Shown here one piece after another: positions 1-64,000 of a DNA stretch of 64,000 nt; position 1 is the stretch's first letter; every line of letters begins with the position of its first letter. The stretch covers positions 2,745,001 to 2,809,000 of the forward strand of contig NZ_CP104002.1 in the NCBI RefSeq assembly GCF_029201565.1, read 5' to 3'. Position numbers and translations under genes: made by a program. The notes beneath the pieces were generated by a model. That model saw only the letters and a program-made list of their open reading frames with translations, did not search any database and was not told where the DNA came from. The stretch comes from Devosia sp. SD17-2 (lineage in GTDB: Bacteria > Pseudomonadota > Alphaproteobacteria > Rhizobiales > Devosiaceae).

Positions 1-136
1 CGCCATAGACGATGGATTCGGCAGCAGACTTCTTGCCGTCCCTCATCAGGGAGTTCATGAACTTGGTGAGCACCAGATCGCCAAACTTGGCATCTGGAAT
101 AACGTCACGCTTTTCTGCGCGGTGGCGACGGGACAT
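1..136 (-). CDS. rpsG: 30S ribosomal protein S7, N-terminal part (gene runs off the window)
   Basis: Only the first 45 residues are present; the gene continues beyond base 1. The protein starts [10 protein letters not shown] and continues with the [11 protein letters not shown] stretch typical of bacterial S7, which nucleates the 30S head by binding the 3' domain of 16S rRNA. The ATG is at 136-134, with an AAGGAG Shine-Dalgarno about ten bases upstream. It lies 14 bp downstream of rpsL on the same strand, the conserved str-operon order. The usual fusA and tuf genes would be expected beyond the edge but cannot be seen. Confidence 0.95.
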
Positions 137-150
137 GACTCAGGATCTCC

Positions 151-522
151 TTACTTCGGACGCTTCGCGCCATACTTGGACCGGCGCTGCTTGCGGTCCT
201 TCACACTCTGGGTGTCGAGGACACCGCGCAGGATGTGATAGCGAACACCGGGAAGGTCGCGAACGCGGCCGCCACGGATCAGCACCACGGAGTGTTCCTG
301 CAGGTTGTGCCCCTCGCCGGGGATGTAGGAAATCACTTCACGCTGGTTGGTGAGACGAACCTTGGCCACCTTACGGAGAGCGGAGTTCGGCTTCTTGGGG
401 GTCGTGGTGTACACACGAGAGCAAACGCCGCGCTTTTGCGGGTTAGCTTCCATGGCCGGAACTTTGTTCCGCTTTGGCTTGCTGGCGCGTGGCTTGCGGA
501 TCAGCTGATTAATGGTGGGCAT
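151..522 (-). CDS. rpsL: 30S ribosomal protein S12
   Basis: The 123-residue protein matches S12 over its full length, from [12 protein letters not shown] to the basic tail SKYGAKRPK. It sits at the decoding centre and controls translational accuracy. The [10 protein letters not shown] segment is intact with Lys43. At position 88 the codon is CGC (Arg) in [10 protein letters not shown], where most bacteria, including E. coli and mycobacteria, have Lys. K88R is a well-known streptomycin-resistance substitution, so this protein may be naturally low in streptomycin binding; that is inference. A GGAAAGAG ribosome-binding site precedes the ATG. It is first in the rpsL-rpsG unit; the gene upstream on this strand is a sugar oxidoreductase, not rpoC. 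Confidence 0.98.
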
Positions 523-936
523 TGCGCTCTTTCCATTGGTCCAAAAATATACGGTCTACACAAACAAACCAAAGTGGCGCTCACCCGAACCCTTTCAGGA
601 TCGGCAGCGCCTCTATTGCAGCGGACCACACACCTTTTCAGGCGGCAGTCATGCGCACATGGATTTGCTTCGTCTAGTTACCCGACAGTGTGTTTGGTTG
701 TCCTGGATTCCCGCGCTAGATGGCAGGGACCCGGTGTGACGACCACGACCGACCGCTAAGGTAGGCGCTGTTTAGAACTGATGACTCGTTCCGTCAAGGA
801 TTCTTTCGTGAAAAAACCGAAGGAGAGCCTTGCGTTTTTGAGTGTTCGGGACACCCTGGGGTCCAAACCCGAACTGGACGAAGGTGGAACAAACCGTTCG
901 GCAGCGTCCCAGACCGGGACAGGTGCCGAGTGATCG
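523..936. other. intergenic region upstream of rpsL (414 bp)
   Basis: No convincing gene is seen here. It must hold the rpsL promoter (minus strand) and the end of the upstream sugar-operon transcript. Short open frames on both strands lack ribosome-binding sites and family resemblance. I see no strong intrinsic terminator at the 3' end of the oxidoreductase gene. Confidence 0.5.
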
Positions 937-2043
937 TCAAAGGTCAATCCACCTTTGTTCCGCGTGGCTTTGCGCCGTTGCATGGACGCAGCGTTCGATC
1001 TCCAAACCCGCATCGAAGTCGACGACACGGCCTTCCCTTCCCTCGATGGCGGAGAGCAGCTCCCGGCATTCGATGGCTTTCAAATCATTAAAACCCAATC
1101 CATGCCCTGGGGCGGGAATGAACCGATCGTAAGGGAAATGACCTGGCCCGGCGAGAATCGTTGTGTAGCCGCTCTGGGCCCCCTGCCCGGCTTTGTAGAT
1201 CTGGAGCTCGTTCATCCGCTCCTGATCATAGACAATGCTTCCCGTCGACCCGAAGATCTGGATGGCGATGCGCCCCTTGCGCCCCCAAGCTGAGCGATTG
1301 ACGGCGAGGACACCGCTGATCCCACCCAATTCGAAGAGCACATTGGCGATATCAAAGGTTTCAACTCGTCGCCTGCCACCGTCCTGTGTCGGCCTGTCAT
1401 CGTAGGGGCGGGACATATGCGCGAATACGCGCGTTGGTGTGCCGAACAGCACCTGCAGGATGCTGAGGGGGTGAACCGCGAAGTCATCGAGGGCGCCGTA
1501 GCCCGAGCTTGCTTCACTCTTCCAATAGAACAGCGCGTCGGGGTCGGCCATGAAATCTTCGTCCATCTCGATGCGGACGTGGTTGATCTCACCGATCTCG
1601 CGCTCGTCTATCATATGGCCGATCTGCCGGATCAGCGGGTTCTGGATATAGTTGTAGCCGAGGATGGCGACCTTGCCGCTTTTGCGGGCTGCGTCCGCCA
1701 TTCGGGTAGCATCCGCGAAGCCAACCGCCATCGGCTTTTCACACCAGACATGCTTGCCCGCTTCCAGCGCTGCCACGGCCATTTCAGCGTGAAAGGCGTT
1801 GGGGGTGGTGATGGAGACAACTTCGATCTCGCGGTCGGTGATCAGCGACCGCCAATCGGCCGTTGAACGCTCGAAGCCAAACTGGTGGGCCCGCGACCGG
1901 GCCAGATCGGCGTCGACCTCGGCCAGCCCCACAAGCCGCGGACGGGGACAATCACCAAACACAGGCAGCACCGCGTTCCAGGCTAGGGCATGGCATTTGC
2001 CCATGTATCCCGTGCCGATGAGGCCAACCCCGATCGTATCCAT
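937..2043 (-). CDS. Gfo/Idh/MocA family sugar oxidoreductase
   Basis: A 368-residue NAD(P)-dependent oxidoreductase. The N-terminal Rossmann fold begins at residue 5 (VGLIGTGYMGKCHA), and the nicotinamide-proximal CEKPMA motif follows near residue 95. The C-terminal half is the Gfo/Idh/MocA alpha/beta substrate domain. These enzymes oxidise or reduce hydroxyls of sugars, inositols and related polyols; the substrate cannot be told from sequence. It is the last gene of the binding protein-permease-ATPase-oxidoreductase operon, starting 23 bp after the ATPase gene, so it probably acts on the imported sugar. A G-rich stretch (GGGGCTGGGG) directly precedes the ATG. Confidence 0.9.
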   Translation of the reverse strand: MDTIGVGLIGTGYMGKCHALAWNAVLPVFGDCPRPRLVGLAEVDADLARSRAHQFGFERSTADWRSLITDREIEVVSITTPNAFHAEMAVAALEAGKHVWCEKPMAVGFADATRMADAARKSGKVAILGYNYIQNPLIRQIGHMIDEREIGEINHVRIEMDEDFMADPDALFYWKSEASSGYGALDDFAVHPLSILQVLFGTPTRVFAHMSRPYDDRPTQDGGRRRVETFDIANVLFELGGISGVLAVNRSAWGRKGRIAIQIFGSTGSIVYDQERMNELQIYKAGQGAQSGYTTILAGPGHFPYDRFIPAPGHGLGFNDLKAIECRELLSAIEGREGRVVDFDAGLEIERCVHATAQSHAEQRWIDL

Positions 2044-2066
2044 CCCCAGCCCCCTCAGCTATTTGC

Positions 2067-2849
2067 TTATACCGTGCCACCGAGCGAGCCACTGAGCTCT
2101 GCCAGTTCGGCGCCGCCCGCCATCATATCTTGCAGTTCCTCGGGCTTAAGTTCACCCTTTACCGCAGTCCCCAGTGTCTTGCCGCGATTGAGGACGGTAA
2201 AGCGGTCCCCCACGGCCATGGCATGACGAACGTTGTGGGTGATGAAGACAATGCCAATGCCGGTCTTTCGCACGCGATCAATGGTGGCAAGGACATTGGC
2301 AGTCTGGCGCACACCCAGGGCGGAAGTGGGCTCATCAAGAATCAGGACCTTGGCGCCGAAATAGACCGCGCGAGCAATGGCGACGGTCTGGCGCTCGCCA
2401 CCTGAGAGCGTGCCGACGGCCTGGTCCGGCTCACGCAGGCTGATGCCCATGCGGCGCATTTCCTCGAGGGTGACCTGGTTGGACTGGTCCATATCGAGGA
2501 ACCGGAATGGTCCCCAGCCCTTGCGGGGTTCGCGCCCCATCCAGAAGTTCCGGGTGACTGACATGAGCGGGATCATGGCGAGGTCCTGATAGACTGTCGC
2601 CACCCCTGCGGTCATCGCGTCACGTGGATTGGCGAACTCCACCTTCTTGCCGCCCATTCGGATCTCGCCGCTGGTTGGCTTGTGGACCCCGGCCATGGTC
2701 TTGATGAAGGTCGACTTGCCAGCGCCATTGTCGCCGAGCAGGCAATGGCATTCGCCTGGCATGACCGAGACAGAGACGCCATTGAGCGCAATGACCGGGC
2801 CAAACTGCTTCTTGATATCGATGAGTTCGATGAGTGGTGCAGTGGACAT
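2067..2849 (-). CDS. sugar ABC transporter, ATP-binding protein (FrcA/single-domain type)
   Basis: A 260-residue ABC ATPase. Visible are the Walker [10 protein letters not shown] (about residues 39-47), the signature LSGGERQ, the Walker [13 protein letters not shown] and the H-loop FITHN. It carries one nucleotide-binding domain, like FrcA, rather than the fused double domain of RbsA. That places it with the carbohydrate uptake (CUT2) importers for ribose, fructose, xylose or inositol. It starts 3 bp after the permease stop, so the two are likely translationally coupled. It powers uptake through the adjacent permease and binding protein. Confidence 0.93.
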
Positions 2850-2852
2850 GGC

Positions 2853-3983
2853 TCAGCGCTCCCCGGTGATGAGGCGGCGGATGTAGGTATTGAGGATGAC
2901 GGCGAGGAGCAGGATCACGCCGAGGAAGACGCGAAACAGCGAGCTCTCGACCCCTGCAAAGAAGAGGCCTTGCTGAACGACACCGAAGATCAGTGCGCCA
3001 AGGGCAGCACCGATCACCGAGCCATAGCCGCCGGTGAGCAGCGCCCCGCCAATCACCACGGCGATGATGGCCTCAAACTCCTTGAGCAGGCCACGGTCGG
3101 CGGCCGCCGAGCCGAACTCCATGACCTGACACGTCGCGAATACGGTGGCGCAGAAAGCCGAGAAGACAAACATGGCGATCTTCACCCGATCGACCGGTAC
3201 GCCGACATAGCGGGCCGCCTTGGCATCGCCACCGGCAGCGTAGATCCAGTTGCCGAACCGGGTGCGGGTCAAGAGGATATGGGCAAAGACGATCAGGATG
3301 ACGGCCCAGACCATGAGCATGGGAATGCCGTCGACGACCGGCTGCCCGGCCTTGTTGCCGGCCTGGAAGGTCGCGATCATCCCCATGTCCGCCATCCAAT
3401 AGAAGACGAAGCCGAGGACCTTGCCGCCGAACACCGCGGCCAGCCAATCGCCCTGGGCCGCATCCCGGACGCCGCCGATAATGGTCTGGCGCGTGGTGGA
3501 GATCGACAGGTAGATGGTGAGGCCCCGCAGGATATAAAGCGAGGCCAGGGTGACGATGAAGGACGGCAGGCCGGTCTTGATAACCAGATAGCCATTGGCG
3601 GCGCCAATCAGCATGGCGACGATGAAAGCGGCGATGATGGAGGCCCACATGGGCCAGCCCATATGCACGCTGAGCAAGGCAATGACGATGCCGGCAAAGC
3701 CGATCATCGAGCCCACCGAGAGGTCAAATTCGCCGGCGATCATCAGGAGGCAGGCGCCGACCGCGATGATGACGAACTGGGCCGACACCACGCCCCAGTT
3801 CATCATCCCGTCTGCGGCGAACATTCCGGTGCCACCAGCCACAATGGCGAAATAGCAGAACACCAGTACTGTGCCCGCCATAGCCCCGAGTTCAGGGCGC
3901 ATGAAGGCCCGGCGGAATGTAGACTGTCGCTGGATACGTTCGTCCAGCGCCGGCGTCCCTGTGGACTGGCCAACCATCTTCAT
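2853..3983 (-). CDS. sugar ABC transporter permease (RbsC/FrcC family)
   Basis: A 376-residue membrane protein with about ten hydrophobic segments and the BPD_transp_2 pattern of CUT2 permeases, including the conserved GEFDLSVGSM segment and the C-terminal EAIIAVVIGGALLTGGYGS segment. It forms the transmembrane channel of the sugar importer. A GGAG ribosome-binding site lies just before the ATG. It sits between the periplasmic binding protein (85 bp upstream) and the ATPase. Family assignment is firm; the substrate is not known. Confidence 0.93.
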   Translation of the reverse strand: MKMVGQSTGTPALDERIQRQSTFRRAFMRPELGAMAGTVLVFCYFAIVAGGTGMFAADGMMNWGVVSAQFVIIAVGACLLMIAGEFDLSVGSMIGFAGIVIALLSVHMGWPMWASIIAAFIVAMLIGAANGYLVIKTGLPSFIVTLASLYILRGLTIYLSISTTRQTIIGGVRDAAQGDWLAAVFGGKVLGFVFYWMADMGMIATFQAGNKAGQPVVDGIPMLMVWAVILIVFAHILLTRTRFGNWIYAAGGDAKAARYVGVPVDRVKIAMFVFSAFCATVFATCQVMEFGSAAADRGLLKEFEAIIAVVIGGALLTGGYGSVIGAALGALIFGVVQQGLFFAGVESSLFRVFLGVILLLAVILNTYIRRLITGER

Positions 3984-4068
3984 GTCTCCGAATTTGGGAA
4001 TTGGCGCTCAGCGCCGGTCCTGGCTTCCATCCGGGGCGGCACAGCGGCCACCCCGGGCGGGAGGATGG

Positions 4069-5019
4069 TCAGCGGTACTGACCAGCGTATTGCTCGACGA
4101 GAGCAATATTGTCGTTGGTGATGAAACCCGGGCCGGAGTTGATCGAGTTGCCGGGAACGACGCCGTAACGGGCGAGATTGGTCAGAACCACAACCGGCAG
4201 ATAGCCCTGCAGGAACGGCTGCTGGTCGATGGCGAAGTTGATCGTTCCGTCCTTGATGGCCGTGGCGATTTCGCCGGACAGGTCGAAGGTGCCGAAGAAG
4301 ATGGCGCCAGCCTGGCCATTAGAGTTCAGGGCCGCGATCGTGGGATGGGCAGAGGTCGGCCCGAGCGTGAGAATGCCGTTGGTGTCCGGATTGGTCTGGA
4401 GATAGGCGCTGACCTTGGACTGGATTTCGCCCGGGTCCTGCCCTGCGTCGATCATCTGGTTGCCCAGCTCGGTGCCAATGGCATCAGCAAAACCCTGGCA
4501 GCGTTCGACGGACGCCGGATTGGTAATGTAGTGATTGACGCACAGGAAGTTGGTGACACCAGCCGCCTTGGCCTTCTCACCGGCACCGAAGCCGGCATCA
4601 TATTCCGGCTGGCCGACATGGAGCAGCGCGCCGATTTCCTTGGATTGCTCGATCGTTCCGGAATTGATGGTGATGACCGGAATACCGCGGCTGACAGCGT
4701 CAGAGAGCGGGCCCGACAGCACATCATAGTCGGCGATTGTCGAGATAATGCCATTGGGGCTCGACGCAGCGGCCTGCTCGATGATGCGCGCCATATCGGC
4801 GAGATCACCGGTGGGAGGATTGCGGTATTCCACGGTGACGCCCATCTGCTCCCCGGCCAGGGTGATGGCGTTCTTGATTGTGTTCCACCAGCTGTCGGAG
4901 TCCGGGGCGTGCGAAACGAGCACGAACCGCTCGCCTTCAGCCAGTGCCGGGGCAATGGTGGCCGGCAGGGTAATGGCGGCCAGAGCGACGGCTGCGAGCC
5001 GTTTGGTAAGTCTGTTCAT
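4069..5019 (-). CDS. periplasmic sugar-binding protein (Peripla_BP_4 type)
   Basis: A 316-residue substrate-binding protein with a clear signal peptide (basic MNRLTKR start, hydrophobic core, cleavage after APALA). The mature part has the Peripla_BP_4 fold seen in ribose/galactose/fructose-binding proteins, for example GDLADMARIIEQA and the GIPVITINSG strand. It delivers the sugar to the adjacent CUT2 permease and is the first gene of the operon, with a strong GAGGGAGGAAA ribosome-binding site. The 275-bp gap upstream separates it from rpoC and should carry its promoter. Confidence 0.92.
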   Translation of the reverse strand: MNRLTKRLAAVALAAITLPATIAPALAEGERFVLVSHAPDSDSWWNTIKNAITLAGEQMGVTVEYRNPPTGDLADMARIIEQAAASSPNGIISTIADYDVLSGPLSDAVSRGIPVITINSGTIEQSKEIGALLHVGQPEYDAGFGAGEKAKAAGVTNFLCVNHYITNPASVERCQGFADAIGTELGNQMIDAGQDPGEIQSKVSAYLQTNPDTNGILTLGPTSAHPTIAALNSNGQAGAIFFGTFDLSGEIATAIKDGTINFAIDQQPFLQGYLPVVVLTNLARYGVVPGNSINSGPGFITNDNIALVEQYAGQYR

Positions 5020-5241
5020 CGATTTCCTCCCTCGTGAACCGCAATCCGAAATAGCTCATCCATTCTATTTTGGAAGGCAGGCGCAACAAACATTCCATTT
5101 TTGGCACGTGCCGTCAAGCGGCACCGTTCGGCGCGCGAGAAAGCCCGCGGCGCGAGGCCCCGCAAATGCGAATGATGTCCATTTCAGAAGGAAGAGGTGG
5201 CCGCGAGCGAGCGCGGTGCCGCGCTCATAGTCAGAGCGGCG

Positions 5242-5270
5242 GAAAAGAAAAAGGGGCCCGAAGGCCCCTT
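5242..5270 (-). terminator. intrinsic terminator of rpoC
   Basis: Read on the minus strand, a perfect AAGGGGCC stem with a TTCG tetraloop is followed by TTTTTCTTTT. It lies 24 bases past the rpoC stop and ends the rplK...rpoC transcript before the inserted sugar operon. Confidence 0.9.
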
Positions 5271-5294
5271 CCCTATTCAGATTGTGCCCAAGTC

Positions 5295-9473
<4,179 letters not shown>

Positions 9474-9489
9474 CAATTTTCTCCTCTAT

Positions 9490-9525
9490 CCGTTCGGGCG
9501 ACGCGCTGAGGGCGCACCCGAACGG
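9490..9525 (-). other. rpoB-rpoC intergenic stem-loop
   Basis: Perfect 9-bp arms CCGTTCGGG/CCCGAACGG flank an 18-base loop that could itself pair. No T-run follows, so it is more likely an RNA-processing or stability element, or a weak attenuator, than a terminator. Confidence 0.55.
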
Positions 9526-9552
9526 AGGATGAATGGGGGTGGAAGAGCCGGA

Positions 9553-13692
<4,140 letters not shown>

Positions 13693-14009
13693 GAAAGCTC
13701 CTGTTTCTATAGCGATTGTCTCGGAGGCAGATATCCAAAGAGCCGACTATCAGCCGTCGGAGCTCGGGATATATGCCCAGCAGTTCAGTTTCGCCCCGGC
13801 CTTGCGACCAAAAGGGCTGGGATAACCGAAACTACCTCCACAGAGGTCACACGGGGTTTCCACCCAGCAGCGGTCATCCAATTCTCAATTTCAGTGGGAA
13901 CGCCAGCGACCCATCCAATCGGCCACGGCGAATCGTCTCGTTGCAGAAACGACAAAAGCGAAATGGCACATAAAGCGCCATTTCGCGTTTTTCAAGGCAA
14001 AAAGCGAAC
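13693..14009. other. rplL-rpoB intergenic region (317 bp)
   Basis: No gene is seen. The region carries the attenuator-type hairpin at 13954-13986, close to the rplL stop. This lets ribosomal protein and polymerase expression be set separately, as known for the rplL-rpoB gap in enterobacteria. Confidence 0.6.
13954..13986 (-). terminator. attenuator/terminator between rplL and rpoB
   Basis: On the minus strand a perfect 10-bp stem GCGAAATGGC/GCCATTTCGC with a 9-base loop is followed by TTTT. It lies about 25 bases after the rplL stop and upstream of rpoB in the same direction. The short T-run suits partial readthrough into rpoB. Confidence 0.75.
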
Positions 14010-14381
14010 TTACTTGAGTTCGACCTTTGCACCAGCTTCTTCAAGCTTCTTCTTGATGTCTTCGGCTTCAGCCTTCGAGACGCCTTCCTTGAGGGCCTTC
14101 GGAGCAGCTTCAACCAGAGCCTTGGCTTCGCCGAGACCCAGACCGGTGATGGCGCGGACTTCCTTGATGACGTTGATCTTGTTGTCGCCGAAGGAGGCGA
14201 GGATCACGTCGAATTCGGTCTTTTCTTCAGCGGCAGCAGCCGGAGCGCCAGCAGCGGCAGCAACAGCAACCGGAGCAGCGGCGGAAACGCCCCACTTTTC
14301 TTCGAGCATCTTGGACAGCTCGGAAGCTTCCAGAACGGTCAGGGCGGACAGGTCGTCGACGATTTTGGCGAGATCGGCCAT
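14010..14381 (-). CDS. rplL: 50S ribosomal protein L7/L12
   Basis: The 123-residue protein has the L7/L12 layout: an N-terminal dimerisation helix ([21 protein letters not shown]), an Ala/Pro/Gly-rich hinge at about residues 36-52, and a C-terminal globular domain ([20 protein letters not shown]...[12 protein letters not shown]). It forms the ribosomal stalk that recruits translation factors. It follows rplJ by 60 bp, as is usual, with a GAGAG site before the ATG. Confidence 0.98.
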
Positions 14382-14441
14382 TTGATAAATCTCTCTTTTA
14401 AGGTGTTCAGTTCAAACCGGCCCCAGAATGGGACCATGGGA

Positions 14442-14963
14442 TTACGCTGCTTCGTTGCTCTTTTCCGCATGAGCGGCCAACACGCGCGCGATACCACCAG
14501 CCGGTGCAACGATGACGGACGCGATACGCGTTGCAGGCTGCTTGAGCATCCCGGCGAGCGTGGCGCGCAGTTCATCGAGCGAGGGCATGGTCGACAACGC
14601 CTTGACGCTATTCGCGTCGAGTGCGGTCTTGCCCATGACGCCGCCGAGAACGACATACTTGGCGTTCTTGTCAGCAAACTTCTGCGCCAGCTTTGGCGCA
14701 GTCATAGGGTCAGCCGCGTAGGCGATGACGATCGGACCTGTGAACAGGTCCGAAATGTCCGCGTGATCGGTTTCTTTAAGAGCAAGCTTGGCAAGACGGT
14801 TTTTAGCGATCTTGACGTAACCACCGGCACCCTTCACCTCACGGCGAAGCGACTCCAGGTTGGCCACGGTCAGACCGGTATTCTGCGCAAGGACGATCGA
14901 TCCAGCGCCCGCGAGGGCTGACTGAAGCGATGCGACAAGCTCACGCTTTTCCGCTCTTTCCAC
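14442..14963 (-). CDS. rplJ: 50S ribosomal protein L10
   Basis: The protein is L10, the stalk base that carries L7/L12 dimers and binds 23S rRNA with L11. I choose the GTG at 14963 (product begins with the ERAEKRELV block, 173 residues) because a GGAG site lies seven bases upstream and this matches the usual L10 N-terminus. An in-frame GTG at 14990 would add nine atypical residues. It is preceded by a 312-bp leader containing several hairpins, where L10-L12 autoregulation would be expected. Confidence 0.95.
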   Translation of the reverse strand: MERAEKRELVASLQSALAGAGSIVLAQNTGLTVANLESLRREVKGAGGYVKIAKNRLAKLALKETDHADISDLFTGPIVIAYAADPMTAPKLAQKFADKNAKYVVLGGVMGKTALDANSVKALSTMPSLDELRATLAGMLKQPATRIASVIVAPAGGIARVLAAHAEKSNEAA

Positions 14964-15275
14964 TGCTAGTCTCCACATTGAGCCCGGCACAAATCATCCG
15001 GGCCATTGCCAATTGCTGCCCTCCGACCTCCCCGAAGGGAGGAGAGAGACAACGGTTACATGCCTGTCAACCGTGATGCCCGCGAGGGCAACTGGCCTGG
15101 TTCGAACCGGAACACCCTGCCCTTTCGGGCGGAAATCCTGGTTGTCACCCCATCTATGCTGGCGCCTTGCAGCTTTAAGCCAACCCAGATTGATTGGCAC
15201 CGGCAGTCTCGGACAGGACTTTTGCCTTCTTGCGAAGGCAATACCGGGCGGCGAACCGCCCGGAATCTTGAATTC
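14964..15275 (-). promoter_or_regulatory. rplJ leader / rplA-rplJ intergenic region
   Basis: No gene is seen. On the transcribed strand, the rplA stop is followed by a CCGGGCGG/CCGCCCGG stem with a TTCG loop (15244-15263). Nearer rplJ lies a second stem, CCTCCC-TTCG-GGGAGG (about 15027-15042). The position matches the L10(L12)4 autoregulatory leader known in many bacteria, but I cannot confirm its kink-turn from sequence alone. Confidence 0.5.
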
Positions 15276-15968
15276 TTAGATAGCCGAAGCCGGCTCAACA
15301 TGGACGCCAGGGCCCATGGTCGAGGAAACGGCAACCTTCTTGACGTAGGTGCCCTTGGCGCCAGCAGGCTTGGACTTCACGACGGCGTCGGTGAAGGCCT
15401 TGATGTTTTCGAGCAGAGCTTCCTCGGAGAAGGAAACCTTGCCGATACCGGCGTGGATGATACCAGCCTTCTCGACGCGGTACTCAACAGCACCACCCTT
15501 GGCAGCGGCGACAGCACCCTTGACGTCCATGGTCACGGTGCCGACCTTCGGGTTCGGCATCAGGTTGCGCGGGCCGAGGATCTTACCGAGACGACCAACG
15601 ATAGGCATCATGTCCGGAGTGGCAATGCAACGATCGAAGTCGATCTTGCCGCCCTGGATGATTTCCAGCAGGTCTTCAGCGCCGACGATGTCCGCACCAG
15701 CAGCCTTGGCTTCGTCAGCCTTGCCGCCACGGGCGAAAACAGCGACGCGAACGGTCTTGCCGGTGCCGTTGGGCAGGGACACGACGCCGCGGACCATCTG
15801 GTCAGCGTGACGCGGGTCAACGCCCAGGTTCATCGCGATCTCGATGGTCTCGTCGAACTTGGCCGAAGCCTTCGACTTCACCATCTTCACAGCTTCTTCG
15901 AGCTTGTAGAGCTTGTTGCGGTCGATGCCTTCGCGGCCGGCGGCAACCTTCTTTGCAATCTTTGCCAT
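15276..15968 (-). CDS. rplA: 50S ribosomal protein L1
   Basis: The 230-residue L1 has the family blocks [20 protein letters not shown] and the [20 protein letters not shown] segment. L1 forms the mobile stalk near the ribosomal E site and usually represses its own rplK-rplA message. It starts 5 bp after the rplK stop, so the two are co-translated. Confidence 0.98.
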
Positions 15969-15973
15969 AGTGA

Positions 15974-16402
15974 TCAGCCCTCGACCTGAATGCCCATGGA
16001 ACGGGCGGAGCCGGCGATCATCGACACAGCGGCGTCGAGATTGTCGGCGTTGAGATCCTTCATCTTCTTCTCGGCGATTTCACGCAGCTGAGCTGTCGTG
16101 ATCGTGCCAGCCGATTCCTTGCCCGGAAGCTTGGAGCCGGACTTGAGGTTGACGGCCTTCTTGATGAAGTAGGTCACCGGCGGCTGCTTCATCGCAAAGG
16201 TGAAGCTCTTGTCGGCGTAAGCGGTGATCACGACCGGGATCGGAGCACCCTTTTCGATCTCCTGCGTGGCCGCATTGAAGGCCTTGCAGAATTCCATGAT
16301 GTTCAGGCCGCGCTGACCCAGAGCCGGGCCAATCGGGGGAGACGGGGTGGCGGAGCCAGCCGGCACCTGCAGCTTTACGTAGCCAGTAATCTTCTTTGCC
16401 AT
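15974..16402 (-). CDS. rplK: 50S ribosomal protein L11
   Basis: The 142-residue L11 begins [16 protein letters not shown] and contains the conserved [22 protein letters not shown] block. The C-terminal rRNA-binding domain ends in [28 protein letters not shown]11 forms the GTPase-associated centre with L10/L12. A GAGGA site precedes the ATG. It is separated from nusG by 225 bp containing a small cluster of inverted repeats. Confidence 0.98.
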
Positions 16403-16553
16403 TTTCTATCCTCTTAGTGCCGAAACCGGCAGTTGAGCCGTGGTGCGGAGTTGATAGACGGCTTGGCGACCGCCATCCCCTTCCACGGGTTTCGAGACAC
16501 GATCGTGTCCCGGTTTCACGCAGCGAAGCTGCGATGGAGCGCTTCTGACTTCC

Positions 16554-16627
16554 GCCAAAGCGCTGGGAACCATTTTGGCTTGCGCCAAAAGGCAGGCGCG
16601 ATTTTGGCTGAGGCCAAAACGCTGGGA
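16554..16627 (-). repeat. tandem short inverted repeats between rplK and nusG
   Basis: Two small hairpins with TTTTGGC/GCCAAAA-type arms occur side by side (16572-16590 and 16601-16619). They are flanked by two copies of a CCAAA(A)CGCTGGGA motif (from about 16555 and 16613). This looks like a small repetitive extragenic element; a role in RNA processing between nusG and rplK is possible. Confidence 0.5.
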
Positions 16628-17158
16628 TCAGACCTTTTCGACCTGACCGTATTCGAGCTCCACCGGAGTGGGGCGCCCGAAAATCGAAACTTCCACCTTG
16701 AGGCGGGAGCGCTCTTCGTCGACTTCCTCGACAATGCCGTTGAAGCTGGCAAAGGGGCCGTCGGAGACGCGAACGCTTTCGCCAACCTCGAAGCTGACGG
16801 AAGGCTTGGGATGCTCAACGCCTTCCTGCACCTGCTGCAGGATCGACATGGCTTCCTTTTCGGAGATCGGCATGGGCTTGTTATCTGCGCCCAGGAAACC
16901 GGTCACCTTTGGGGTGTTCTTGATCAGATGGAATGTCTGATCGGTAAGATCCATCTTCACCAGGACGTAGCCGGGGAAGAACTTGCGCTCGGTATCGACC
17001 TTGCGGCCGCGACGCACTTCCACGACCTTCTCAGTCGGCACGATGACGTCCTCGAACAAATGCTCGAGCTTGGTCTGTGCGACCTTTTCCTTGATCGCAT
17101 CTGCGACCTTGCGCTCGAAATTCGAATACGCCTGAACAATGTACCAGCGCTTGGCCAT
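16628..17158 (-). CDS. nusG: transcription termination/antitermination factor NusG
   Basis: The 176-residue protein begins [20 protein letters not shown], with the NGN domain ([10 protein letters not shown] near residue 62). The C-terminal KOW domain ([19 protein letters not shown]) follows from about residue 128. NusG binds the RNA polymerase clamp and links transcription to Rho or to ribosomes. It lies 36 bp downstream of secE, the standard arrangement. Confidence 0.98.
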
Positions 17159-17194
17159 GCCGCCTCGCCGCTCCTCGTTAGTCGTGGGATCCGC

Positions 17195-17389
17195 TTAGCG
17201 GATCGAAAGCATCAAAGATACCAGCCAGGAGATAATCTGATCCGCCAAAAGGAAGAACACACTGGCAAAGGCAACGAGCACCAGGACCATGATCGTCGAA
17301 ATCACGACCTCATTACGGCCCGGCCAGGTGACCTTGGAAACTTCCGAGCGGACCTGCTGGAAGAACGTGATCGGGTTGGTACGAGCCAT
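17195..17389 (-). CDS. secE: preprotein translocase subunit SecE
   Basis: The 64-residue protein has the short SecE form: an amphipathic N-terminal helix with the family signature EVSKVTWPGRNEV, then a single transmembrane helix (about residues 33-58). It clamps SecY in the inner-membrane translocon. It is the first gene of the secE-nusG unit; its promoter should lie in the roughly 250 bp upstream. The tRNA-Trp usually found just upstream in this order is instead 9 kb away. Confidence 0.96.
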   Translation of the reverse strand: MARTNPITFFQQVRSEVSKVTWPGRNEVVISTIMVLVLVAFASVFFLLADQIISWLVSLMLSIR

Positions 17390-17646
17390 AAGCGAATCTA
17401 TTCCGGTTATCTTGGTGCAAAACCAAAGGCCGCGCAGGACTCCCGCACGGCTGGAGTTGGCTATCTAGTGAATCTACCGGCCAATTGCAACATGCAATCT
17501 CGCAGGGCCAGCCTGGCCCCGGCCGGTCTGGCGAAGGAAGCCAGTAATCATAAGGGGATTAATCCCAAGAAGTCACTTGTCTTCTGTCACGCCATGGAAT
17601 TGGATCAAACTGAGACGAATTCGCGGCAGGGGTGGGAGGCTTCCCG

Positions 17647-17907
17647 GTGTCGTTTGAAATCAAGTCGTGCCAGATTCTGTATTTCGGGCCGCACAAGTCC
17701 GTTCCTGGGCGGGTGCTCGAGGCCGTACGGGTGCGCATCTGTGAGATATTCATGGGCAATGTCACCACTTATTCGCTCGACCTCAAGGTCAAAGCGGATG
17801 TGGGCAGTGTCAGCTCCGAGGCGGTTCAGCGCGCTCTTCTGGCCCATGCGGCGCGACAGCTGAACAAGCTCAAGGCCCGCCACCAACCGATTCTGGCAGC
17901 GGAGTAG
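17647..17907 (+). CDS. hypothetical protein (86 aa)
   Basis: I do not recognise this small protein. The product from GTG 17647 reads VSFEIKSCQILYF and ends in a basic helix LNKLKARHQPILAAE. The GTG follows a GGGAGG site by seven to eight bases, which favours it over another in-frame GTG at 17632. Codon third positions are GC-rich like the neighbours. It is divergent from secE. No signal peptide or membrane segment is seen; the ILAAE-type end and soluble composition suggest a small cytosolic protein. Confidence 0.6.
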   Translation: MSFEIKSCQILYFGPHKSVPGRVLEAVRVRICEIFMGNVTTYSLDLKVKADVGSVSSEAVQRALLAHAARQLNKLKARHQPILAAE

Positions 17908-17983
17908 CTATCAGCTTAAGGCGCACTGGTGCCCTGCCCTGCGCTCTCGCTGTTCGGGCGGTGTTTCAACTGACCGACGCAAA

Positions 17984-18012
17984 AACCCAAAAGGGGCCGC
18001 CTGAGGCAGCCT
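17984..18012 (-). terminator. terminator of the DUF4214/RTX-like gene
   Basis: On the minus strand GGCTGCC-TCA-GGCGGCC (one G-T pair) is followed by CCTTTTTGGG and another T-run, just past the stop at 18028. Confidence 0.75.
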
Positions 18013-18027
18013 CTTTCCACTTATTCG

Positions 18028-19035
18028 TCAGACGTACCAGATGCCGTCGGAGATTTCGGGGGCGGTCTGGGCGCGGTTCTCAGGGCTGTCAGCGAAGGAC
18101 AGGAGCAAGTCAGCGCGATCTCGACGGCCGCTGTTGAGCTCGTCGTTCCAGAAGTTGAACCCACCCTGGTCGAGGGAACGCCCCAGCGCGTTGAGATACA
18201 GCAGCTCGATGTAGCGTGCGTTGCTGACGGTCGCGGGCGTCCCATACTTGCTGATGAACTCAGGAGAGTTCAGGAAGAAGTTGGCCATGCTGTCCGTGGA
18301 CTGCGTGCCTGCGTCGAGTGACTTTATCCAGAAGCCAAGGCCGCCTGCATCAGGATCACGGGCGAAGGCGGCCTGATAGACACGGTACCCCATGCCAGCG
18401 TTGCCATCGACGTCGAAGGCGCGGACGCCATCAGAGAAGGCGACACGTTCAACATTAGCGATGTTGGAGTTGATGCCTTCGGCGTTGTTCCAGAACTGCC
18501 AGCCCTCGGCCGTCTTGGACTGGCCATAGGTACCGCCACGGCCGGGCATGTAGACGACGTCAAAACCGGTGCCGCCGTCGACATAGGTGCTACCGCGGCT
18601 CAGGGTGATCGTATCGTTACCGGCGCCCGCATAAACCTGATCGGTCCCACCACCGGCCGTGAACGAGTCGTCGCCATCGTGGCCACCCAGACGATCGTTG
18701 CCGCTGGACGCGAAGATGGTGTCGCGACCCTGCTGGATCGAGCGCATGAGGCCGGCGTGGTCGCCCCAGCTGAGGTGCTGACCGACAGTCCCGCCCCAGA
18801 CAGACATATTGTCGATGGTGCCCCGGAGCTGTTCGCCCTGGAAATATTGGATCTTGGTGACCGTGCCACCAGTCAAACGGCCATCAAACGAATAGGTGAG
18901 GTTGTACCCTTCGATCCGCGCGGCGTTGTAGCCATCCGTCAGGGTCGTCTGGTTGCTGCCCACGAAGGACGGGCGTCCGGTCCAAGCAGCAGGATCGAAG
19001 GTGTTGAAACCAGCGGTGGCAGTGATACGAGCCAT
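18028..19035 (-). CDS. RTX-like, DUF4214 domain protein (probably exported)
   Basis: 335 residues from the ATG at 19035, chosen because a GAGGAG site lies eight bases upstream; longer in-frame starts lack one. The middle (about residues 108-140) has Ca-binding RTX-like nonapeptide repeats (SGNDRLGGHDGDD, GAGNDTITL). The C-terminal 110 residues are DUF4214, with FARDPDAGGLGFWIKSL and the second LGRSLDQGGFNFWNDEL repeat. There is no N-terminal signal peptide, which fits type I secretion through a C-terminal signal; no transporter genes are nearby. It is one of three DUF4214 proteins within 8 kb. The function is unknown; adhesion or matrix roles are only guesses. Confidence 0.85.
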   Translation of the reverse strand: MARITATAGFNTFDPAAWTGRPSFVGSNQTTLTDGYNAARIEGYNLTYSFDGRLTGGTVTKIQYFQGEQLRGTIDNMSVWGGTVGQHLSWGDHAGLMRSIQQGRDTIFASSGNDRLGGHDGDDSFTAGGGTDQVYAGAGNDTITLSRGSTYVDGGTGFDVVYMPGRGGTYGQSKTAEGWQFWNNAEGINSNIANVERVAFSDGVRAFDVDGNAGMGYRVYQAAFARDPDAGGLGFWIKSLDAGTQSTDSMANFFLNSPEFISKYGTPATVSNARYIELLYLNALGRSLDQGGFNFWNDELNSGRRDRADLLLSFADSPENRAQTAPEISDGIWYV

Positions 19036-19160
19036 CTCAGTACTCCTCAGCGGCTGGCGCGAAAGGGAAACGCGCTGCAATATGGTGGGCAAGGTGGTGA
19101 GCCATTGCGGGGGCAATGTGTCACGGCGGGCGTGAACGCTGCATGAATGGAAACAGCGTT

Positions 19161-19203
19161 AAAAAAGACGACACCTGCGACGGCAGTGCGCCGCAGGTGT
19201 CGT
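19161..19203 (-). terminator. strong intrinsic terminator of the 27-aa peptide gene
   Basis: On the minus strand ACGACACCTGCG pairs perfectly with CGCAGGTGTCGT (12-bp stem) and is followed by CTTTTTT. It starts 37 bases past the small gene's stop. Confidence 0.9.
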
Positions 19204-19240
19204 GAACTTCGAGGTCAAAGCCCCGGGGCATGCTGGGTCG

Positions 19241-19324
19241 TTAGCCCAGGAAGCCCATGAACCAGAGAATCAGAATGATGGGGATCGGGATACCGATCAT
19301 CCAGAGAAGACCGCCTTTGAGCAT
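19241..19324 (-). CDS. 27-residue hydrophobic membrane peptide
   Basis: A very short gene encoding MLKGGLLWMIGIPIPIILIL followed by WFMGFLG. Almost the whole product is one transmembrane helix with a Pro-containing centre. The evidence is structural: an ideal GGAGG site eight bases before the ATG, and a perfect 12-bp stem terminator just downstream, so it forms a complete single-gene unit. Small single-helix peptides of this kind often associate with larger membrane complexes or respond to stress; the role here is unknown. Confidence 0.75.
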   Translation of the reverse strand: MLKGGLLWMIGIPIPIILILWFMGFLG

Positions 19325-19575
19325 GTTCTTGCCTCCATATTTGATGTGGAGGGAAAACGAGGGTTTTGGCCCACAGGTTCCAATTCAATCGACAGTTCAG
19401 GCGCTTTGCGACTTCTGAAGAGCCAATCCGGCACCACAGCGATCAAAATCAGCGCCCCGCGCCCCTGCACAGCACCGCCCCAAGATTCACACCGGAGAAG
19501 AATAGACCAATCTATCTATAGTCTTGGACGGGCCCGCAAAATATCCAAAACTATCGGATATTATGGGGATCTGAG

Positions 19576-20304
19576 ATGCCGCTACACTTCATCGTATCGT
19601 CACAGGCCAAACTCGCCATAGGCGCCGGCTCCAAGATCGCCTGGAATGGCCAGAGCGGCGCAGAAATTGACGCCTGGCGTAGCGCCCAGCCAAGCAGCGC
19701 GGAATTTATCGCCGTGCCGCATGGAGAGATCGCCGCGGCACTCGCGGCCGGGGTCATCGACATCTACGTGACCCCCTATCGGAGCGTTGCCGATCTGGCC
19801 GTGTCGGATATGGGAACGGCCTATATATACGATGGCAGCGGCGGCCTGCTCTATTCGAGTGACCAGGGCGGCGACCCAGTTTCTCCGATTGACCCGACGG
19901 ACCCCACCCCCGTACCCGGCTATGTGCAAAACGTCGCCCTGCTCTACGAGGCCTGCCTCGCCCGCGAGGCCGATCTGGGCGGGCTGAACTACTGGATCGA
20001 CCGCCATCAGGATGGACTGGATCTGATCACGATGGCCGGACATTTTCTCGAGAGCGCAGAGTTCACGCAGCGCTTCGGCGACGACGATGTGATGTCCCCT
20101 GCCCAGTTCGTTGACCTGCTCTATCGCAACGTGCTGGACAGGCCCGGGGAAGCCGGAGGCGTGGCGTTCTGGGAGCAACAGTTGGCTCTGGGCGCTTCGA
20201 AGGAACGGGTGTTGCTGGAGTTCGCGGTCAGCCCCGAAAACGTCGCGGGCAGCACCGTCGGGCAGCTGACGGAAGTTGCGCCCGGCGAATGGATATTCGG
20301 ATAG
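19576..20304 (+). CDS. DUF4214 domain protein with novel N-terminal domain
   Basis: A 242-residue protein. The first 85 residues (MPLHFIVSSQAKLAIGAGSK) form a domain I do not recognise. An acidic Pro-rich linker follows (DPVSPIDPTDPTPVPGY, about residues 100-116). The C-terminal 120 residues are DUF4214, with CLAREADLGGLNYWIDRHQ and NVLDRPGEAGGVAFWEQQL. There is no signal peptide, as for the two other DUF4214 proteins nearby. It is divergent from the 27-residue peptide gene, and tRNA-Gly lies downstream on the other strand. DUF4214 often occurs in secreted or surface proteins; a specific role cannot be given. Confidence 0.82.
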   Translation: MPLHFIVSSQAKLAIGAGSKIAWNGQSGAEIDAWRSAQPSSAEFIAVPHGEIAAALAAGVIDIYVTPYRSVADLAVSDMGTAYIYDGSGGLLYSSDQGGDPVSPIDPTDPTPVPGYVQNVALLYEACLAREADLGGLNYWIDRHQDGLDLITMAGHFLESAEFTQRFGDDDVMSPAQFVDLLYRNVLDRPGEAGGVAFWEQQLALGASKERVLLEFAVSPENVAGSTVGQLTEVAPGEWIFG

Positions 20305-20360
20305 CCTGCGTCAGGCGACAAACGGCAGCCGAGGCATCGTCGCGATTTCATTGAGATTTT

Positions 20361-20434
20361 TGGAGCGGGTAACGGGAATCGAACCCGTGTATTCAGCTTG
20401 GAAGGCTGCTGCTCTACCATTGAGCTATACCCGC
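20361..20434 (-). tRNA. tRNA-Gly(TCC)
   Basis: A 74-base cloverleaf on the minus strand: GCGGGTA acceptor, D-loop with AATGGTAGAGC, anticodon loop CTTCCAA (anticodon TCC), GGTTCGATTCC T-arm and an encoded CCA end. Confidence 0.97.
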
Positions 20435-20558
20435 CCGGAGCGCCGAGGCGTACGATGGCTTAGCGTAGACGGGGCGTGAAATGCAAGACCGGGCCTGTGG
20501 ATGAGATGGGTTTTTTCATCCGTTGCGCGATTTCTTTTGGGTAGACGCTTCAAGGGTG

Positions 20559-20588
20559 TTGACACTCTTGCGACGGGCAACCATAAAC
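20559..20588 (+). promoter_or_regulatory. sigma70-type promoter for tRNA-Tyr
   Basis: A perfect -35 box TTGACA (20559-20564) is followed after 17-18 bases by CATAAA/ATAAAC as a -10 box, about 45 bp upstream of the tRNA 5' end. Confidence 0.65.
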
Positions 20589-20633
20589 CGCCCAACGAAA
20601 CGCAAATGCGCTTCGGGTCCTACCCGGAAATGT

Positions 20634-20718
20634 GGAGGGGTGGGAGAGTGGTTAAATCCATCAGACTGTAAATCTGACCGCTTAGCGTACACTGGTTCGA
20701 ATCCAGTCCCCTCCACCA
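20634..20718 (+). tRNA. tRNA-Tyr(GTA)
   Basis: An 85-base class II tRNA with a long variable arm. The anticodon stem CAGA-CTGTAAA-TCTG has GTA; the acceptor GGAGGGG pairs with CCCCTCC and CCA is encoded. Confidence 0.97.
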
Positions 20719-20721
20719 CCG

Positions 20722-20750
20722 GCCTCCCTCTGGGAGGCTTTTTTCTTTTC
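20722..20750 (+). terminator. terminator of tRNA-Tyr
   Basis: GCCTCCC-TCT-GGGAGGC is followed by TTTTTTCTTTT, directly after the CCA end. Confidence 0.9.
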
Positions 20751-20938
20751 CACAACAGCGCTTCCAGTGCCCGCAGCGCGCTGAGATATTCGACCGTGTT
20801 GTGGAACCAGTCTCAAAACAGAAAAAACGTTTCCGACTAACCCATGTTGTCGATGGATCGGGATGGCCCCGGTATCGTTAGGGCTCAAGCGGTGACTGAA
20901 GGTCCGCCGGCCGGATCAGCCACCATTCCTGACGAGCA

Positions 20939-21451
20939 ATGACAATTGGGACGGACATGGATTTCCGAGGCAAACGCATTCTGGTCGTTGAGGACGACTA
21001 TTTTCTCGCCAACGAAGTTTGTGAGTACTTTCGGCGGCACGACGCGACGATTCTGGGGCCGGCGCCGACTCCCTTTTATGCAGCGAATCTATTGAGCCGC
21101 AGAGTGGATGGTGCGGTTCTCGACGTGCGGCTGCATTCGGAGACGGTGTTTGACCTGGCGGACCTGCTGCTGGAACGCGGCACGCCGCTGATTTTCGCCA
21201 CTGCCATGGGCAGCGAGCACATCCCCGAACGATTCCGCGGCATGCCCTATGTGCAAAAACCCTATCTGTGCGACGAACTGGTCACGGAGATGGACCGGCT
21301 GGTCTCATCCCCGCGACATCTCGACAGGCCAATCGTCGTGGATGCGGCTGCCAGAGAGCCGAACGACGGCCAAGACCGCCTGTCGCGTCTGCTCCTCAAG
21401 ATGATGCGGATGCGACTGGCAAAGCTGGCAGATCAAGGTACGACGATTTGA
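20939..21451 (+). CDS. single-domain response regulator
   Basis: A 170-residue protein consisting of one CheY-like receiver domain plus a basic C-terminal helix and no output domain. The acidic pair is in VVEDDYFLAN, the phospho-acceptor Asp is in GAVLDVRL, the conserved Thr is in IFATAMG and the Lys is in VQKPY. An ATG at 20957 is an alternative start; neither has a strong ribosome-binding site. Its 3' end overlaps the 3' end of the convergent Crp/Fnr-type gene by 56 bp. It resembles the second receiver protein at 22871 and probably relays or buffers phosphate for a histidine kinase encoded elsewhere. Confidence 0.88.
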   Translation: MTIGTDMDFRGKRILVVEDDYFLANEVCEYFRRHDATILGPAPTPFYAANLLSRRVDGAVLDVRLHSETVFDLADLLLERGTPLIFATAMGSEHIPERFRGMPYVQKPYLCDELVTEMDRLVSSPRHLDRPIVVDAAAREPNDGQDRLSRLLLKMMRMRLAKLADQGTTI

Positions 21452-22139
21452 AGCCACCGATTTCGGCCAATTTGGCCGTATCGAGGACGCGCAGATAACG
21501 CCCTTGAGTCTCGATCAGATTCTCTCGACGGAGCGCCTGCAGGGTGCGGTTGACGTGGACGCTCGAGAGGCAGAGATAGTCGGCCAAGCGTGTCTGGCTC
21601 AGAGGAAACTCGATCAGCCCGTCCGCGCCTCCCCGAGGGCCGGAGAAGCGCTGTTGCAGCTCGCAGATGAGGTGAGCCATCCGCGCCAGGGCGTTTCGAG
21701 AGCCGATGGAAATCAAATGTTCGTCGGAGACTGCCCTCTCGCGTGCCAGCCCAGCCATAACGGCTGCGATGACCTCGGCGTGCTTTTCTCCTAACGCTAA
21801 AAAGTCAGCTGCCGGCAGGCTCCACACCGTCGCAGGCGTCAGGGCCATCAGCACAGTATCGGTGGGCTCGCTCAGCAGGACCCCATAGCCGCAGATTTCT
21901 CCGGGGAGAAACAGCGCCAGAAGTTGGTCTCGCCCCATAACAGAACTGCGGTGGCGTCCGATCCACCCGGCGCCGATGATCGCCAAGCGGTTTTGCAACA
22001 CAATCGGTGCTCGGTTTGCCAGATCCTGCCGCGTCCACGGCAGTGCTGCAATCGCCTCGCCCGATATCCCACCCAAGGTCCCGCGTTCGGAAAGCCTGGC
22101 GAGGAAATCGCCGCCTCGGTCGTTCCGGTATAATTTCAT
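21396..22139 (-). CDS. Crp/Fnr-family transcriptional regulator
   Basis: 247 residues from the ATG at 22139, preceded by a GGGAG site; a longer in-frame start lacks one. The N-terminal part is a cyclic-nucleotide-binding-type beta-barrel (VMGRDQLLALFLPGEICGYG). The C-terminal winged helix-turn-helix is QTRLADYLCLSSVHVNRTLQ. No FNR-type cysteine cluster is seen. Rhizobial relatives of this type often respond to stress or redox state. The converging overlap with the receiver-domain gene suggests a local regulatory module, which is inference. The ligand is unknown. Confidence 0.87.
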   Translation of the reverse strand: MKLYRNDRGGDFLARLSERGTLGGISGEAIAALPWTRQDLANRAPIVLQNRLAIIGAGWIGRHRSSVMGRDQLLALFLPGEICGYGVLLSEPTDTVLMALTPATVWSLPAADFLALGEKHAEVIAAVMAGLARERAVSDEHLISIGSRNALARMAHLICELQQRFSGPRGGADGLIEFPLSQTRLADYLCLSSVHVNRTLQALRRENLIETQGRYLRVLDTAKLAEIGGFKSSYLDLPALPVASASS

Positions 22140-22592
22140 GTCTACTCCCAGTGGCATTTCCCAGCTGCCAATGTGAACAGAACGCAAGAGCAGGCTTTCG
22201 GTCTCACCTGCTGATCGAGATGAGCGAAGATCAGAAATCGCAACCGCGTCCGGGATTTAGCTGAAAAGCCGAATGAATTGAGCATTCCCGGGCACTTTTA
22301 GACTGAGGCTCTACGGAAATCCCCACAAAAGCTGGGCCTAAATTTGGGAGAAAGAATGCCCGGCTTCGGAATGGCTTTAACCCAGGTTAGGAATTGCCGT
22401 TGGAAGTCTGAGACCCACGGTGAGCGGCGGCTGTTCTTCCGGATTGTGCCCGTCCCCAACCACGATCCGCCGTGGTATTTTTCCACCTCACTGGACGCCG
22501 CCCAGGCGCAATTGGCTGCCTGCACCTGCCGGACTTGCTGGAACTTCCACGCATTTTCTGTGTTGAAGAAGTGCAAAACTGCGGAGGCTCCC
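22140..22592. other. intergenic region (about 450 bp)
   Basis: It contains the upstream region of the Crp/Fnr-type gene and leads into the small hydrophilic protein frame. Open frames exist on both strands but none has a ribosome-binding site with a normal start or a recognisable family. Confidence 0.4.
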
Positions 22593-22763
22593 ATACAGAA
22601 ATCGGAAAAAGAGCAGACATCACCCACGACGACTGAACGCACCGAACAGCGCCCGCTGGCCGGACCTCATGCGCGCAAGGAGCTGACCGACACGGACAAA
22701 ACTCCGGGAACCGGTTCGTTACCAGAAGGCAGCAAGGTTGAGAGCGATGTGGGCCCCGACTAG
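22593..22763 (+). CDS. small hydrophilic hypothetical protein, possible ATA start
   Basis: The frame encodes a charged, Pro/Thr/Gly-rich segment including LAGPHARKELTDTDKTPGTG, which has a coding-like composition and GC-rich third positions. The frame is open from ATG 22344, but that upstream part looks non-coding. A GGAGG site (22583-22587) lies five bases before an ATA codon at 22593, so the real product may be a 56-residue protein starting at this rare codon. It lies just upstream of the second receiver-domain gene on the same strand. Small disordered proteins of this style are common in Rhizobiales genomes; the function is unknown. Confidence 0.4.
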   Translation: MQKSEKEQTSPTTTERTEQRPLAGPHARKELTDTDKTPGTGSLPEGSKVESDVGPD

Positions 22764-22870
22764 CGTGAACGCGCCGCAAATCCGCCGCACAGGGGGATTG
22801 AATCGCCGTGCAGTGCACTTAGTATGGGTGATGAAACCTGCCCAATGTATCGATCACGGGGAGGCTCGGG

Positions 22871-23245
22871 ATGAAAGAGCTTAGCGGGCGGCGAATTCTC
22901 GTCGCAGAGGACGAATATCTGATCGCCATGGACCTGGTAGAGGCTCTCGAAAGCCTCGGCGCAGAAGTCATTGGTCCGGTGGGTACCGTGTCCCAGGGCA
23001 GCAAAATGATCGCTGACAAACAGATTCATGCCGCCGTGCTGGACGTCAATCTGCAGGGGGAACTGGTGTTTCCACTGGCGGATGAACTTGCCCATCAGTC
23101 TATCCCGTTCGTCTTTGCGACCGGTTACAACGACGGTTCCATTCCCGAGCGTTTCGATCATATCGAGCGGTTCGGCAAGCCATGTTCGCGGAATGAAATG
23201 CAACGGCTGGTCGAGGTGATTACGCAGTCGGGCGGCGTGGTGTAA
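22871..23245 (+). CDS. single-domain response regulator
   Basis: At 124 residues this is a bare receiver domain. The acidic pocket is in LVAEDEYLIAMD, the phospho-acceptor Asp in AVLDVNLQGE, the Thr in FATGYND and the Lys in FGKPC. No output domain is present, so it acts through protein contacts or phosphotransfer. It shares its layout with the receiver protein at 20939, including the IPERF motif before the conserved Lys, so the two are probably paralogues. A bidirectional terminator follows. Confidence 0.9.
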   Translation: MKELSGRRILVAEDEYLIAMDLVEALESLGAEVIGPVGTVSQGSKMIADKQIHAAVLDVNLQGELVFPLADELAHQSIPFVFATGYNDGSIPERFDHIERFGKPCSRNEMQRLVEVITQSGGVV

Positions 23246-23270
23246 ATCTAGCCGCCTCCGCGTGCGACCA

Positions 23271-23301
23271 AAAAAAGCGGCCCGCTCGAGGCGGGCCTTT
23301 T
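23271..23301. terminator. bidirectional terminator
   Basis: GGCCCGC-TCGAG-GCGGGCC has an A-run on its left and TTTT on its right. It serves both the response-regulator gene and the convergent PRC-barrel gene. Confidence 0.85.
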
Positions 23302-23303
23302 AT

Positions 23304-23600
23304 CTAGTGGTGATGCTCGGGCATCTCCATGAGCTGATCCTTGGTCCAGCTGGTTACGGCGTGGACCGCGCCATGCTCATCACGCATGAAATCCAGATCG
23401 CTGAGCGGCACCGCGACGGGCTTGGCGCCAGTCCCGAGAAAACCACCGACATCAATGATGGCAGTGCTCGAGGCTCCTACACCATGGACGTGGTCGACCT
23501 TGCCGATCTTATGGTCGTCTGCGCCGTAGATAGTCGCGTTCGTCAGGACATCCGGCGTGAGTTCAGCAGCGCCGAGGCGCACGTGGTTGCTGTGATCCAT
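23304..23600 (-). CDS. PRC-barrel domain protein
   Basis: The 98-residue protein has the PRC-barrel pattern: ATIYGADDHKIGKVDHVH, then the STAIIDVGGFLGTG strand and AVPLSDLDF. It ends in a His-rich tail. PRC-barrel proteins of this size are abundant in Rhizobiales and are often stress-induced; this one has no signal peptide. A GGGAT site precedes the ATG. It lies just downstream of the large protease gene on the same strand but 119 bp away, so it may have its own promoter. Confidence 0.85.
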   Translation of the reverse strand: MDHSNHVRLGAAELTPDVLTNATIYGADDHKIGKVDHVHGVGASSTAIIDVGGFLGTGAKPVAVPLSDLDFMRDEHGAVHAVTSWTKDQLMEMPEHHH

Positions 23601-23719
23601 TGTAACGATCCCTTTGTTGGTGGTGTCAGAAGGGACAATCCAGACGGGATGACAGCGTTCCCCTCTTCACGGGGTGGTGTACTGGACAGGGCGCACGCGC
23701 CCTGCCCGGTATTTCTGTA

Positions 23720-26110
23720 TCAGGCGAAGAGCGTTTCCGCTCCCGAGCCCACGAGGCGGATATGATCGAACTGCATCGCGCTGGCTTCGCCAGAGGCGGC
23801 AAAGCCCAGAGCGATCTCGGTACGATCGACGCCAGCGTCGATCTGTCCGAGCCAGAAGCTGGCGCCGTCATCGTCGCGAGCGCGATTGAACATCTGCAGG
23901 TAGAGCATGTCGATGAAATCGGTGTTGGACAGCGCTCCGCCGACGGCATCAAATTCACCGCTGGCGACAAATGAGCGGGCGATAGCCCCGACCCCGGCGC
24001 CCTCCTCCGCCTGCGCCACCCAATAGGCGAGCCCATTGAAGTCTGCTGCACGACCGAGGATGAAGTCATAGAGCTTGGCCACCTCGGCCTGCACCGCATT
24101 GGCGGCGAGCACCAGAATGTCGCTCGCGCCTTGACCGAACTCGACGAACTCAACACCGGTCGCCAGCACGAGGTCATTGCCGTCCCGGTGCGTCAGGGAG
24201 ACAGCACCTGCGTTGGAGACGATTTGATATTGATCTAACGCGTCTGCCAGCATCAGACGATCGAAGCCGCGGCCGCCGTCAATTTCGCCAGCGGTGGCCT
24301 GCGCCGTATCATTGCCGCGCCCCAGGATGGCAGTGCCGCCGGTGCTGGTGAGCGTAACGAGGTCGGCACCGTCGCCAGTGAAGATGGTCCCGATATTTGT
24401 GCCGGCAGTGATGGTCATATCAGTGCCGACGATGTTGGCCTTTCCAGTCCCCAGATTGACTGTGACGGCATCGGTAACCGCGGCGAGATTGAGCGTGTGC
24501 GTACCGGTAGAATTGGTCAGCGTCGTGCGGGATGGATCGTCCGCTGCAACCAAGGCGAAGTCGTTGGTATAGATGTAGGTCTGATCGACGCTGTCTTCCG
24601 CCCCGTAAGCGCGCAAGGCCAGATTGTGGACAACGCCGGTGTTGCCCAGCTTTTGGTCCGCGATTCGGAGCGTCCATGTTCCAGTGCTCGACTCGCCAAA
24701 GAAGTCGTTGCTGGTAAGCGTGTGGATGACCTGCGTGTTGTCGAACGTTCCCCCCTTGGATTCATAGACAGCGCGGGTCAGCTCCGTGGCACGGCCATCC
24801 GTAATACGGTACAACAGCATCGAGCTCGTCCCCTCGGGGGATATTAGCTCAATGACCAGATCGCCCATCTCAGCATGGGTGATGTCGAAATCCAGCTCGA
24901 CGGTTTCAACGCTAACGCCGCCGGACAGCTGGAACTGGTATTCTATGACACCGCCATCCACGATCTGCGTTTCGGTGCTGTCGCTGTCGGAGACCACCTT
25001 CTCATTGGCGTAAGTGCTCTGCTTGTGCCAGGTCTCCGCCAGGCGAACCGCAGCTGTGGCGTCGACCATGCCGAAGCCATAGTTGTCGTTAGTCAGCAGG
25101 CCTCCACCATTGTGATTGCTGGCGCCATTGACCATCCAGGACGGGTCGTCCTGGTCGTTGAGACGGGCAGAATAGGCCAGGATTTCCTTGACGTCGCGAT
25201 AGCCCAGCAGGGGGTTCGCCTCGAGCATCAGCGCGACCACACCGCTGACAACAGGCGCTGCAAAAGACGTGCCAGAGTTCTTAACGGCAAGGTCGGTGCC
25301 GTAGCCATGAGGGCCCGTCACGTTTGTCGAAAAAACGCCGGTTCCAGGTGCCGATATCAGCACGGGAGCGCCGGGCGTGCTGTAACCCAGCGCGTCTTCA
25401 CCGTCGGCATAAGTGCCGTCCCGATCGAGCGCCGCTACAGTGATCGAGAACCGCGAGTTCTGATAGCTTGAACCATTGGCATCCGCCAACGAGTACTCAC
25501 CCGACCACGTATAGCCAATGTCTTCGAGCAGCTTGGCAAAGCTATAGGCGTTGCCGGCGGCGAAAACGATGTTGAGCCCTAAGCCATCCCGCCCGTGCTC
25601 CACAGCATGGGTCATGCTCGCCTCGCCAAGAGGGTCACTGTGGAAAATGGACAGGAACGGCAGGTCCGCACCCCAACTGTTATTCATGACATCGAAGCCT
25701 TCATCCGCGGCACGAGCGAAGGCCGTCTTGGAGAGCGGTCCATTGAAGTCCGCATAGGCACTGAACTTGGACCCAAAGGCGACGCCGAGCAGTCCCACTT
25801 CCGCGCCGTCCGCCGCAATCAGGCCGGAAACGAACGTTCCGTGCCAATGAGGGGCCTTCTGATCGAGATAGTTGGCGCCAGGGCTATTAGTCGAAAAGTT
25901 ATATGCGTAGTCCGGCAGGAAGTTACCGACCAGATCGGGATGGCGCGCATCAATGCCTGTGTCGAAAACGACGACCTTCACGCCCTCGCCCGTATAATCC
26001 TCCCACACGGGCAAGACATTGATATCTATGCCGGGATTTCCGTTTTCGCCTTGGTTGTGAAGATGCCACAGCGCGGGCCTGAGGTAAAAGTCCGTCGGCA
26101 GTTTGCTCAT
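23720..26110 (-). CDS. subtilisin-like (S8) serine protease with P-domain, RTX-like region and DUF4214
   Basis: A 796-residue multidomain protein. The S8 catalytic triad is Asp50 (VVVFDTGID), His90 (HWHGTFVSG) and Ser282 (NSGTSFAAPV), with the oxyanion Asn187 (FAAGN). A proprotein-convertase P-domain follows at about residues 375-500 (GDLVIELISPEGT...STGTWTLRIAD). Next are degenerate Ca-binding repeats (GDGADLVTL, GRGNDTAQ). A C-terminal DUF4214 unit covers about residues 685-790 (LGRAADFNGLAYWVAQ). There is no N-terminal signal peptide, so type I secretion via the C-terminus is likely. The same C-terminal domain occurs in two nearby proteins. Confidence 0.93.
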   Translation of the reverse strand: MSKLPTDFYLRPALWHLHNQGENGNPGIDINVLPVWEDYTGEGVKVVVFDTGIDARHPDLVGNFLPDYAYNFSTNSPGANYLDQKAPHWHGTFVSGLIAADGAEVGLLGVAFGSKFSAYADFNGPLSKTAFARAADEGFDVMNNSWGADLPFLSIFHSDPLGEASMTHAVEHGRDGLGLNIVFAAGNAYSFAKLLEDIGYTWSGEYSLADANGSSYQNSRFSITVAALDRDGTYADGEDALGYSTPGAPVLISAPGTGVFSTNVTGPHGYGTDLAVKNSGTSFAAPVVSGVVALMLEANPLLGYRDVKEILAYSARLNDQDDPSWMVNGASNHNGGGLLTNDNYGFGMVDATAAVRLAETWHKQSTYANEKVVSDSDSTETQIVDGGVIEYQFQLSGGVSVETVELDFDITHAEMGDLVIELISPEGTSSMLLYRITDGRATELTRAVYESKGGTFDNTQVIHTLTSNDFFGESSTGTWTLRIADQKLGNTGVVHNLALRAYGAEDSVDQTYIYTNDFALVAADDPSRTTLTNSTGTHTLNLAAVTDAVTVNLGTGKANIVGTDMTITAGTNIGTIFTGDGADLVTLTSTGGTAILGRGNDTAQATAGEIDGGRGFDRLMLADALDQYQIVSNAGAVSLTHRDGNDLVLATGVEFVEFGQGASDILVLAANAVQAEVAKLYDFILGRAADFNGLAYWVAQAEEGAGVGAIARSFVASGEFDAVGGALSNTDFIDMLYLQMFNRARDDDGASFWLGQIDAGVDRTEIALGFAASGEASAMQFDHIRLVGSGAETLFA

Positions 26111-26339
26111 TTCGCTCTCTCACTCCCCAAAAAAATGTCACGCTACCAGAGGCTTGCGCAGGCGATTCGAGGGTATTTGCCTGCTGGTAAACAGATTCTG
26201 AAGCCGGTAATTCAAGACCAAACAGTCTGAGCGTTCGAGAGGCGCACCAGAGAAATCCCTATCCGGGCGCACTAGCCGGGGAAAACGTCGATCCCTCTTG
26301 CGCCGGCGAATTTTTGCGATTAGACACAGCCTCGCCTGA

Positions 26340-26415
26340 AGGGGTTTAGCTCAGTTGGTAGAGCATCGGTCTCCAAAACCGAGGGTCGTGGGTTCGAGTC
26401 CCCCAGCCCCTGCCA
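26340..26415 (+). tRNA. tRNA-Trp(CCA)
   Basis: A 76-base cloverleaf: AGGGGTT acceptor, CTCAGTTGGTAGAGC D-arm, anticodon loop CTCCAAA (CCA), GGTTCGAGTCC T-arm and an encoded CCA end. In related genomes this tRNA usually precedes secE; here it precedes rlmB. Confidence 0.97.
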
Positions 26416-26491
26416 GGCAATAATCAGACATCGTTGTGGTTGCGCACCGCGGGGCATTGCCGCCGTGCGCAAAAGGCGCTACGCGCTTTGC

Positions 26492-27244
26492 ATGAGCCGC
26501 AACAAATTTCCGCCCAAGCCCAAATACGACCCCGACGAGGGTCCCGTTTATCTTTATGGCCTGCACACTGTGCGGGCGGCGCTGGACAATCCAGGCCGCA
26601 CCAAAAAGGAGCTGCTGGCCACGCCCAATGGTCTGAACCGCCTCAAGGAGAGCGGGGAGATTGGCCGCGTCAGCGTGCGCGAGACCACGCCAAAGGACCT
26701 TGATCGCCTGCTAGGCGGAGAGGCCGTGCACCAGGGCGTCGCCCTGGAAGTGGACCCCGTCAGCCGTTTTGGCCTCGATGACATCCATGCCCTCAAGCTG
26801 GTTGTCGTCCTTGACCAGGTGACTGATCCCCATAATGTCGGCGCGATCCTGCGTACCGCCTGCGCGTTTGGCGCCGATGCCGTCATTACCACTGCCCGCC
26901 ACTCACCGCGCGAAACCGGCGTAATGGCCAAGTCCGCCTCGGGTGCGCTCGACCTCGTGCCAATGATCGAAGTGCGCAATCTGGCCGACGCTCTGGAAAA
27001 ACTCAAAGACCGCGGCATGACCGTCCTCGGTTTTGATTCGGAAGCCCCTGGCCCGCTCAAGCCGCGCACCGACGCCACACCGCTGGCCGTAGTGCTCGGC
27101 GCCGAAGGCAAGGGCCTGCGCCAGCGCACACGCGAACTGTGCGACGAGATGGTGCGGCTGGACATGCCAGGGCCGATCAAATCGCTCAACGTGTCGAACG
27201 CTGCGGCGATTGCCCTGTTTGCCGCGACGGCCGGGAGGAGCTGA
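26492..27244 (+). CDS. rlmB: 23S rRNA (guanosine-2'-O-)-methyltransferase RlmB
   Basis: A 250-residue SPOUT methyltransferase. The N-terminal substrate domain has VYLYGLHTVRAALDNPGR. The SAM-binding trefoil knot has DQVTDPHNVGAILRTACAFG, VVLGAEGKGLR and SLNVSNAAAIALF. RlmB methylates G2251 (E. coli numbering) in the ribosomal P-loop. I take the ATG at 26492; an in-frame GTG at 26465 would add a basic nine-residue extension. The stop overlaps the next gene's ATG by one base (TGATG), so they are co-translated. Confidence 0.95.
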   Translation: MSRNKFPPKPKYDPDEGPVYLYGLHTVRAALDNPGRTKKELLATPNGLNRLKESGEIGRVSVRETTPKDLDRLLGGEAVHQGVALEVDPVSRFGLDDIHALKLVVVLDQVTDPHNVGAILRTACAFGADAVITTARHSPRETGVMAKSASGALDLVPMIEVRNLADALEKLKDRGMTVLGFDSEAPGPLKPRTDATPLAVVLGAEGKGLRQRTRELCDEMVRLDMPGPIKSLNVSNAAAIALFAATAGRS

Positions 27245-27633
27245 TGAGCGATTTTGAGCCCTTCGCCATGGCCCTTCGCCTGTCCGGGGTCACGCTGGAG
27301 CTGGAGGCGCTGGAAACGGCCCTCAAGCAGCTGACCTCACGCTATGAGGCAGAAGACGCCGACGGCAGCTTCTATGCGCAGGTAGACGTGGCTGTGGACC
27401 AGCCGGTGCGGGCGATTCTCGAACTGGCCGAACGGTCCGGGCCGACGATCGCCGCTATGCTGGAAGATCGCCGCCTTGGCCGCGCCGTTCTCGACATGGC
27501 CTTCGACTATCCGCCACATGGCGAGGCCATGTCGGCGCGGCTGCCCGCCCATGCTGTCGCTGCGATTGCGGGCTTCGGCATCGATATCGAATTTTCGGTC
27601 TATCTGACCGATGTCGAGGAAGATGAGGACTAG
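27244..27633 (+). CDS. hypothetical protein, possibly DUF4279-like (129 aa)
   Basis: The start is fixed by a GGAGGAG site inside the end of rlmB and the TGATG overlap. The 129-residue acidic protein (ending VYLTDVEEDED) has alternating strands and helices, with a conserved-looking IAGFGIDIEFSVYL near the C-terminus. This resembles DUF4279 proteins, but I am not sure. There is no signal peptide or membrane segment. The tight coupling suggests expression with rlmB, not necessarily a shared function. Confidence 0.8.
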   Translation: MSDFEPFAMALRLSGVTLELEALETALKQLTSRYEAEDADGSFYAQVDVAVDQPVRAILELAERSGPTIAAMLEDRRLGRAVLDMAFDYPPHGEAMSARLPAHAVAAIAGFGIDIEFSVYLTDVEEDED

Positions 27634-27652
27634 GCTGTTCCTGCCGTTCCGA

Positions 27653-27685
27653 AAAAGAATAAGGCGCCCGGTGGGCGCCTTTTTT
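27653..27685. terminator. bidirectional terminator
   Basis: GGCGCCC-GGT-GGGCGCC has TTTTTT on the right and an A-rich left flank (GAAAAAGAATAA). It separates the rlmB unit from the convergent deacetylase gene. Confidence 0.9.
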
Positions 27686-27690
27686 CTTGG

Positions 27691-28575
27691 TCAGAGCTGC
27701 TCGGCATTCCCCTGGGCCATACCCGCCGTGATGAGATCACGGCCGAAGATATTGCCGTTGCGCGGGACGAGCCGCACGACAGTGTAGCCCTTCCTGGCCA
27801 GCTGATCGAGAAAGGCAGGGAGCATGTCCACGGTGCGCTGATGGATGTCGTGGAAGAGGATAATGCCACTGCCACGGGCATCGAGACGCGAAATGGTGCG
27901 CTGGGCGACCACGGCGGCGCTGTCGCGATAATAATCCTTGCTGTCGATGTCGACGTCGAGCACGACCGCGCCGCTCTGCAGCAGATTGGTCCGCAGGAAA
28001 CCGGTCTGGCTGAGATAGGGGAATCGGAAGAAGGGGGCAGCCGCCTTTCCCGAGCCCGCAAGCGCTGCCGCGACGGCTTCTTCACCCTTAACGATCTCGT
28101 TGATCGCTTCCTGGCGCGTGAGCTTGGACAGGTCGACGTGGCCATAGGTATGGCTGCCGACGGTGTGTCCGCCCTCGGCAACCTTGCGAGCAAGGCGCGG
28201 ATTGGCTTCCGCCGCCGAGCCGAGCATCAGGAATGTAGCCTTCACACCGTAATCCTCGAGCGTATCGAGAATGGCGGGCGTCTTGCCGGGGCGCGGCCCA
28301 TCATCAAATGTCAGGACGACTTCACCGGGCTTGAGGACGATGTCGCTGGTGGTGGCGACAGCAAGCGTGCGGCCCGAGATATTGCGGGGCGTGAAAATTT
28401 CCACTGGCAAGGGCTGCTCCATACGGGCAACTGCGGGGCTGACATAGGCCGAGGTGGTGATCGGATCCGGCCGGGCGGTATCGGTGAGGCGCGGTTCCGG
28501 ACTGACCGGCTTTGCACATCCACCCAACAAGGCGCCGGCAACCACAAGAGATAAAACAAGACGTGAAACCGACAC
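27691..28575 (-). CDS. polysaccharide deacetylase lipoprotein (NodB family, CE4)
   Basis: A 294-residue protein with a lipoprotein signal (hydrophobic core then LLGGC, Cys20 lipidated). The NodB homology domain shows VVLTFDDGP (Asp91/Asp92) and the metal-binding His pair HTVGSHTYGH (His142, His146). CE4 enzymes remove N- or O-acetyl groups from chitin-like or peptidoglycan sugars, using a divalent metal. It would be membrane-anchored in the envelope. It is a single-gene unit, convergent with rlmB. Confidence 0.92.
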   Translation of the reverse strand: MSVSRLVLSLVVAGALLGGCAKPVSPEPRLTDTARPDPITTSAYVSPAVARMEQPLPVEIFTPRNISGRTLAVATTSDIVLKPGEVVLTFDDGPRPGKTPAILDTLEDYGVKATFLMLGSAAEANPRLARKVAEGGHTVGSHTYGHVDLSKLTRQEAINEIVKGEEAVAAALAGSGKAAAPFFRFPYLSQTGFLRTNLLQSGAVVLDVDIDSKDYYRDSAAVVAQRTISRLDARGSGIILFHDIHQRTVDMLPAFLDQLARKGYTVVRLVPRNGNIFGRDLITAGMAQGNAEQL

Positions 28576-28774
28576 GGCGCAAACCCGGATGAAGCAAACT
28601 TGAGCCCCAGAATTTGCGATTATGGTTAATTTTCCACTCGCGAAAGATTAATAAAGTCTTGTTTTGGCGGGCTTTTTGGCATTCAGCAGGCAGATTGGCG
28701 ACGCTGTCACCGCCGAGCTTTCCAAGCGACCAGCCTGTCTCTAGCCTGACGTCCGCATATTCGGGGGAATCGGG

Positions 28775-29968
28775 ATGAACGAGAGCGCAGCGACTGTGAC
28801 GGCGGCAAGACGCGATCTGCTCCAGCCGATCTTGGCGGGAGGCCTCGCCGCCATTGTTGGCTACGCCAGCACGTTCACCCTGGTTCTTGCCGCACTGACG
28901 GCGGCAGGCGCGTCACCGCAGCAGGCCGGGTCTGGCCTTTTCTCGGTTTGCATCGCCATCGGCATTCTCAACATCGTCGTCGCAGCACGGGTGAAGACAC
29001 CGATCAGCTTTGCCTGGTCCACGCCGGGCGTTGCGTTCCTTCTGACAGTCGGAGAACCGGTGGGCTCCTTCCCCGCCGCTGCAGGTGCATTCCTCGTCGC
29101 GGCTTTGCTTATCGTCGTTACGGGGCTGGTGAAGCCCCTTGGACGCGCCATCGCCGCGATTCCGTCGGCATTAGCCAACGCCATGCTCGCCGGAATGCTG
29201 CTGACACTGTGCCTCGCGCCGATCACTGCAGTGGCTGAAATACCGATGCTCGCCCTGCCGATACTCCTCGCCTGGATGATCGCGTTGAAATTCGCGCGGC
29301 GTTATGCGGTGCCGGTGGCAGTCGTGGTGACCGGCATCATCCTCGCCACGACCACGAATTTGCCCGCAGGCGCAATGGACAGGGCCTGGCCGGCGCTGGT
29401 GCCGGTGATGCCGGTATTCACCTGGGACGCCATCGTGCGGATCGGCCTGCCCCTTTATGTGGTGACGATGGCTTCGCAGAACCTTCCGGGGATCGCGGTG
29501 ATGAAAGCCAATGGTTTCGATATCCGCCCGGCCCCATTGTTCGTGCTGACCGGGGCTGCAAGTGCGGTCACCGCCTTCTTTGGCGGACACACCAGCAATC
29601 TCGCCGCCATTACCGCTGCGATCTGTGCCGGCCCGGAGGCGCATCCAAATCGGGATCGGCGCTGGCCGGCCCCGGTTGCGGCGGGCGTGGTCTATCTGAT
29701 CCTTGGCCCAGCCGCGAGCGTTGCAGCAGCCTTTATTGCGGCGTCGCCGCCCGTGCTGATCCAGGCGGTGGCTGGACTTGCCCTGCTGTCCAGCCTGGCC
29801 GCGGCGCTGTCCGGCGCGTTGGCAGAAGAAAACATGCGACTGCCGGCAATCCTGACCTTTGTCGCGACAGCGTCCGGTGTCACAATCCTCGGGGTCGGAG
29901 CCCCCTTCTGGGGCCTCGTGGGAGGCATTGTCCTGCTGCTCATGCTGCGCACAAAGAAACCAGCGTGA
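28775..29968 (+). CDS. BenE-family benzoate/H+ symporter-like transporter
   Basis: A 397-residue protein with 11-12 hydrophobic segments. The family features are the ITFAWSTPG-type motif (here PISFAWSTPGVAFLL near residue 80) and the GGHTSNLAAITAAICAG stretch near residue 270, both matching BenE. BenE proteins import benzoate or related aromatic acids with protons. No aromatic degradation genes are nearby, so the true substrate is open. It overlaps the next gene by four bases (GTGA), so the two are co-translated. Confidence 0.88.
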   Translation: MNESAATVTAARRDLLQPILAGGLAAIVGYASTFTLVLAALTAAGASPQQAGSGLFSVCIAIGILNIVVAARVKTPISFAWSTPGVAFLLTVGEPVGSFPAAAGAFLVAALLIVVTGLVKPLGRAIAAIPSALANAMLAGMLLTLCLAPITAVAEIPMLALPILLAWMIALKFARRYAVPVAVVVTGIILATTTNLPAGAMDRAWPALVPVMPVFTWDAIVRIGLPLYVVTMASQNLPGIAVMKANGFDIRPAPLFVLTGAASAVTAFFGGHTSNLAAITAAICAGPEAHPNRDRRWPAPVAAGVVYLILGPAASVAAAFIAASPPVLIQAVAGLALLSSLAAALSGALAEENMRLPAILTFVATASGVTILGVGAPFWGLVGGIVLLLMLRTKKPA

Positions 29969-30558
29969 CCATCCACGCCGTCATCCTTGCCGGCGGGCTC
30001 GGCTCACGGCTGGGACATGTGCGCAAGGCCGACCTCCTGATCGGAGGGCAACGCCTCATCAACCGCGTGGCGGATCGCCTCGAGGCGGTCAACGGTGCGC
30101 TGCTGGTGTCGACGGGCAGCCATCGGGGCACGCAGCTTCCCAAGAGCGCTGTCGGTGTTCCGGATAGGGAAATGGAATCGCAGGGACCACTGGCAGGAAT
30201 CGCCGCTGCGGCAGACTATCTCCGAGAGGTGGGCTCGGCGCATGACAGTCTTGTCAGTGTCGCAGTGGACTCGCCATTTCTTCCTGAAGACTATTTCGCT
30301 CGCATGACCGCGGGCCTCGAACGGGCCGCCTATGCAGCCTTCGGCGCGGATTTTTATCCAACGAATGCCCACTGGCCACTTGGGGCACTTTGGGACGCGC
30401 TCGGAAAGCACGAGCCAGATGCGGGCCCGAGAGCCATCTTGTCGGCGCTCGACGCAAGGCGCGTCGACTGGAGCCCGATGCTCTCGGAGAATCCATTTGC
30501 AAGCCTCAACAGCTTGTCTGACCTCATAGGCCTGCAAATGAGAGCCCGACAGGCCTGA
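29965..30558 (+). CDS. MobA-like nucleotidyltransferase
   Basis: The 197-residue protein starts at a GTG that overlaps the upstream stop. The N-terminal nucleotide-binding loop AVILAGGLGSRLGHVRKADL matches the molybdenum cofactor guanylyltransferase (MobA) consensus LAGG-S-RMG-K. QGPLAGIAAA and VAVDSPFLP also match that family. MobA joins GMP to molybdopterin. The loop differs from textbook MobA (GSRLG for RMG), so another NTP transferase role is possible. Coupling to the BenE-type gene is unusual. Confidence 0.83.
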   Translation: MTIHAVILAGGLGSRLGHVRKADLLIGGQRLINRVADRLEAVNGALLVSTGSHRGTQLPKSAVGVPDREMESQGPLAGIAAAADYLREVGSAHDSLVSVAVDSPFLPEDYFARMTAGLERAAYAAFGADFYPTNAHWPLGALWDALGKHEPDAGPRAILSALDARRVDWSPMLSENPFASLNSLSDLIGLQMRARQA

Positions 30559-30753
30559 CAATGCGGGTCCCACTACCAAGGCTGCATGTGAGAGAAATCG
30601 AGCAAGGCACCGGGAGCATTGACGTTTCTGAATTTTATTCACAGACAGATGCAAAGGGGACTTGGCAAACCAAATCAGCCGGGGTACATGGACCACGCCT
30701 TCAGCGCGAAGGCAAACCGAAAGGCCCCAACCAAAGGCCTTACCGAAAAGTGT

Positions 30754-30829
30754 TCCGCGATAGCTCAGTTGGTAGAGCGTTCGACTGTTAATCGAATGGT
30801 CGCTGGTTCGAGTCCAGCTCGCGGAGCCA
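30754..30829 (+). tRNA. tRNA-Asn(GTT), copy 1
   Basis: A 76-base cloverleaf: TCCGCGA acceptor, anticodon loop CTGTTAA (GTT) and an encoded CCA end. It is identical to the copy 201 bp downstream. Confidence 0.97.
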
Positions 30830-30954
30830 TTCGGGGTTCAAGCCCTGCAAATTACCAAAATATTGGCACGGCAAGTCTACCGGGGCGAGAGCCTCACGCC
30901 TTCGATCCGAAGGCAAAACGAAAGGCCCCAACCAAAGGCCTTATCGAAAAGTGT

Positions 30955-31030
30955 TCCGCGATAGCTCAGTTGGTAGAGCGTTCGACTGTTAATCGAATGG
31001 TCGCTGGTTCGAGTCCAGCTCGCGGAGCCA
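30955..31030 (+). tRNA. tRNA-Asn(GTT), copy 2
   Basis: Identical in sequence to copy 1, including the encoded CCA. Confidence 0.97.
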
Positions 31031-31151
31031 ATCGGCTCTTCTGATCTTACCCTCCCCACATGATGAATTCGCGCGCACGAAAGCGCCGCGGTGATTGCCC
31101 TTGTGCGCAAGCCGGGTTAGGAGGAGCAATTCCTCCAGGGACAATTCTGAC

Positions 31152-32378
31152 ATGAGTGCGAATACCGGGCCCGCGACCGCGTCGGGGCAGACCACAGCCT
31201 TGAGCATCATCTTCGCGGTGAGCGGCGCGCATCTGCTCAATGACCTGCTGCAGTTCCTGCTGCCGGCCCTCTATCCGCTCCTCAAAGAGACATATGACCT
31301 CAACTACCTGCAGATTGGCCTGTTGACGTTGGGGCAGCAGATTACGGCCTGTATTCTGCAACCGCTTTTCGGCCTGCAGGGCGACCTCAAGCCGAAACCG
31401 TTGTGGCTGCCGCTGTCCCTGGCCATCGTCAGCGTCGGCGTCGTCGCACTGGCCACAGCCAATGGCTTCGCACTGCTGCTCGTTGCCTCCGTTGTCCTTG
31501 GCATCGGCTCGGCGCTTTTCCACCCTGAAGCGTCGCGCCTCGCGCGGCTGGCCTCTGGCGGCAAGCTGGGCTTTGCGCAGTCGCTGTTCCAGGTGGGCGG
31601 CAATCTCGGCACTGCACTCGGCCCGCTTGCCGCTGCGCTGATCCTCCTGCCGCTTGGCCAGTTCACCACCCTCTGGTTCGTCCTGGCGGGTTTCGCCGGT
31701 GTTGCCCTCTTGAGCTATGTCGCCCGATGGTATGCAGAGCACCAGCGGCAGCTCTCCACGCGCCCCGCCGTGGCGACGCGCAAGCCGGCACTGTCGCGCG
31801 ACCGCCTGATCATGGCGTTTGCCGTGATCGGTGCGCTGCTGCTCAGCAAGTTCATCTATATCGAGACGCTGAAAAGCTATTATTCGTTCTTCCTGATCGA
31901 GAAGTTCGATCTGTCTGCGCAGGACGCGCAGCTTTACCTCTTCCTGTTCCTCGGCGCAGTGGCCGCCGGCACCTTCATCGGCGGACCCGTGGGCGACCGC
32001 TACGGGCGTCTTGCCGTAATCTGGGTGTCGATCCTGGGCTCCCTGCCCTTTACCCTGCTCATGCCCTATCTCGACCTCTTCTGGACGGCGACGATGAGCG
32101 TGATGACCGGGCTGATCCTTTCCTCGGCGTTTTCGGCGATGGTGGTCTATGCCCAGGAACTGGTGCCCGGAAAGGTCGGCATGATTGCCGGCTTCGTCTT
32201 CGGCTTCGCCTTCGGAGTCGGCGCCCTCGGCGCTGCCGCAATGGGCGCGCTGGCCGACTGGATCGGCATTGTCGCGGTCTTCCAGATCTGCGCCTTCTTG
32301 CCCGCCCTCGGATTCCTGACCATCCTGCTGCCTCGGACAGCTGAACTTTATCCTGAAAGCCGGGAGAAACTGGCATGA
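31152..32378 (+). CDS. MFS transporter, fosmidomycin-resistance (Fsr) type
   Basis: A 408-residue, 12-segment major facilitator. The HLLNDLLQFLLPALYPLLKE N-terminal motif and QIGLLTLGQQITACILQPLFG match the Fsr subgroup, known to export fosmidomycin and related compounds. The MFS loop motif GPVGDRYGR occurs mid-protein. I use the ATG at 31152; the frame extends upstream but that part is hydrophilic and atypical. Its stop overlaps the start of the SRPBCC gene by four bases (ATGA). Confidence 0.88.
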   Translation: MSANTGPATASGQTTALSIIFAVSGAHLLNDLLQFLLPALYPLLKETYDLNYLQIGLLTLGQQITACILQPLFGLQGDLKPKPLWLPLSLAIVSVGVVALATANGFALLLVASVVLGIGSALFHPEASRLARLASGGKLGFAQSLFQVGGNLGTALGPLAAALILLPLGQFTTLWFVLAGFAGVALLSYVARWYAEHQRQLSTRPAVATRKPALSRDRLIMAFAVIGALLLSKFIYIETLKSYYSFFLIEKFDLSAQDAQLYLFLFLGAVAAGTFIGGPVGDRYGRLAVIWVSILGSLPFTLLMPYLDLFWTATMSVMTGLILSSAFSAMVVYAQELVPGKVGMIAGFVFGFAFGVGALGAAAMGALADWIGIVAVFQICAFLPALGFLTILLPRTAELYPESREKLA

Positions 32379-32827
32379 GCGACCCAACCCAGATCGATAG
32401 CGACAGCCAGATCACGCTGACGCGCAATATCAGCGCCAATATCAGCGACGTATTTTCCGCCTGGACCGACCCTGCGCTGATCGAGCAGTGGCAGGTGGAC
32501 GAAGCCGAATTCGACGCCTTTGAAGGCGGCACCTACCGCTTCGTCACCTTCGGCGAAGAGGATGACGAAGCCGATCACGAGGTGACCGGCGAAATCCTCC
32601 AATTCGTCGAAGACGAAAAACTGGTCATGAGCTGGGTGCATCGTGACGAGGAGGACGACAGCGAATTTCTCTTCGTCATCGAAGTGACGTTCAAGGCCAT
32701 CGACGACGACAATACGGCAGTGACGCTGGTCGAGCGCGGCCTTCCCCATGCCGATGCACAGACACGCATTTTTTCCATGGAAGCGTGGAGCTCGGCGCTG
32801 GAGCAACTTGCCGAGCTAATGGAATAG
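32375..32827 (+). CDS. SRPBCC (AHSA1-type) domain protein
   Basis: The 150-residue protein is a START-like SRPBCC domain of the AHSA1 group (ISANISDVFSAWTDPALIEQW and FEGGTYRF, ending with a long C-terminal helix). It is strongly acidic (for example GEEDDEADHE). These proteins bind hydrophobic ligands or polypeptides in a deep cavity. Overlap with the MFS gene shows co-translation. No catalytic function can be assigned. Confidence 0.87.
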   Translation: MSDPTQIDSDSQITLTRNISANISDVFSAWTDPALIEQWQVDEAEFDAFEGGTYRFVTFGEEDDEADHEVTGEILQFVEDEKLVMSWVHRDEEDDSEFLFVIEVTFKAIDDDNTAVTLVERGLPHADAQTRIFSMEAWSSALEQLAELME

Positions 32828-32889
32828 GCTGTGGGGCGAACCGGGCGGCGCCATAACGCGTATAGCGTTGCGCCCCCGGAGACCTGCCC

Positions 32890-34323
32890 GTGACCGAATA
32901 TCCCACTGCCCTTGTCTGGCTCCGCAACGATTTGCGCCTGGCCGACAATCCCGCCCTCCTCGCCGCAGCTCAGTCGGCACGGCAGGTAACCGCCCTCTAC
33001 ATTCATGAGACAGACCCAAGCCTGCGCCCCACCGGGGCGGCAGCGCGCTGGTGGCTGCATCAAAGCCTTGTGCGTCTCGAAAAGGCGCTGGCCGGCGTGG
33101 GGATCAGGCTGGTGGCGCGGACTGGACTGGCCGGAGACGTTGTGCGCGAGACGCTGACCGAGATCGGCGCGGAGGCGTTGCACTGGAACCGGCGCTATGG
33201 CCCGGCCGAACGCGATATCGACAGCGCGATCAAGGCAGGACTGCGCGATTCAGGCGTAACGGTCGTGTCGCATGCCGGCAATCTTCTGGCCGAACCTTGG
33301 ACGATCAAAACTGGACAGGGAAAGCCCTATTCGGTGTTCACGCCGTTCTGGAAAATGCTGCGAGACACGCAGATCGCGCGGCCGCTGCCTCCTCCCGAAC
33401 CCATTGACGCCGTCGTCTCGACCGAGGGCGCCGACGGCACTTACGTGGAGCCGCATTGGGCGGAAAAACTGCATTCGCATTGTAATGCGGGTGAAGACGC
33501 AGCCAGGGAACGGCTCGCCGATTTTCTCGATGGCATGGTGGCGGCCTATCCCGGCGACCGGGACATTCCGGCCAAGGATGGCACCTCGCGCCTCTCGCCG
33601 CACCTGCGCTTCGGCGAGATCAGTCCGCGCCAGATCTGGCACGCGGCACGGTTGAGGGCCGAACTGGAGCCAGAACTCGCGGGAGGAATAGAAAAATTCC
33701 TGTCCGAATTGGCCTGGCGGGATTTCAGCTACTGCCAGCTCTATCACCGTGAAGACATCTCCCGGGCGCCAATGCAGCTGAAATTCTCCGGATTGGCATG
33801 GCGCGAGGCACCCGAGGAGCTCGGGCGCTGGCAACGCGGGCAAACCGGCCTTCCCATCATCGATGCGGGCATGCGCGAGCTCTGGGAGACTGGCTACATG
33901 CACAACCGCGTTCGCATGCTGGTGGCCTCGCTACTCACAAAAAACCTCCAGATTGACTGGCGGCTTGGCGAAACCTGGTTCTGGGATTGCCTTGTCGACG
34001 CCGACGTCGCCAATAATCCCGCAAGCTGGCAATGGGTGGCCGGCAGCGGGCTCGATGCGGCTCCCTATTTCAGGATTTTTAACCCGGTGACGCAGGGCGA
34101 AAGGTTTGATCCAGCGGGTGACTATGTTCGCCGCTGGGTCCCGGAGATCGCCGACCTTCCCGACAAATGGGTTCACAAGCCATTCGCGGCACCTGAAGCG
34201 ATTCTGAAAGCAGCGCGAATTACCCTTGGCCAGACCTATCCTCACTCTGTGGTCGACCTCGCCGCATCGCGGCTGAGGGCGCTTGAGGGCTTTGCGCAAC
34301 TGGGGAATGAATTTGCCCCTTAG
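32890..34323 (+). CDS. phrB: deoxyribodipyrimidine photo-lyase (class I CPD photolyase)
   Basis: A 477-residue flavoprotein starting at GTG 32890. The N-terminal antenna domain begins LVWLRNDLRLADNPAL. The FAD domain has RLSPHLRFGEISPRQIW, ELAWRDFSYCQLYH, GMRELWETGYMHNRVRML and the DADVANNPASWQWVAGSG stretch. These match class I photolyases that split cyclobutane pyrimidine dimers with light. It follows the SRPBCC gene by 62 bp on the same strand and may share its transcript. Confidence 0.94.
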   Translation: MTEYPTALVWLRNDLRLADNPALLAAAQSARQVTALYIHETDPSLRPTGAAARWWLHQSLVRLEKALAGVGIRLVARTGLAGDVVRETLTEIGAEALHWNRRYGPAERDIDSAIKAGLRDSGVTVVSHAGNLLAEPWTIKTGQGKPYSVFTPFWKMLRDTQIARPLPPPEPIDAVVSTEGADGTYVEPHWAEKLHSHCNAGEDAARERLADFLDGMVAAYPGDRDIPAKDGTSRLSPHLRFGEISPRQIWHAARLRAELEPELAGGIEKFLSELAWRDFSYCQLYHREDISRAPMQLKFSGLAWREAPEELGRWQRGQTGLPIIDAGMRELWETGYMHNRVRMLVASLLTKNLQIDWRLGETWFWDCLVDADVANNPASWQWVAGSGLDAAPYFRIFNPVTQGERFDPAGDYVRRWVPEIADLPDKWVHKPFAAPEAILKAARITLGQTYPHSVVDLAASRLRALEGFAQLGNEFAP

Positions 34324-34453
34324 GGCCAAGGACGACGGCCATCTACTCCCAACGGGGAACGAACCGGAATGTCGTGCTGTTAGAGATGTTTGAGGCTTGT
34401 TCCGCCCCCGAGCCCCCCCTAAAACTGTCGCAAAGCAAAACAAAAGATCTGAC

Positions 34454-35500
34454 ATGGCCAGCAAGCACGACGACCTCATCTCCGCCATCGGCAATACACC
34501 GCTTATCCGCCTCAATCGCGTCTCGGCACTGACCGGCTGCGACATCTGGGGCAAGGCGGAGTTTTTGAACCCCGGCCAGTCGGTGAAGGATCGTGCAGCG
34601 CTGTTCATCATTCATGACGCCGTCAAGTCGGGCGCACTGAAGCCTGGCGGCACAATTGTCGAGGGTACGGCAGGCAATACCGGGATCGGGTTGACGCTTG
34701 TCGCCAATTCGCTCGGCTTCAAATCGGTGATTGTCATCCCCGAGACCCAAAGCCAGGAAAAGAAGGACGCGCTGCGCCTTTTCGGTGCCGAGCTTATCGA
34801 GGTCCCGGCCAAGCCGTATAAGGACCCGAACAACTACATCAAGATTTCCGGACGACTGGCGGAAAAGCTCAATCGGGAACTGCCGAACGGGGCGGTCTGG
34901 GCCAATCAGTTCGACAATGTGTCCAACAAGCGCGCGCATATCGAAACGACCGGCCCCGAAATCTGGCAGCAGACCAACGGCCGAATCGACGGCTTTATCT
35001 GCGCGGTGGGTTCGGGCGGGACGCTGGCCGGCGTTGCCGAGGCGCTGCGCGCGCGCAGCGAGGACGTCAAGATCGGACTCGCTGATCCGGAAGGTGCGGC
35101 GCTCTATAATTTCTATGCCAATGGCGTGCTGAGCTCGACCGGCAATTCGATCACCGAAGGGATCGGCCAGGGCCGCATTACGGCTAATCTCGAAGGCCTC
35201 ACGATCGACAATCCCTACCAGATTTCCGATGCCGAGGCCCTGCCCTACGTCTTCGATCTGCTCGAGCACGAGGGGCTGTGCCTGGGTGGTTCGAGCGCGA
35301 TCAATATTGCGGGCGCAGTGCGCATGGCGCGCGATCTCGGACCGGGCAAGACAATCGTCACCATCCTCTGCGACTACGGCAATCGCTACGCCAGCAAGCT
35401 TTTCAACCCGACCTTCCTGCGCGAACGGAGCCTTCCTGTCCCAGCGTGGATGGAAGACAGGGCGCCGATCGATATTTCGAGCGTGATCGTTTCCGAATAG
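34454..35500 (+). CDS. cysK: cysteine synthase A (O-acetylserine sulfhydrylase)
   Basis: The 348-residue PLP enzyme has the Lys45 Schiff-base motif FLNPGQSVKDRAA, the phosphate-binding loop GTAGNTG (residues 71-77) and the GSGGTLAGVAEAL loop. It forms cysteine from O-acetylserine and sulfide. The glycine-rich loop reads TAGNTG where the classical CysK has TSGNTG, a variant known among longer alphaproteobacterial forms. I take the ATG at 34454; the upstream 19 in-frame codons do not look coding. Two hairpins follow the stop. Confidence 0.92.
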   Translation: MASKHDDLISAIGNTPLIRLNRVSALTGCDIWGKAEFLNPGQSVKDRAALFIIHDAVKSGALKPGGTIVEGTAGNTGIGLTLVANSLGFKSVIVIPETQSQEKKDALRLFGAELIEVPAKPYKDPNNYIKISGRLAEKLNRELPNGAVWANQFDNVSNKRAHIETTGPEIWQQTNGRIDGFICAVGSGGTLAGVAEALRARSEDVKIGLADPEGAALYNFYANGVLSSTGNSITEGIGQGRITANLEGLTIDNPYQISDAEALPYVFDLLEHEGLCLGGSSAINIAGAVRMARDLGPGKTIVTILCDYGNRYASKLFNPTFLRERSLPVPAWMEDRAPIDISSVIVSE

Positions 35501-35515
35501 CATTGCACCTGAGCC

Positions 35516-35571
35516 TCCCGTCCCCATTTGAGGACGGGATTGCGGCGCGCACTCTGACTGATAGAGTGCGC
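35516..35571 (+). terminator. tandem stem-loops after cysK
   Basis: CCCGTCC/GGACGGG (35518-35538 region) and GCGCACTCT/AGAGTGCGC (35547-35571) lie one after the other. No T-run follows, so the role (termination or RNA 3'-end protection) is uncertain. Confidence 0.5.
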
Positions 35572-35593
35572 TTGTGATGCGCGAGGGGGCAAG

Positions 35594-37045
35594 TTGTTCG
35601 GAATAGACGATATCCTGCGCGCCATCATCGCAGATTTGCACCTCGTGGCCGCGATCATGGCCGCGATTTATCTCCTCGCCTTCATCTGCGCGGTCCGCGA
35701 GATTCTGAATTCACGGACCTCCCAGGGATCGATCGCCTGGCTCCTGTCCCTGGCGCTGCTGCCCTTCCCGACCGTATTTCTCTACATGATCTTCGGCTGG
35801 AAGTTCTTTGACGACTATGCCACCGACCGGATCAAGAATGGCCGCGCCGACCGTCCTCTGCGCGCCCGGGACCTTGCCCTGATCGACCGGGAAACCACCG
35901 ACAAATGGCCGGTGCAGGCTCAAGTGTCGGAGTTGCCGTTTCTTCACGGCAATCACGTTGACCTCCTGATCGACGGCAAGGCTACCTTCGACTCCATCTT
36001 TGAGGGGATCGACGCGGCGGAAGAATATCTGTTCGTGCAGTTTTACATCGTGCGTGACGATGATCTGGGCCAACAACTGGCGGAGCGGCTGATCGCCAAG
36101 GCTCGGGCCGGCGTGCAGGTACGCCTGCTTTATGATGATGTTGGCAGCACCGGCATGCCCAAGCGATTTCGGACGCAATTGCGCGATGCCGGCGTCAAGG
36201 TGGCCGGCTTCAACCAGCGCCACAAATTCCTGCGGGTCTATGGCCCCACCCGGATCAACTACCGCAATCATCGAAAGATCGTGGTGGCCGACGGCAAGCA
36301 TGCCTGGGTCGGCGGGCACAATGTGGGCGACGAGTATCTCGGCAAGGATCCCAGATATGGGCACTGGCGGGATACGCATGTGCGCGTCTCGGGGCCGGCG
36401 GCACTGGGCTGCGCGCTGCTCTTCCGGGAGGACTGGGAGTGGGCCACCGGCGAAAGACTGTCGTCAAATCCGCCCAAGGAACTCGAGAGCCCGGGCGATC
36501 AGTCCGTGCTGGTGATGGGCAGCGGCCCAGCTGACAAGCTCGAGGAATGCGCCATCGCCTATGTCGACATGATCGGGCGGGCGCGGGAGCGCCTCTGGAT
36601 CGTCAGCCCCTATTTCGTACCCGACACCGATATCCGCACAGCGCTCTTTGCCGCGCGGCTACGCGGGGTGGATGTGCGGATCATGCTGCCTGACAACCCG
36701 GACCATGCCCTCGTCTGGCTGGCGAGCATGGCTCATGCCGACGCCATGGTGGAGCATGGCATCGCGGTCTACCGTTACACCGACGGCTTCCTGCACCAGA
36801 AAGTGGTGCTCATGGACGATGAGATTGCCACTGTTGGCAGCGTCAACTTTGACAACCGTTCCTTTGCGATCAATTTCGAGATCACGCTGTGGTTCACCGA
36901 TCGCAAGACCATCGATGCGGTGGAGGCGATGCTGCTGACGGATTTCAAATCCTGTCGTGAAGTGAGTTCGTCCGAACTCAAGGCCCGCCCATTCCACCTC
37001 TATTTCCTGACTCAGGCGGCGCGGCTGCTCTCGCCGCTGCTTTAG
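35594..37045 (+). CDS. cls: cardiolipin synthase (phospholipase D family)
   Basis: A 483-residue protein from TTG 35594 after a GAGGGGGC site. Two transmembrane helices lie in the first 65 residues. Two HKD motifs follow: HRKIVVADGKHAWVGG near residue 226 and HQKVVLMDDE near residue 400. These form the active site of bacterial Cls, which joins two phosphatidylglycerols. It ends 7 bp from the convergent binding-protein gene. Confidence 0.92.
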   Translation: MFGIDDILRAIIADLHLVAAIMAAIYLLAFICAVREILNSRTSQGSIAWLLSLALLPFPTVFLYMIFGWKFFDDYATDRIKNGRADRPLRARDLALIDRETTDKWPVQAQVSELPFLHGNHVDLLIDGKATFDSIFEGIDAAEEYLFVQFYIVRDDDLGQQLAERLIAKARAGVQVRLLYDDVGSTGMPKRFRTQLRDAGVKVAGFNQRHKFLRVYGPTRINYRNHRKIVVADGKHAWVGGHNVGDEYLGKDPRYGHWRDTHVRVSGPAALGCALLFREDWEWATGERLSSNPPKELESPGDQSVLVMGSGPADKLEECAIAYVDMIGRARERLWIVSPYFVPDTDIRTALFAARLRGVDVRIMLPDNPDHALVWLASMAHADAMVEHGIAVYRYTDGFLHQKVVLMDDEIATVGSVNFDNRSFAINFEITLWFTDRKTIDAVEAMLLTDFKSCREVSSSELKARPFHLYFLTQAARLLSPLL

Positions 37046-37052
37046 CACCGAT

Positions 37053-38075
37053 CTAGCGAATGGGCGGGGCGTAAAGCAGGCCGCCATTGCTCCAGAGGGC
37101 ATTCTGACCGCGCAGCATGGCGGCGCCGGTCTGAGCGCCGAAATGGCGGTCGTAGAGCTCGCCGTAATTGCCGACCGCCCGGATGGCGTCGCTCATGAAG
37201 CTGCGCGAGAGGTCGAGAGGCGCGCCGAAATCTCCCTCTACGCCAAGCAGGCGGCGAACCGCGGCCGTGCGGGCGGCCGAGAGGGAATCAATGTTGAGGC
37301 TGGTCACCCCGACTTCTTCGGCATTGATCAGCGCGAACACAGTCCAGCGAATGATGTTGAACCACTGGTCATCGCCCTGACGGATCACCGGGCCGAGCAT
37401 TTCCTTGGAGATACGCTCGGGCAGAACACGGTGTTGGGGCGGATCGGGGAGATCGCGGCGAATGGCCTGAAGCTGACGGCCCGGGGCCGACACGACCTGG
37501 CAGAGCCCGGCGCGATAGGCGACCGCCAAATCGGCCACGTCCTCGTAGACCACTTCCTGGAAACCGGTCTGGTTGGCGAAGAAGAAATCATCGAGAGCCT
37601 TGAGCTCGCCGAAACTGTCGGCGACGCAGATGCTGACATTGTCCAACTCATAAGCCGATACAACGCCGAGCGACTGCGGCACAAGAAACGCCTGGCCATC
37701 GAAAAAACTCGTGGTGACATAGCGCGCGCCATAGCGGGTGTCGCGGCCTGCAGTCCAGGCGCCGTTGCGCATGAGCACATCGACAGTGCCCGTCTGGAGC
37801 GGCGCAAATCGCGCCTCACCGCGATAGGAGCGGAATTCGATAAGGTCGGGATTGGAAAAGATCGCTGCCGCCAGCGCTCGGCAGAGGTCGACGTCGAAGC
37901 CGGACCAGCGCCCGTCGGCATCCTGCTGGGCGAACCCTGCGAGGGAGCTGCTCGAGCCGCAGATGAGAAAACCGCGTTCGCGCACGGCGTCCAGCGTCTG
38001 GGCCGTGGCCGGGAGGCTCGCCAGGCCGACGAAGGCCGTCAGCGCACAGAGCAATGGCTTCAAAAAATGTCTCAC
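37053..38075 (-). CDS. amino-acid ABC transporter binding protein, AapJ paralogue
   Basis: 340 residues from GTG 38075 (AAGAAG site upstream). The signal peptide is FLKPLLCALTAFVGLASLP, cleaved near ATAQ. The mature part starts VRERGFLICGSSSS and has GFDVDLCRALAAAIF, the family-3 binding protein pattern. Its C-terminus (YGELYDRHFGAQTG...LLYAPPIR) mirrors the AapJ encoded at 41849 (YGESYDRHVG...LQYAMPIR). It is the last gene of the aap cluster, 100 bp beyond aapP, and probably gives the same permease a second substrate range. Confidence 0.9.
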   Translation of the reverse strand: MRHFLKPLLCALTAFVGLASLPATAQTLDAVRERGFLICGSSSSLAGFAQQDADGRWSGFDVDLCRALAAAIFSNPDLIEFRSYRGEARFAPLQTGTVDVLMRNGAWTAGRDTRYGARYVTTSFFDGQAFLVPQSLGVVSAYELDNVSICVADSFGELKALDDFFFANQTGFQEVVYEDVADLAVAYRAGLCQVVSAPGRQLQAIRRDLPDPPQHRVLPERISKEMLGPVIRQGDDQWFNIIRWTVFALINAEEVGVTSLNIDSLSAARTAAVRRLLGVEGDFGAPLDLSRSFMSDAIRAVGNYGELYDRHFGAQTGAAMLRGQNALWSNGGLLYAPPIR

Positions 38076-38174
38076 GACGCCAACTTCTTTTGCAACAGCT
38101 TGGCATATTGGCAGGCGGGAGGAAGGGGTCAAGCGGCAGGCGCGCCTGACCCCAGGAGTTTATGCCAGAACGAC

Positions 38175-38972
38175 TTAGTGCAGGATCTGGCTGAGGAAGA
38201 GCTTGGTGCGCTCGTGCTCGGGATTGGAGAAGAAATTCTCCGGGTCATTCTGCTCGATGATCTGGCCCTGATCCATGAAGATCACCCGGTTTGCCACCTG
38301 GCGGGCAAAGCCCATTTCATGGGTGACGCAGATCATGGTCATGCCGTCTTCGGCCAGGGTGATCATCACCTCGAGCACCTCCTTGACCATTTCGGGGTCA
38401 AGCGCCGAGGTCGGCTCGTCAAACAGCATGATCTTCGGCTGCATGCAGAGCGAACGCGCAATGGCGACACGCTGCTGCTGGCCACCCGAGAGCTGGCCGG
38501 GGAATTTATTGGCCTGCTCAGGGATTTTCACCCGTTCCAGATAATGCATGGCCGTGGCTTCCGCCTCGGCCTTGGGGGTGCCGCGCACCCAGATGGGCGC
38601 GAGGGTCAGGTTCTGCAGGATGGTCAGGTGGGGGAACAGGTTGAAGTGCTGAAACACCATCCCCACCTCGCGCCGGACTTCGTCGATCCGCTTGAGGTCG
38701 GCCGTGAGTTCGGTCCCGTTGACGATAATCTGGCCCTGCTGATGCTCCTCGAGCCGATTGATGCAGCGGATCAGCGTCGACTTTCCAGAGCCCGAAGGCC
38801 CGGCAATGACGATACGTTCGCCCCGCATAACCTTGAGGTCGATGTCGCGAAGAACGTGGAAGTCCCCATACCATTTGTGCATGCCGATGACATCGATGGC
38901 GACGTCGGTATCGGACACGGTCATGTTGCTGGTGTCGATGGCGCGATCTGCGCCGTTGGTCATGTCGCTCAT
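38175..38972 (-). CDS. aapP: general L-amino acid ABC transporter ATP-binding protein
   Basis: 265 residues from the ATG at 38972, preceded by AGAGG. It has Walker [10 protein letters not shown], signature LSGGQQQR, Walker [15 protein letters not shown] and the [13 protein letters not shown]-loop of polar-amino-acid importers. The first 29 residues are a variable extension. It starts 4 bp after aapM and energises AapQ-AapM. The longer open frame upstream overlaps aapM and is rejected. Confidence 0.95.
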
Positions 38973-38976
38973 CGCG

Positions 38977-40113
38977 TTACCTCTTGTGGCCCGTGTCCAG
39001 GCGCCGCTCCATGAAAATGGAATAGCGGGACATGGCGAAGCAGAAAATCCAGAAAACCAACCCGGCGAACAGATAGCCGGTGATAGCCTGGGTTGGTGAC
39101 GACCAGTTGATGTCCGAACTGGCCGCCTGCACCGTGTTGAGCAGGTCGAAAATGCCCACGATGGATACGAGCGAGGTATCCTTGAACAGGGCAATGAAGC
39201 TGTTCACGATGCCGGGGATGACGTGCTTGATGGCCTGGGGCAGGATCACCAGCCCCATGGACTTCCAGTAGCTCAGCCCCAGGGCCGACGCAGCCTCATA
39301 TTGTCCCCGTGGCAATGCCTGTAGCCCACCGCGCACAACCTCAGCCAGATAGGCCGAGGAGAACAGGGTGACGCCGACAAGCGCGCGCAGCAGCTTATCC
39401 ACTGTCGTGCCCTGAGGCATGAACAGTGGCAGCATGATCGAGGCCATGAACAGCACAGTGATCAGCGGCACTGCGCGCCAAAGTTCGATGAACATGACGC
39501 AGAGCGTCTTGATGATCGGCAGCTTTGACTGCCGCCCCAGCGCCAGGAGTATCCCGAGCGGAATGGAGCAGATGATGCCCACCATGGAGATCACCAGGGT
39601 GACAAGCAGGCCACCCCATTGTTCCGTCGGCACTGGCCGCAAGCCGAATGCGCCGCCATTGAGCAGGAAGAAGCAGACGATCGGATAGACGACGAAGAAG
39701 AGGATGGCGTTGAGACGCTTGAACGGCACCCTGGGGATCAGGAGCGGCGCAATCAGCAAGGCGCCGAACAGGAACACCAGATTGGGCCGCCAATATTCTT
39801 CCGGCGGATAGAAGCCGTAGATGAAGAAACTCATGCGGGCTTCGATATAGGCCCAGCATGCCCCTGCCCCCAAGACACGGCAGTCTTCAACCGTGCCGCC
39901 GGGCGGAACGGCCTGTCCGCCCAGGAAATTGGGCATGACGAAGCCGTAGATGGGCGGAATCGCCCAGAGCAGGAGGAGTACCGCCAGGATGGACAGCAGG
40001 GCGTCCCCCGGCGTGGCGAAGAGATTGCGCCTTAACCAGGCGATGGGCCCGGCGCTGTTGTTGGGCGCCGGTTGCGGAGCAACCATCTGACTGCGAACAA
40101 AGGTGACTGACAT
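38977..40113 (-). CDS. aapM: general L-amino acid ABC transporter permease
   Basis: The 378-residue HisM-type permease has about eight membrane segments. The long N-terminal part with the periplasmic loop ([21 protein letters not shown]) is typical of AapM. The EAA loop reads [22 protein letters not shown]. With AapQ it forms the heterodimeric channel. It follows aapQ by nine bases. Confidence 0.95.
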
Positions 40114-40122
40114 TTGCCGCTC

Positions 40123-41658
40123 CTACCGTTCGACCAGCGCAACGCGCGCATTGTACCAGTTCATGAAAGCCGAGGTGCTCAACGACAGGGTGAGGTAGAC
40201 CGCCATGGTGATGGCGATCACCTCGATGGCCTTGCCAGTCTGATTGAGCGTGGTGCCCATGAAGACGTTGACGAGTTCGGGGTAGCCGATGGCCGCACCG
40301 AGCGACGAGTTCTTGGTCAGGTTGAGATACTGGCTCGTCAGCGGCGGGATGATGACGCGCATGGCCTGTGGGATCACCACGAGGCGAAGGCGATCGCCCT
40401 CACGAAGACCGAGAGATGCGGCAGCCTCGGTCTGGCCCTTGTTGACGGCCTGAATACCGCTTCGCACGTTTTCGGCGATGAACGCTGCCGTATAGATGGT
40501 GAGGCCCAGAACAAGAGCCACCATTTCAGGGACGAGCTGCAAGCCACCCTTGAAATTGAACCGCTCAAGCAGCGGCATTTCGAAGGCGAGTGAGGCGCCG
40601 GTGATCCAGTAGATCAGGGCCGGAACCGCGATGATGATCAGCACAGGCAAGGCCAGCGGGAACTTGCTGTCGCGTGCGGCTGGTCGACGATCCGTACCGA
40701 GCATGGTCCAGGCGTAACCCAGAGCCAGAAGCCCCGAGAAGCCGACGACGGCTAGTTCGGGCAGGAAGCCGAACATGCCCCCGAGTGCAAAACGCGCAAT
40801 GGCCCAGGCAATGGCAAAGCCGATAAAGGCCCGGCTATAGACACTCATCGGTGTCAGGCTGAGCGCAGCCAGAGCCGCACCACCGATCAACGGCAGGAAC
40901 GGAATGCTCCCCAGTGCCGGCACAACGCTGCCCAGCAGGGCTAGAGCGAGGTAGCCGAAGAGGAAGGTGACGACGAGGCCGGCAATCTGCGAGCCCATCT
41001 TGACGAATGAGGGGTAATGGCCGGTCTGGGCACGGACACTGATCGCCCAACGCACCAGCGCAATCGCACCGATTATGGCGATGATCGCAGCAACCACCAC
41101 CCAGGTGATCTCGGCGTCCGGCATGGGACGCGGAACAATGATACCGCGCTGGTTGACGAAAATGCCAAGCGGCAGCTCGAAGGATTCCCGTACGGCCGGC
41201 ATGGCCTTGAGCACGGCGAAATACCAGAAGAACAACTGCAGCAGCAGCGGCACGTTGCGGATGATTTCGATGTAGACGGTTGCGAAACGGGCGATGAGCC
41301 AGTTCGACGACAGTCGCGCCACGCCGAGCACAAAACCCAGAATGGTCGAGAAGAAAATGCCGATCGCCGCCACCAGCAAGGTATTGAGCAGGCCGACGAG
41401 GAAGGCTTCCCAGTAATAGGATGAACGGTCAAACGGGATCAGCGAGAAGCTGATGCCGAAACCGGAGGTCTGGAACAGGAAGTCGAAACCGGTCGACTTG
41501 TTCTGCGCTGCCAGATTGGCAGCGGTGTTCATGATGATCCAGACGAAAAAGGCGACCACGGCTGCGGCGACCAGAACCTGGTAGAGAATGCCGCGAATGA
41601 CGGGGTCGTTGTAGAACGCTGTTCGCGGCGGGGCCGCGAGATTGTGTTGGACAGCCAT
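40123..41658 (-). CDS. aapQ: general L-amino acid ABC transporter permease, enlarged form
   Basis: This AapQ-type permease is 511 residues; members I know are about 400. The N-terminal half (DRSSYYWEAFLVGLLNTLLV, SSNWLIARFATVYIEIIRNVPLLLQLFFW) and the C-terminal EAA block (EAAASLGLREGDRLRLVVIPQA) are normal. Between them, from about residue 195 to 330, several extra hydrophobic segments occur (VVTFLFGYLALALLG, IPFLPLIGGAALAALSL, FALGGMFGFLPELAVVG). They look like an expansion of the central periplasmic/membrane loop. Its function in the importer is unchanged in principle. Confidence 0.93.
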   Translation of the reverse strand: MAVQHNLAAPPRTAFYNDPVIRGILYQVLVAAAVVAFFVWIIMNTAANLAAQNKSTGFDFLFQTSGFGISFSLIPFDRSSYYWEAFLVGLLNTLLVAAIGIFFSTILGFVLGVARLSSNWLIARFATVYIEIIRNVPLLLQLFFWYFAVLKAMPAVRESFELPLGIFVNQRGIIVPRPMPDAEITWVVVAAIIAIIGAIALVRWAISVRAQTGHYPSFVKMGSQIAGLVVTFLFGYLALALLGSVVPALGSIPFLPLIGGAALAALSLTPMSVYSRAFIGFAIAWAIARFALGGMFGFLPELAVVGFSGLLALGYAWTMLGTDRRPAARDSKFPLALPVLIIIAVPALIYWITGASLAFEMPLLERFNFKGGLQLVPEMVALVLGLTIYTAAFIAENVRSGIQAVNKGQTEAAASLGLREGDRLRLVVIPQAMRVIIPPLTSQYLNLTKNSSLGAAIGYPELVNVFMGTTLNQTGKAIEVIAITMAVYLTLSLSTSAFMNWYNARVALVER

Positions 41659-41810
41659 TGGCGAATGTCCCCTTCAAAAAGGGTCGCACGCGCGTTGCGC
41701 CGACACCGGAATCGGGAACGGCCGACATCCTCGCCCTGCCTCAGGCAGGAGGGACGCGAAGTTTCCGTATGGTGACGAGCTCACTCATTGCGCGCATGCG
41801 CCTTAACGAA

Positions 41811-41836
41811 CTGGCGCCCCAACGATGGGGCGCCAG
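41811..41836 (-). other. aapJ-aapQ intergenic stem-loop
   Basis: A perfect 10-bp stem CTGGCGCCCC/GGGGCGCCAG with a 6-base loop lies 13 bases past the aapJ stop. There is no poly-T. In binding-protein-first ABC operons such hairpins protect the binding-protein message and raise its level over the permease genes; this is inference here. Confidence 0.7.
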
Positions 41837-41848
41837 CACTGTTTCGCC

Positions 41849-42865
41849 TTAGCGGATCGGCATCGCGTACTGCAGACCGCCATCGGTCCACAGAGCGTTC
41901 AGGCCGCGGGCCAGACCGATTTCGGTATCCGGGCCAACGTGGCGATCGTAGGATTCGCCATAGTTACCGATGTGCTTGATGATGCGGTATGCCCAGTCAG
42001 CGGTGAGGCCGAGAGGCGTACCAAAGTCGCCTTCGACACCAAGCAGACGCTTGATCGAGGGGTTATCCGAGCCGAGCATTTCGTCGACATTGGCCTGGGT
42101 GATCCCCTGCTCTTCAGCTTCGAGCAGTGCGAAATAGGTCCAGCGAGCAATGTTGAACCATACCGGGTCGCCCTGACGGACCACGGGACCAAGCGGCTCC
42201 TTGGAGATGATTTCGGGCAGGATGATGTAATCATCCGGAACCGCGAACTTGGAGCGCTCTGCGGCCAGGGCCGAAGCGTCAGTGGTGTAGACGTCGCAAC
42301 GGCCATCTTCGAAGGCCTTCACAACTTCGTCCTGGTCGGTGAACACGACCGGCGAATACTCCATGCCATTGGCTTCGAAATAGTCGGCAGCGTTGAGTTC
42401 GGTCGTGGTGCCCGATTCGATGCAGATCGCAGCGCCCGAGAGATCGGTTGCCGATTCAATGCCGTCAGCACCGCGGACCATGAAGCCCTGACCGTCATAA
42501 TACATGGTGCCGATGAAGGAGATACCGAGGTCGGTATCGCGGCTCATGGTCCATGTCGTGGTACGCGACAGGATGTCGATTTCGCCGGCGGACAGGGCGG
42601 CAAAGCGCTCCTGCGATGTCAGCGGGGTATAACGCACCTTGTCGGCGTCATCGAAAATGGCTGCAGCGACAGCGCGGCAGAAGTCGACTTCCAGACCCGA
42701 CCAGTTGTTATTCGCGTCCGGCGCAGAAAAACCCGGCACACCCCCGGTCACGCCGCACTGCACATATCCCTTTGCCTTGACGTCTTCCAGCGTCGCGGCA
42801 TGAGCTGCGACAGCTACAAGGCTGATCGCTGCGGACACTGCGAGTGTTGCAAGCTTGTTTTGCAT
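41849..42865 (-). CDS. aapJ: general L-amino acid ABC transporter periplasmic binding protein
   Basis: The 338-residue binding protein has a signal peptide cleaved near AAHAATLEDVKAKG, then GYVQCGVTGGVPGFSAPDANN and GLEVDFCRAVAAAIF, the family-3 (AapJ) pattern. It is the first gene of aapJQMP, which imports a broad range of L-amino acids into the cell. The 224-bp gap to the divergent gene holds its promoter. A strong hairpin follows the stop. Confidence 0.95.
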   Translation of the reverse strand: MQNKLATLAVSAAISLVAVAAHAATLEDVKAKGYVQCGVTGGVPGFSAPDANNNWSGLEVDFCRAVAAAIFDDADKVRYTPLTSQERFAALSAGEIDILSRTTTWTMSRDTDLGISFIGTMYYDGQGFMVRGADGIESATDLSGAAICIESGTTTELNAADYFEANGMEYSPVVFTDQDEVVKAFEDGRCDVYTTDASALAAERSKFAVPDDYIILPEIISKEPLGPVVRQGDPVWFNIARWTYFALLEAEEQGITQANVDEMLGSDNPSIKRLLGVEGDFGTPLGLTADWAYRIIKHIGNYGESYDRHVGPDTEIGLARGLNALWTDGGLQYAMPIR

Positions 42866-42990
42866 ATTTATTACCTTTGTTCCCTGACCCTCTAACCCCG
42901 AACAACAAGTCGCTGTTTGCCCAACGACTATCCGGGTGCACCACCATCCTTTGTATGACGGTTGCGATGCTGTTAAGCATGCAATCGTCT

Positions 42991-43008
42991 CTTGACCGTA
43001 ACGTCAAG
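42991..43008. promoter_or_regulatory. inverted repeat in the aapJ upstream region
   Basis: CTTGAC and GTCAAG are separated by six bases. The TTGAC on the minus strand could also be a -35 box for aapJ. It may be an operator, promoter or both; nothing further supports it. Confidence 0.35.
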
Positions 43009-43089
43009 GGTAGAAGGTGAATTGAGGCAACAAGTCTGTCTCTTTTTTCGCCAAAGTAAAATTGTGATCCGAATTTGAGCAGCGCACCC

Positions 43090-44277
43090 ATGACTGACAC
43101 TCCAGCCTCCTCCACCGGCCAGATGGCTATCGAAACCATTCTGACCCATGAAGGCCGGTCGCCGGAGGATCAGTTCGGCTTCGTCAACACGCCCGTCTAT
43201 CGCGGCTCGACTGTATTGTTCAAAACCCTGTCGGATCTGGAGGACCAGACCCAGCGCTTTCTCTATGGCCGCGCAGGGAACCCAACGACGGAGAGCGTTG
43301 AGGCCGTCATCACCAGGCTGGAGGGCGCACACGCGACCAAGCTTGTCCCATCCGGCCTAGCCGCCATCACCATCGCCCTCCTGGCCTGCCTCAAGAGTGG
43401 CGACGATCTGTTGATCAGTGACAGCGCTTATGAACCGGGACGGGTCTTCGCCGACGGTTTCCTGACCCGGATGGGCATCACAACCCGCTACTTCGACCCG
43501 CGAATCGGCGCAGGCATTGCCGAGCTGATGCTCCCCAATACGCGGGCTGTGCTGGCGGAGAGCCCTGGGTCCCTGACGTTCGAAGTGCAGGATATTCCGG
43601 CCCTGGCTGCAGCTGCAAAAGCCAATGGCGCGCGCCTGATCGTCGACAACAGCTGGGCCAGCCCGCTGTACCACCAGCCGCTGAAGCTGGGCGCCGACAT
43701 TGTGGTGCATGCGGCCACGAAAATGTTCGTGGGCCATTCCGACGTGCTGGCCGGTACAGTTTCGGCCACCGAGGAAGCCTGGGCCGATGTCGCCAGCACG
43801 CGTACCCTGCTGGGTTTTTTCACCTCTGGCGATGATGCCTATCTGGTGGCGCGCGGACTAAGGACGCTCTCCATCCGCATGGAGGCACACCAGCAGCGGG
43901 CGCTCGACATCGCCCGTTGGCTCGAGGCCCAGGATGAGGTCGCAGAGGTGATCCACCCTGCCCTGCCAAGCCACCCTGACCACGCGCTCTGGAAGCGCGA
44001 TTTCACGGGCTCGGGCAGCCTGTTCGCTTTCGTCCTCAAGCCCGCCCCCCGCGCATCGGTGGCGGCGTTTGTCGATCAGATGCAGATTTTCTCGATGGGG
44101 TATTCCTGGGGCGGCTACGAGAGCCTCTGCCTGCCGGTAAAGCCCGGCAAGGCGCGATCCGCAAAGCCGTGGAGCCACGAGGGCAACCTCTTCCGCATCC
44201 ATGTCGGGCTCGAGGACGTCGATGACCTCAAGCGCGACCTGGCGGATGGGCTGGAGCGCTACGCGCGATCGCGCTGA
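43090..44277 (+). CDS. metC: cystathionine beta-lyase / Cys-Met PLP enzyme
   Basis: The 395-residue PLP enzyme belongs to the Cys/Met metabolism family. The Schiff-base Lys211 is in VVHAATKMFVGHSD; FLYGRAGNPTTESVE and the LVPSGLAAI phosphate loop also match MetC-type cystathionine beta-lyases. It would yield homocysteine for methionine synthesis; related family members act as gamma-lyases or synthases, so specificity is probable, not proven. A TTG at 43075 is an alternative start. Its last 19 bp overlap the 3' end of the convergent PAP2 gene. Confidence 0.9.
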   Translation: MTDTPASSTGQMAIETILTHEGRSPEDQFGFVNTPVYRGSTVLFKTLSDLEDQTQRFLYGRAGNPTTESVEAVITRLEGAHATKLVPSGLAAITIALLACLKSGDDLLISDSAYEPGRVFADGFLTRMGITTRYFDPRIGAGIAELMLPNTRAVLAESPGSLTFEVQDIPALAAAAKANGARLIVDNSWASPLYHQPLKLGADIVVHAATKMFVGHSDVLAGTVSATEEAWADVASTRTLLGFFTSGDDAYLVARGLRTLSIRMEAHQQRALDIARWLEAQDEVAEVIHPALPSHPDHALWKRDFTGSGSLFAFVLKPAPRASVAAFVDQMQIFSMGYSWGGYESLCLPVKPGKARSAKPWSHEGNLFRIHVGLEDVDDLKRDLADGLERYARSR

Positions 44278-44996
44278 AGCAATTGGCGATAGGCCACCAG
44301 CGGCTTGCGGACGATCTTGCCGTCCGGCTGCTGGTGGAACAGCCAGCCCTTTTTGGCGAACAGATTACGCACCAGATAGGCTCCCAGCATGCCGACGATG
44401 CAGCCGGCGAACACGTCCGTCGGGTAGTGCATGCCGACCGGCACGCGGGAAACGGCCACAACCAGCCCGATGATCAGCAGGGGCAAAAAGGTGCGCGGCC
44501 AGATAAAGCCAATCGTAAAGGCAACGCCGAGCGCGGTGGCCGAGTGGCCGCTCGGAAAACTCTGAAAAGTCCAGTCGTTGAAAATGTTCTGGAATGAGAA
44601 CGGACCGACCTCCTCGTAGACGGCCGGACGGCCGCGGCCGATTAGGCGTTTGAGGAGATTGGTCAGAAGCCCTGGAATTGCGACGCCGAAGAAGATGAAG
44701 GCGGATACCCATGCGGTCTCCGCCGAAATGGACCTGCTGGAGCCTTTGAGCGGAAACATCGCGAGGCGCGCCAGGATCATGATCACAAGGCTGGGGATAA
44801 GTACCCATTCGGAAAGTCCGTAATCGGTGATGAAGAAAAACGGCGCGCGCCAGGCTTCCGGCCAGCCAATTGCCCCGCGAGAGGCGCTTTCATCGATCAC
44901 AGCCAGGGCCGCGAGGATAACGAGCACGGCCACGAGAAAGATAGGCCAGTTGCGGCGGCTGAGGCCCAGCGGCCAAGGCTTTGTGAGATCGATCAT
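44259..44996 (-). CDS. PAP2-family membrane phosphatase
   Basis: The 245-residue protein has about six membrane helices. All three PAP2 motifs are present: KRLIGRGRP, FPSGHSATA, and SRVPVGMHYPTDVFAG. Members dephosphorylate lipid substrates such as phosphatidic acid, undecaprenyl diphosphate or lipid A. I use the ATG at 44996; nine further in-frame codons precede it. The substrate is not known. Confidence 0.92.
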   Translation of the reverse strand: MIDLTKPWPLGLSRRNWPIFLVAVLVILAALAVIDESASRGAIGWPEAWRAPFFFITDYGLSEWVLIPSLVIMILARLAMFPLKGSSRSISAETAWVSAFIFFGVAIPGLLTNLLKRLIGRGRPAVYEEVGPFSFQNIFNDWTFQSFPSGHSATALGVAFTIGFIWPRTFLPLLIIGLVVAVSRVPVGMHYPTDVFAGCIVGMLGAYLVRNLFAKKGWLFHQQPDGKIVRKPLVAYRQLLQRDRA

Positions 44997-45097
44997 GCCC
45001 TGTTGTCCACACCCCAGAGGCAAGCGTCAAGAGTTCGTGGTATCCGTTTGATTGCACTTGCTCTTTGCAAAGGGACACGCTAACTGAGTGGCAACGT

Positions 45098-45174
45098 CGG
45101 AGTGTAGCTCAGCCTGGTAGAGCACCGGTTTTGGGAACCGGGGGTCCAAAGTTCGAATCTTTGTACTCCGACCA
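45098..45174 (+). tRNA. tRNA-Pro(TGG)
   Basis: A 77-base cloverleaf: CGGAGTG acceptor, anticodon loop TTTGGGA (TGG), GTTCGAATC T-arm and an encoded CCA end, followed by a T-rich tract. Confidence 0.97.
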
Positions 45175-45284
45175 TTTTCTTTTTCTGGATCGCTGTAGCG
45201 ACCAGGGTTTTTCTTAAGGCGTGCGCCATAGGCGCCCTTGAGGAAGTTCAAGCCCCAGAAGAAACACATCCCACATCGCAGTTT

Positions 45285-45470
45285 TTGCGCATTACCCAAA
45301 TCATTGAGCCGACCGGATCCGAAACCCATGTCCTGGTGCAGGTTGGCAAAACAAGCATCGTTGTCCTGACCCGCGACCGGTTGGCCGCGGCGCCCGGATC
45401 GTCCCTCAGCCTCCGTCCCGACGTGACCAAGATGCAGCTCTTCGACGCCACCAGCGGCGAGCGGATCTGA
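45285..45470 (+). pseudogene. 3' remnant of a sugar ABC ATPase gene (TOBE domain)
   Basis: The frame from 45285 encodes a 61-residue segment whose body (IIEPTGSETHVLVQVG and LRPDVTKMQLFDATSGERI) matches the C-terminal TOBE domain of UgpC/MalK-type sugar ABC ATPases. The complete homologue encoded at 55720 ends comparably (VEPMGSETLAW...LFDAQTENRL). The ATPase part is missing. The frame stays open back to the tRNA-Pro, but that stretch has no ABC motifs. No ribosome-binding site precedes the TTG at 45285. I read it as the tail of a gene truncated at the tRNA. Confidence 0.65.
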
Positions 45471-45526
45471 CCGACACCTCCGTCAGGACGCAAAGGGAAT
45501 ATGGGGCGCTCGCGCGCCCCACGCCG

Positions 45527-46663
45527 TTACCAGTTGGTCAGGGAGCCGTCCTCACGATAAAAGATCGGCAGGTTCTCGTGCTTGAAGGGATAGCGGGCGA
45601 GGCCGTCCCAGTCGACTTCGAGGCCAAGGCCCGGTTCGTCGGACACATGGAGCCAACCATCTTCCCAGCTGTGCTTGCTGGTGATGACATCGCCCAGACT
45701 CTCACCCGGACGACGCGGCAGTTCCTGAACCAGCATGTTCGGCGTCGCGATGTTGAAGTGCAGGCAGGCTGCGGTCGAGACCGGGCCGATGGGATTATGG
45801 ACGGCGATGTCGATGTAGTGGGTCTCACACCAGCCAGCGATCTTGCGCGACTCCGTAAAGCCGGCTGCGATACACATGTCGATACGGGCGTAATCGACCA
45901 GTTCTTCCTCGATCAGGGCGCGGAACTGCCACTTGGTGCCGAGCTGCTCACCGGCCGCAATCGGCACGGCCGTCTGCTGACGCAGACGGCGATAGGACTC
46001 CGGATTTTCGATGCGCAGCGGATCTTCGATGAAGAGTGGGCGATAATCTTCAACGCCGCGGCAGAGGCGCACGGCGTCGGCGACGCTGGTGCGGGTGTGC
46101 GCATCAAACGCCATCTCGATCTTCGGACCAAGTTCGGTCCGCAGCAGGCGGAAAGCTTCGATTGACCAGTCCACGGCATGGTTCGGGTCGTAGACCGCCT
46201 GGCTCTTGAACGGACCACTGTCCCAGCGGATGACGTTCCAGCCTTCGGCCACCCGCTGCTTGGCAACGCCCAGCAACTCCTCCGGGGTATCCGCCGCCAT
46301 GTGGCAATAGGTGTTGACCTTGTCGCGAACCTTACCGCCGAGGAGCTGATAGACGGGCACGCCAAGCGCCTTGCCCTTGATGTCCCACAGCGCGATGTCG
46401 ATGGCGGCGATAGCGCAGGTCAGGACCTGGTTGGAGGGGTGGAAGCCGCTCCGCCACATCAGCTGCCAGAGATGCTCGCTGCGCATCGGATCGGCGCCGA
46501 CCAGCAGCGGCGTCAGGGCCTCGAGGATGCCGACAACGCCCTGCTCGCGCGAGGTAAGGCCCGCCTCGCCGATCCCGACGATCCCCTCGTCCGTCTCGAC
46601 TTTGACGAACAGCATGGTACGCCACTCTTTGAGCAGGTACGGCGTGATTTTTGTAATCTTCAT
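45527..46663 (-). CDS. enolase-superfamily sugar-acid dehydratase (galactonate/mannonate dehydratase-like)
   Basis: The 378-residue protein has the mandelate racemase/enolase fold: N-terminal cap (MKITKITPYLLKEWRTMLFV), then a barrel with metal ligands in MAFDAHTRT, FIEDPLRIEN and IAAGEQLGT. A catalytic His lies in IAVHNPIGPVS. It resembles D-galactonate dehydratase-like enzymes that dehydrate aldonic acids. I take the ATG at 46663; an upstream in-frame start would add 13 residues. It is not in an operon with the surrounding genes. Confidence 0.88.
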   Translation of the reverse strand: MKITKITPYLLKEWRTMLFVKVETDEGIVGIGEAGLTSREQGVVGILEALTPLLVGADPMRSEHLWQLMWRSGFHPSNQVLTCAIAAIDIALWDIKGKALGVPVYQLLGGKVRDKVNTYCHMAADTPEELLGVAKQRVAEGWNVIRWDSGPFKSQAVYDPNHAVDWSIEAFRLLRTELGPKIEMAFDAHTRTSVADAVRLCRGVEDYRPLFIEDPLRIENPESYRRLRQQTAVPIAAGEQLGTKWQFRALIEEELVDYARIDMCIAAGFTESRKIAGWCETHYIDIAVHNPIGPVSTAACLHFNIATPNMLVQELPRRPGESLGDVITSKHSWEDGWLHVSDEPGLGLEVDWDGLARYPFKHENLPIFYREDGSLTNW

Positions 46664-47061
46664 TCCGAAATACTCTTTAATGTAAGCTGTTGACTGCATC
46701 ACCAGTGGGTGACCGAGCCATCCCTGCGGGCCAGTCGCGGCGAAAGCCAGTAACGGAAGTCCTGCTTGGCTAGCAGAACTTCATTCACCTCACTTCCGGG
46801 GCCTTGCCCATCAGTGACGTGTTAGACCGCGCCGTCAAGACTTTGGGGCACTGGGAAAAAGTGAAATCTGGTCCGGCGGCACGGCGACCGATGGCGCCAT
46901 TGGTCTCCTCGAGGCGATACCGGCGAAAACCTGGCTTTGAACGCAGGCAGAGCCATTCGGACTGGTCCGAAACCGCGTCTGATCGAGCGCTGGCAGAGTT
47001 TGTGCCTTCCGGCTTTGAGCGGTCACGAATCGCGCTAGCTTGCTCCCGAGGGAGAAGCGCC
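46664..47061. other. divergent intergenic region (398 bp)
   Basis: It lies between the dehydratase (minus) and the ABC-2 exporter genes (plus) and must hold both promoters. An open frame runs through its right half into the ATPase gene but has no ribosome-binding site or family match. No operator-like palindrome was found by eye. Confidence 0.45.
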
Positions 47062-48063
47062 ATGGCCGGGTTGATCGAAGTGCGGAACGTGTCCAAGCGT
47101 TTCCGGCAGCATAAGCGTTTCCCCGGTCTTCTGGGGGCGTTCAAGACCCTGGTCACGACGGAATATACCGAAGTTACTGCAGTCTCGGACATCAGCATCG
47201 ACATCGCCGCCGGCGAGGCGGTCGGCTATCTGGGGCCGAATGGCGCCGGCAAATCAACGATGATCAAGATGATGACCGGCATCCTTGTTCCCAGTGAGGG
47301 GACGCTCTCGGTGCTGGGTCGCACGCCGCATACCGAGCGGATGACCAATGCACGCCAGATTGGTGTGGTCTTCGGACAGCGCAGCCAGCTCTGGTGGGAT
47401 CTGCCGCTGATCGACAGCTTTACGCTGCACCAGGCCATCTACGATATCCCGCCCGCCCGCTACGCGGACAACCTCAAGCGTTTCAGCGAACTGCTTGATC
47501 TCACGCCCTTTCTCGACCGTGCGGTGCGCCAGCTCAGCCTGGGCCAGCGCATGCGCGCCGAGATCGTCATGTCACTGTTGCACGACCCGGAAATCCTCTT
47601 TCTCGATGAGCCGACGATCGGCCTCGACGTGGTCGCCAAGGACGCCGTGCGGCGGTTCCTCGCGGAGATCAATCGCGAACGTGGCGTCACCATCGTTCTC
47701 ACGACCCATGACCTGCAGGACATTGAAACGATCTGCCCGCGGCTGATCATGGTGGACCATGCCAGGCTGATCTTTGATGGCGAACTCAGTCGCCTGCGTT
47801 CAGCTCTCGGCTCGTCCCGGCGGCTGACCCTTGAATTTGCCAGTGATCCCGGCCCTATAGCTCTCGACAGCGCGCGGTTGACGGCCGACGAAGGGCTGCG
47901 AAAGCACTTTCTGCTCGATCGAGAGGACGTTTCGCTTGTGACGGTGCTCTCCGAGCTCGGCGGCGACCGCGGACTTACCGACATCACCCTGCATGAACCG
48001 GATATCGAAGAGGTGATCCGGACATTTTACCAGCGGCGCAATGCAGCGGCGCTCGCCTCATGA
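47062..48063 (+). CDS. ABC-2 type exporter, ATP-binding protein
   Basis: 333 residues from ATG 47062, after a GGGAGAAG site. It has Walker A LGPNGAGKST, the signature variant LSLGQRMRAE, Walker B ILFLDEPTIGLDV and H-loop LTTHD. The NGQR-free LSLGQR signature and VVFGQRSQLWWDLP match the COG4586 group that pairs with PF06182 permeases. It overlaps the first permease gene by four bases. The exported substrate is unknown. Confidence 0.92.
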   Translation: MAGLIEVRNVSKRFRQHKRFPGLLGAFKTLVTTEYTEVTAVSDISIDIAAGEAVGYLGPNGAGKSTMIKMMTGILVPSEGTLSVLGRTPHTERMTNARQIGVVFGQRSQLWWDLPLIDSFTLHQAIYDIPPARYADNLKRFSELLDLTPFLDRAVRQLSLGQRMRAEIVMSLLHDPEILFLDEPTIGLDVVAKDAVRRFLAEINRERGVTIVLTTHDLQDIETICPRLIMVDHARLIFDGELSRLRSALGSSRRLTLEFASDPGPIALDSARLTADEGLRKHFLLDREDVSLVTVLSELGGDRGLTDITLHEPDIEEVIRTFYQRRNAAALAS

Positions 48064-48860
48064 GCGCCTATACCGCGTTTACCCGGTCCTCCTTCCTGTC
48101 CGAACTAGCCTATCGAAACGAGGTCTGGGCCAATATTTTCGGCAAGCTGGTGCAGGTGTTTGCCCGGGTTGCCATATGGCTGGCGATCTATGCCGGCGTT
48201 GGCGCCACAACGGTCGATGGGATTTCGGTGGAGCAGATGGTGACCTATGCACTGCTCGGCGGCGCCGTGATGGGCGCCATGCGTCCCGAGAGAGTCATCA
48301 ACGAGATCGGTCGGTCCCTCAAGACAGGCGATATCGCGGTCTGGTTGCTGAAACCGCTGTCCTACCCGCTCTATCTCTTTGCCAATGAGACCGGCAGTTT
48401 CCTCTATCGCCTGCTGACCCAGGTTATTCCCACTGTTGCCTTCACTGCGCTTGTCTATGGCATGTTGCCGCCGGAGAGCTTCTTCCACGGTGTGATGTTC
48501 CTGGTGTTCTGGGTCGTGGCGTTCGTGCTGCTGTTCCTGATGTCGGCGTTCTGCGGACTGATGGCCTTCTGGCTGATGACCAGCTTTTCGCTCGACTGGA
48601 CCTTCGGCGCCCTGCTCCATCTCTTCTCGGGCCTGCTGGTGCCGTTCTGGTTCTATCCGGAACCGCTGGCCACACTGGCGCGGCACCTGCCGTTTGGATG
48701 GGTGGTCTATTATCCTAACGCGGTTTATCTCGGCCGCCTCTCGGTGCCGGAAACATGGCTCTATCTGGGCATGGGGCTCGGCTGGACTGCGCTCTTTTTC
48801 CTCGGCGTCCTCTGGCTCTGGGGCAAAGCCTCGAGGCGCGTCACCGTGCAGGGGGGCTGA
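48060..48860 (+). CDS. ABC-2 type exporter permease 1
   Basis: The 266-residue membrane protein has six hydrophobic segments and the PF06182 (ABC2_membrane_6) pattern: RNEVWANIFGKLVQVFARVA near the start, GDIAVWLLKPLSYPLY, and FSGLLVPFWFYPEPL. It forms a heterodimer with the next gene product. Its start overlaps the ATPase stop (ATGA). Confidence 0.88.
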   Translation: MSAYTAFTRSSFLSELAYRNEVWANIFGKLVQVFARVAIWLAIYAGVGATTVDGISVEQMVTYALLGGAVMGAMRPERVINEIGRSLKTGDIAVWLLKPLSYPLYLFANETGSFLYRLLTQVIPTVAFTALVYGMLPPESFFHGVMFLVFWVVAFVLLFLMSAFCGLMAFWLMTSFSLDWTFGALLHLFSGLLVPFWFYPEPLATLARHLPFGWVVYYPNAVYLGRLSVPETWLYLGMGLGWTALFFLGVLWLWGKASRRVTVQGG

Positions 48861-48862
48861 GC

Positions 48863-49663
48863 ATGATCCGGCAGCTGCGCATCCTCCTGCTCCTCGTCAA
48901 AATGCACATCCGTTCGCAGATGGAATATCGCGGCGCGTTCTGGCTCGACCGCTTCGCGCAGATCCTTTCCTATGGCAGCGTCTTCGCCACCATCGCGATA
49001 TTGCTGGCCCGGTTTGAAACCCTTGGCGGGTGGAATTTTCCCGAGCTGGCGCTGCTGTTCAGCTTCCAGCTCCTCACCTATTCGCTTGGGGCGGCGATGA
49101 GTTTCGTGCAGCTGCGCAATATCGAACTTCTGGTTCGGCTCGGGACCTATGACACACTGCTGGTCAAGCCCTTCAGCCCCTGGGCCTATATCGTCTTCTC
49201 CGGCCTGAACATTGGCTATGTCGGCCATATCATTCTCGCCGGGGCGCTGATGGCCTGGGCCGTCGCGGCCGTCGATTTCTCGTGGTCGGTCAGTGCTGCG
49301 CTCTATCTGGTTGGGGCAGTGATCAGCGCCACCCTGCTTACTGCGGCTATCATCACCATGATCGGGGCGACGGCGCTGATCTGGGTGCGGTCCAATCATC
49401 TGTTCTCGATATTCTTCGGCTTCTGGGAGCTGACCCGCTACCCGCTCAACATCTTGCCCGGCGGTATCCAGATTATCCTCATCACTGCCGTGCCTCTAGC
49501 CCTGACAAGCTCGGTTCCGGTCGGCGCCATGCTGGGCAAGCCTATTCCCATATTGGGGGACTGGGCCGGACCCGTCGCCCTCCTGGCCGGCCCGGCCTGG
49601 GTTCTGCTCGCGATGGCGCACTGGCGTTATGCCACCGGCAAATATCAGGGTGCGGGCGGCTGA
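48863..49663 (+). CDS. ABC-2 type exporter permease 2
   Basis: 266 residues from ATG 48863, three bases after the first permease's stop, with a GGGGGG site inside that gene's end. Six hydrophobic segments are seen, with the same family layout: MEYRGAFWLDRFAQILSYG, GTYDTLLVKPFSPWAYIVF, and FFGFWELTRYPLNILP. Together with the two upstream genes it completes an ABC-2 exporter. Earlier in-frame starts lie inside permease 1 and are rejected. Confidence 0.88.
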   Translation: MIRQLRILLLLVKMHIRSQMEYRGAFWLDRFAQILSYGSVFATIAILLARFETLGGWNFPELALLFSFQLLTYSLGAAMSFVQLRNIELLVRLGTYDTLLVKPFSPWAYIVFSGLNIGYVGHIILAGALMAWAVAAVDFSWSVSAALYLVGAVISATLLTAAIITMIGATALIWVRSNHLFSIFFGFWELTRYPLNILPGGIQIILITAVPLALTSSVPVGAMLGKPIPILGDWAGPVALLAGPAWVLLAMAHWRYATGKYQGAGG

Positions 49664-49859
49664 GTTGTCGCTCAGTTCGGGGGTGTGTGATTGGACGGAA
49701 TGGCGTGCTGGATGGCTGCCGGAAACCATTTTGTACTTCCCCCGCGCGCGCCGGCAAACTATAGGTTTGGAACCTATTTTCGACCGCAGGGATTCCGGAG
49801 GAACAAGTGCTCCGGAGCGCTTGTCGTAATTCGATGTCGCATCGTTTAGAGGACTTTGC

Positions 49860-50165
49860 ATGACCGCCCGCATCTACCGCCCTTCCCGTAACGTGATGCA
49901 ATCTGGCCGGGGCAAATCCAAGAGCTGGGTTCTTGTCCATGAGGCTGCGGCTCCCCGCAGCATCGACCCGCTCATGGGCTATACCAGTAGCGCCGACACG
50001 ACCCAGCAGGTCCGCCTGTCGTTCGACAGCCAGGAAGAAGCCGAGGCCTATGCCCAGCGCAATGGCATCGAATACACCGTGCAGCCTGCGCATGACACGA
50101 CGCCCAAGAAGGTCAGCTATCCGGACAATTTCCGGTCCGACCGCCGGACGCCCTGGACACATTAA
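49860..50165 (+). CDS. NADH dehydrogenase (complex I) NDUFS4-type accessory subunit
   Basis: The 101-residue protein matches the ETC complex I conserved region (NDUFS4, 18-kDa) family: MTARIYRPSRNVMQSGRGKS, SWVLVHE, DPLMGYTSSADTTQQVRLSF and EAEAYAQRNGIEY. Alphaproteobacterial complex I carries this subunit, which is encoded apart from the nuo operon. A GAGGA site lies eight bases before the ATG. It stands alone with its own terminator. Confidence 0.93.
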   Translation: MTARIYRPSRNVMQSGRGKSKSWVLVHEAAAPRSIDPLMGYTSSADTTQQVRLSFDSQEEAEAYAQRNGIEYTVQPAHDTTPKKVSYPDNFRSDRRTPWTH

Positions 50166-50189
50166 GTCCCTTACAGATTGAATCCGACA

Positions 50190-50222
50190 AGCGCTGCAAG
50201 TGATTGCGGCGCTTTTTGTTTT
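50190..50222 (+). terminator. terminator of the NDUFS4-type gene
   Basis: AGCGC-GCAA / TTGC-GCGCT arms (one bulge on each side) with a GTGA loop are followed by TTTTTGTTTT. Confidence 0.8.
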
Positions 50223-50292
50223 CGCCTTCTTTCTGCTTTCAACGCGACTATGATCGGAAGACCCTAAGGCTCATACCTCCGGAGCGCTCCCG

Positions 50293-51159
50293 ATGAACTT
50301 TCGTCCGCTGCTTGTCGCACTCGCCCTCGCCGGTATCGCTGCCGCCCCTGCCCATGCGGCCCCCGTCCTCTGGAAAGTCAGCGACGCGGACAGCTCCATC
50401 TGGCTGTTCGGCTCCATCCATCTGCTGCCCGAGGACACGGAGTGGCGCACCGACACGCTTAACAAGCTGCTGACCAAGGCGGACCGGGTCTATTTTGAAA
50501 CCGACCTCGGGCCCGTGGCGCAGCCGGAGATCATGGCGCTGACCATGGAGCATGGCTTTGCGACGGACGGCCGATTGCTCAATGCCAGGATCGACGCCGA
50601 GCTGATGCAGAAGGTCCGGGATGCGGCCGAGCTCTACGGGGTGCCAGTGCCGACCCTTCTGGCCATGCGCCCCTGGCTGGCGGCGAGCACGATCTCGGTG
50701 ACGGCGCTGATGCAGGCCGGGTACGATCCTAATCTGGGGGTAGATCTCGTTCTGCAACAAGAGGTTGAGCGCGAGCGACAGGGCTATCTCGAGACGGCGG
50801 CGGAGCAGATCGGCTTCCTCGCGGGCGAGGATGAGACCAGCGAAGTGGAGATGCTGGCCGGAACGCTAGCGGAGGCAGATCGCCTGGTCGAGATGCTCGA
50901 CGAGATGATGGCCGCCTGGGTGACGGGCAACCCCGAGGAACTGGCGGATCTTTTCATGGCCGACGCCGGGGCCTATGGCGTGGCCTTCATCGACATCCTC
51001 ATCAACCAGCGCAATGAGAACTGGACGGCGGAGATCGAGACCATGCTGACCGAGAACGAGGAGGCCCTGCTGGTGGTCGGCGCAGGCCACCTCCTGGGGG
51101 AGATGAGCGTTGTTAAGCAATTGGAAGATAAGGGTTTTACTGCAGAACGCGTGCAGTAA
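50293..51159 (+). CDS. TraB/GumN-family protein
   Basis: The 288-residue protein has a signal peptide (LLVALALAGIAAAPAHA) and the TraB/GumN/PrgY pattern: WLFGSIHLLPED near the N-terminus (GS-H motif) and VVGAGHLLGEMSVVKQLED near the C-terminus. The family is related to Tiki-type metalloproteases; whether this member is active is unknown. It would act in the periplasm. It converges on the sugar cluster. Confidence 0.88.
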   Translation: MNFRPLLVALALAGIAAAPAHAAPVLWKVSDADSSIWLFGSIHLLPEDTEWRTDTLNKLLTKADRVYFETDLGPVAQPEIMALTMEHGFATDGRLLNARIDAELMQKVRDAAELYGVPVPTLLAMRPWLAASTISVTALMQAGYDPNLGVDLVLQQEVERERQGYLETAAEQIGFLAGEDETSEVEMLAGTLAEADRLVEMLDEMMAAWVTGNPEELADLFMADAGAYGVAFIDILINQRNENWTAEIETMLTENEEALLVVGAGHLLGEMSVVKQLEDKGFTAERVQ

Positions 51160-51160
51160 A

Positions 51161-51186
51161 CAGCCGCCCGACCAAGGGCCGGGCGG
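51161..51186. terminator. hairpin between convergent genes
   Basis: GCCGCCCG/CGGGCGGC arms lie between the TraB/GumN stop and the oxidoreductase stop. No T-run is present on either side, so terminator function is uncertain. Confidence 0.5.
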
Positions 51187-51194
51187 CATAGAGA

Positions 51195-52346
<1,152 letters not shown>

Positions 52347-52435
52347 TTTGCGTGTCCTTAATGCTGCAATTGGGTAGCAGACTGTTAGCATCGAGCAGGC
52401 CTGCGACGAGAATACGTCACAGACCTGCTAACGGC

Positions 52436-53491
52436 TCAGCTCAGGCCGAGCATCTTGCGGTTGGCCGCCTGATCGGTGCCGCCGCTGGCGAAATCGTCGA
52501 AGGCCTTTTCCGTGACGCGGATGATGTAGCTCTTGATGAACTCGGCACCCTCGCGCGCACCGTCTTCGGGGTGCTTGATGGCGCATTCCCATTCGAGCAC
52601 CGCCCAGCCGTCGAAATCATTGGCGGTCAGCTTGGCGAAGATGGCTGGGAAATCGACCTGACCATCGCCGATCGAGCGGAAGCGCCCTGCCCGGTCTACC
52701 CAGGACTGGAAGCCACCATAGACGCCCTGACGGCCGGTGGGGTTGAACTCGGCATCCTTGACGTGGAACGCCTTGATGCGGTCCTTGTAGATGTCGATGA
52801 AGTCGAGATAGTTCAGCTGCTGCAGAACGAAATGGCTGGGATCGTAGAGGATGTTGGCGCGCGGGTGGTTGTTCACGCGCTCGAGGAACATTTCGAAGGA
52901 AATGCCATCGTGCAGGTCCTCTCCGGGGTGGATTTCGTAGCAGACGTCGACGCCGGCATCATCAAAGGCATTCAGGATCGGCGTCCAGCGGCGGGCCAGT
53001 TCATCGAAGGCTTCTTCGACGAGGCCTGCGGGGCGCTGCGGCCACGGATAGACATAGGGCCATGCAAGGGCGCCGGAGAAGGTGGCGTGGGCCTTGAGGC
53101 CGAGGTTCTGGGAAGCCTTGGCGGCGTTCTTGAGCGTCTGGACGGCCCATTCCTGACGGGCCTTGGGATTGCCATGCACAGCGGCCGGGGCGAAACCATC
53201 GAATGCGGTGTCATAGGCCGGATGAACGGCGACGAGCTGGCCCTGAAGGTGGGTGGAAAGCTCGGTGATCTCGAGACCGTGGCTATTGACGATGCCCTTG
53301 ATCTCGTCCGCATAGGTCTTTGAATTGGCGGCCTTTTCGAGATCGATAAAGCTCGAGACCCAGGTCGGGATCTGAACGCCCTTGTAGCCGAGGCCGGCAG
53401 CCCAGCGGCAGATATTGTCCAGAGTGTCGAACGGCGCAGTGTCGCCGGCAAACTGGGCCAGAAAAATTGCGGGCCCCTTGATGGTGCGCAT
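52436..53491 (-). CDS. sugar phosphate isomerase/epimerase, TIM barrel (YcjR-like)
   Basis: The 351-residue protein belongs to the xylose isomerase-like TIM-barrel (AP endonuclease 2) family. Metal-binding acids and His occur in VCYEIHPGEDLHDG, ILYDPSHFVLQQ, AFHVKDAEFNP and AVLEWECAIK. Homologues include inosose and 3-keto-sugar isomerases. It lies between the two oxidoreductase genes; a terminator-like hairpin separates it from the upstream gene. The substrate is unknown. Confidence 0.9.
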   Translation of the reverse strand: MRTIKGPAIFLAQFAGDTAPFDTLDNICRWAAGLGYKGVQIPTWVSSFIDLEKAANSKTYADEIKGIVNSHGLEITELSTHLQGQLVAVHPAYDTAFDGFAPAAVHGNPKARQEWAVQTLKNAAKASQNLGLKAHATFSGALAWPYVYPWPQRPAGLVEEAFDELARRWTPILNAFDDAGVDVCYEIHPGEDLHDGISFEMFLERVNNHPRANILYDPSHFVLQQLNYLDFIDIYKDRIKAFHVKDAEFNPTGRQGVYGGFQSWVDRAGRFRSIGDGQVDFPAIFAKLTANDFDGWAVLEWECAIKHPEDGAREGAEFIKSYIIRVTEKAFDDFASGGTDQAANRKMLGLS

Positions 53492-53571
53492 GAATTTTCT
53501 CCTCTCTACGGCCCGTCGGCAGTGGCGCCGCAGACCTTATCCTCAGCGCGGGTCTGATGCCCGCATAGACG

Positions 53572-53599
53572 AAAACGGGCGGCGGATTCCCGCCGCCCG
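53572..53599 (-). terminator. intra-cluster terminator
   Basis: On the minus strand CGGGCGGCGG and CCGCCGCCCG form a 10-bp stem with a 4-base loop followed by TTTTC. It lies between the upstream oxidoreductase and the isomerase and may reduce expression of the last two genes. Confidence 0.75.
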
Positions 53600-53655
53600 G
53601 TTCAATTCAACTCACTCTTGACCAGTGCTTTGCACGTGTCAATGAGGTACGTCCA

Positions 53656-54798
53656 TCAGGCCTTTAGCAGTGCCCGTGCCTCGTCAGGACCGAGCGCCAG
53701 CGGACGCTCGCAGGTGGTGGTCAGGGTGAGAACTTCACCGCTTGCACCGGCCCGCAGCAGACCGTCGAGCACTTCAATGACGTGCAGCGCGACATCAAGA
53801 CCGCAGCGCGCGGGCGCCCCGGTTTCAATGGACGCCATCATGTCGGCAAGACCTGCAGCGCGATAATTGGCGCGCGGCACCGGCTTGTCGAGGTCCTGGT
53901 TGGCCTTGCCGAACGGATGCTCCCAAGGGGTGACCGGGGTCCGGGTGCCGTCGATGCTGGCGGTGATGAGATCGCCGCCGAAGAAGTTCGGATCGGGCAC
54001 AAAGATGGAGCCATCGGTGCCGTAGAGCTCGATGTTGTGGTGGCCGTGAGCCGCCACGTCCCAGCTGGCGCCGACAGTGACGATAGCGCCGTTGTGGAAT
54101 TCGAGAACGCCATGGATCGTCGTGGGCGTGCCGACCTTGATGACGCTGCCCTTGAACGGGCCATCAGCGGTGACCGTGCGCTCGGCACGGGCCATGTTGG
54201 TGAAGGCCGAGAGGCGCTTGACCGGGCCGAGCAGATGGATCAGCTCGGTGACATAATAGGGGCCGAGATCGAGGATCGGGCCGCCGCCGGGCTGGAAGAA
54301 GAAGTCCGGATTGGGGTGCCAGTGCTCCATGCCGCGGCTCATCACGTGGGTGGTGCCGCTCATGATCTTGCCGAGCTTGCCACTGTCGATGATGTCGCGC
54401 GCCTGCTGGTGGGCGCCGCCGAGGAAGGTATCGGGAGCCGAACCGACCTTGAGGCCACGCTCGTCGGCTGCCTTCTTGAGAGCAAGGCCCTCTTCAACCG
54501 AAAGCACGAACGGCTTTTCGGAATAGGCGTGCTTGCCGGCCGAGATGATGTCGGAGGACACGGAATAATGGGTGGCCGGGATGGTGAGATTGACGATGAC
54601 GTCGATCTCGCTGTTCTTGAGCAGCTCATCCGGGGTCTGGGCGGCAACGCCGAACTCGTCGGCGCGCAGCTTGGCGGCTTCCGGGCGGATGTCCGCAACG
54701 GCGCGAACCTCGAGCCCCTTGAACAGGGGCGCGAGGCGCAGATAGGCACCAGAAATATTGCCGGCACCCATGATGCCGACGCCATAGGTCTTTGCCAT
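53656..54798 (-). CDS. Gfo/Idh/MocA family oxidoreductase
   Basis: The 380-residue enzyme has the Rossmann loop GVGIMGAGNISGAYLRLAP, the motif HAYSEKPFVLS (about residue 93) and GGGPILDLGPYYVTELIHLLG near residue 185. It is a different subgroup from the enzyme encoded at 51195. It starts three bases after the isomerase stop, so the pair is co-translated. A glycoside or inositol hydroxyl is the likely substrate type. Confidence 0.92.
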   Translation of the reverse strand: MAKTYGVGIMGAGNISGAYLRLAPLFKGLEVRAVADIRPEAAKLRADEFGVAAQTPDELLKNSEIDVIVNLTIPATHYSVSSDIISAGKHAYSEKPFVLSVEEGLALKKAADERGLKVGSAPDTFLGGAHQQARDIIDSGKLGKIMSGTTHVMSRGMEHWHPNPDFFFQPGGGPILDLGPYYVTELIHLLGPVKRLSAFTNMARAERTVTADGPFKGSVIKVGTPTTIHGVLEFHNGAIVTVGASWDVAAHGHHNIELYGTDGSIFVPDPNFFGGDLITASIDGTRTPVTPWEHPFGKANQDLDKPVPRANYRAAGLADMMASIETGAPARCGLDVALHVIEVLDGLLRAGASGEVLTLTTTCERPLALGPDEARALLKA

Positions 54799-54801
54799 GG
54801 C

Positions 54802-55551
54802 TTAGACTCCGAAGCTCTTGAGGGTGTCCATCGAACGGCGCGCGAAGCGGATCGCGTCGGCGGGCTTGTCGTGCTCGAGAACGAAATAGCGGGCCTTGGT
54901 CTTGGACTGAACCTGACCGATCAGGGTCTTCCAGTCGAGCGTGCCGTGACCGACGTCGGCCCAGCCGTCTTCATCGGCGTTCTCGCCGGCAGGGGCAATG
55001 TCCTTGACGTGGACGGCAGTGATGCGGCTGCCCAGCTTGTCGAGCCAGAAGAGCGGGTCTTCATTGGCCTTGACCACCCAGGCGAGGTCCATTTCCCACT
55101 GCGTGTCCGGGGAGGCGTCGAGGATCAGCTCCATCGGCGTCTTGCCATTGGCATCCCTGGAGAATTCCCAATGGTGGTTGTGATAGCCAAAGCCCTTGCC
55201 GGCTGCCTTGAAGGCAGCGGCGACCTTGGCCAGGCCCTCGGCGAAATGCTGCCAGTCGCCCATGCCGATACGGAAGGCTTCGGACGGCGGCGCCGGGCAG
55301 TAGACGGTGTCGATGCCAACGGTCTCAACGATGCGCAGGGCCTCGTCGGTGTTTTCCAGCTGAGCGAAGCCCATGTGGGCGGTCGGCATGGTGAGGCCGG
55401 CATTCTTGAGGCTCTGGGCCAGCGCGGCGGGGTCGGCAAACTGACCACCCCAACCTTCGACCTGGGTATAGCCGAGACCGCTGAGGGTCTTGAGAGTGTC
55501 ATCCAGCGACGCCTCATTGCGTGCACTGTAAAGCTGATAAGAGAAGTCCAT
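54802..55551 (-). CDS. sugar phosphate isomerase/epimerase, TIM barrel
   Basis: The 249-residue xylose isomerase-like barrel has metal-ligand segments GYHNHHWEF, WEMDLAWVVKA, ITAVHVKDIAP and RYFVLEHDKP. It begins MDFSYQLYSARNE, like many IolE/YcjR-type enzymes. It follows the ATPase gene after 168 bp containing two hairpins and is tightly coupled to the downstream oxidoreductase. It probably acts on the keto product made or used by that enzyme (inference). Confidence 0.9.
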   Translation of the reverse strand: MDFSYQLYSARNEASLDDTLKTLSGLGYTQVEGWGGQFADPAALAQSLKNAGLTMPTAHMGFAQLENTDEALRIVETVGIDTVYCPAPPSEAFRIGMGDWQHFAEGLAKVAAAFKAAGKGFGYHNHHWEFSRDANGKTPMELILDASPDTQWEMDLAWVVKANEDPLFWLDKLGSRITAVHVKDIAPAGENADEDGWADVGHGTLDWKTLIGQVQSKTKARYFVLEHDKPADAIRFARRSMDTLKSFGV

Positions 55552-55667
55552 CGTTGGCCCCGTCCAATAATTAAAATGCGGCCTCGCATCGCGGGGAGAG
55601 TTCTATGCCAGGCACAAAACCATGTCCTGCCGAAATGCCAGACCGATTACCGCAAAGGTAAGGATTT

Positions 55668-55710
55668 GCCGCCGAAGCGGCAGTGCGGCGCCCTGGTGGA
55701 CGCCGCACGG
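55668..55710 (-). other. double stem-loop between transporter and catabolic genes
   Basis: On the minus strand GTGCGGCG/CGCCGCAC is followed at once by a GCCGC-TTCG-GCGGC hairpin. There is no T-run; it probably marks an RNA boundary between the ABC transporter and enzyme parts of the operon. Confidence 0.55.
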
Positions 55711-55719
55711 TTTGAAAAA

Positions 55720-56802
55720 TCAGAGACGGTTTTCCGTCTGTGCATCGAACAGCGAACCGCGCGCGATATCGAAGCCGAGCGTGACCTCGTCGCCGACGTT
55801 GAGTTCGATGTCGCTCGAGCAGCGGAAGGTGACCGAGACGCCGGCAACCTTGGTCCAGGCGAGGGTCTCCGAGCCCATGGGCTCGACGATCTCGATCTCG
55901 GCCTGGGTGGTGAACGGCGAGCCCTGCGCGGCCTCTCCAAGGAAGATGTGCTCGGGGCGAACGCCGAGAACGGCCTTGGTCGGCCCCTTTACACCCACTG
56001 CGAACTCATAGGAGCCGACCGGGATGCTGGTGCCATCTTCAGCGGTGAAGGTGGCGCCATCCAGCGTGCCGTTGATGAAGTTCATCGACGGCGAACCGAT
56101 GAAGCCCGCCACGTAGAGATTGACCGGCTTGTTGTAGATAGTGTGCGGATCAGCCAGCTGCTGGATCACACCATTCTTCATGATGGCGATGCGGTCAGCG
56201 AGCGTCAGCGCCTCGATCTGGTCGTGAGTGACGTAGATCATGGTGTTCTTCAGGCGCTGGTGAAGGCGCTTGATTTCAACACGCAGGTCGCTGCGCAGCT
56301 TGGCGTCGAGGTTGGACAGCGGCTCGTCGAAGAGGAAGACATCCACGTCGCGCACAAGGGCACGGCCGATGGCGACGCGCTGTCGCTGGCCACCGGAGAG
56401 GTTGGCCGGCTTGCGCTGCAGCAGCGGCTCGATCTGCAGGATTTCGGCGGCGCGCTTGACGCGCTTTTCGATCTCGTCCTTGGCCATGCCGGCGACGCGG
56501 AGGCCAAAGGAGAGGTTCCGCTCGACCGTCATCTGCGGATAGAGCGCATAGGACTGGAACACCATGCCGATGCCGCGGTCCTTGGGCTCTTCCCAGGTGA
56601 CATTCTTGCCGTTGATGAAGATCTGCCCGTCGGACACTTCGAGCAGGCCGGCAATGCAGTTGAGCAGGGTCGACTTGCCACAGCCGGACGGCCCGAGCAG
56701 CACGATGAACTCACCCTGGGCGATGTCGAGATTGAGGTTCTCGAGCACCTTCACATTGCCGAAATTGAGCGAGAGATCTTTGATGGAAACGCTGGGTTGC
56801 AT
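55720..56802 (-). CDS. sugar ABC transporter ATP-binding protein (UgpC/MalK family)
   Basis: The 360-residue CUT1 ATPase has Walker A GPSGCGKST, signature LSGGQRQR, Walker B VFLFDEPLSNLDA and the YVTHDQIEALT H-loop. A C-terminal TOBE/regulatory domain covers residues 235-360 and ends in LFDAQTENRL. It energises the two permeases encoded just upstream. The start has an AGGGAT site. Confidence 0.95.
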   Translation of the reverse strand: MQPSVSIKDLSLNFGNVKVLENLNLDIAQGEFIVLLGPSGCGKSTLLNCIAGLLEVSDGQIFINGKNVTWEEPKDRGIGMVFQSYALYPQMTVERNLSFGLRVAGMAKDEIEKRVKRAAEILQIEPLLQRKPANLSGGQRQRVAIGRALVRDVDVFLFDEPLSNLDAKLRSDLRVEIKRLHQRLKNTMIYVTHDQIEALTLADRIAIMKNGVIQQLADPHTIYNKPVNLYVAGFIGSPSMNFINGTLDGATFTAEDGTSIPVGSYEFAVGVKGPTKAVLGVRPEHIFLGEAAQGSPFTTQAEIEIVEPMGSETLAWTKVAGVSVTFRCSSDIELNVGDEVTLGFDIARGSLFDAQTENRL

Positions 56803-56808
56803 GGTGGT

Positions 56809-57741
56809 TTATCCCTTCACGGCGCCAGCGGCCACGCCGCGAACGAACAGCTTGCCGGAGACAAAGTAGACAATCAGGGGCACGAGGCCGGTGAGCACGG
56901 TTGCCGCCATGTTGACGTTGTACTCGGGGGTGCCCTGGGCAGAGTTGACGATGTTGTTAAGCTGGACCGTCATCGGCTGGTTGTGCGTGCCGGCAAAGAC
57001 GGCGCCGAACAGGAAGTCGTTCCAGATGCCGGTGATCTGCAGGATCAGCGCAACCACGAAGATCGGCAGCGACATGGGCAGCATGATCTCGAAGAAAATG
57101 CGCCAGAACCCTGCCCCATCGACGCGCGCAGCCTTGAACAGCTCCTGCGGCAGCGATGCAAAGTAATTGCGGAACAGCAGGGTCAGAATGGGCATGCCGA
57201 AAATGGTGTGGATGAGGATGACGGCTTCGAGCTTGCCGAAGATGCCGAGCTCACGGGTGATCATCACCAGCGGATAGAGCATCACCTGATAGGGGATGAA
57301 CGAGCCGAAGATGAGGATGGCAAAGAAGATTTCCGAGCCCTTGAAGCGCCAGTTGACCAGGGCATAGCCGTTGATCGCGGCGATGAAGATCGAGACGATC
57401 GTGGACGGAATGGTGATCCTGACCGAGTTCCAGAAACCTGGGGCCAGACCATTACAGGTCAGGCCGGTACAGGCGCTGGTCCAGGCTCGCGTCCAGGCGT
57501 CGAAATTGATCTGGTTCGGCAGCGCGAAAATCGAGCCGAAACGGATTTCCGGCATGGTCTTGAACGAGGTCGAGACCATCACATAGAGCGGGAACAGGAA
57601 GTAGAGCGAGAAGAAGATCAGGGTGGAGTAGATCATGATCTTCTTCGGGGTGAAGAAGGGCTTTGGCCTGGGGCCACGCGGCTCAACGGCCTGGCCCGGT
57701 GCGACAGGCGCAGAACCGGTCATGGTTGCGGTCGTGCTCAT
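56809..57741 (-). CDS. sugar ABC transporter permease 2 (MalG type)
   Basis: The 310-residue permease has six membrane segments and the EAA loop RAARVDGAGFWRIFFEIMLPM near residue 205. A periplasmic region with a Cys pair (SACTGLTCNGLAPGFWNS) is typical of glucoside/mannose-type CUT1 permeases. Its start overlaps the permease 1 stop by four bases. Confidence 0.94.
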   Translation of the reverse strand: MSTTATMTGSAPVAPGQAVEPRGPRPKPFFTPKKIMIYSTLIFFSLYFLFPLYVMVSTSFKTMPEIRFGSIFALPNQINFDAWTRAWTSACTGLTCNGLAPGFWNSVRITIPSTIVSIFIAAINGYALVNWRFKGSEIFFAILIFGSFIPYQVMLYPLVMITRELGIFGKLEAVILIHTIFGMPILTLLFRNYFASLPQELFKAARVDGAGFWRIFFEIMLPMSLPIFVVALILQITGIWNDFLFGAVFAGTHNQPMTVQLNNIVNSAQGTPEYNVNMAATVLTGLVPLIVYFVSGKLFVRGVAAGAVKG

Positions 57742-58679
57742 GCGCGTTTGCCCTTTCCGCCGAATTCAAGATAAGCCCACGGGATCATGATGATCATCAC
57801 CGTCAGCAGCATCATGGTGGCAGCGGCCAGCGCCTGGCCGATATTGCCGCCGGAGAACATGTAGTTGACGACGTATTTGGCCGGCACTTCGGACGAGATG
57901 CCCGGGCCGCCATTGGTGAGCGCCACGACCAGATCGTAGAGACGGACAATGCCCGAGCCGATCAGCACCACGGCGGTGACGAGCACGCCGCGCATCATCG
58001 GCAGGACGATGGAGAGATAGGTGCGCCAGGTGGGGATGCCGTCAACGCGTGCGGCCTTCCAGATTTCTTCATCAACGCCGCGAAGACCGGCGAGCATCAG
58101 GATCATGCAGAAGCCGACGCCTTGCCATAGACCGGCAATGAGCAGCGCAAACAGCACCATGCGCGGATTGGAAATCCAGTCGAAGGTGAAGCTTTCCCAG
58201 CCCAGATTGCGCATCGCACCCTGAAGGCCGAGCGTCGGGTTCATGATCCACTGCCAGACAAGGCCGGTGACGATGAACGAGAGGGCAAAGGGGTAGAGCA
58301 TGATGGTGCGGAAGGCGCTTTCGAAGCGGATCTTCTGGTCCATCAGCACGGCAAGCAGGAAGCCCAGACCCAGCGTCAACACCAGGCTCATGGCGCCATA
58401 GGTGATCAGATTGGTGACCGAGATGTTCCAGCGATTGGTGGTGAACAGCCGCTCATACTGGTCGAAACCGACGAACTTGCCGGTCGGCAGGAGCTTGGAG
58501 TTGGTGAAGGAGTAATAGATCGTCCAGATCGTGCACCCGACGAAGACGACGAGAACAGTCGCCATCATGGGCAGCGCCGCGATTTTGGCGGGCAGGTTTT
58601 TCAGGAAGGTTTTTTGCAGGAGGCCAGGCCGAGCGACGTCGCGAGCCTCCTCCCCCGATTTAACGGCAATGTCCGCCAT
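57738..58679 (-). CDS. sugar ABC transporter permease 1 (MalF type)
   Basis: 313 residues from ATG 58679 (GGAGAGAAG site); 26 more in-frame codons upstream lie in the intergenic region. It has six membrane segments after a 40-residue cytoplasmic start and the EAA loop KAARVDGIPTWRTYLSIVLPM. With the MalG-type partner it forms the sugar channel. It follows the binding protein by 93 bp. Confidence 0.94.
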   Translation of the reverse strand: MADIAVKSGEEARDVARPGLLQKTFLKNLPAKIAALPMMATVLVVFVGCTIWTIYYSFTNSKLLPTGKFVGFDQYERLFTTNRWNISVTNLITYGAMSLVLTLGLGFLLAVLMDQKIRFESAFRTIMLYPFALSFIVTGLVWQWIMNPTLGLQGAMRNLGWESFTFDWISNPRMVLFALLIAGLWQGVGFCMILMLAGLRGVDEEIWKAARVDGIPTWRTYLSIVLPMMRGVLVTAVVLIGSGIVRLYDLVVALTNGGPGISSEVPAKYVVNYMFSGGNIGQALAAATMMLLTVMIIMIPWAYLEFGGKGKRA

Positions 58680-58772
58680 AAACTTCTCTCCATTGAGAAG
58701 GTGGTCGATCTCCGGGGAGACCGACCACCGCTTTTTGGAATGAGAACTGAGCCTCATTCAACCCAGGCTAAA

Positions 58773-60014
58773 TCAGTCAGCCTGAGCGATGATCTCGGCG
58801 CGGCGCTCGATGTAGTCATCAACGGTGACGTTTTCGTCAGCGAAGAACTCGAGATCGAGATCCTGGAGCTGCTGCTGGGTGTCGCTCGAGAGCGAGGAGT
58901 CACCCGATGGCAGCAGGCCGTTGCCGAGCAGATCAAGAGCCTTGGTCATGCAGGCATTGGCGCCCGACAGGTCGATGTCGGTGCGGATCGGCATGGAGCC
59001 CTTGACCATGTTGAACTTGAGCTGGGCTTCCGGCGAGATCAGGATACGGGCAAGATCAGCCTGAGCCTGAAGCACGGCCGGATCTGTGCCTTCCGGAAGC
59101 TTGGGGAAGTAGAAGCTGTCGCCACCGCCGGTCAGCTGATCGCCAACGCCGAGTGCCGGCAGACATTCATAGTCTTCGCCCGGGACGCCGCCTGCAATCT
59201 GCAGGTCGCCAGCAAGCCAGTCGCCGTGGATGTTGGCGGCGGCAGTGCCTTCGAGCAGCTGGGTACCAACGTCACCGAAGGACGGCACCATGGTCTCAGG
59301 CGAAGTCACCTTGCGCAGGGCGTCGAGAGCTTCTGCAACCTTGCGGAATTCCGGCCCGCGAACGGCTTCCGGATCCTTGTCGGTGTTGATGCGCTTGACG
59401 AGGTCGGCGCCGCCGATGCCGTTCATGAGAACGCCCGGGATGCCGTTGATCGGCCAGCCGGTGGCGAGACCGAACGGCAGGATGCCGGCTTCCTGCAGAG
59501 CAGGCCAGGAGGCTACATACTCATCCCAATTGGTCGGGACGGGCTGGCCGATCTTTTCATAGGCAGCAGTGGAGAGCCACAGCCAGTCCCACGAGTGGAT
59601 GTTGATCGGCAGGCAGTAGAGACCGCCTTCGTAGCGGCACGGGTCGAGCAGGGACTGGTCAACGTAGAAGCTGTCGATGTCGAGATCGGCAACAACGTCG
59701 GTCAGGTCGCGCATGAGGCCGGCCTGGATGAGTTCTTCGGCGTCGCGGCCGGTATTCATCTGCGTGGCACCCATCGGGTTGCCACCAATGATGCGGCTGA
59801 TGATGACGGGGTTCGCGCCAGTGCCCGAGCCGGCCAGGGCGCTGTCGACCCAGGTATTGCCGGTTTCGGCTTCGAAGATCTTGGCGAATTCGGCGATAGC
59901 GGCAGCTTCACCAGCAGACGTCCACCAGTGGGTCACTTCGAGATCGACTGCATAGGCTGAAGTCGAGCCGAGCAGCGCAGTTGCCATGGCGGCAACTACT
60001 GCAAACTTCTTCAT
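58773..60014 (-). CDS. periplasmic sugar-binding protein (family 1, glucose/mannose type)
   Basis: The 413-residue binding protein has a signal peptide (MKKFAVVAAMATALLGSTSA, cleaved near AYA). The mature part begins VDLEVTHWWTSAGE, with YCLPINIHSWDWLWLS and NWDEYVASWPAL resembling glucose/mannose-binding proteins of the GtsA group. It is the first gene of the cluster and the last before the divergent LacI-type gene. Paired operator-like sites lie 100-145 bp upstream of its ATG. Confidence 0.93.
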   Translation of the reverse strand: MKKFAVVAAMATALLGSTSAYAVDLEVTHWWTSAGEAAAIAEFAKIFEAETGNTWVDSALAGSGTGANPVIISRIIGGNPMGATQMNTGRDAEELIQAGLMRDLTDVVADLDIDSFYVDQSLLDPCRYEGGLYCLPINIHSWDWLWLSTAAYEKIGQPVPTNWDEYVASWPALQEAGILPFGLATGWPINGIPGVLMNGIGGADLVKRINTDKDPEAVRGPEFRKVAEALDALRKVTSPETMVPSFGDVGTQLLEGTAAANIHGDWLAGDLQIAGGVPGEDYECLPALGVGDQLTGGGDSFYFPKLPEGTDPAVLQAQADLARILISPEAQLKFNMVKGSMPIRTDIDLSGANACMTKALDLLGNGLLPSGDSSLSSDTQQQLQDLDLEFFADENVTVDDYIERRAEIIAQAD

Positions 60015-60113
60015 AGATATGTCCTCCCAACGAACACGTAGGGGCCTCCGCCCCAGTCATGCCGCCAGCCGCGAGGTTGCCTTCTTTGATCGAGACATCC
60101 CAGGCCGGCCGCG

Positions 60114-60127
60114 TGTAATCGATTGCA
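60114..60127. promoter_or_regulatory. LacI-type operator site 1
   Basis: TGTAATCGATTGCA is a near-perfect 14-bp palindrome around ATCGAT, of the form TGnAATCGATTnCA. It lies between the divergent binding-protein and LacI-family genes. Confidence 0.7.
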
Positions 60128-60145
60128 ATTGACCAAAAAGCCCAG

Positions 60146-60159
60146 TGCAATCGATTTCA
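60146..60159. promoter_or_regulatory. LacI-type operator site 2
   Basis: TGCAATCGATTTCA has the same TGnAATCGATTnCA form. Its centre is 32 bp (about three helix turns) from site 1, so two dimers could bind the same DNA face. Confidence 0.7.
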
Positions 60160-60225
60160 GGAGTTTCATACAGGACTTGCGGACCTGTCAAGATCGTTTT
60201 AGACCCTTTGAAGAATTGACAGCGA

Positions 60226-61305
60226 ATGGGGGCGCTGGCTCACGTGCAAGAACCAAGAAAAACGCCGACAATCCAAGACGTTGCGCGTTTTGCGAAAGTC
60301 TCTACAGCAACAGTGAGCCGCGCCCTGTCCGCCCCCGGCAAGGTGAGCGAGGCAACGCGCGCCCGGGTTTCAGAAGCCGTTCGTGTAACCGGTTACACCC
60401 TCAACCAGACCGCCCGCTCGCTACGACGGCGCAGTGCCAAGGCGATCCTTGTCGCCCTGCCCGACATCCGCAATCCGTTCTTCTCGTCCATCCTCGACGC
60501 GATCGAACGCGAGGCGGCTTCGCGCGGCTATGGCGTGCTGGTGATCAACCTTTATTTCGGCCGCCAAACCATCGCACGGCTGCAGGATTTCCTGCTTTCA
60601 AACCGGGCTGACGGGCTGCTTTTGCTCGATGGCTCGATCGAGGCGGCGCAGTTGCAATTGCTGCGCGACCAGGCGGCCGTGGTGCCGGTGGTCCTGGCCT
60701 GCGAGGAAATCCCGAAATCGGGTTTTCACATGGTGCTGACCGACAATATCGAAGCGGCTGAGCGGGCGACTCGCCACCTCATAGACCTCGGCCATACCCG
60801 AATCGGCCACCTGCTCGGACCGGAGCAGAATATTGTTTCGCGAGAGCGTCATAGCGGTTTCAACCGGGCGCTCGAAAAGGCCGGACTCGTGCAGCGTCCC
60901 GACTGGTGCCTGCGCGGCAATTTCGAGATGGAAACGGGCTATGCGGCAGCGGCGCAATTCCTGTCGCTGCCCGATCGGCCCACGGCATTTTTTGCGGCCA
61001 ATGATGAATCAGCGATCGGGTTTCTCTCCGGCCTGCGCCAGCACGGCGTCAGTTGTCCGCGCGATATTTCCATCATCGGCTTCGACGATCTGGGCGTGAC
61101 CCCGCATATCGATCCGCCGCTCACCACCATGCGACAGCCGCGCGAAATGCTTGGGCGGATGGCTGCCGAGGCGCTGATCGACATGATCGAGGGACCGGCA
61201 AACCGGGAAAAGCCGCTGCGCGTGGTGCTGCGGAGCGAGCTGGTGGTGCGCGAAAGCACGGGACGCCCACGGACAGTGAACGCGGAAACAGCTCCCCTGC
61301 CCTGA
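60226..61305 (+). CDS. LacI-family transcriptional regulator
   Basis: The 359-residue repressor has the N-terminal helix-turn-helix TIQDVARFAKVSTATVSRAL (residues 15-34), a hinge helix (LNQTARSLRRRSAK) and a periplasmic-binding-protein-like sensor domain. A GTG at 60244 is an alternative start (353 residues); neither start has a strong ribosome-binding site. It is divergent from the sugar cluster, with two matching palindromes between, so it most likely represses that cluster and itself until a sugar ligand binds. Confidence 0.93.
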   Translation: MGALAHVQEPRKTPTIQDVARFAKVSTATVSRALSAPGKVSEATRARVSEAVRVTGYTLNQTARSLRRRSAKAILVALPDIRNPFFSSILDAIEREAASRGYGVLVINLYFGRQTIARLQDFLLSNRADGLLLLDGSIEAAQLQLLRDQAAVVPVVLACEEIPKSGFHMVLTDNIEAAERATRHLIDLGHTRIGHLLGPEQNIVSRERHSGFNRALEKAGLVQRPDWCLRGNFEMETGYAAAAQFLSLPDRPTAFFAANDESAIGFLSGLRQHGVSCPRDISIIGFDDLGVTPHIDPPLTTMRQPREMLGRMAAEALIDMIEGPANREKPLRVVLRSELVVRESTGRPRTVNAETAPLP

Positions 61306-61383
61306 CCCAATGCACTGGATTTTCCGTGCGAAACGGAAGGTGTTAATGCGCCTCTCTTTGTCGCGTTTTTGGGGCGCAAAACC

Positions 61384-61406
61384 GTTTCCCCTTTTGAGGG
61401 AAACGC
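61384..61406 (+). terminator. possible terminator of the LacI-family gene
   Basis: CGTTTCCC/GGGAAACG arms with a CTTTTGA loop lie between the regulator and tRNA-Arg. No T-run follows. Confidence 0.45.
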
Positions 61407-61424
61407 TCTAAAGGGAGGGCACGC

Positions 61425-61501
61425 GGTCCCGTAGCTCAGCTGGATAGAGCAGCAGCCTTCTAAGCTGTTGGTCACAGGTTCGAATCCTGTCGGGATCGCC
61501 A
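61425..61501 (+). tRNA. tRNA-Arg(TCT)
   Basis: A 77-base cloverleaf: GGTCCCG acceptor, CTCAGCTGGATAGAGC D-arm, anticodon loop CTTCTAA (TCT), GGTTCGAATCC T-arm and encoded CCA. The recombinase gene begins two bases later, so the tRNA 3' half is the probable integration site. Confidence 0.97.
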
Positions 61502-61502
61502 A

Positions 61503-62510
61503 ATGTTTTCAAGCACTTACACGTCAAACGCCGCTACCACGCTTCCTGCCCTTTCGCTTCAGGGTAACACAAGGGTAACCATCGGCGACGAGAATCGTCC
61601 TATCGGCCTGAGTTCCCGCCGATATGCCCAGGCATCCAAAAGCGACGCCACGTTGCGCGCTTATGGCGCTGCGCTGCGCTCCTTTGAGGCCTGGTGCAAG
61701 GGGTTTGATCTGGTGGCCCTGCCTGCTGAAATCTCCACCGTCGCGGACTTCCTTTCAGCTGAGGCTGACAACGGGCTTAGCGTTTCCACCATAGCCCAAA
61801 AGGCTGCGGCGATCCGATGGGCGCACAAGACCGCTGGCCTACCCTCCCCGACTGAGGCAGAAGCTGTCCAGAACGTCATGCGGGGCATTCGACGGTCCGT
61901 CGGCGTGGCGCCGAGGCAGAAAGCCCCGGCGACCGCAGAGTGCATCCTGACCATCCTGGCGCACGTTCCTGCCACGACACTGGTAGGCAAGCGCGACCGC
62001 GCCCTCTTGCTCCTCGGTTTTGCCGGCGCCTTCCGGCGCAGCGAGATCGCCAGCCTGATGGTCGAGGATCTTGCCTTCGGAGAGAATGGCGTCGACGTGA
62101 CGATCCGCAAGAGCAAAACGGACCAGGAAGGCCGTGGCCAGGCCGTCGCCATCCCACATGGTGTGCACCTCAAGCCCGTTGAAGCGCTGCAGGCATGGCT
62201 CGCTGCGTCTGGCATAAAGAGCGGCCCGGTATACCGCGCCGTCAGCCGTGGCGACAAGATGGGCAGAGAAGCCATTACCGGCCATACCGTCGCCAACGTG
62301 GTCAAGCGCTACGCTGGCAAGGCAGGGCTAGCCGTGGCTGATTTCAGCGGACATTCGTTGCGCGCCGGCTTTGTGACCTCGGCAGCCGATCGCGGCGCCG
62401 ACCTCAACCGGATCATGGACGTATCGCGCCATGTGGACCCGCGCACCGTCCGCACCTACATTCGCCGAGCTGATCGGTACAAGGATCACGCTGGCAGCAG
62501 CTTTCTTTGA
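61503..62510 (+). CDS. tyrosine recombinase / integrase
   Basis: The 335-residue tyrosine recombinase has an N-terminal SAM-like core-binding domain at about residues 35-130 (TLRAYGAALRSFEAWC). The catalytic domain has Arg near residue 178 (GAFRRSEIASL), Lys near 204 (RKSKTD), His-Arg (GHSLRAGF, about 282-286), a second His (SRHVDPRTV) and the Tyr nucleophile (VRTYIRRAD, about residue 318). It starts directly after tRNA-Arg with no room for its own ribosome-binding site outside the tRNA. It is the likely integrase of an element lying to the right. Confidence 0.92.
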   Translation: MFSSTYTSNAATTLPALSLQGNTRVTIGDENRPIGLSSRRYAQASKSDATLRAYGAALRSFEAWCKGFDLVALPAEISTVADFLSAEADNGLSVSTIAQKAAAIRWAHKTAGLPSPTEAEAVQNVMRGIRRSVGVAPRQKAPATAECILTILAHVPATTLVGKRDRALLLLGFAGAFRRSEIASLMVEDLAFGENGVDVTIRKSKTDQEGRGQAVAIPHGVHLKPVEALQAWLAASGIKSGPVYRAVSRGDKMGREAITGHTVANVVKRYAGKAGLAVADFSGHSLRAGFVTSAADRGADLNRIMDVSRHVDPRTVRTYIRRADRYKDHAGSSFL

Positions 62511-62573
62511 CGTAACATGACTATCGCCTTCGACTGAGAATCGAATAGCCATTGCTTAGCTGGGAGGAGCTGC

Positions 62574-63422
62574 ATGACTATTTGCGTCGGCGTGAAGGTC
62601 AACGACTGCATTGTTTTCGTGACCGACAGCGCATCATCTATGCTCACCAAAAATGAGGCAGGCCAGGACACTGTTGTGCGCGTGTACAACCATGGCGACA
62701 AGATATTCAACCTTTTCCGCGGCTTGCCCATCGTCGCGATGACTTGCGGCCTGGGTAATTTTGGACGGCAGTCGATCAGCACTGTGGTTAAAGGCATTCG
62801 CGCCGAAATGATGCAGCCAGAGTCTGGAGTGTCGCCAGACAACTATACGATCGAGCAGGTCTCTACCTTCGTGTACGAGAGGTTCCTCGCCAAGTTCGAG
62901 TTGCTCGACGAGCGGGTTCGCAACGAAGCGTCGTTCGAATTCTTCATTGGGGGCTATTCTGCCAATGCAGACGAAAGCGAGATATGGAAGTTCCAGTTCT
63001 CTCTGGGCACCATCAGCGCACCTCAATGCATTCTTGGCGCTGGGTTGAGCGACGTCGTATGGGCTGGCCAGCCTGAAGCCTGCATCCGGCTGGTGCTAGG
63101 CGTGTCGTCCGCAACTTTCGGCGCTCTCAAAGACGCTGGCCTTACTGACGAGCAAGCCCATGCACTGCAGCAAAACATCATGCGTAACTCTGCCGCAATT
63201 GTCATAGAGCCCGCTATGCCTGTACGTGACGCCATCGATCTTGGACGATTCCTGGCCCAGACGACGGTTTCGTTTACCAAATTCTTACCTGGCGTTGCGA
63301 CCGTGGGTGGAGAATTGGACATCGCGACTGTAACCAAATTCGAAGGCTTCCGTTGGATAAAGCGAAAGCACTTCTATCCGCGTGACCTCAATCAGGAGAC
63401 TGACCATGTCGGGCAAAGCTAG
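62574..63422 (+). CDS. proteasome-fold Ntn-hydrolase, uncharacterised group
   Basis: The 282-residue protein begins MTICVGVKVNDCIVFVTDSA. Counting Thr2 as residue 1 after Met removal, Asp falls at 17 as in proteasome beta subunits and HslV. The proteasome Lys33 equivalent is in NHGDKIFNL (Lys43). Further family-like strands are IVAMTCGLGNFG and FFIGGYSANADESEIWKFQF. It is longer than HslV or Anbu. A strong GGAGGAG site precedes the ATG. It lies directly after the integrase and overlaps a 59-residue gene, so it is a cargo gene of the element. Peptidase activity is inferred from fold residues only. Confidence 0.8.
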   Translation: MTICVGVKVNDCIVFVTDSASSMLTKNEAGQDTVVRVYNHGDKIFNLFRGLPIVAMTCGLGNFGRQSISTVVKGIRAEMMQPESGVSPDNYTIEQVSTFVYERFLAKFELLDERVRNEASFEFFIGGYSANADESEIWKFQFSLGTISAPQCILGAGLSDVVWAGQPEACIRLVLGVSSATFGALKDAGLTDEQAHALQQNIMRNSAAIVIEPAMPVRDAIDLGRFLAQTTVSFTKFLPGVATVGGELDIATVTKFEGFRWIKRKHFYPRDLNQETDHVGQS

Positions 63423-63585
63423 TGATACCAAACTGGAAGCGAAGCCGTTCCAGCCTACGCGAATGCCAGCACTGCAGTATCAAACTCCGATAAAGGCACC
63501 TCAGGGGCTGAACTCAGCTTCTGCCTCTCAGGCCCAGCGAACGCCGAACCTGGACCTTTCAAACGTGGTTCTCAACCTGAACTGA
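63406..63585 (+). CDS. 59-residue protein, partner of the Ntn-hydrolase
   Basis: I do not recognise this protein. The ATG at 63406 lies inside the end of the Ntn-hydrolase gene and has an AGGAGA site eight bases upstream, so it is co-translated. The product is low in complexity (Lys/Pro/Gln/Ser-rich: SGKASDTKLEAKPFQPTRMP...) and ends LDLSNVVLNLN. It looks disordered with a hydrophobic C-terminal tail, which would suit a substrate, adaptor or activity regulator of the hydrolase; that is inference. An intrinsic terminator follows. Confidence 0.7.
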   Translation: MSGKASDTKLEAKPFQPTRMPALQYQTPIKAPQGLNSASASQAQRTPNLDLSNVVLNLN

Positions 63586-63608
63586 AGCTGCCAAACCCTA
63601 ATCTTTAT

Positions 63609-63636
63609 TTTCGATAAACGTCATTATCGAAATTTT
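63609..63636 (+). terminator. intrinsic terminator of the Ntn-hydrolase operon
   Basis: TTTCGATAA and TTATCGAAA form a perfect 9-bp stem with a 6-base loop followed by TTTT. Confidence 0.85.
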
Positions 63637-63759
63637 GTCACTGCCCTGCAGGTAGTCCACCAAAGCGCGAAGGTTGCTTTGCAATTACCTCGTCATCCAT
63701 CTTGCGCTTGTAAAGCGCATAGGCGATGCATCAGGAAAAGCGTTTTTGGGGGAATTGGC

Positions 63760-64000
63760 ATGCGCATCGGTGCTTTGGTCTTGTTCGGAGCATTAGCATT
63801 GTCGCAGAACGCGAGCGCAGCGCCGGTAACGGTAGCTTGCAGCCTAGTCGACACTTCGACATACGCCACGCGCTACATCGAGGTGGACCAGATTGTGTTC
63901 GACGTAGAGGCGCAGTTAGTCGATATGAGGTCCGCGAAAACGGTCGGAACAAGCGACTTCGTCAACTGGATATTCACCACTCGTAAACACGGTCCGTTCG
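63760..64000 (+). CDS. secreted hypothetical protein, 5' part (runs off the window)
   Basis: The ATG at 63760 follows a GGGGGA site. The visible 80 residues begin with a signal peptide (MRIGALVLFGALALSQNASA, cleaved before APVT) and continue with CSLVDTSTYATRY and a hydrophilic mature part. The frame is open to the window end. I recognise no family. It is presumably further cargo of the tRNA-Arg element. Confidence 0.7.
   Translation, partial: MRIGALVLFGALALSQNASAAPVTVACSLVDTSTYATRYIEVDQIVFDVEAQLVDMRSAKTVGTSDFVNWIFTTRKHGPF

Follow-up and report, generated by a model that had tools for sequence, protein, structure and literature searches.

The window analysed, a stretch of 64,000 nucleotides of Devosia sp. 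SD17-2 (positions 2745001-2809000 of a genome of 4.23 Mb), carries the left end of a genetic element integrated at a tRNA-Arg gene, where the recombinase gene is followed by the genes of a 282-aa hydrolase and of a 59-aa partner:

61425..61501, + strand: tRNA-Arg (TCT), integration site of the element (ARAGORN)
61450..61502, + strand: attL, a 53-bp direct repeat, exact match to the attR copy at 79595-79647, which lies beyond the window (L094)
61503..62510, + strand: tyrosine recombinase of 335 aa at the left end of the element (PF00589, 57 bits)
62562..62569, + strand: ribosome-binding site GGGAGGAG of the enzyme gene, 4 nt upstream of the first ATG, from the sequence
62574..63422, + strand: proteasome-fold Ntn hydrolase of the PMI type, 282 aa, from sequence, fold and active-site comparison
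63394..63398, + strand: AGGAG of the small gene, within the end of the enzyme gene and 7 nt upstream of the second ATG, from the sequence
63406..63585, + strand: small partner gene, 59 aa, with a 17-nt overlap with the enzyme gene
63609..63632, + strand: AT-rich hairpin followed by UUUUG, a weak terminator candidate (-7.5 kcal/mol, z -2.1)

An initial annotation had described a two-gene operon with a good ribosome-binding site within a tRNA-Arg element, and these points hold: the two ORFs overlap as listed, both have a good site for ribosome binding, and the tRNA-Arg gene and the 53-bp repeats delimit the element. The dedicated terminator proposed with them stands only in part; an AT-rich hairpin exists, but it is weak and is not among the reports of a terminator scan. 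A promoter scan gave results at chance level.

The 53-bp repeat at the 3' end of the tRNA-Arg gene recurs exactly 18.1 kb downstream, and from this copy the length of the element is about 18.2 kb. Among its genes is one for a tape-measure protein (PHROG tail families), which marks the element as phage-derived at least in part. When the host genome was searched with the protein sequence of the enzyme, the gene itself was the one match. A second proteasome-like ORF, of 243 aa, lies after the tape-measure gene of the same element, beyond the window (L094:9755-10486, minus strand; 70755-71486 in window numbering), and in it M-T2, D18 and K34 reproduce by eye the exact Thr1/Asp17/Lys33 spacing; it has no Pfam match and a weak PHROG match. 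Another integrase-like ORF, of 440 aa and by eye of the P4 type, adjoins attR (L094:17147-18469, minus strand; 78147-79469 in window numbering), so that a recombinase seemingly lies at both ends of the element.

Fold, active site and family of the enzyme

The residues compared with the proteasome active site are encoded as follows:

62577..62579, + strand: Thr2 codon, predicted N-terminal nucleophile after removal of Met1 (Thr in 76 and Ser in 9 of 85 rows)
62625..62627, + strand: Asp18 codon, corresponding to proteasome Asp17 (85 of 85 aligned rows)
62700..62702, + strand: Lys43 codon, putative equivalent of proteasome Lys33 (85 of 85 aligned rows)
62748..62750, + strand: Gly59 codon, probable oxyanion glycine and putative equivalent of proteasome Gly47 (85 of 85 aligned rows)

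The 282-aa protein gave a confident model with the proteasome-beta/Anbu Ntn fold, in which helices H1 and H2 are present (residues 68-79 and 93-109) and two further helices, 181-187 and 192-206, between 168-175 and 217-236, form the H3/H4 insertion (the helix numbering is that of this analysis). The Ntn fold and the intact active site predicted at first are therefore both upheld, and members of the core family without Thr2, Asp18 or Lys43 were absent, save for the serine that replaces Thr2 in some rows; a proteasome-like start, defined by a crude text pattern, fits 113 of the 120 proteins among the matches listed. Because the score against PF00227 is 12.8 bits, below the cut-off of 22.4, membership of the proteasome-like Ntn hydrolases rests on fold and active site. 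Identity to Anbu is 12-15% for the Anbu chains among the 50 matches listed, and the absence of HslV, BPH and connectase from these 50 is no evidence against kinship with them. A PDB sequence search with the enzyme found no match, and PADLOC, NCBIfam and PHROG models gave none except a C-terminal match to PHROG 5990.

The phage proteins of PHROG 5990 resemble the enzyme in their C-terminal part, begin like a proteasome subunit and are followed immediately by an annotated gene of 58 aa, but they are about 430 aa long and tblastn from the window enzyme covers only residues 195-275. In Providencia phage PSTRCR_117lys the PHROG 5990 protein (QQK88393.1; L097:4963-6446) has 434 aa, 431 as annotated, and the 58-aa gene follows after 2 nt and precedes the lysis genes.

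According to the available portions of Fuchs, Alva and Lupas 2021 (PMC8665760), which describe 22 new groups of proteasome homologues with only limited clues to function, an H3/H4 insertion characterises PMI-2 to PMI-6, and PMI-4 ranges over many bacterial phyla, Euryarchaeota and phages; no informative genomic context is reported there for PMI homologues. The present enzymes resemble PMI as described in those portions in their proteasome-beta fold, in Thr1/Ser1-Asp17-Lys33, in the extra H3-H4 helices and in their occurrence in bacteria, Euryarchaeota and phages, and the group is probably PMI-4, an assignment of subfamily drawn from description and distribution. The separate proteasome-like group that had been proposed is therefore not entirely new, as its features agree with those of the PMI homologues of 2021.

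Serine occupies the nucleophile position in PIN-linked, mostly acidobacterial members (L047, L051, L053, L054, L055, L059, L061, L062, L063, L068 and L110). Six enzymes of about 308 aa from Methanobacteriota (L120-L125) were rejected as members, as their matches are weak and they belong to another Ntn group, of which L120 reaches PF00227 at 26 bits; a gene of about 307 aa adjoins them, in L120 an OGG/HhH-GPD base-excision glycosylase.

The small partner gene

From 92 loci in genomes and viral contigs, 10 with partial matches were dropped beforehand; of the remaining 82, nine were left out (five with enzyme frames below 250 aa, four with less than 450 nt behind), giving 73 testable loci, among which L081 is a copy of L001. 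A small ATG-started ORF of 40-140 aa, starting between -60 and +40 of the enzyme stop, is found at 73/73, as against 166/646 control ORFs of at least 200 aa picked mechanically at the same loci. The proposed tie between small gene and enzyme is borne out by this comparison, and none of the testable loci of the core family is without the small gene; among distant relatives, however, the clades are mixed, and no small ORF is seen at the junction in L111 and L136. The NG86 dN/dS of the small genes is 0.12-0.62 in seven of 12 close pairs, dS being saturated in the other five.

Two segments of the window's partner can be compared with those of its relatives:

63463..63483, + strand: MPALQYQ, which comes close to the partner motif MPxYxYQ (alphaproteobacterial-group motif comparison)
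63550..63582, + strand: C-terminal tail LDLSNVVLNLN, common to the nearest relatives

The pattern Y.[YF][QR] occurs in 22 of the 40 alphaproteobacterial-group partners (shuffle mean 0.45, maximum 3) at residue 22.8 +/- 1.5 (0-based) in partners of 54-69 aa; the window's partner, with MPALQYQ, is not among the 22. A tail like LDLSGVVLNL is common to the nearest relatives of the window's copy, and short hydrophobic C-terminal runs such as LQNIHF end other alphaproteobacterial partners. A profile of 20 partners retrieved 12 database proteins with E from 8e-13 to 3e-4, and at least three of these proteins come from records already present in the query. Y.[YF][QR] is present in 5/42 partners from outside the alphaproteobacterial group (shuffle mean 0.49) and YQ in 10/42 (shuffle mean 3.9; 2/1000 shuffles as high), eight of these ten at 0-based positions 21-28, so that kinship of the partners across deep lineages is weak by sequence. 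A Gibbs motif of 41 non-alphaproteobacterial partners exceeded all 12 shuffles at both widths, but it fell on a different segment and was rejected as proof of one shared motif, the acidobacterial tail dominating it.

Genes that follow the pair

A partner was picked at 74 loci (the copies L081 and L086 were left out, and L092 has no partner in the narrower range), of which 71 have at least 400 nt behind it; L009 and, although labelled alphaproteobacterial, L058 and L067 were grouped as outside the alphaproteobacterial group. A toxin gene comes next after the partner at 16/71 loci, corresponding to 16/33 outside the alphaproteobacterial group and 0/38 recognised within it, and the window's own copy has no toxin beside it. 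The third gene is of the PIN family at 13 loci (L035, L042, L046, L047, L051, L053, L054, L055, L059, L061, L062, L063 and L068), RelE/ParE at L045, MazF at L043 and Doc/Fic at L075, the last being a death-on-curing toxin per NCBIfam, above cut-off; a single genome contributes both L047 and L053. Fifteen of the 16 toxins pass the Pfam cut-off, the PIN of L051 remaining below it (17.3 vs 23.6). The third-gene toxins, which come from four unrelated families, occur in several lineages of both bacteria and archaea, and the small gene stands where an antitoxin gene would be expected. The third genes of L009, L038, L048, L049, L052, L083 and L092 were scanned and matched no known toxins; eight toxin-linked small proteins matched no known antitoxin family in Pfam, and PDB searches with four of the eight found no antitoxin kinship.

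PIN, MazF and RelE profiles built from these toxins were run against 1.23 Mb at 80 loci (5433 ORFs). The PIN profile matched 13 ORFs and the MazF profile one, all directly after an enzyme-partner pair, while the RelE profile matched L045 and, in L054, an ORF at a distance of 6.7 kb; because the profiles derive from the loci's own toxins, they could overlook remote toxins elsewhere. A quick tree of 74 enzymes implies no fewer than 7 changes in toxin presence and 8 in toxin type, six unclear rows being excluded; for the label 'none', 4 changes follow from the starred branches by themselves, several deep forks are open, and L142, L067 and L075 are long branches of unsure placement.

One close pair shows what accompanies a change of third gene. 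The enzymes of L035 (PIN) and its near relative L140 are 84% identical over 279 residues; the local alignment of their partners, of 92 and 64 aa, runs from the N-terminal end over 53 residues (43%) before it stops, and the place of the PIN gene is taken in L140 by a DUF2726 gene 51 nt beyond the partner (28.9 bits; L140:314-1246, minus strand). From this alignment, which concerns one pair, the enzyme-side end of the partner appears to stay and the other end to go with the third gene.

In wider surveys at 1e-20 the enzyme was matched in 5/297 genomes (acidobacterial centre), 14/151 (Methanobrevibacter centre, six of them in the distant group L120-L125) and 2/249 genomes, and in 2/289 alphaproteobacterial genomes, the window's own included; at 1e-25 the counts were 6/236, 3/237, 1/238 and 2/239, the last sample overlapping that of 2/249, and the matches include seed genomes and some distant paralogues. 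The surveys add one PIN locus (L110, 31 bits) and six RelE-type loci from Methanobacteriota (L113, L114, L115, L117, L118 and L119, the enzyme match of L119 being partial). The ParE cut-off is passed by L045, L113, L114, L117 and L119, L118 remaining below it and L115 having no match; the seven RelE-type proteins match each other at E of 4e-5 or less, with NCBIfam matches below cut-offs. L116 is followed by a different ORF; the small gene is present without a toxin recognised by eye at L126, L128, L134 and L135; and at L112 a small ORF is followed further on by an addiction-module gene (PF09720). Genome G1319 encodes two distant PMI-like enzymes, each with a toxin gene behind a small ORF: MazF at L141 (80 bits) and PIN at L142 (30.7 bits), where the small-ORF region is partly masked.

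Around 38 alphaproteobacterial copies, 116 of 149 mechanically picked neighbouring ORFs were scanned, and 25 of the 91 families were listed. Phage integrases account for 3/116, so that an integrase is no constant neighbour of the pair; AAA_5 is found in 2/116 and AAA_2 in 1/116, with no pattern. As no conserved third gene was seen among these ORFs and listed families, the alphaproteobacterial pair looks like a cassette of its own. By eye, a DinB/ImuB-type polymerase ORF follows the pair at L004:3732-5120 and L021:1385-2689, and two impB/mucB/samB C-terminal matches are among the 116 ORFs. At Firmicute-type and phage-like loci a holin-like gene is near the pair (L037, L040 and L084) or an amidase-like gene precedes it (L085), again by eye; such a neighbourhood is a common place for accessory phage genes.

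Possible function and relation to known systems

The pair can be read, with a probability of about one half, as a mobile module made of an enzyme and an adaptor, in which the hydrolase would decide whether an effector is held or released by way of a two-ended small protein. The N-terminal half of the small protein would bind the Ntn hydrolase and its C-terminal tail the effector, that is, the toxin where one is encoded; the hydrolase would cleave (or hold) the small protein, perhaps on a signal, and the effector would be held or released as a result. In the toxin-less form of the window the tail LDLSNVVLNLN would have its target outside the cassette, and the phage-derived element would probably profit from its action. 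The Ntn-hydrolase pair together with a third-gene toxin suggests a new kind of enzyme-controlled toxin switch. Somewhat more tentative, a little short of an even chance, is the wider claim of a new toxin-antitoxin-like class, in which a proteasome homologue controls a small two-ended protein whose tail is exchanged to suit different toxins (PIN, RelE, MazF or Doc) and whose toxin-less form, in alphaproteobacterial elements and phages, is aimed at another target in the cell or the phage. The toxin control suggested in the initial annotation finds support in the toxin genes of other lineages and none beside the window's copy. Against a role of the partner as adaptor count the lack of recognised toxins in the alphaproteobacterial group, the window's copy included, the small proteins without known antitoxin family, the rarity of the partner pattern outside that group and the mixed distant clades; the L035/L140 contrast may also count against it, if a toxin there is set against another effector (DUF2726).

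The hydrolase could instead be the toxin and the small protein its inhibitor, a self-activating protease being blocked by a plug peptide that is translated from the shared transcript. Most of the alphaproteobacterial and phage loci that were examined do have the two-gene form; the gene of the partner, a protein highly variable outside a central motif, overlaps that of the enzyme, and the order of enzyme then inhibitor would suit a coupled safeguard. This reading, which is unlikely overall, explains the two-gene form as well as a module with an adaptor does, but not the swapped toxins, and leaves four unrelated third-gene families unaccounted for. Slightly less likely still is an enzyme acting as protease or ligase on other phage or host proteins, with the partner as assembly factor, activator or Pup- or connectase-like tag, and with toxins acquired later as protection of a cassette that is indeed found in the element and in viral contigs. 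Pup is a small low-complexity protein encoded with a proteasome subunit and ending in GG(E/Q); the low-complexity partners of 45-70 aa beside a proteasome-type gene resemble it, but that of the window ends in LNLN, without a C-terminal GG. Similarly, connectase has the same fold and is able to ligate peptides, as stated in the available part of PMC8665760, but it is without the helices H1 and H2 present in the window enzyme's model, and the L035/L140 pair gives a hint that one end of the partner changes together with the third gene.

Clearly improbable is an abortive-infection defence module of the phage-derived element, in which infection would alter the enzyme, the partner would be cleaved and growth arrested: the integrase-adjacent position, the links with toxin-antitoxin genes and the patchy presence (for instance in the two of 289 alphaproteobacterial genomes) would agree with it, whereas PADLOC models match neither the window's two proteins nor the three relatives scanned, and some copies lie among housekeeping genes. 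That the enzyme merely tends to adjoin toxin-antitoxin loci, which are common and mobile, is hardly credible, given that 14/14 PIN and MazF matches in the 1.23 Mb, with profiles built from them, occupy one position after the small gene and that toxin-linked pairs occur in clades far apart.

The preferred reading, a hydrolase acting on a two-ended adaptor, has partial parallels in known systems, described here from the available parts of the sources. In TAC, likewise, the antitoxin has a segment of its own through which a third protein acts on it, an arrangement that is transferable between toxin-antitoxin pairs, but the third protein is a chaperone and the segment is C-terminal (the ChAD tail of the antitoxin), in contrast to the Ntn hydrolase and the proposed N-terminal segment of the present case (PMC5105189). 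The COG2856/ImmA Zn-protease that accompanies Xre, and RosmerTA, also combine a protease with toxin-antitoxin genes, RelE and PIN toxins among them, but these are metalloproteases of unrelated fold, fused or linked to an HTH antitoxin (PMC2701414, PMC10440598). Unlike Anbu, HslV, BPH and connectase, the 282-aa enzyme is accompanied by a small partner gene in place of a known unfoldase partner. None of the titles and abstract beginnings of the matches listed in the open-licence literature describes a proteasome homologue as part of a toxin-antitoxin operon; the available part of PMC13022661, which contains the title of Fuchs 2021, has no mention of toxin, Anbu, phage or genomic context, and those of PMC10354927 and PMC1779556 describe no such system.

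The enzyme itself fits a known group, and what is new, in comparison with PMI as described in the available portions of PMC8665760, is the constant small partner and the recurrent, swappable toxins, which together give a testable role for one PMI group. If the proposed reading is true, it would provide the first functional setting for the PMI relatives of the proteasome, would extend the short list of third components known from toxin-antitoxin loci by an enzyme of proteasome fold, and would bear on what proteasome-fold proteins did before the proteasome.
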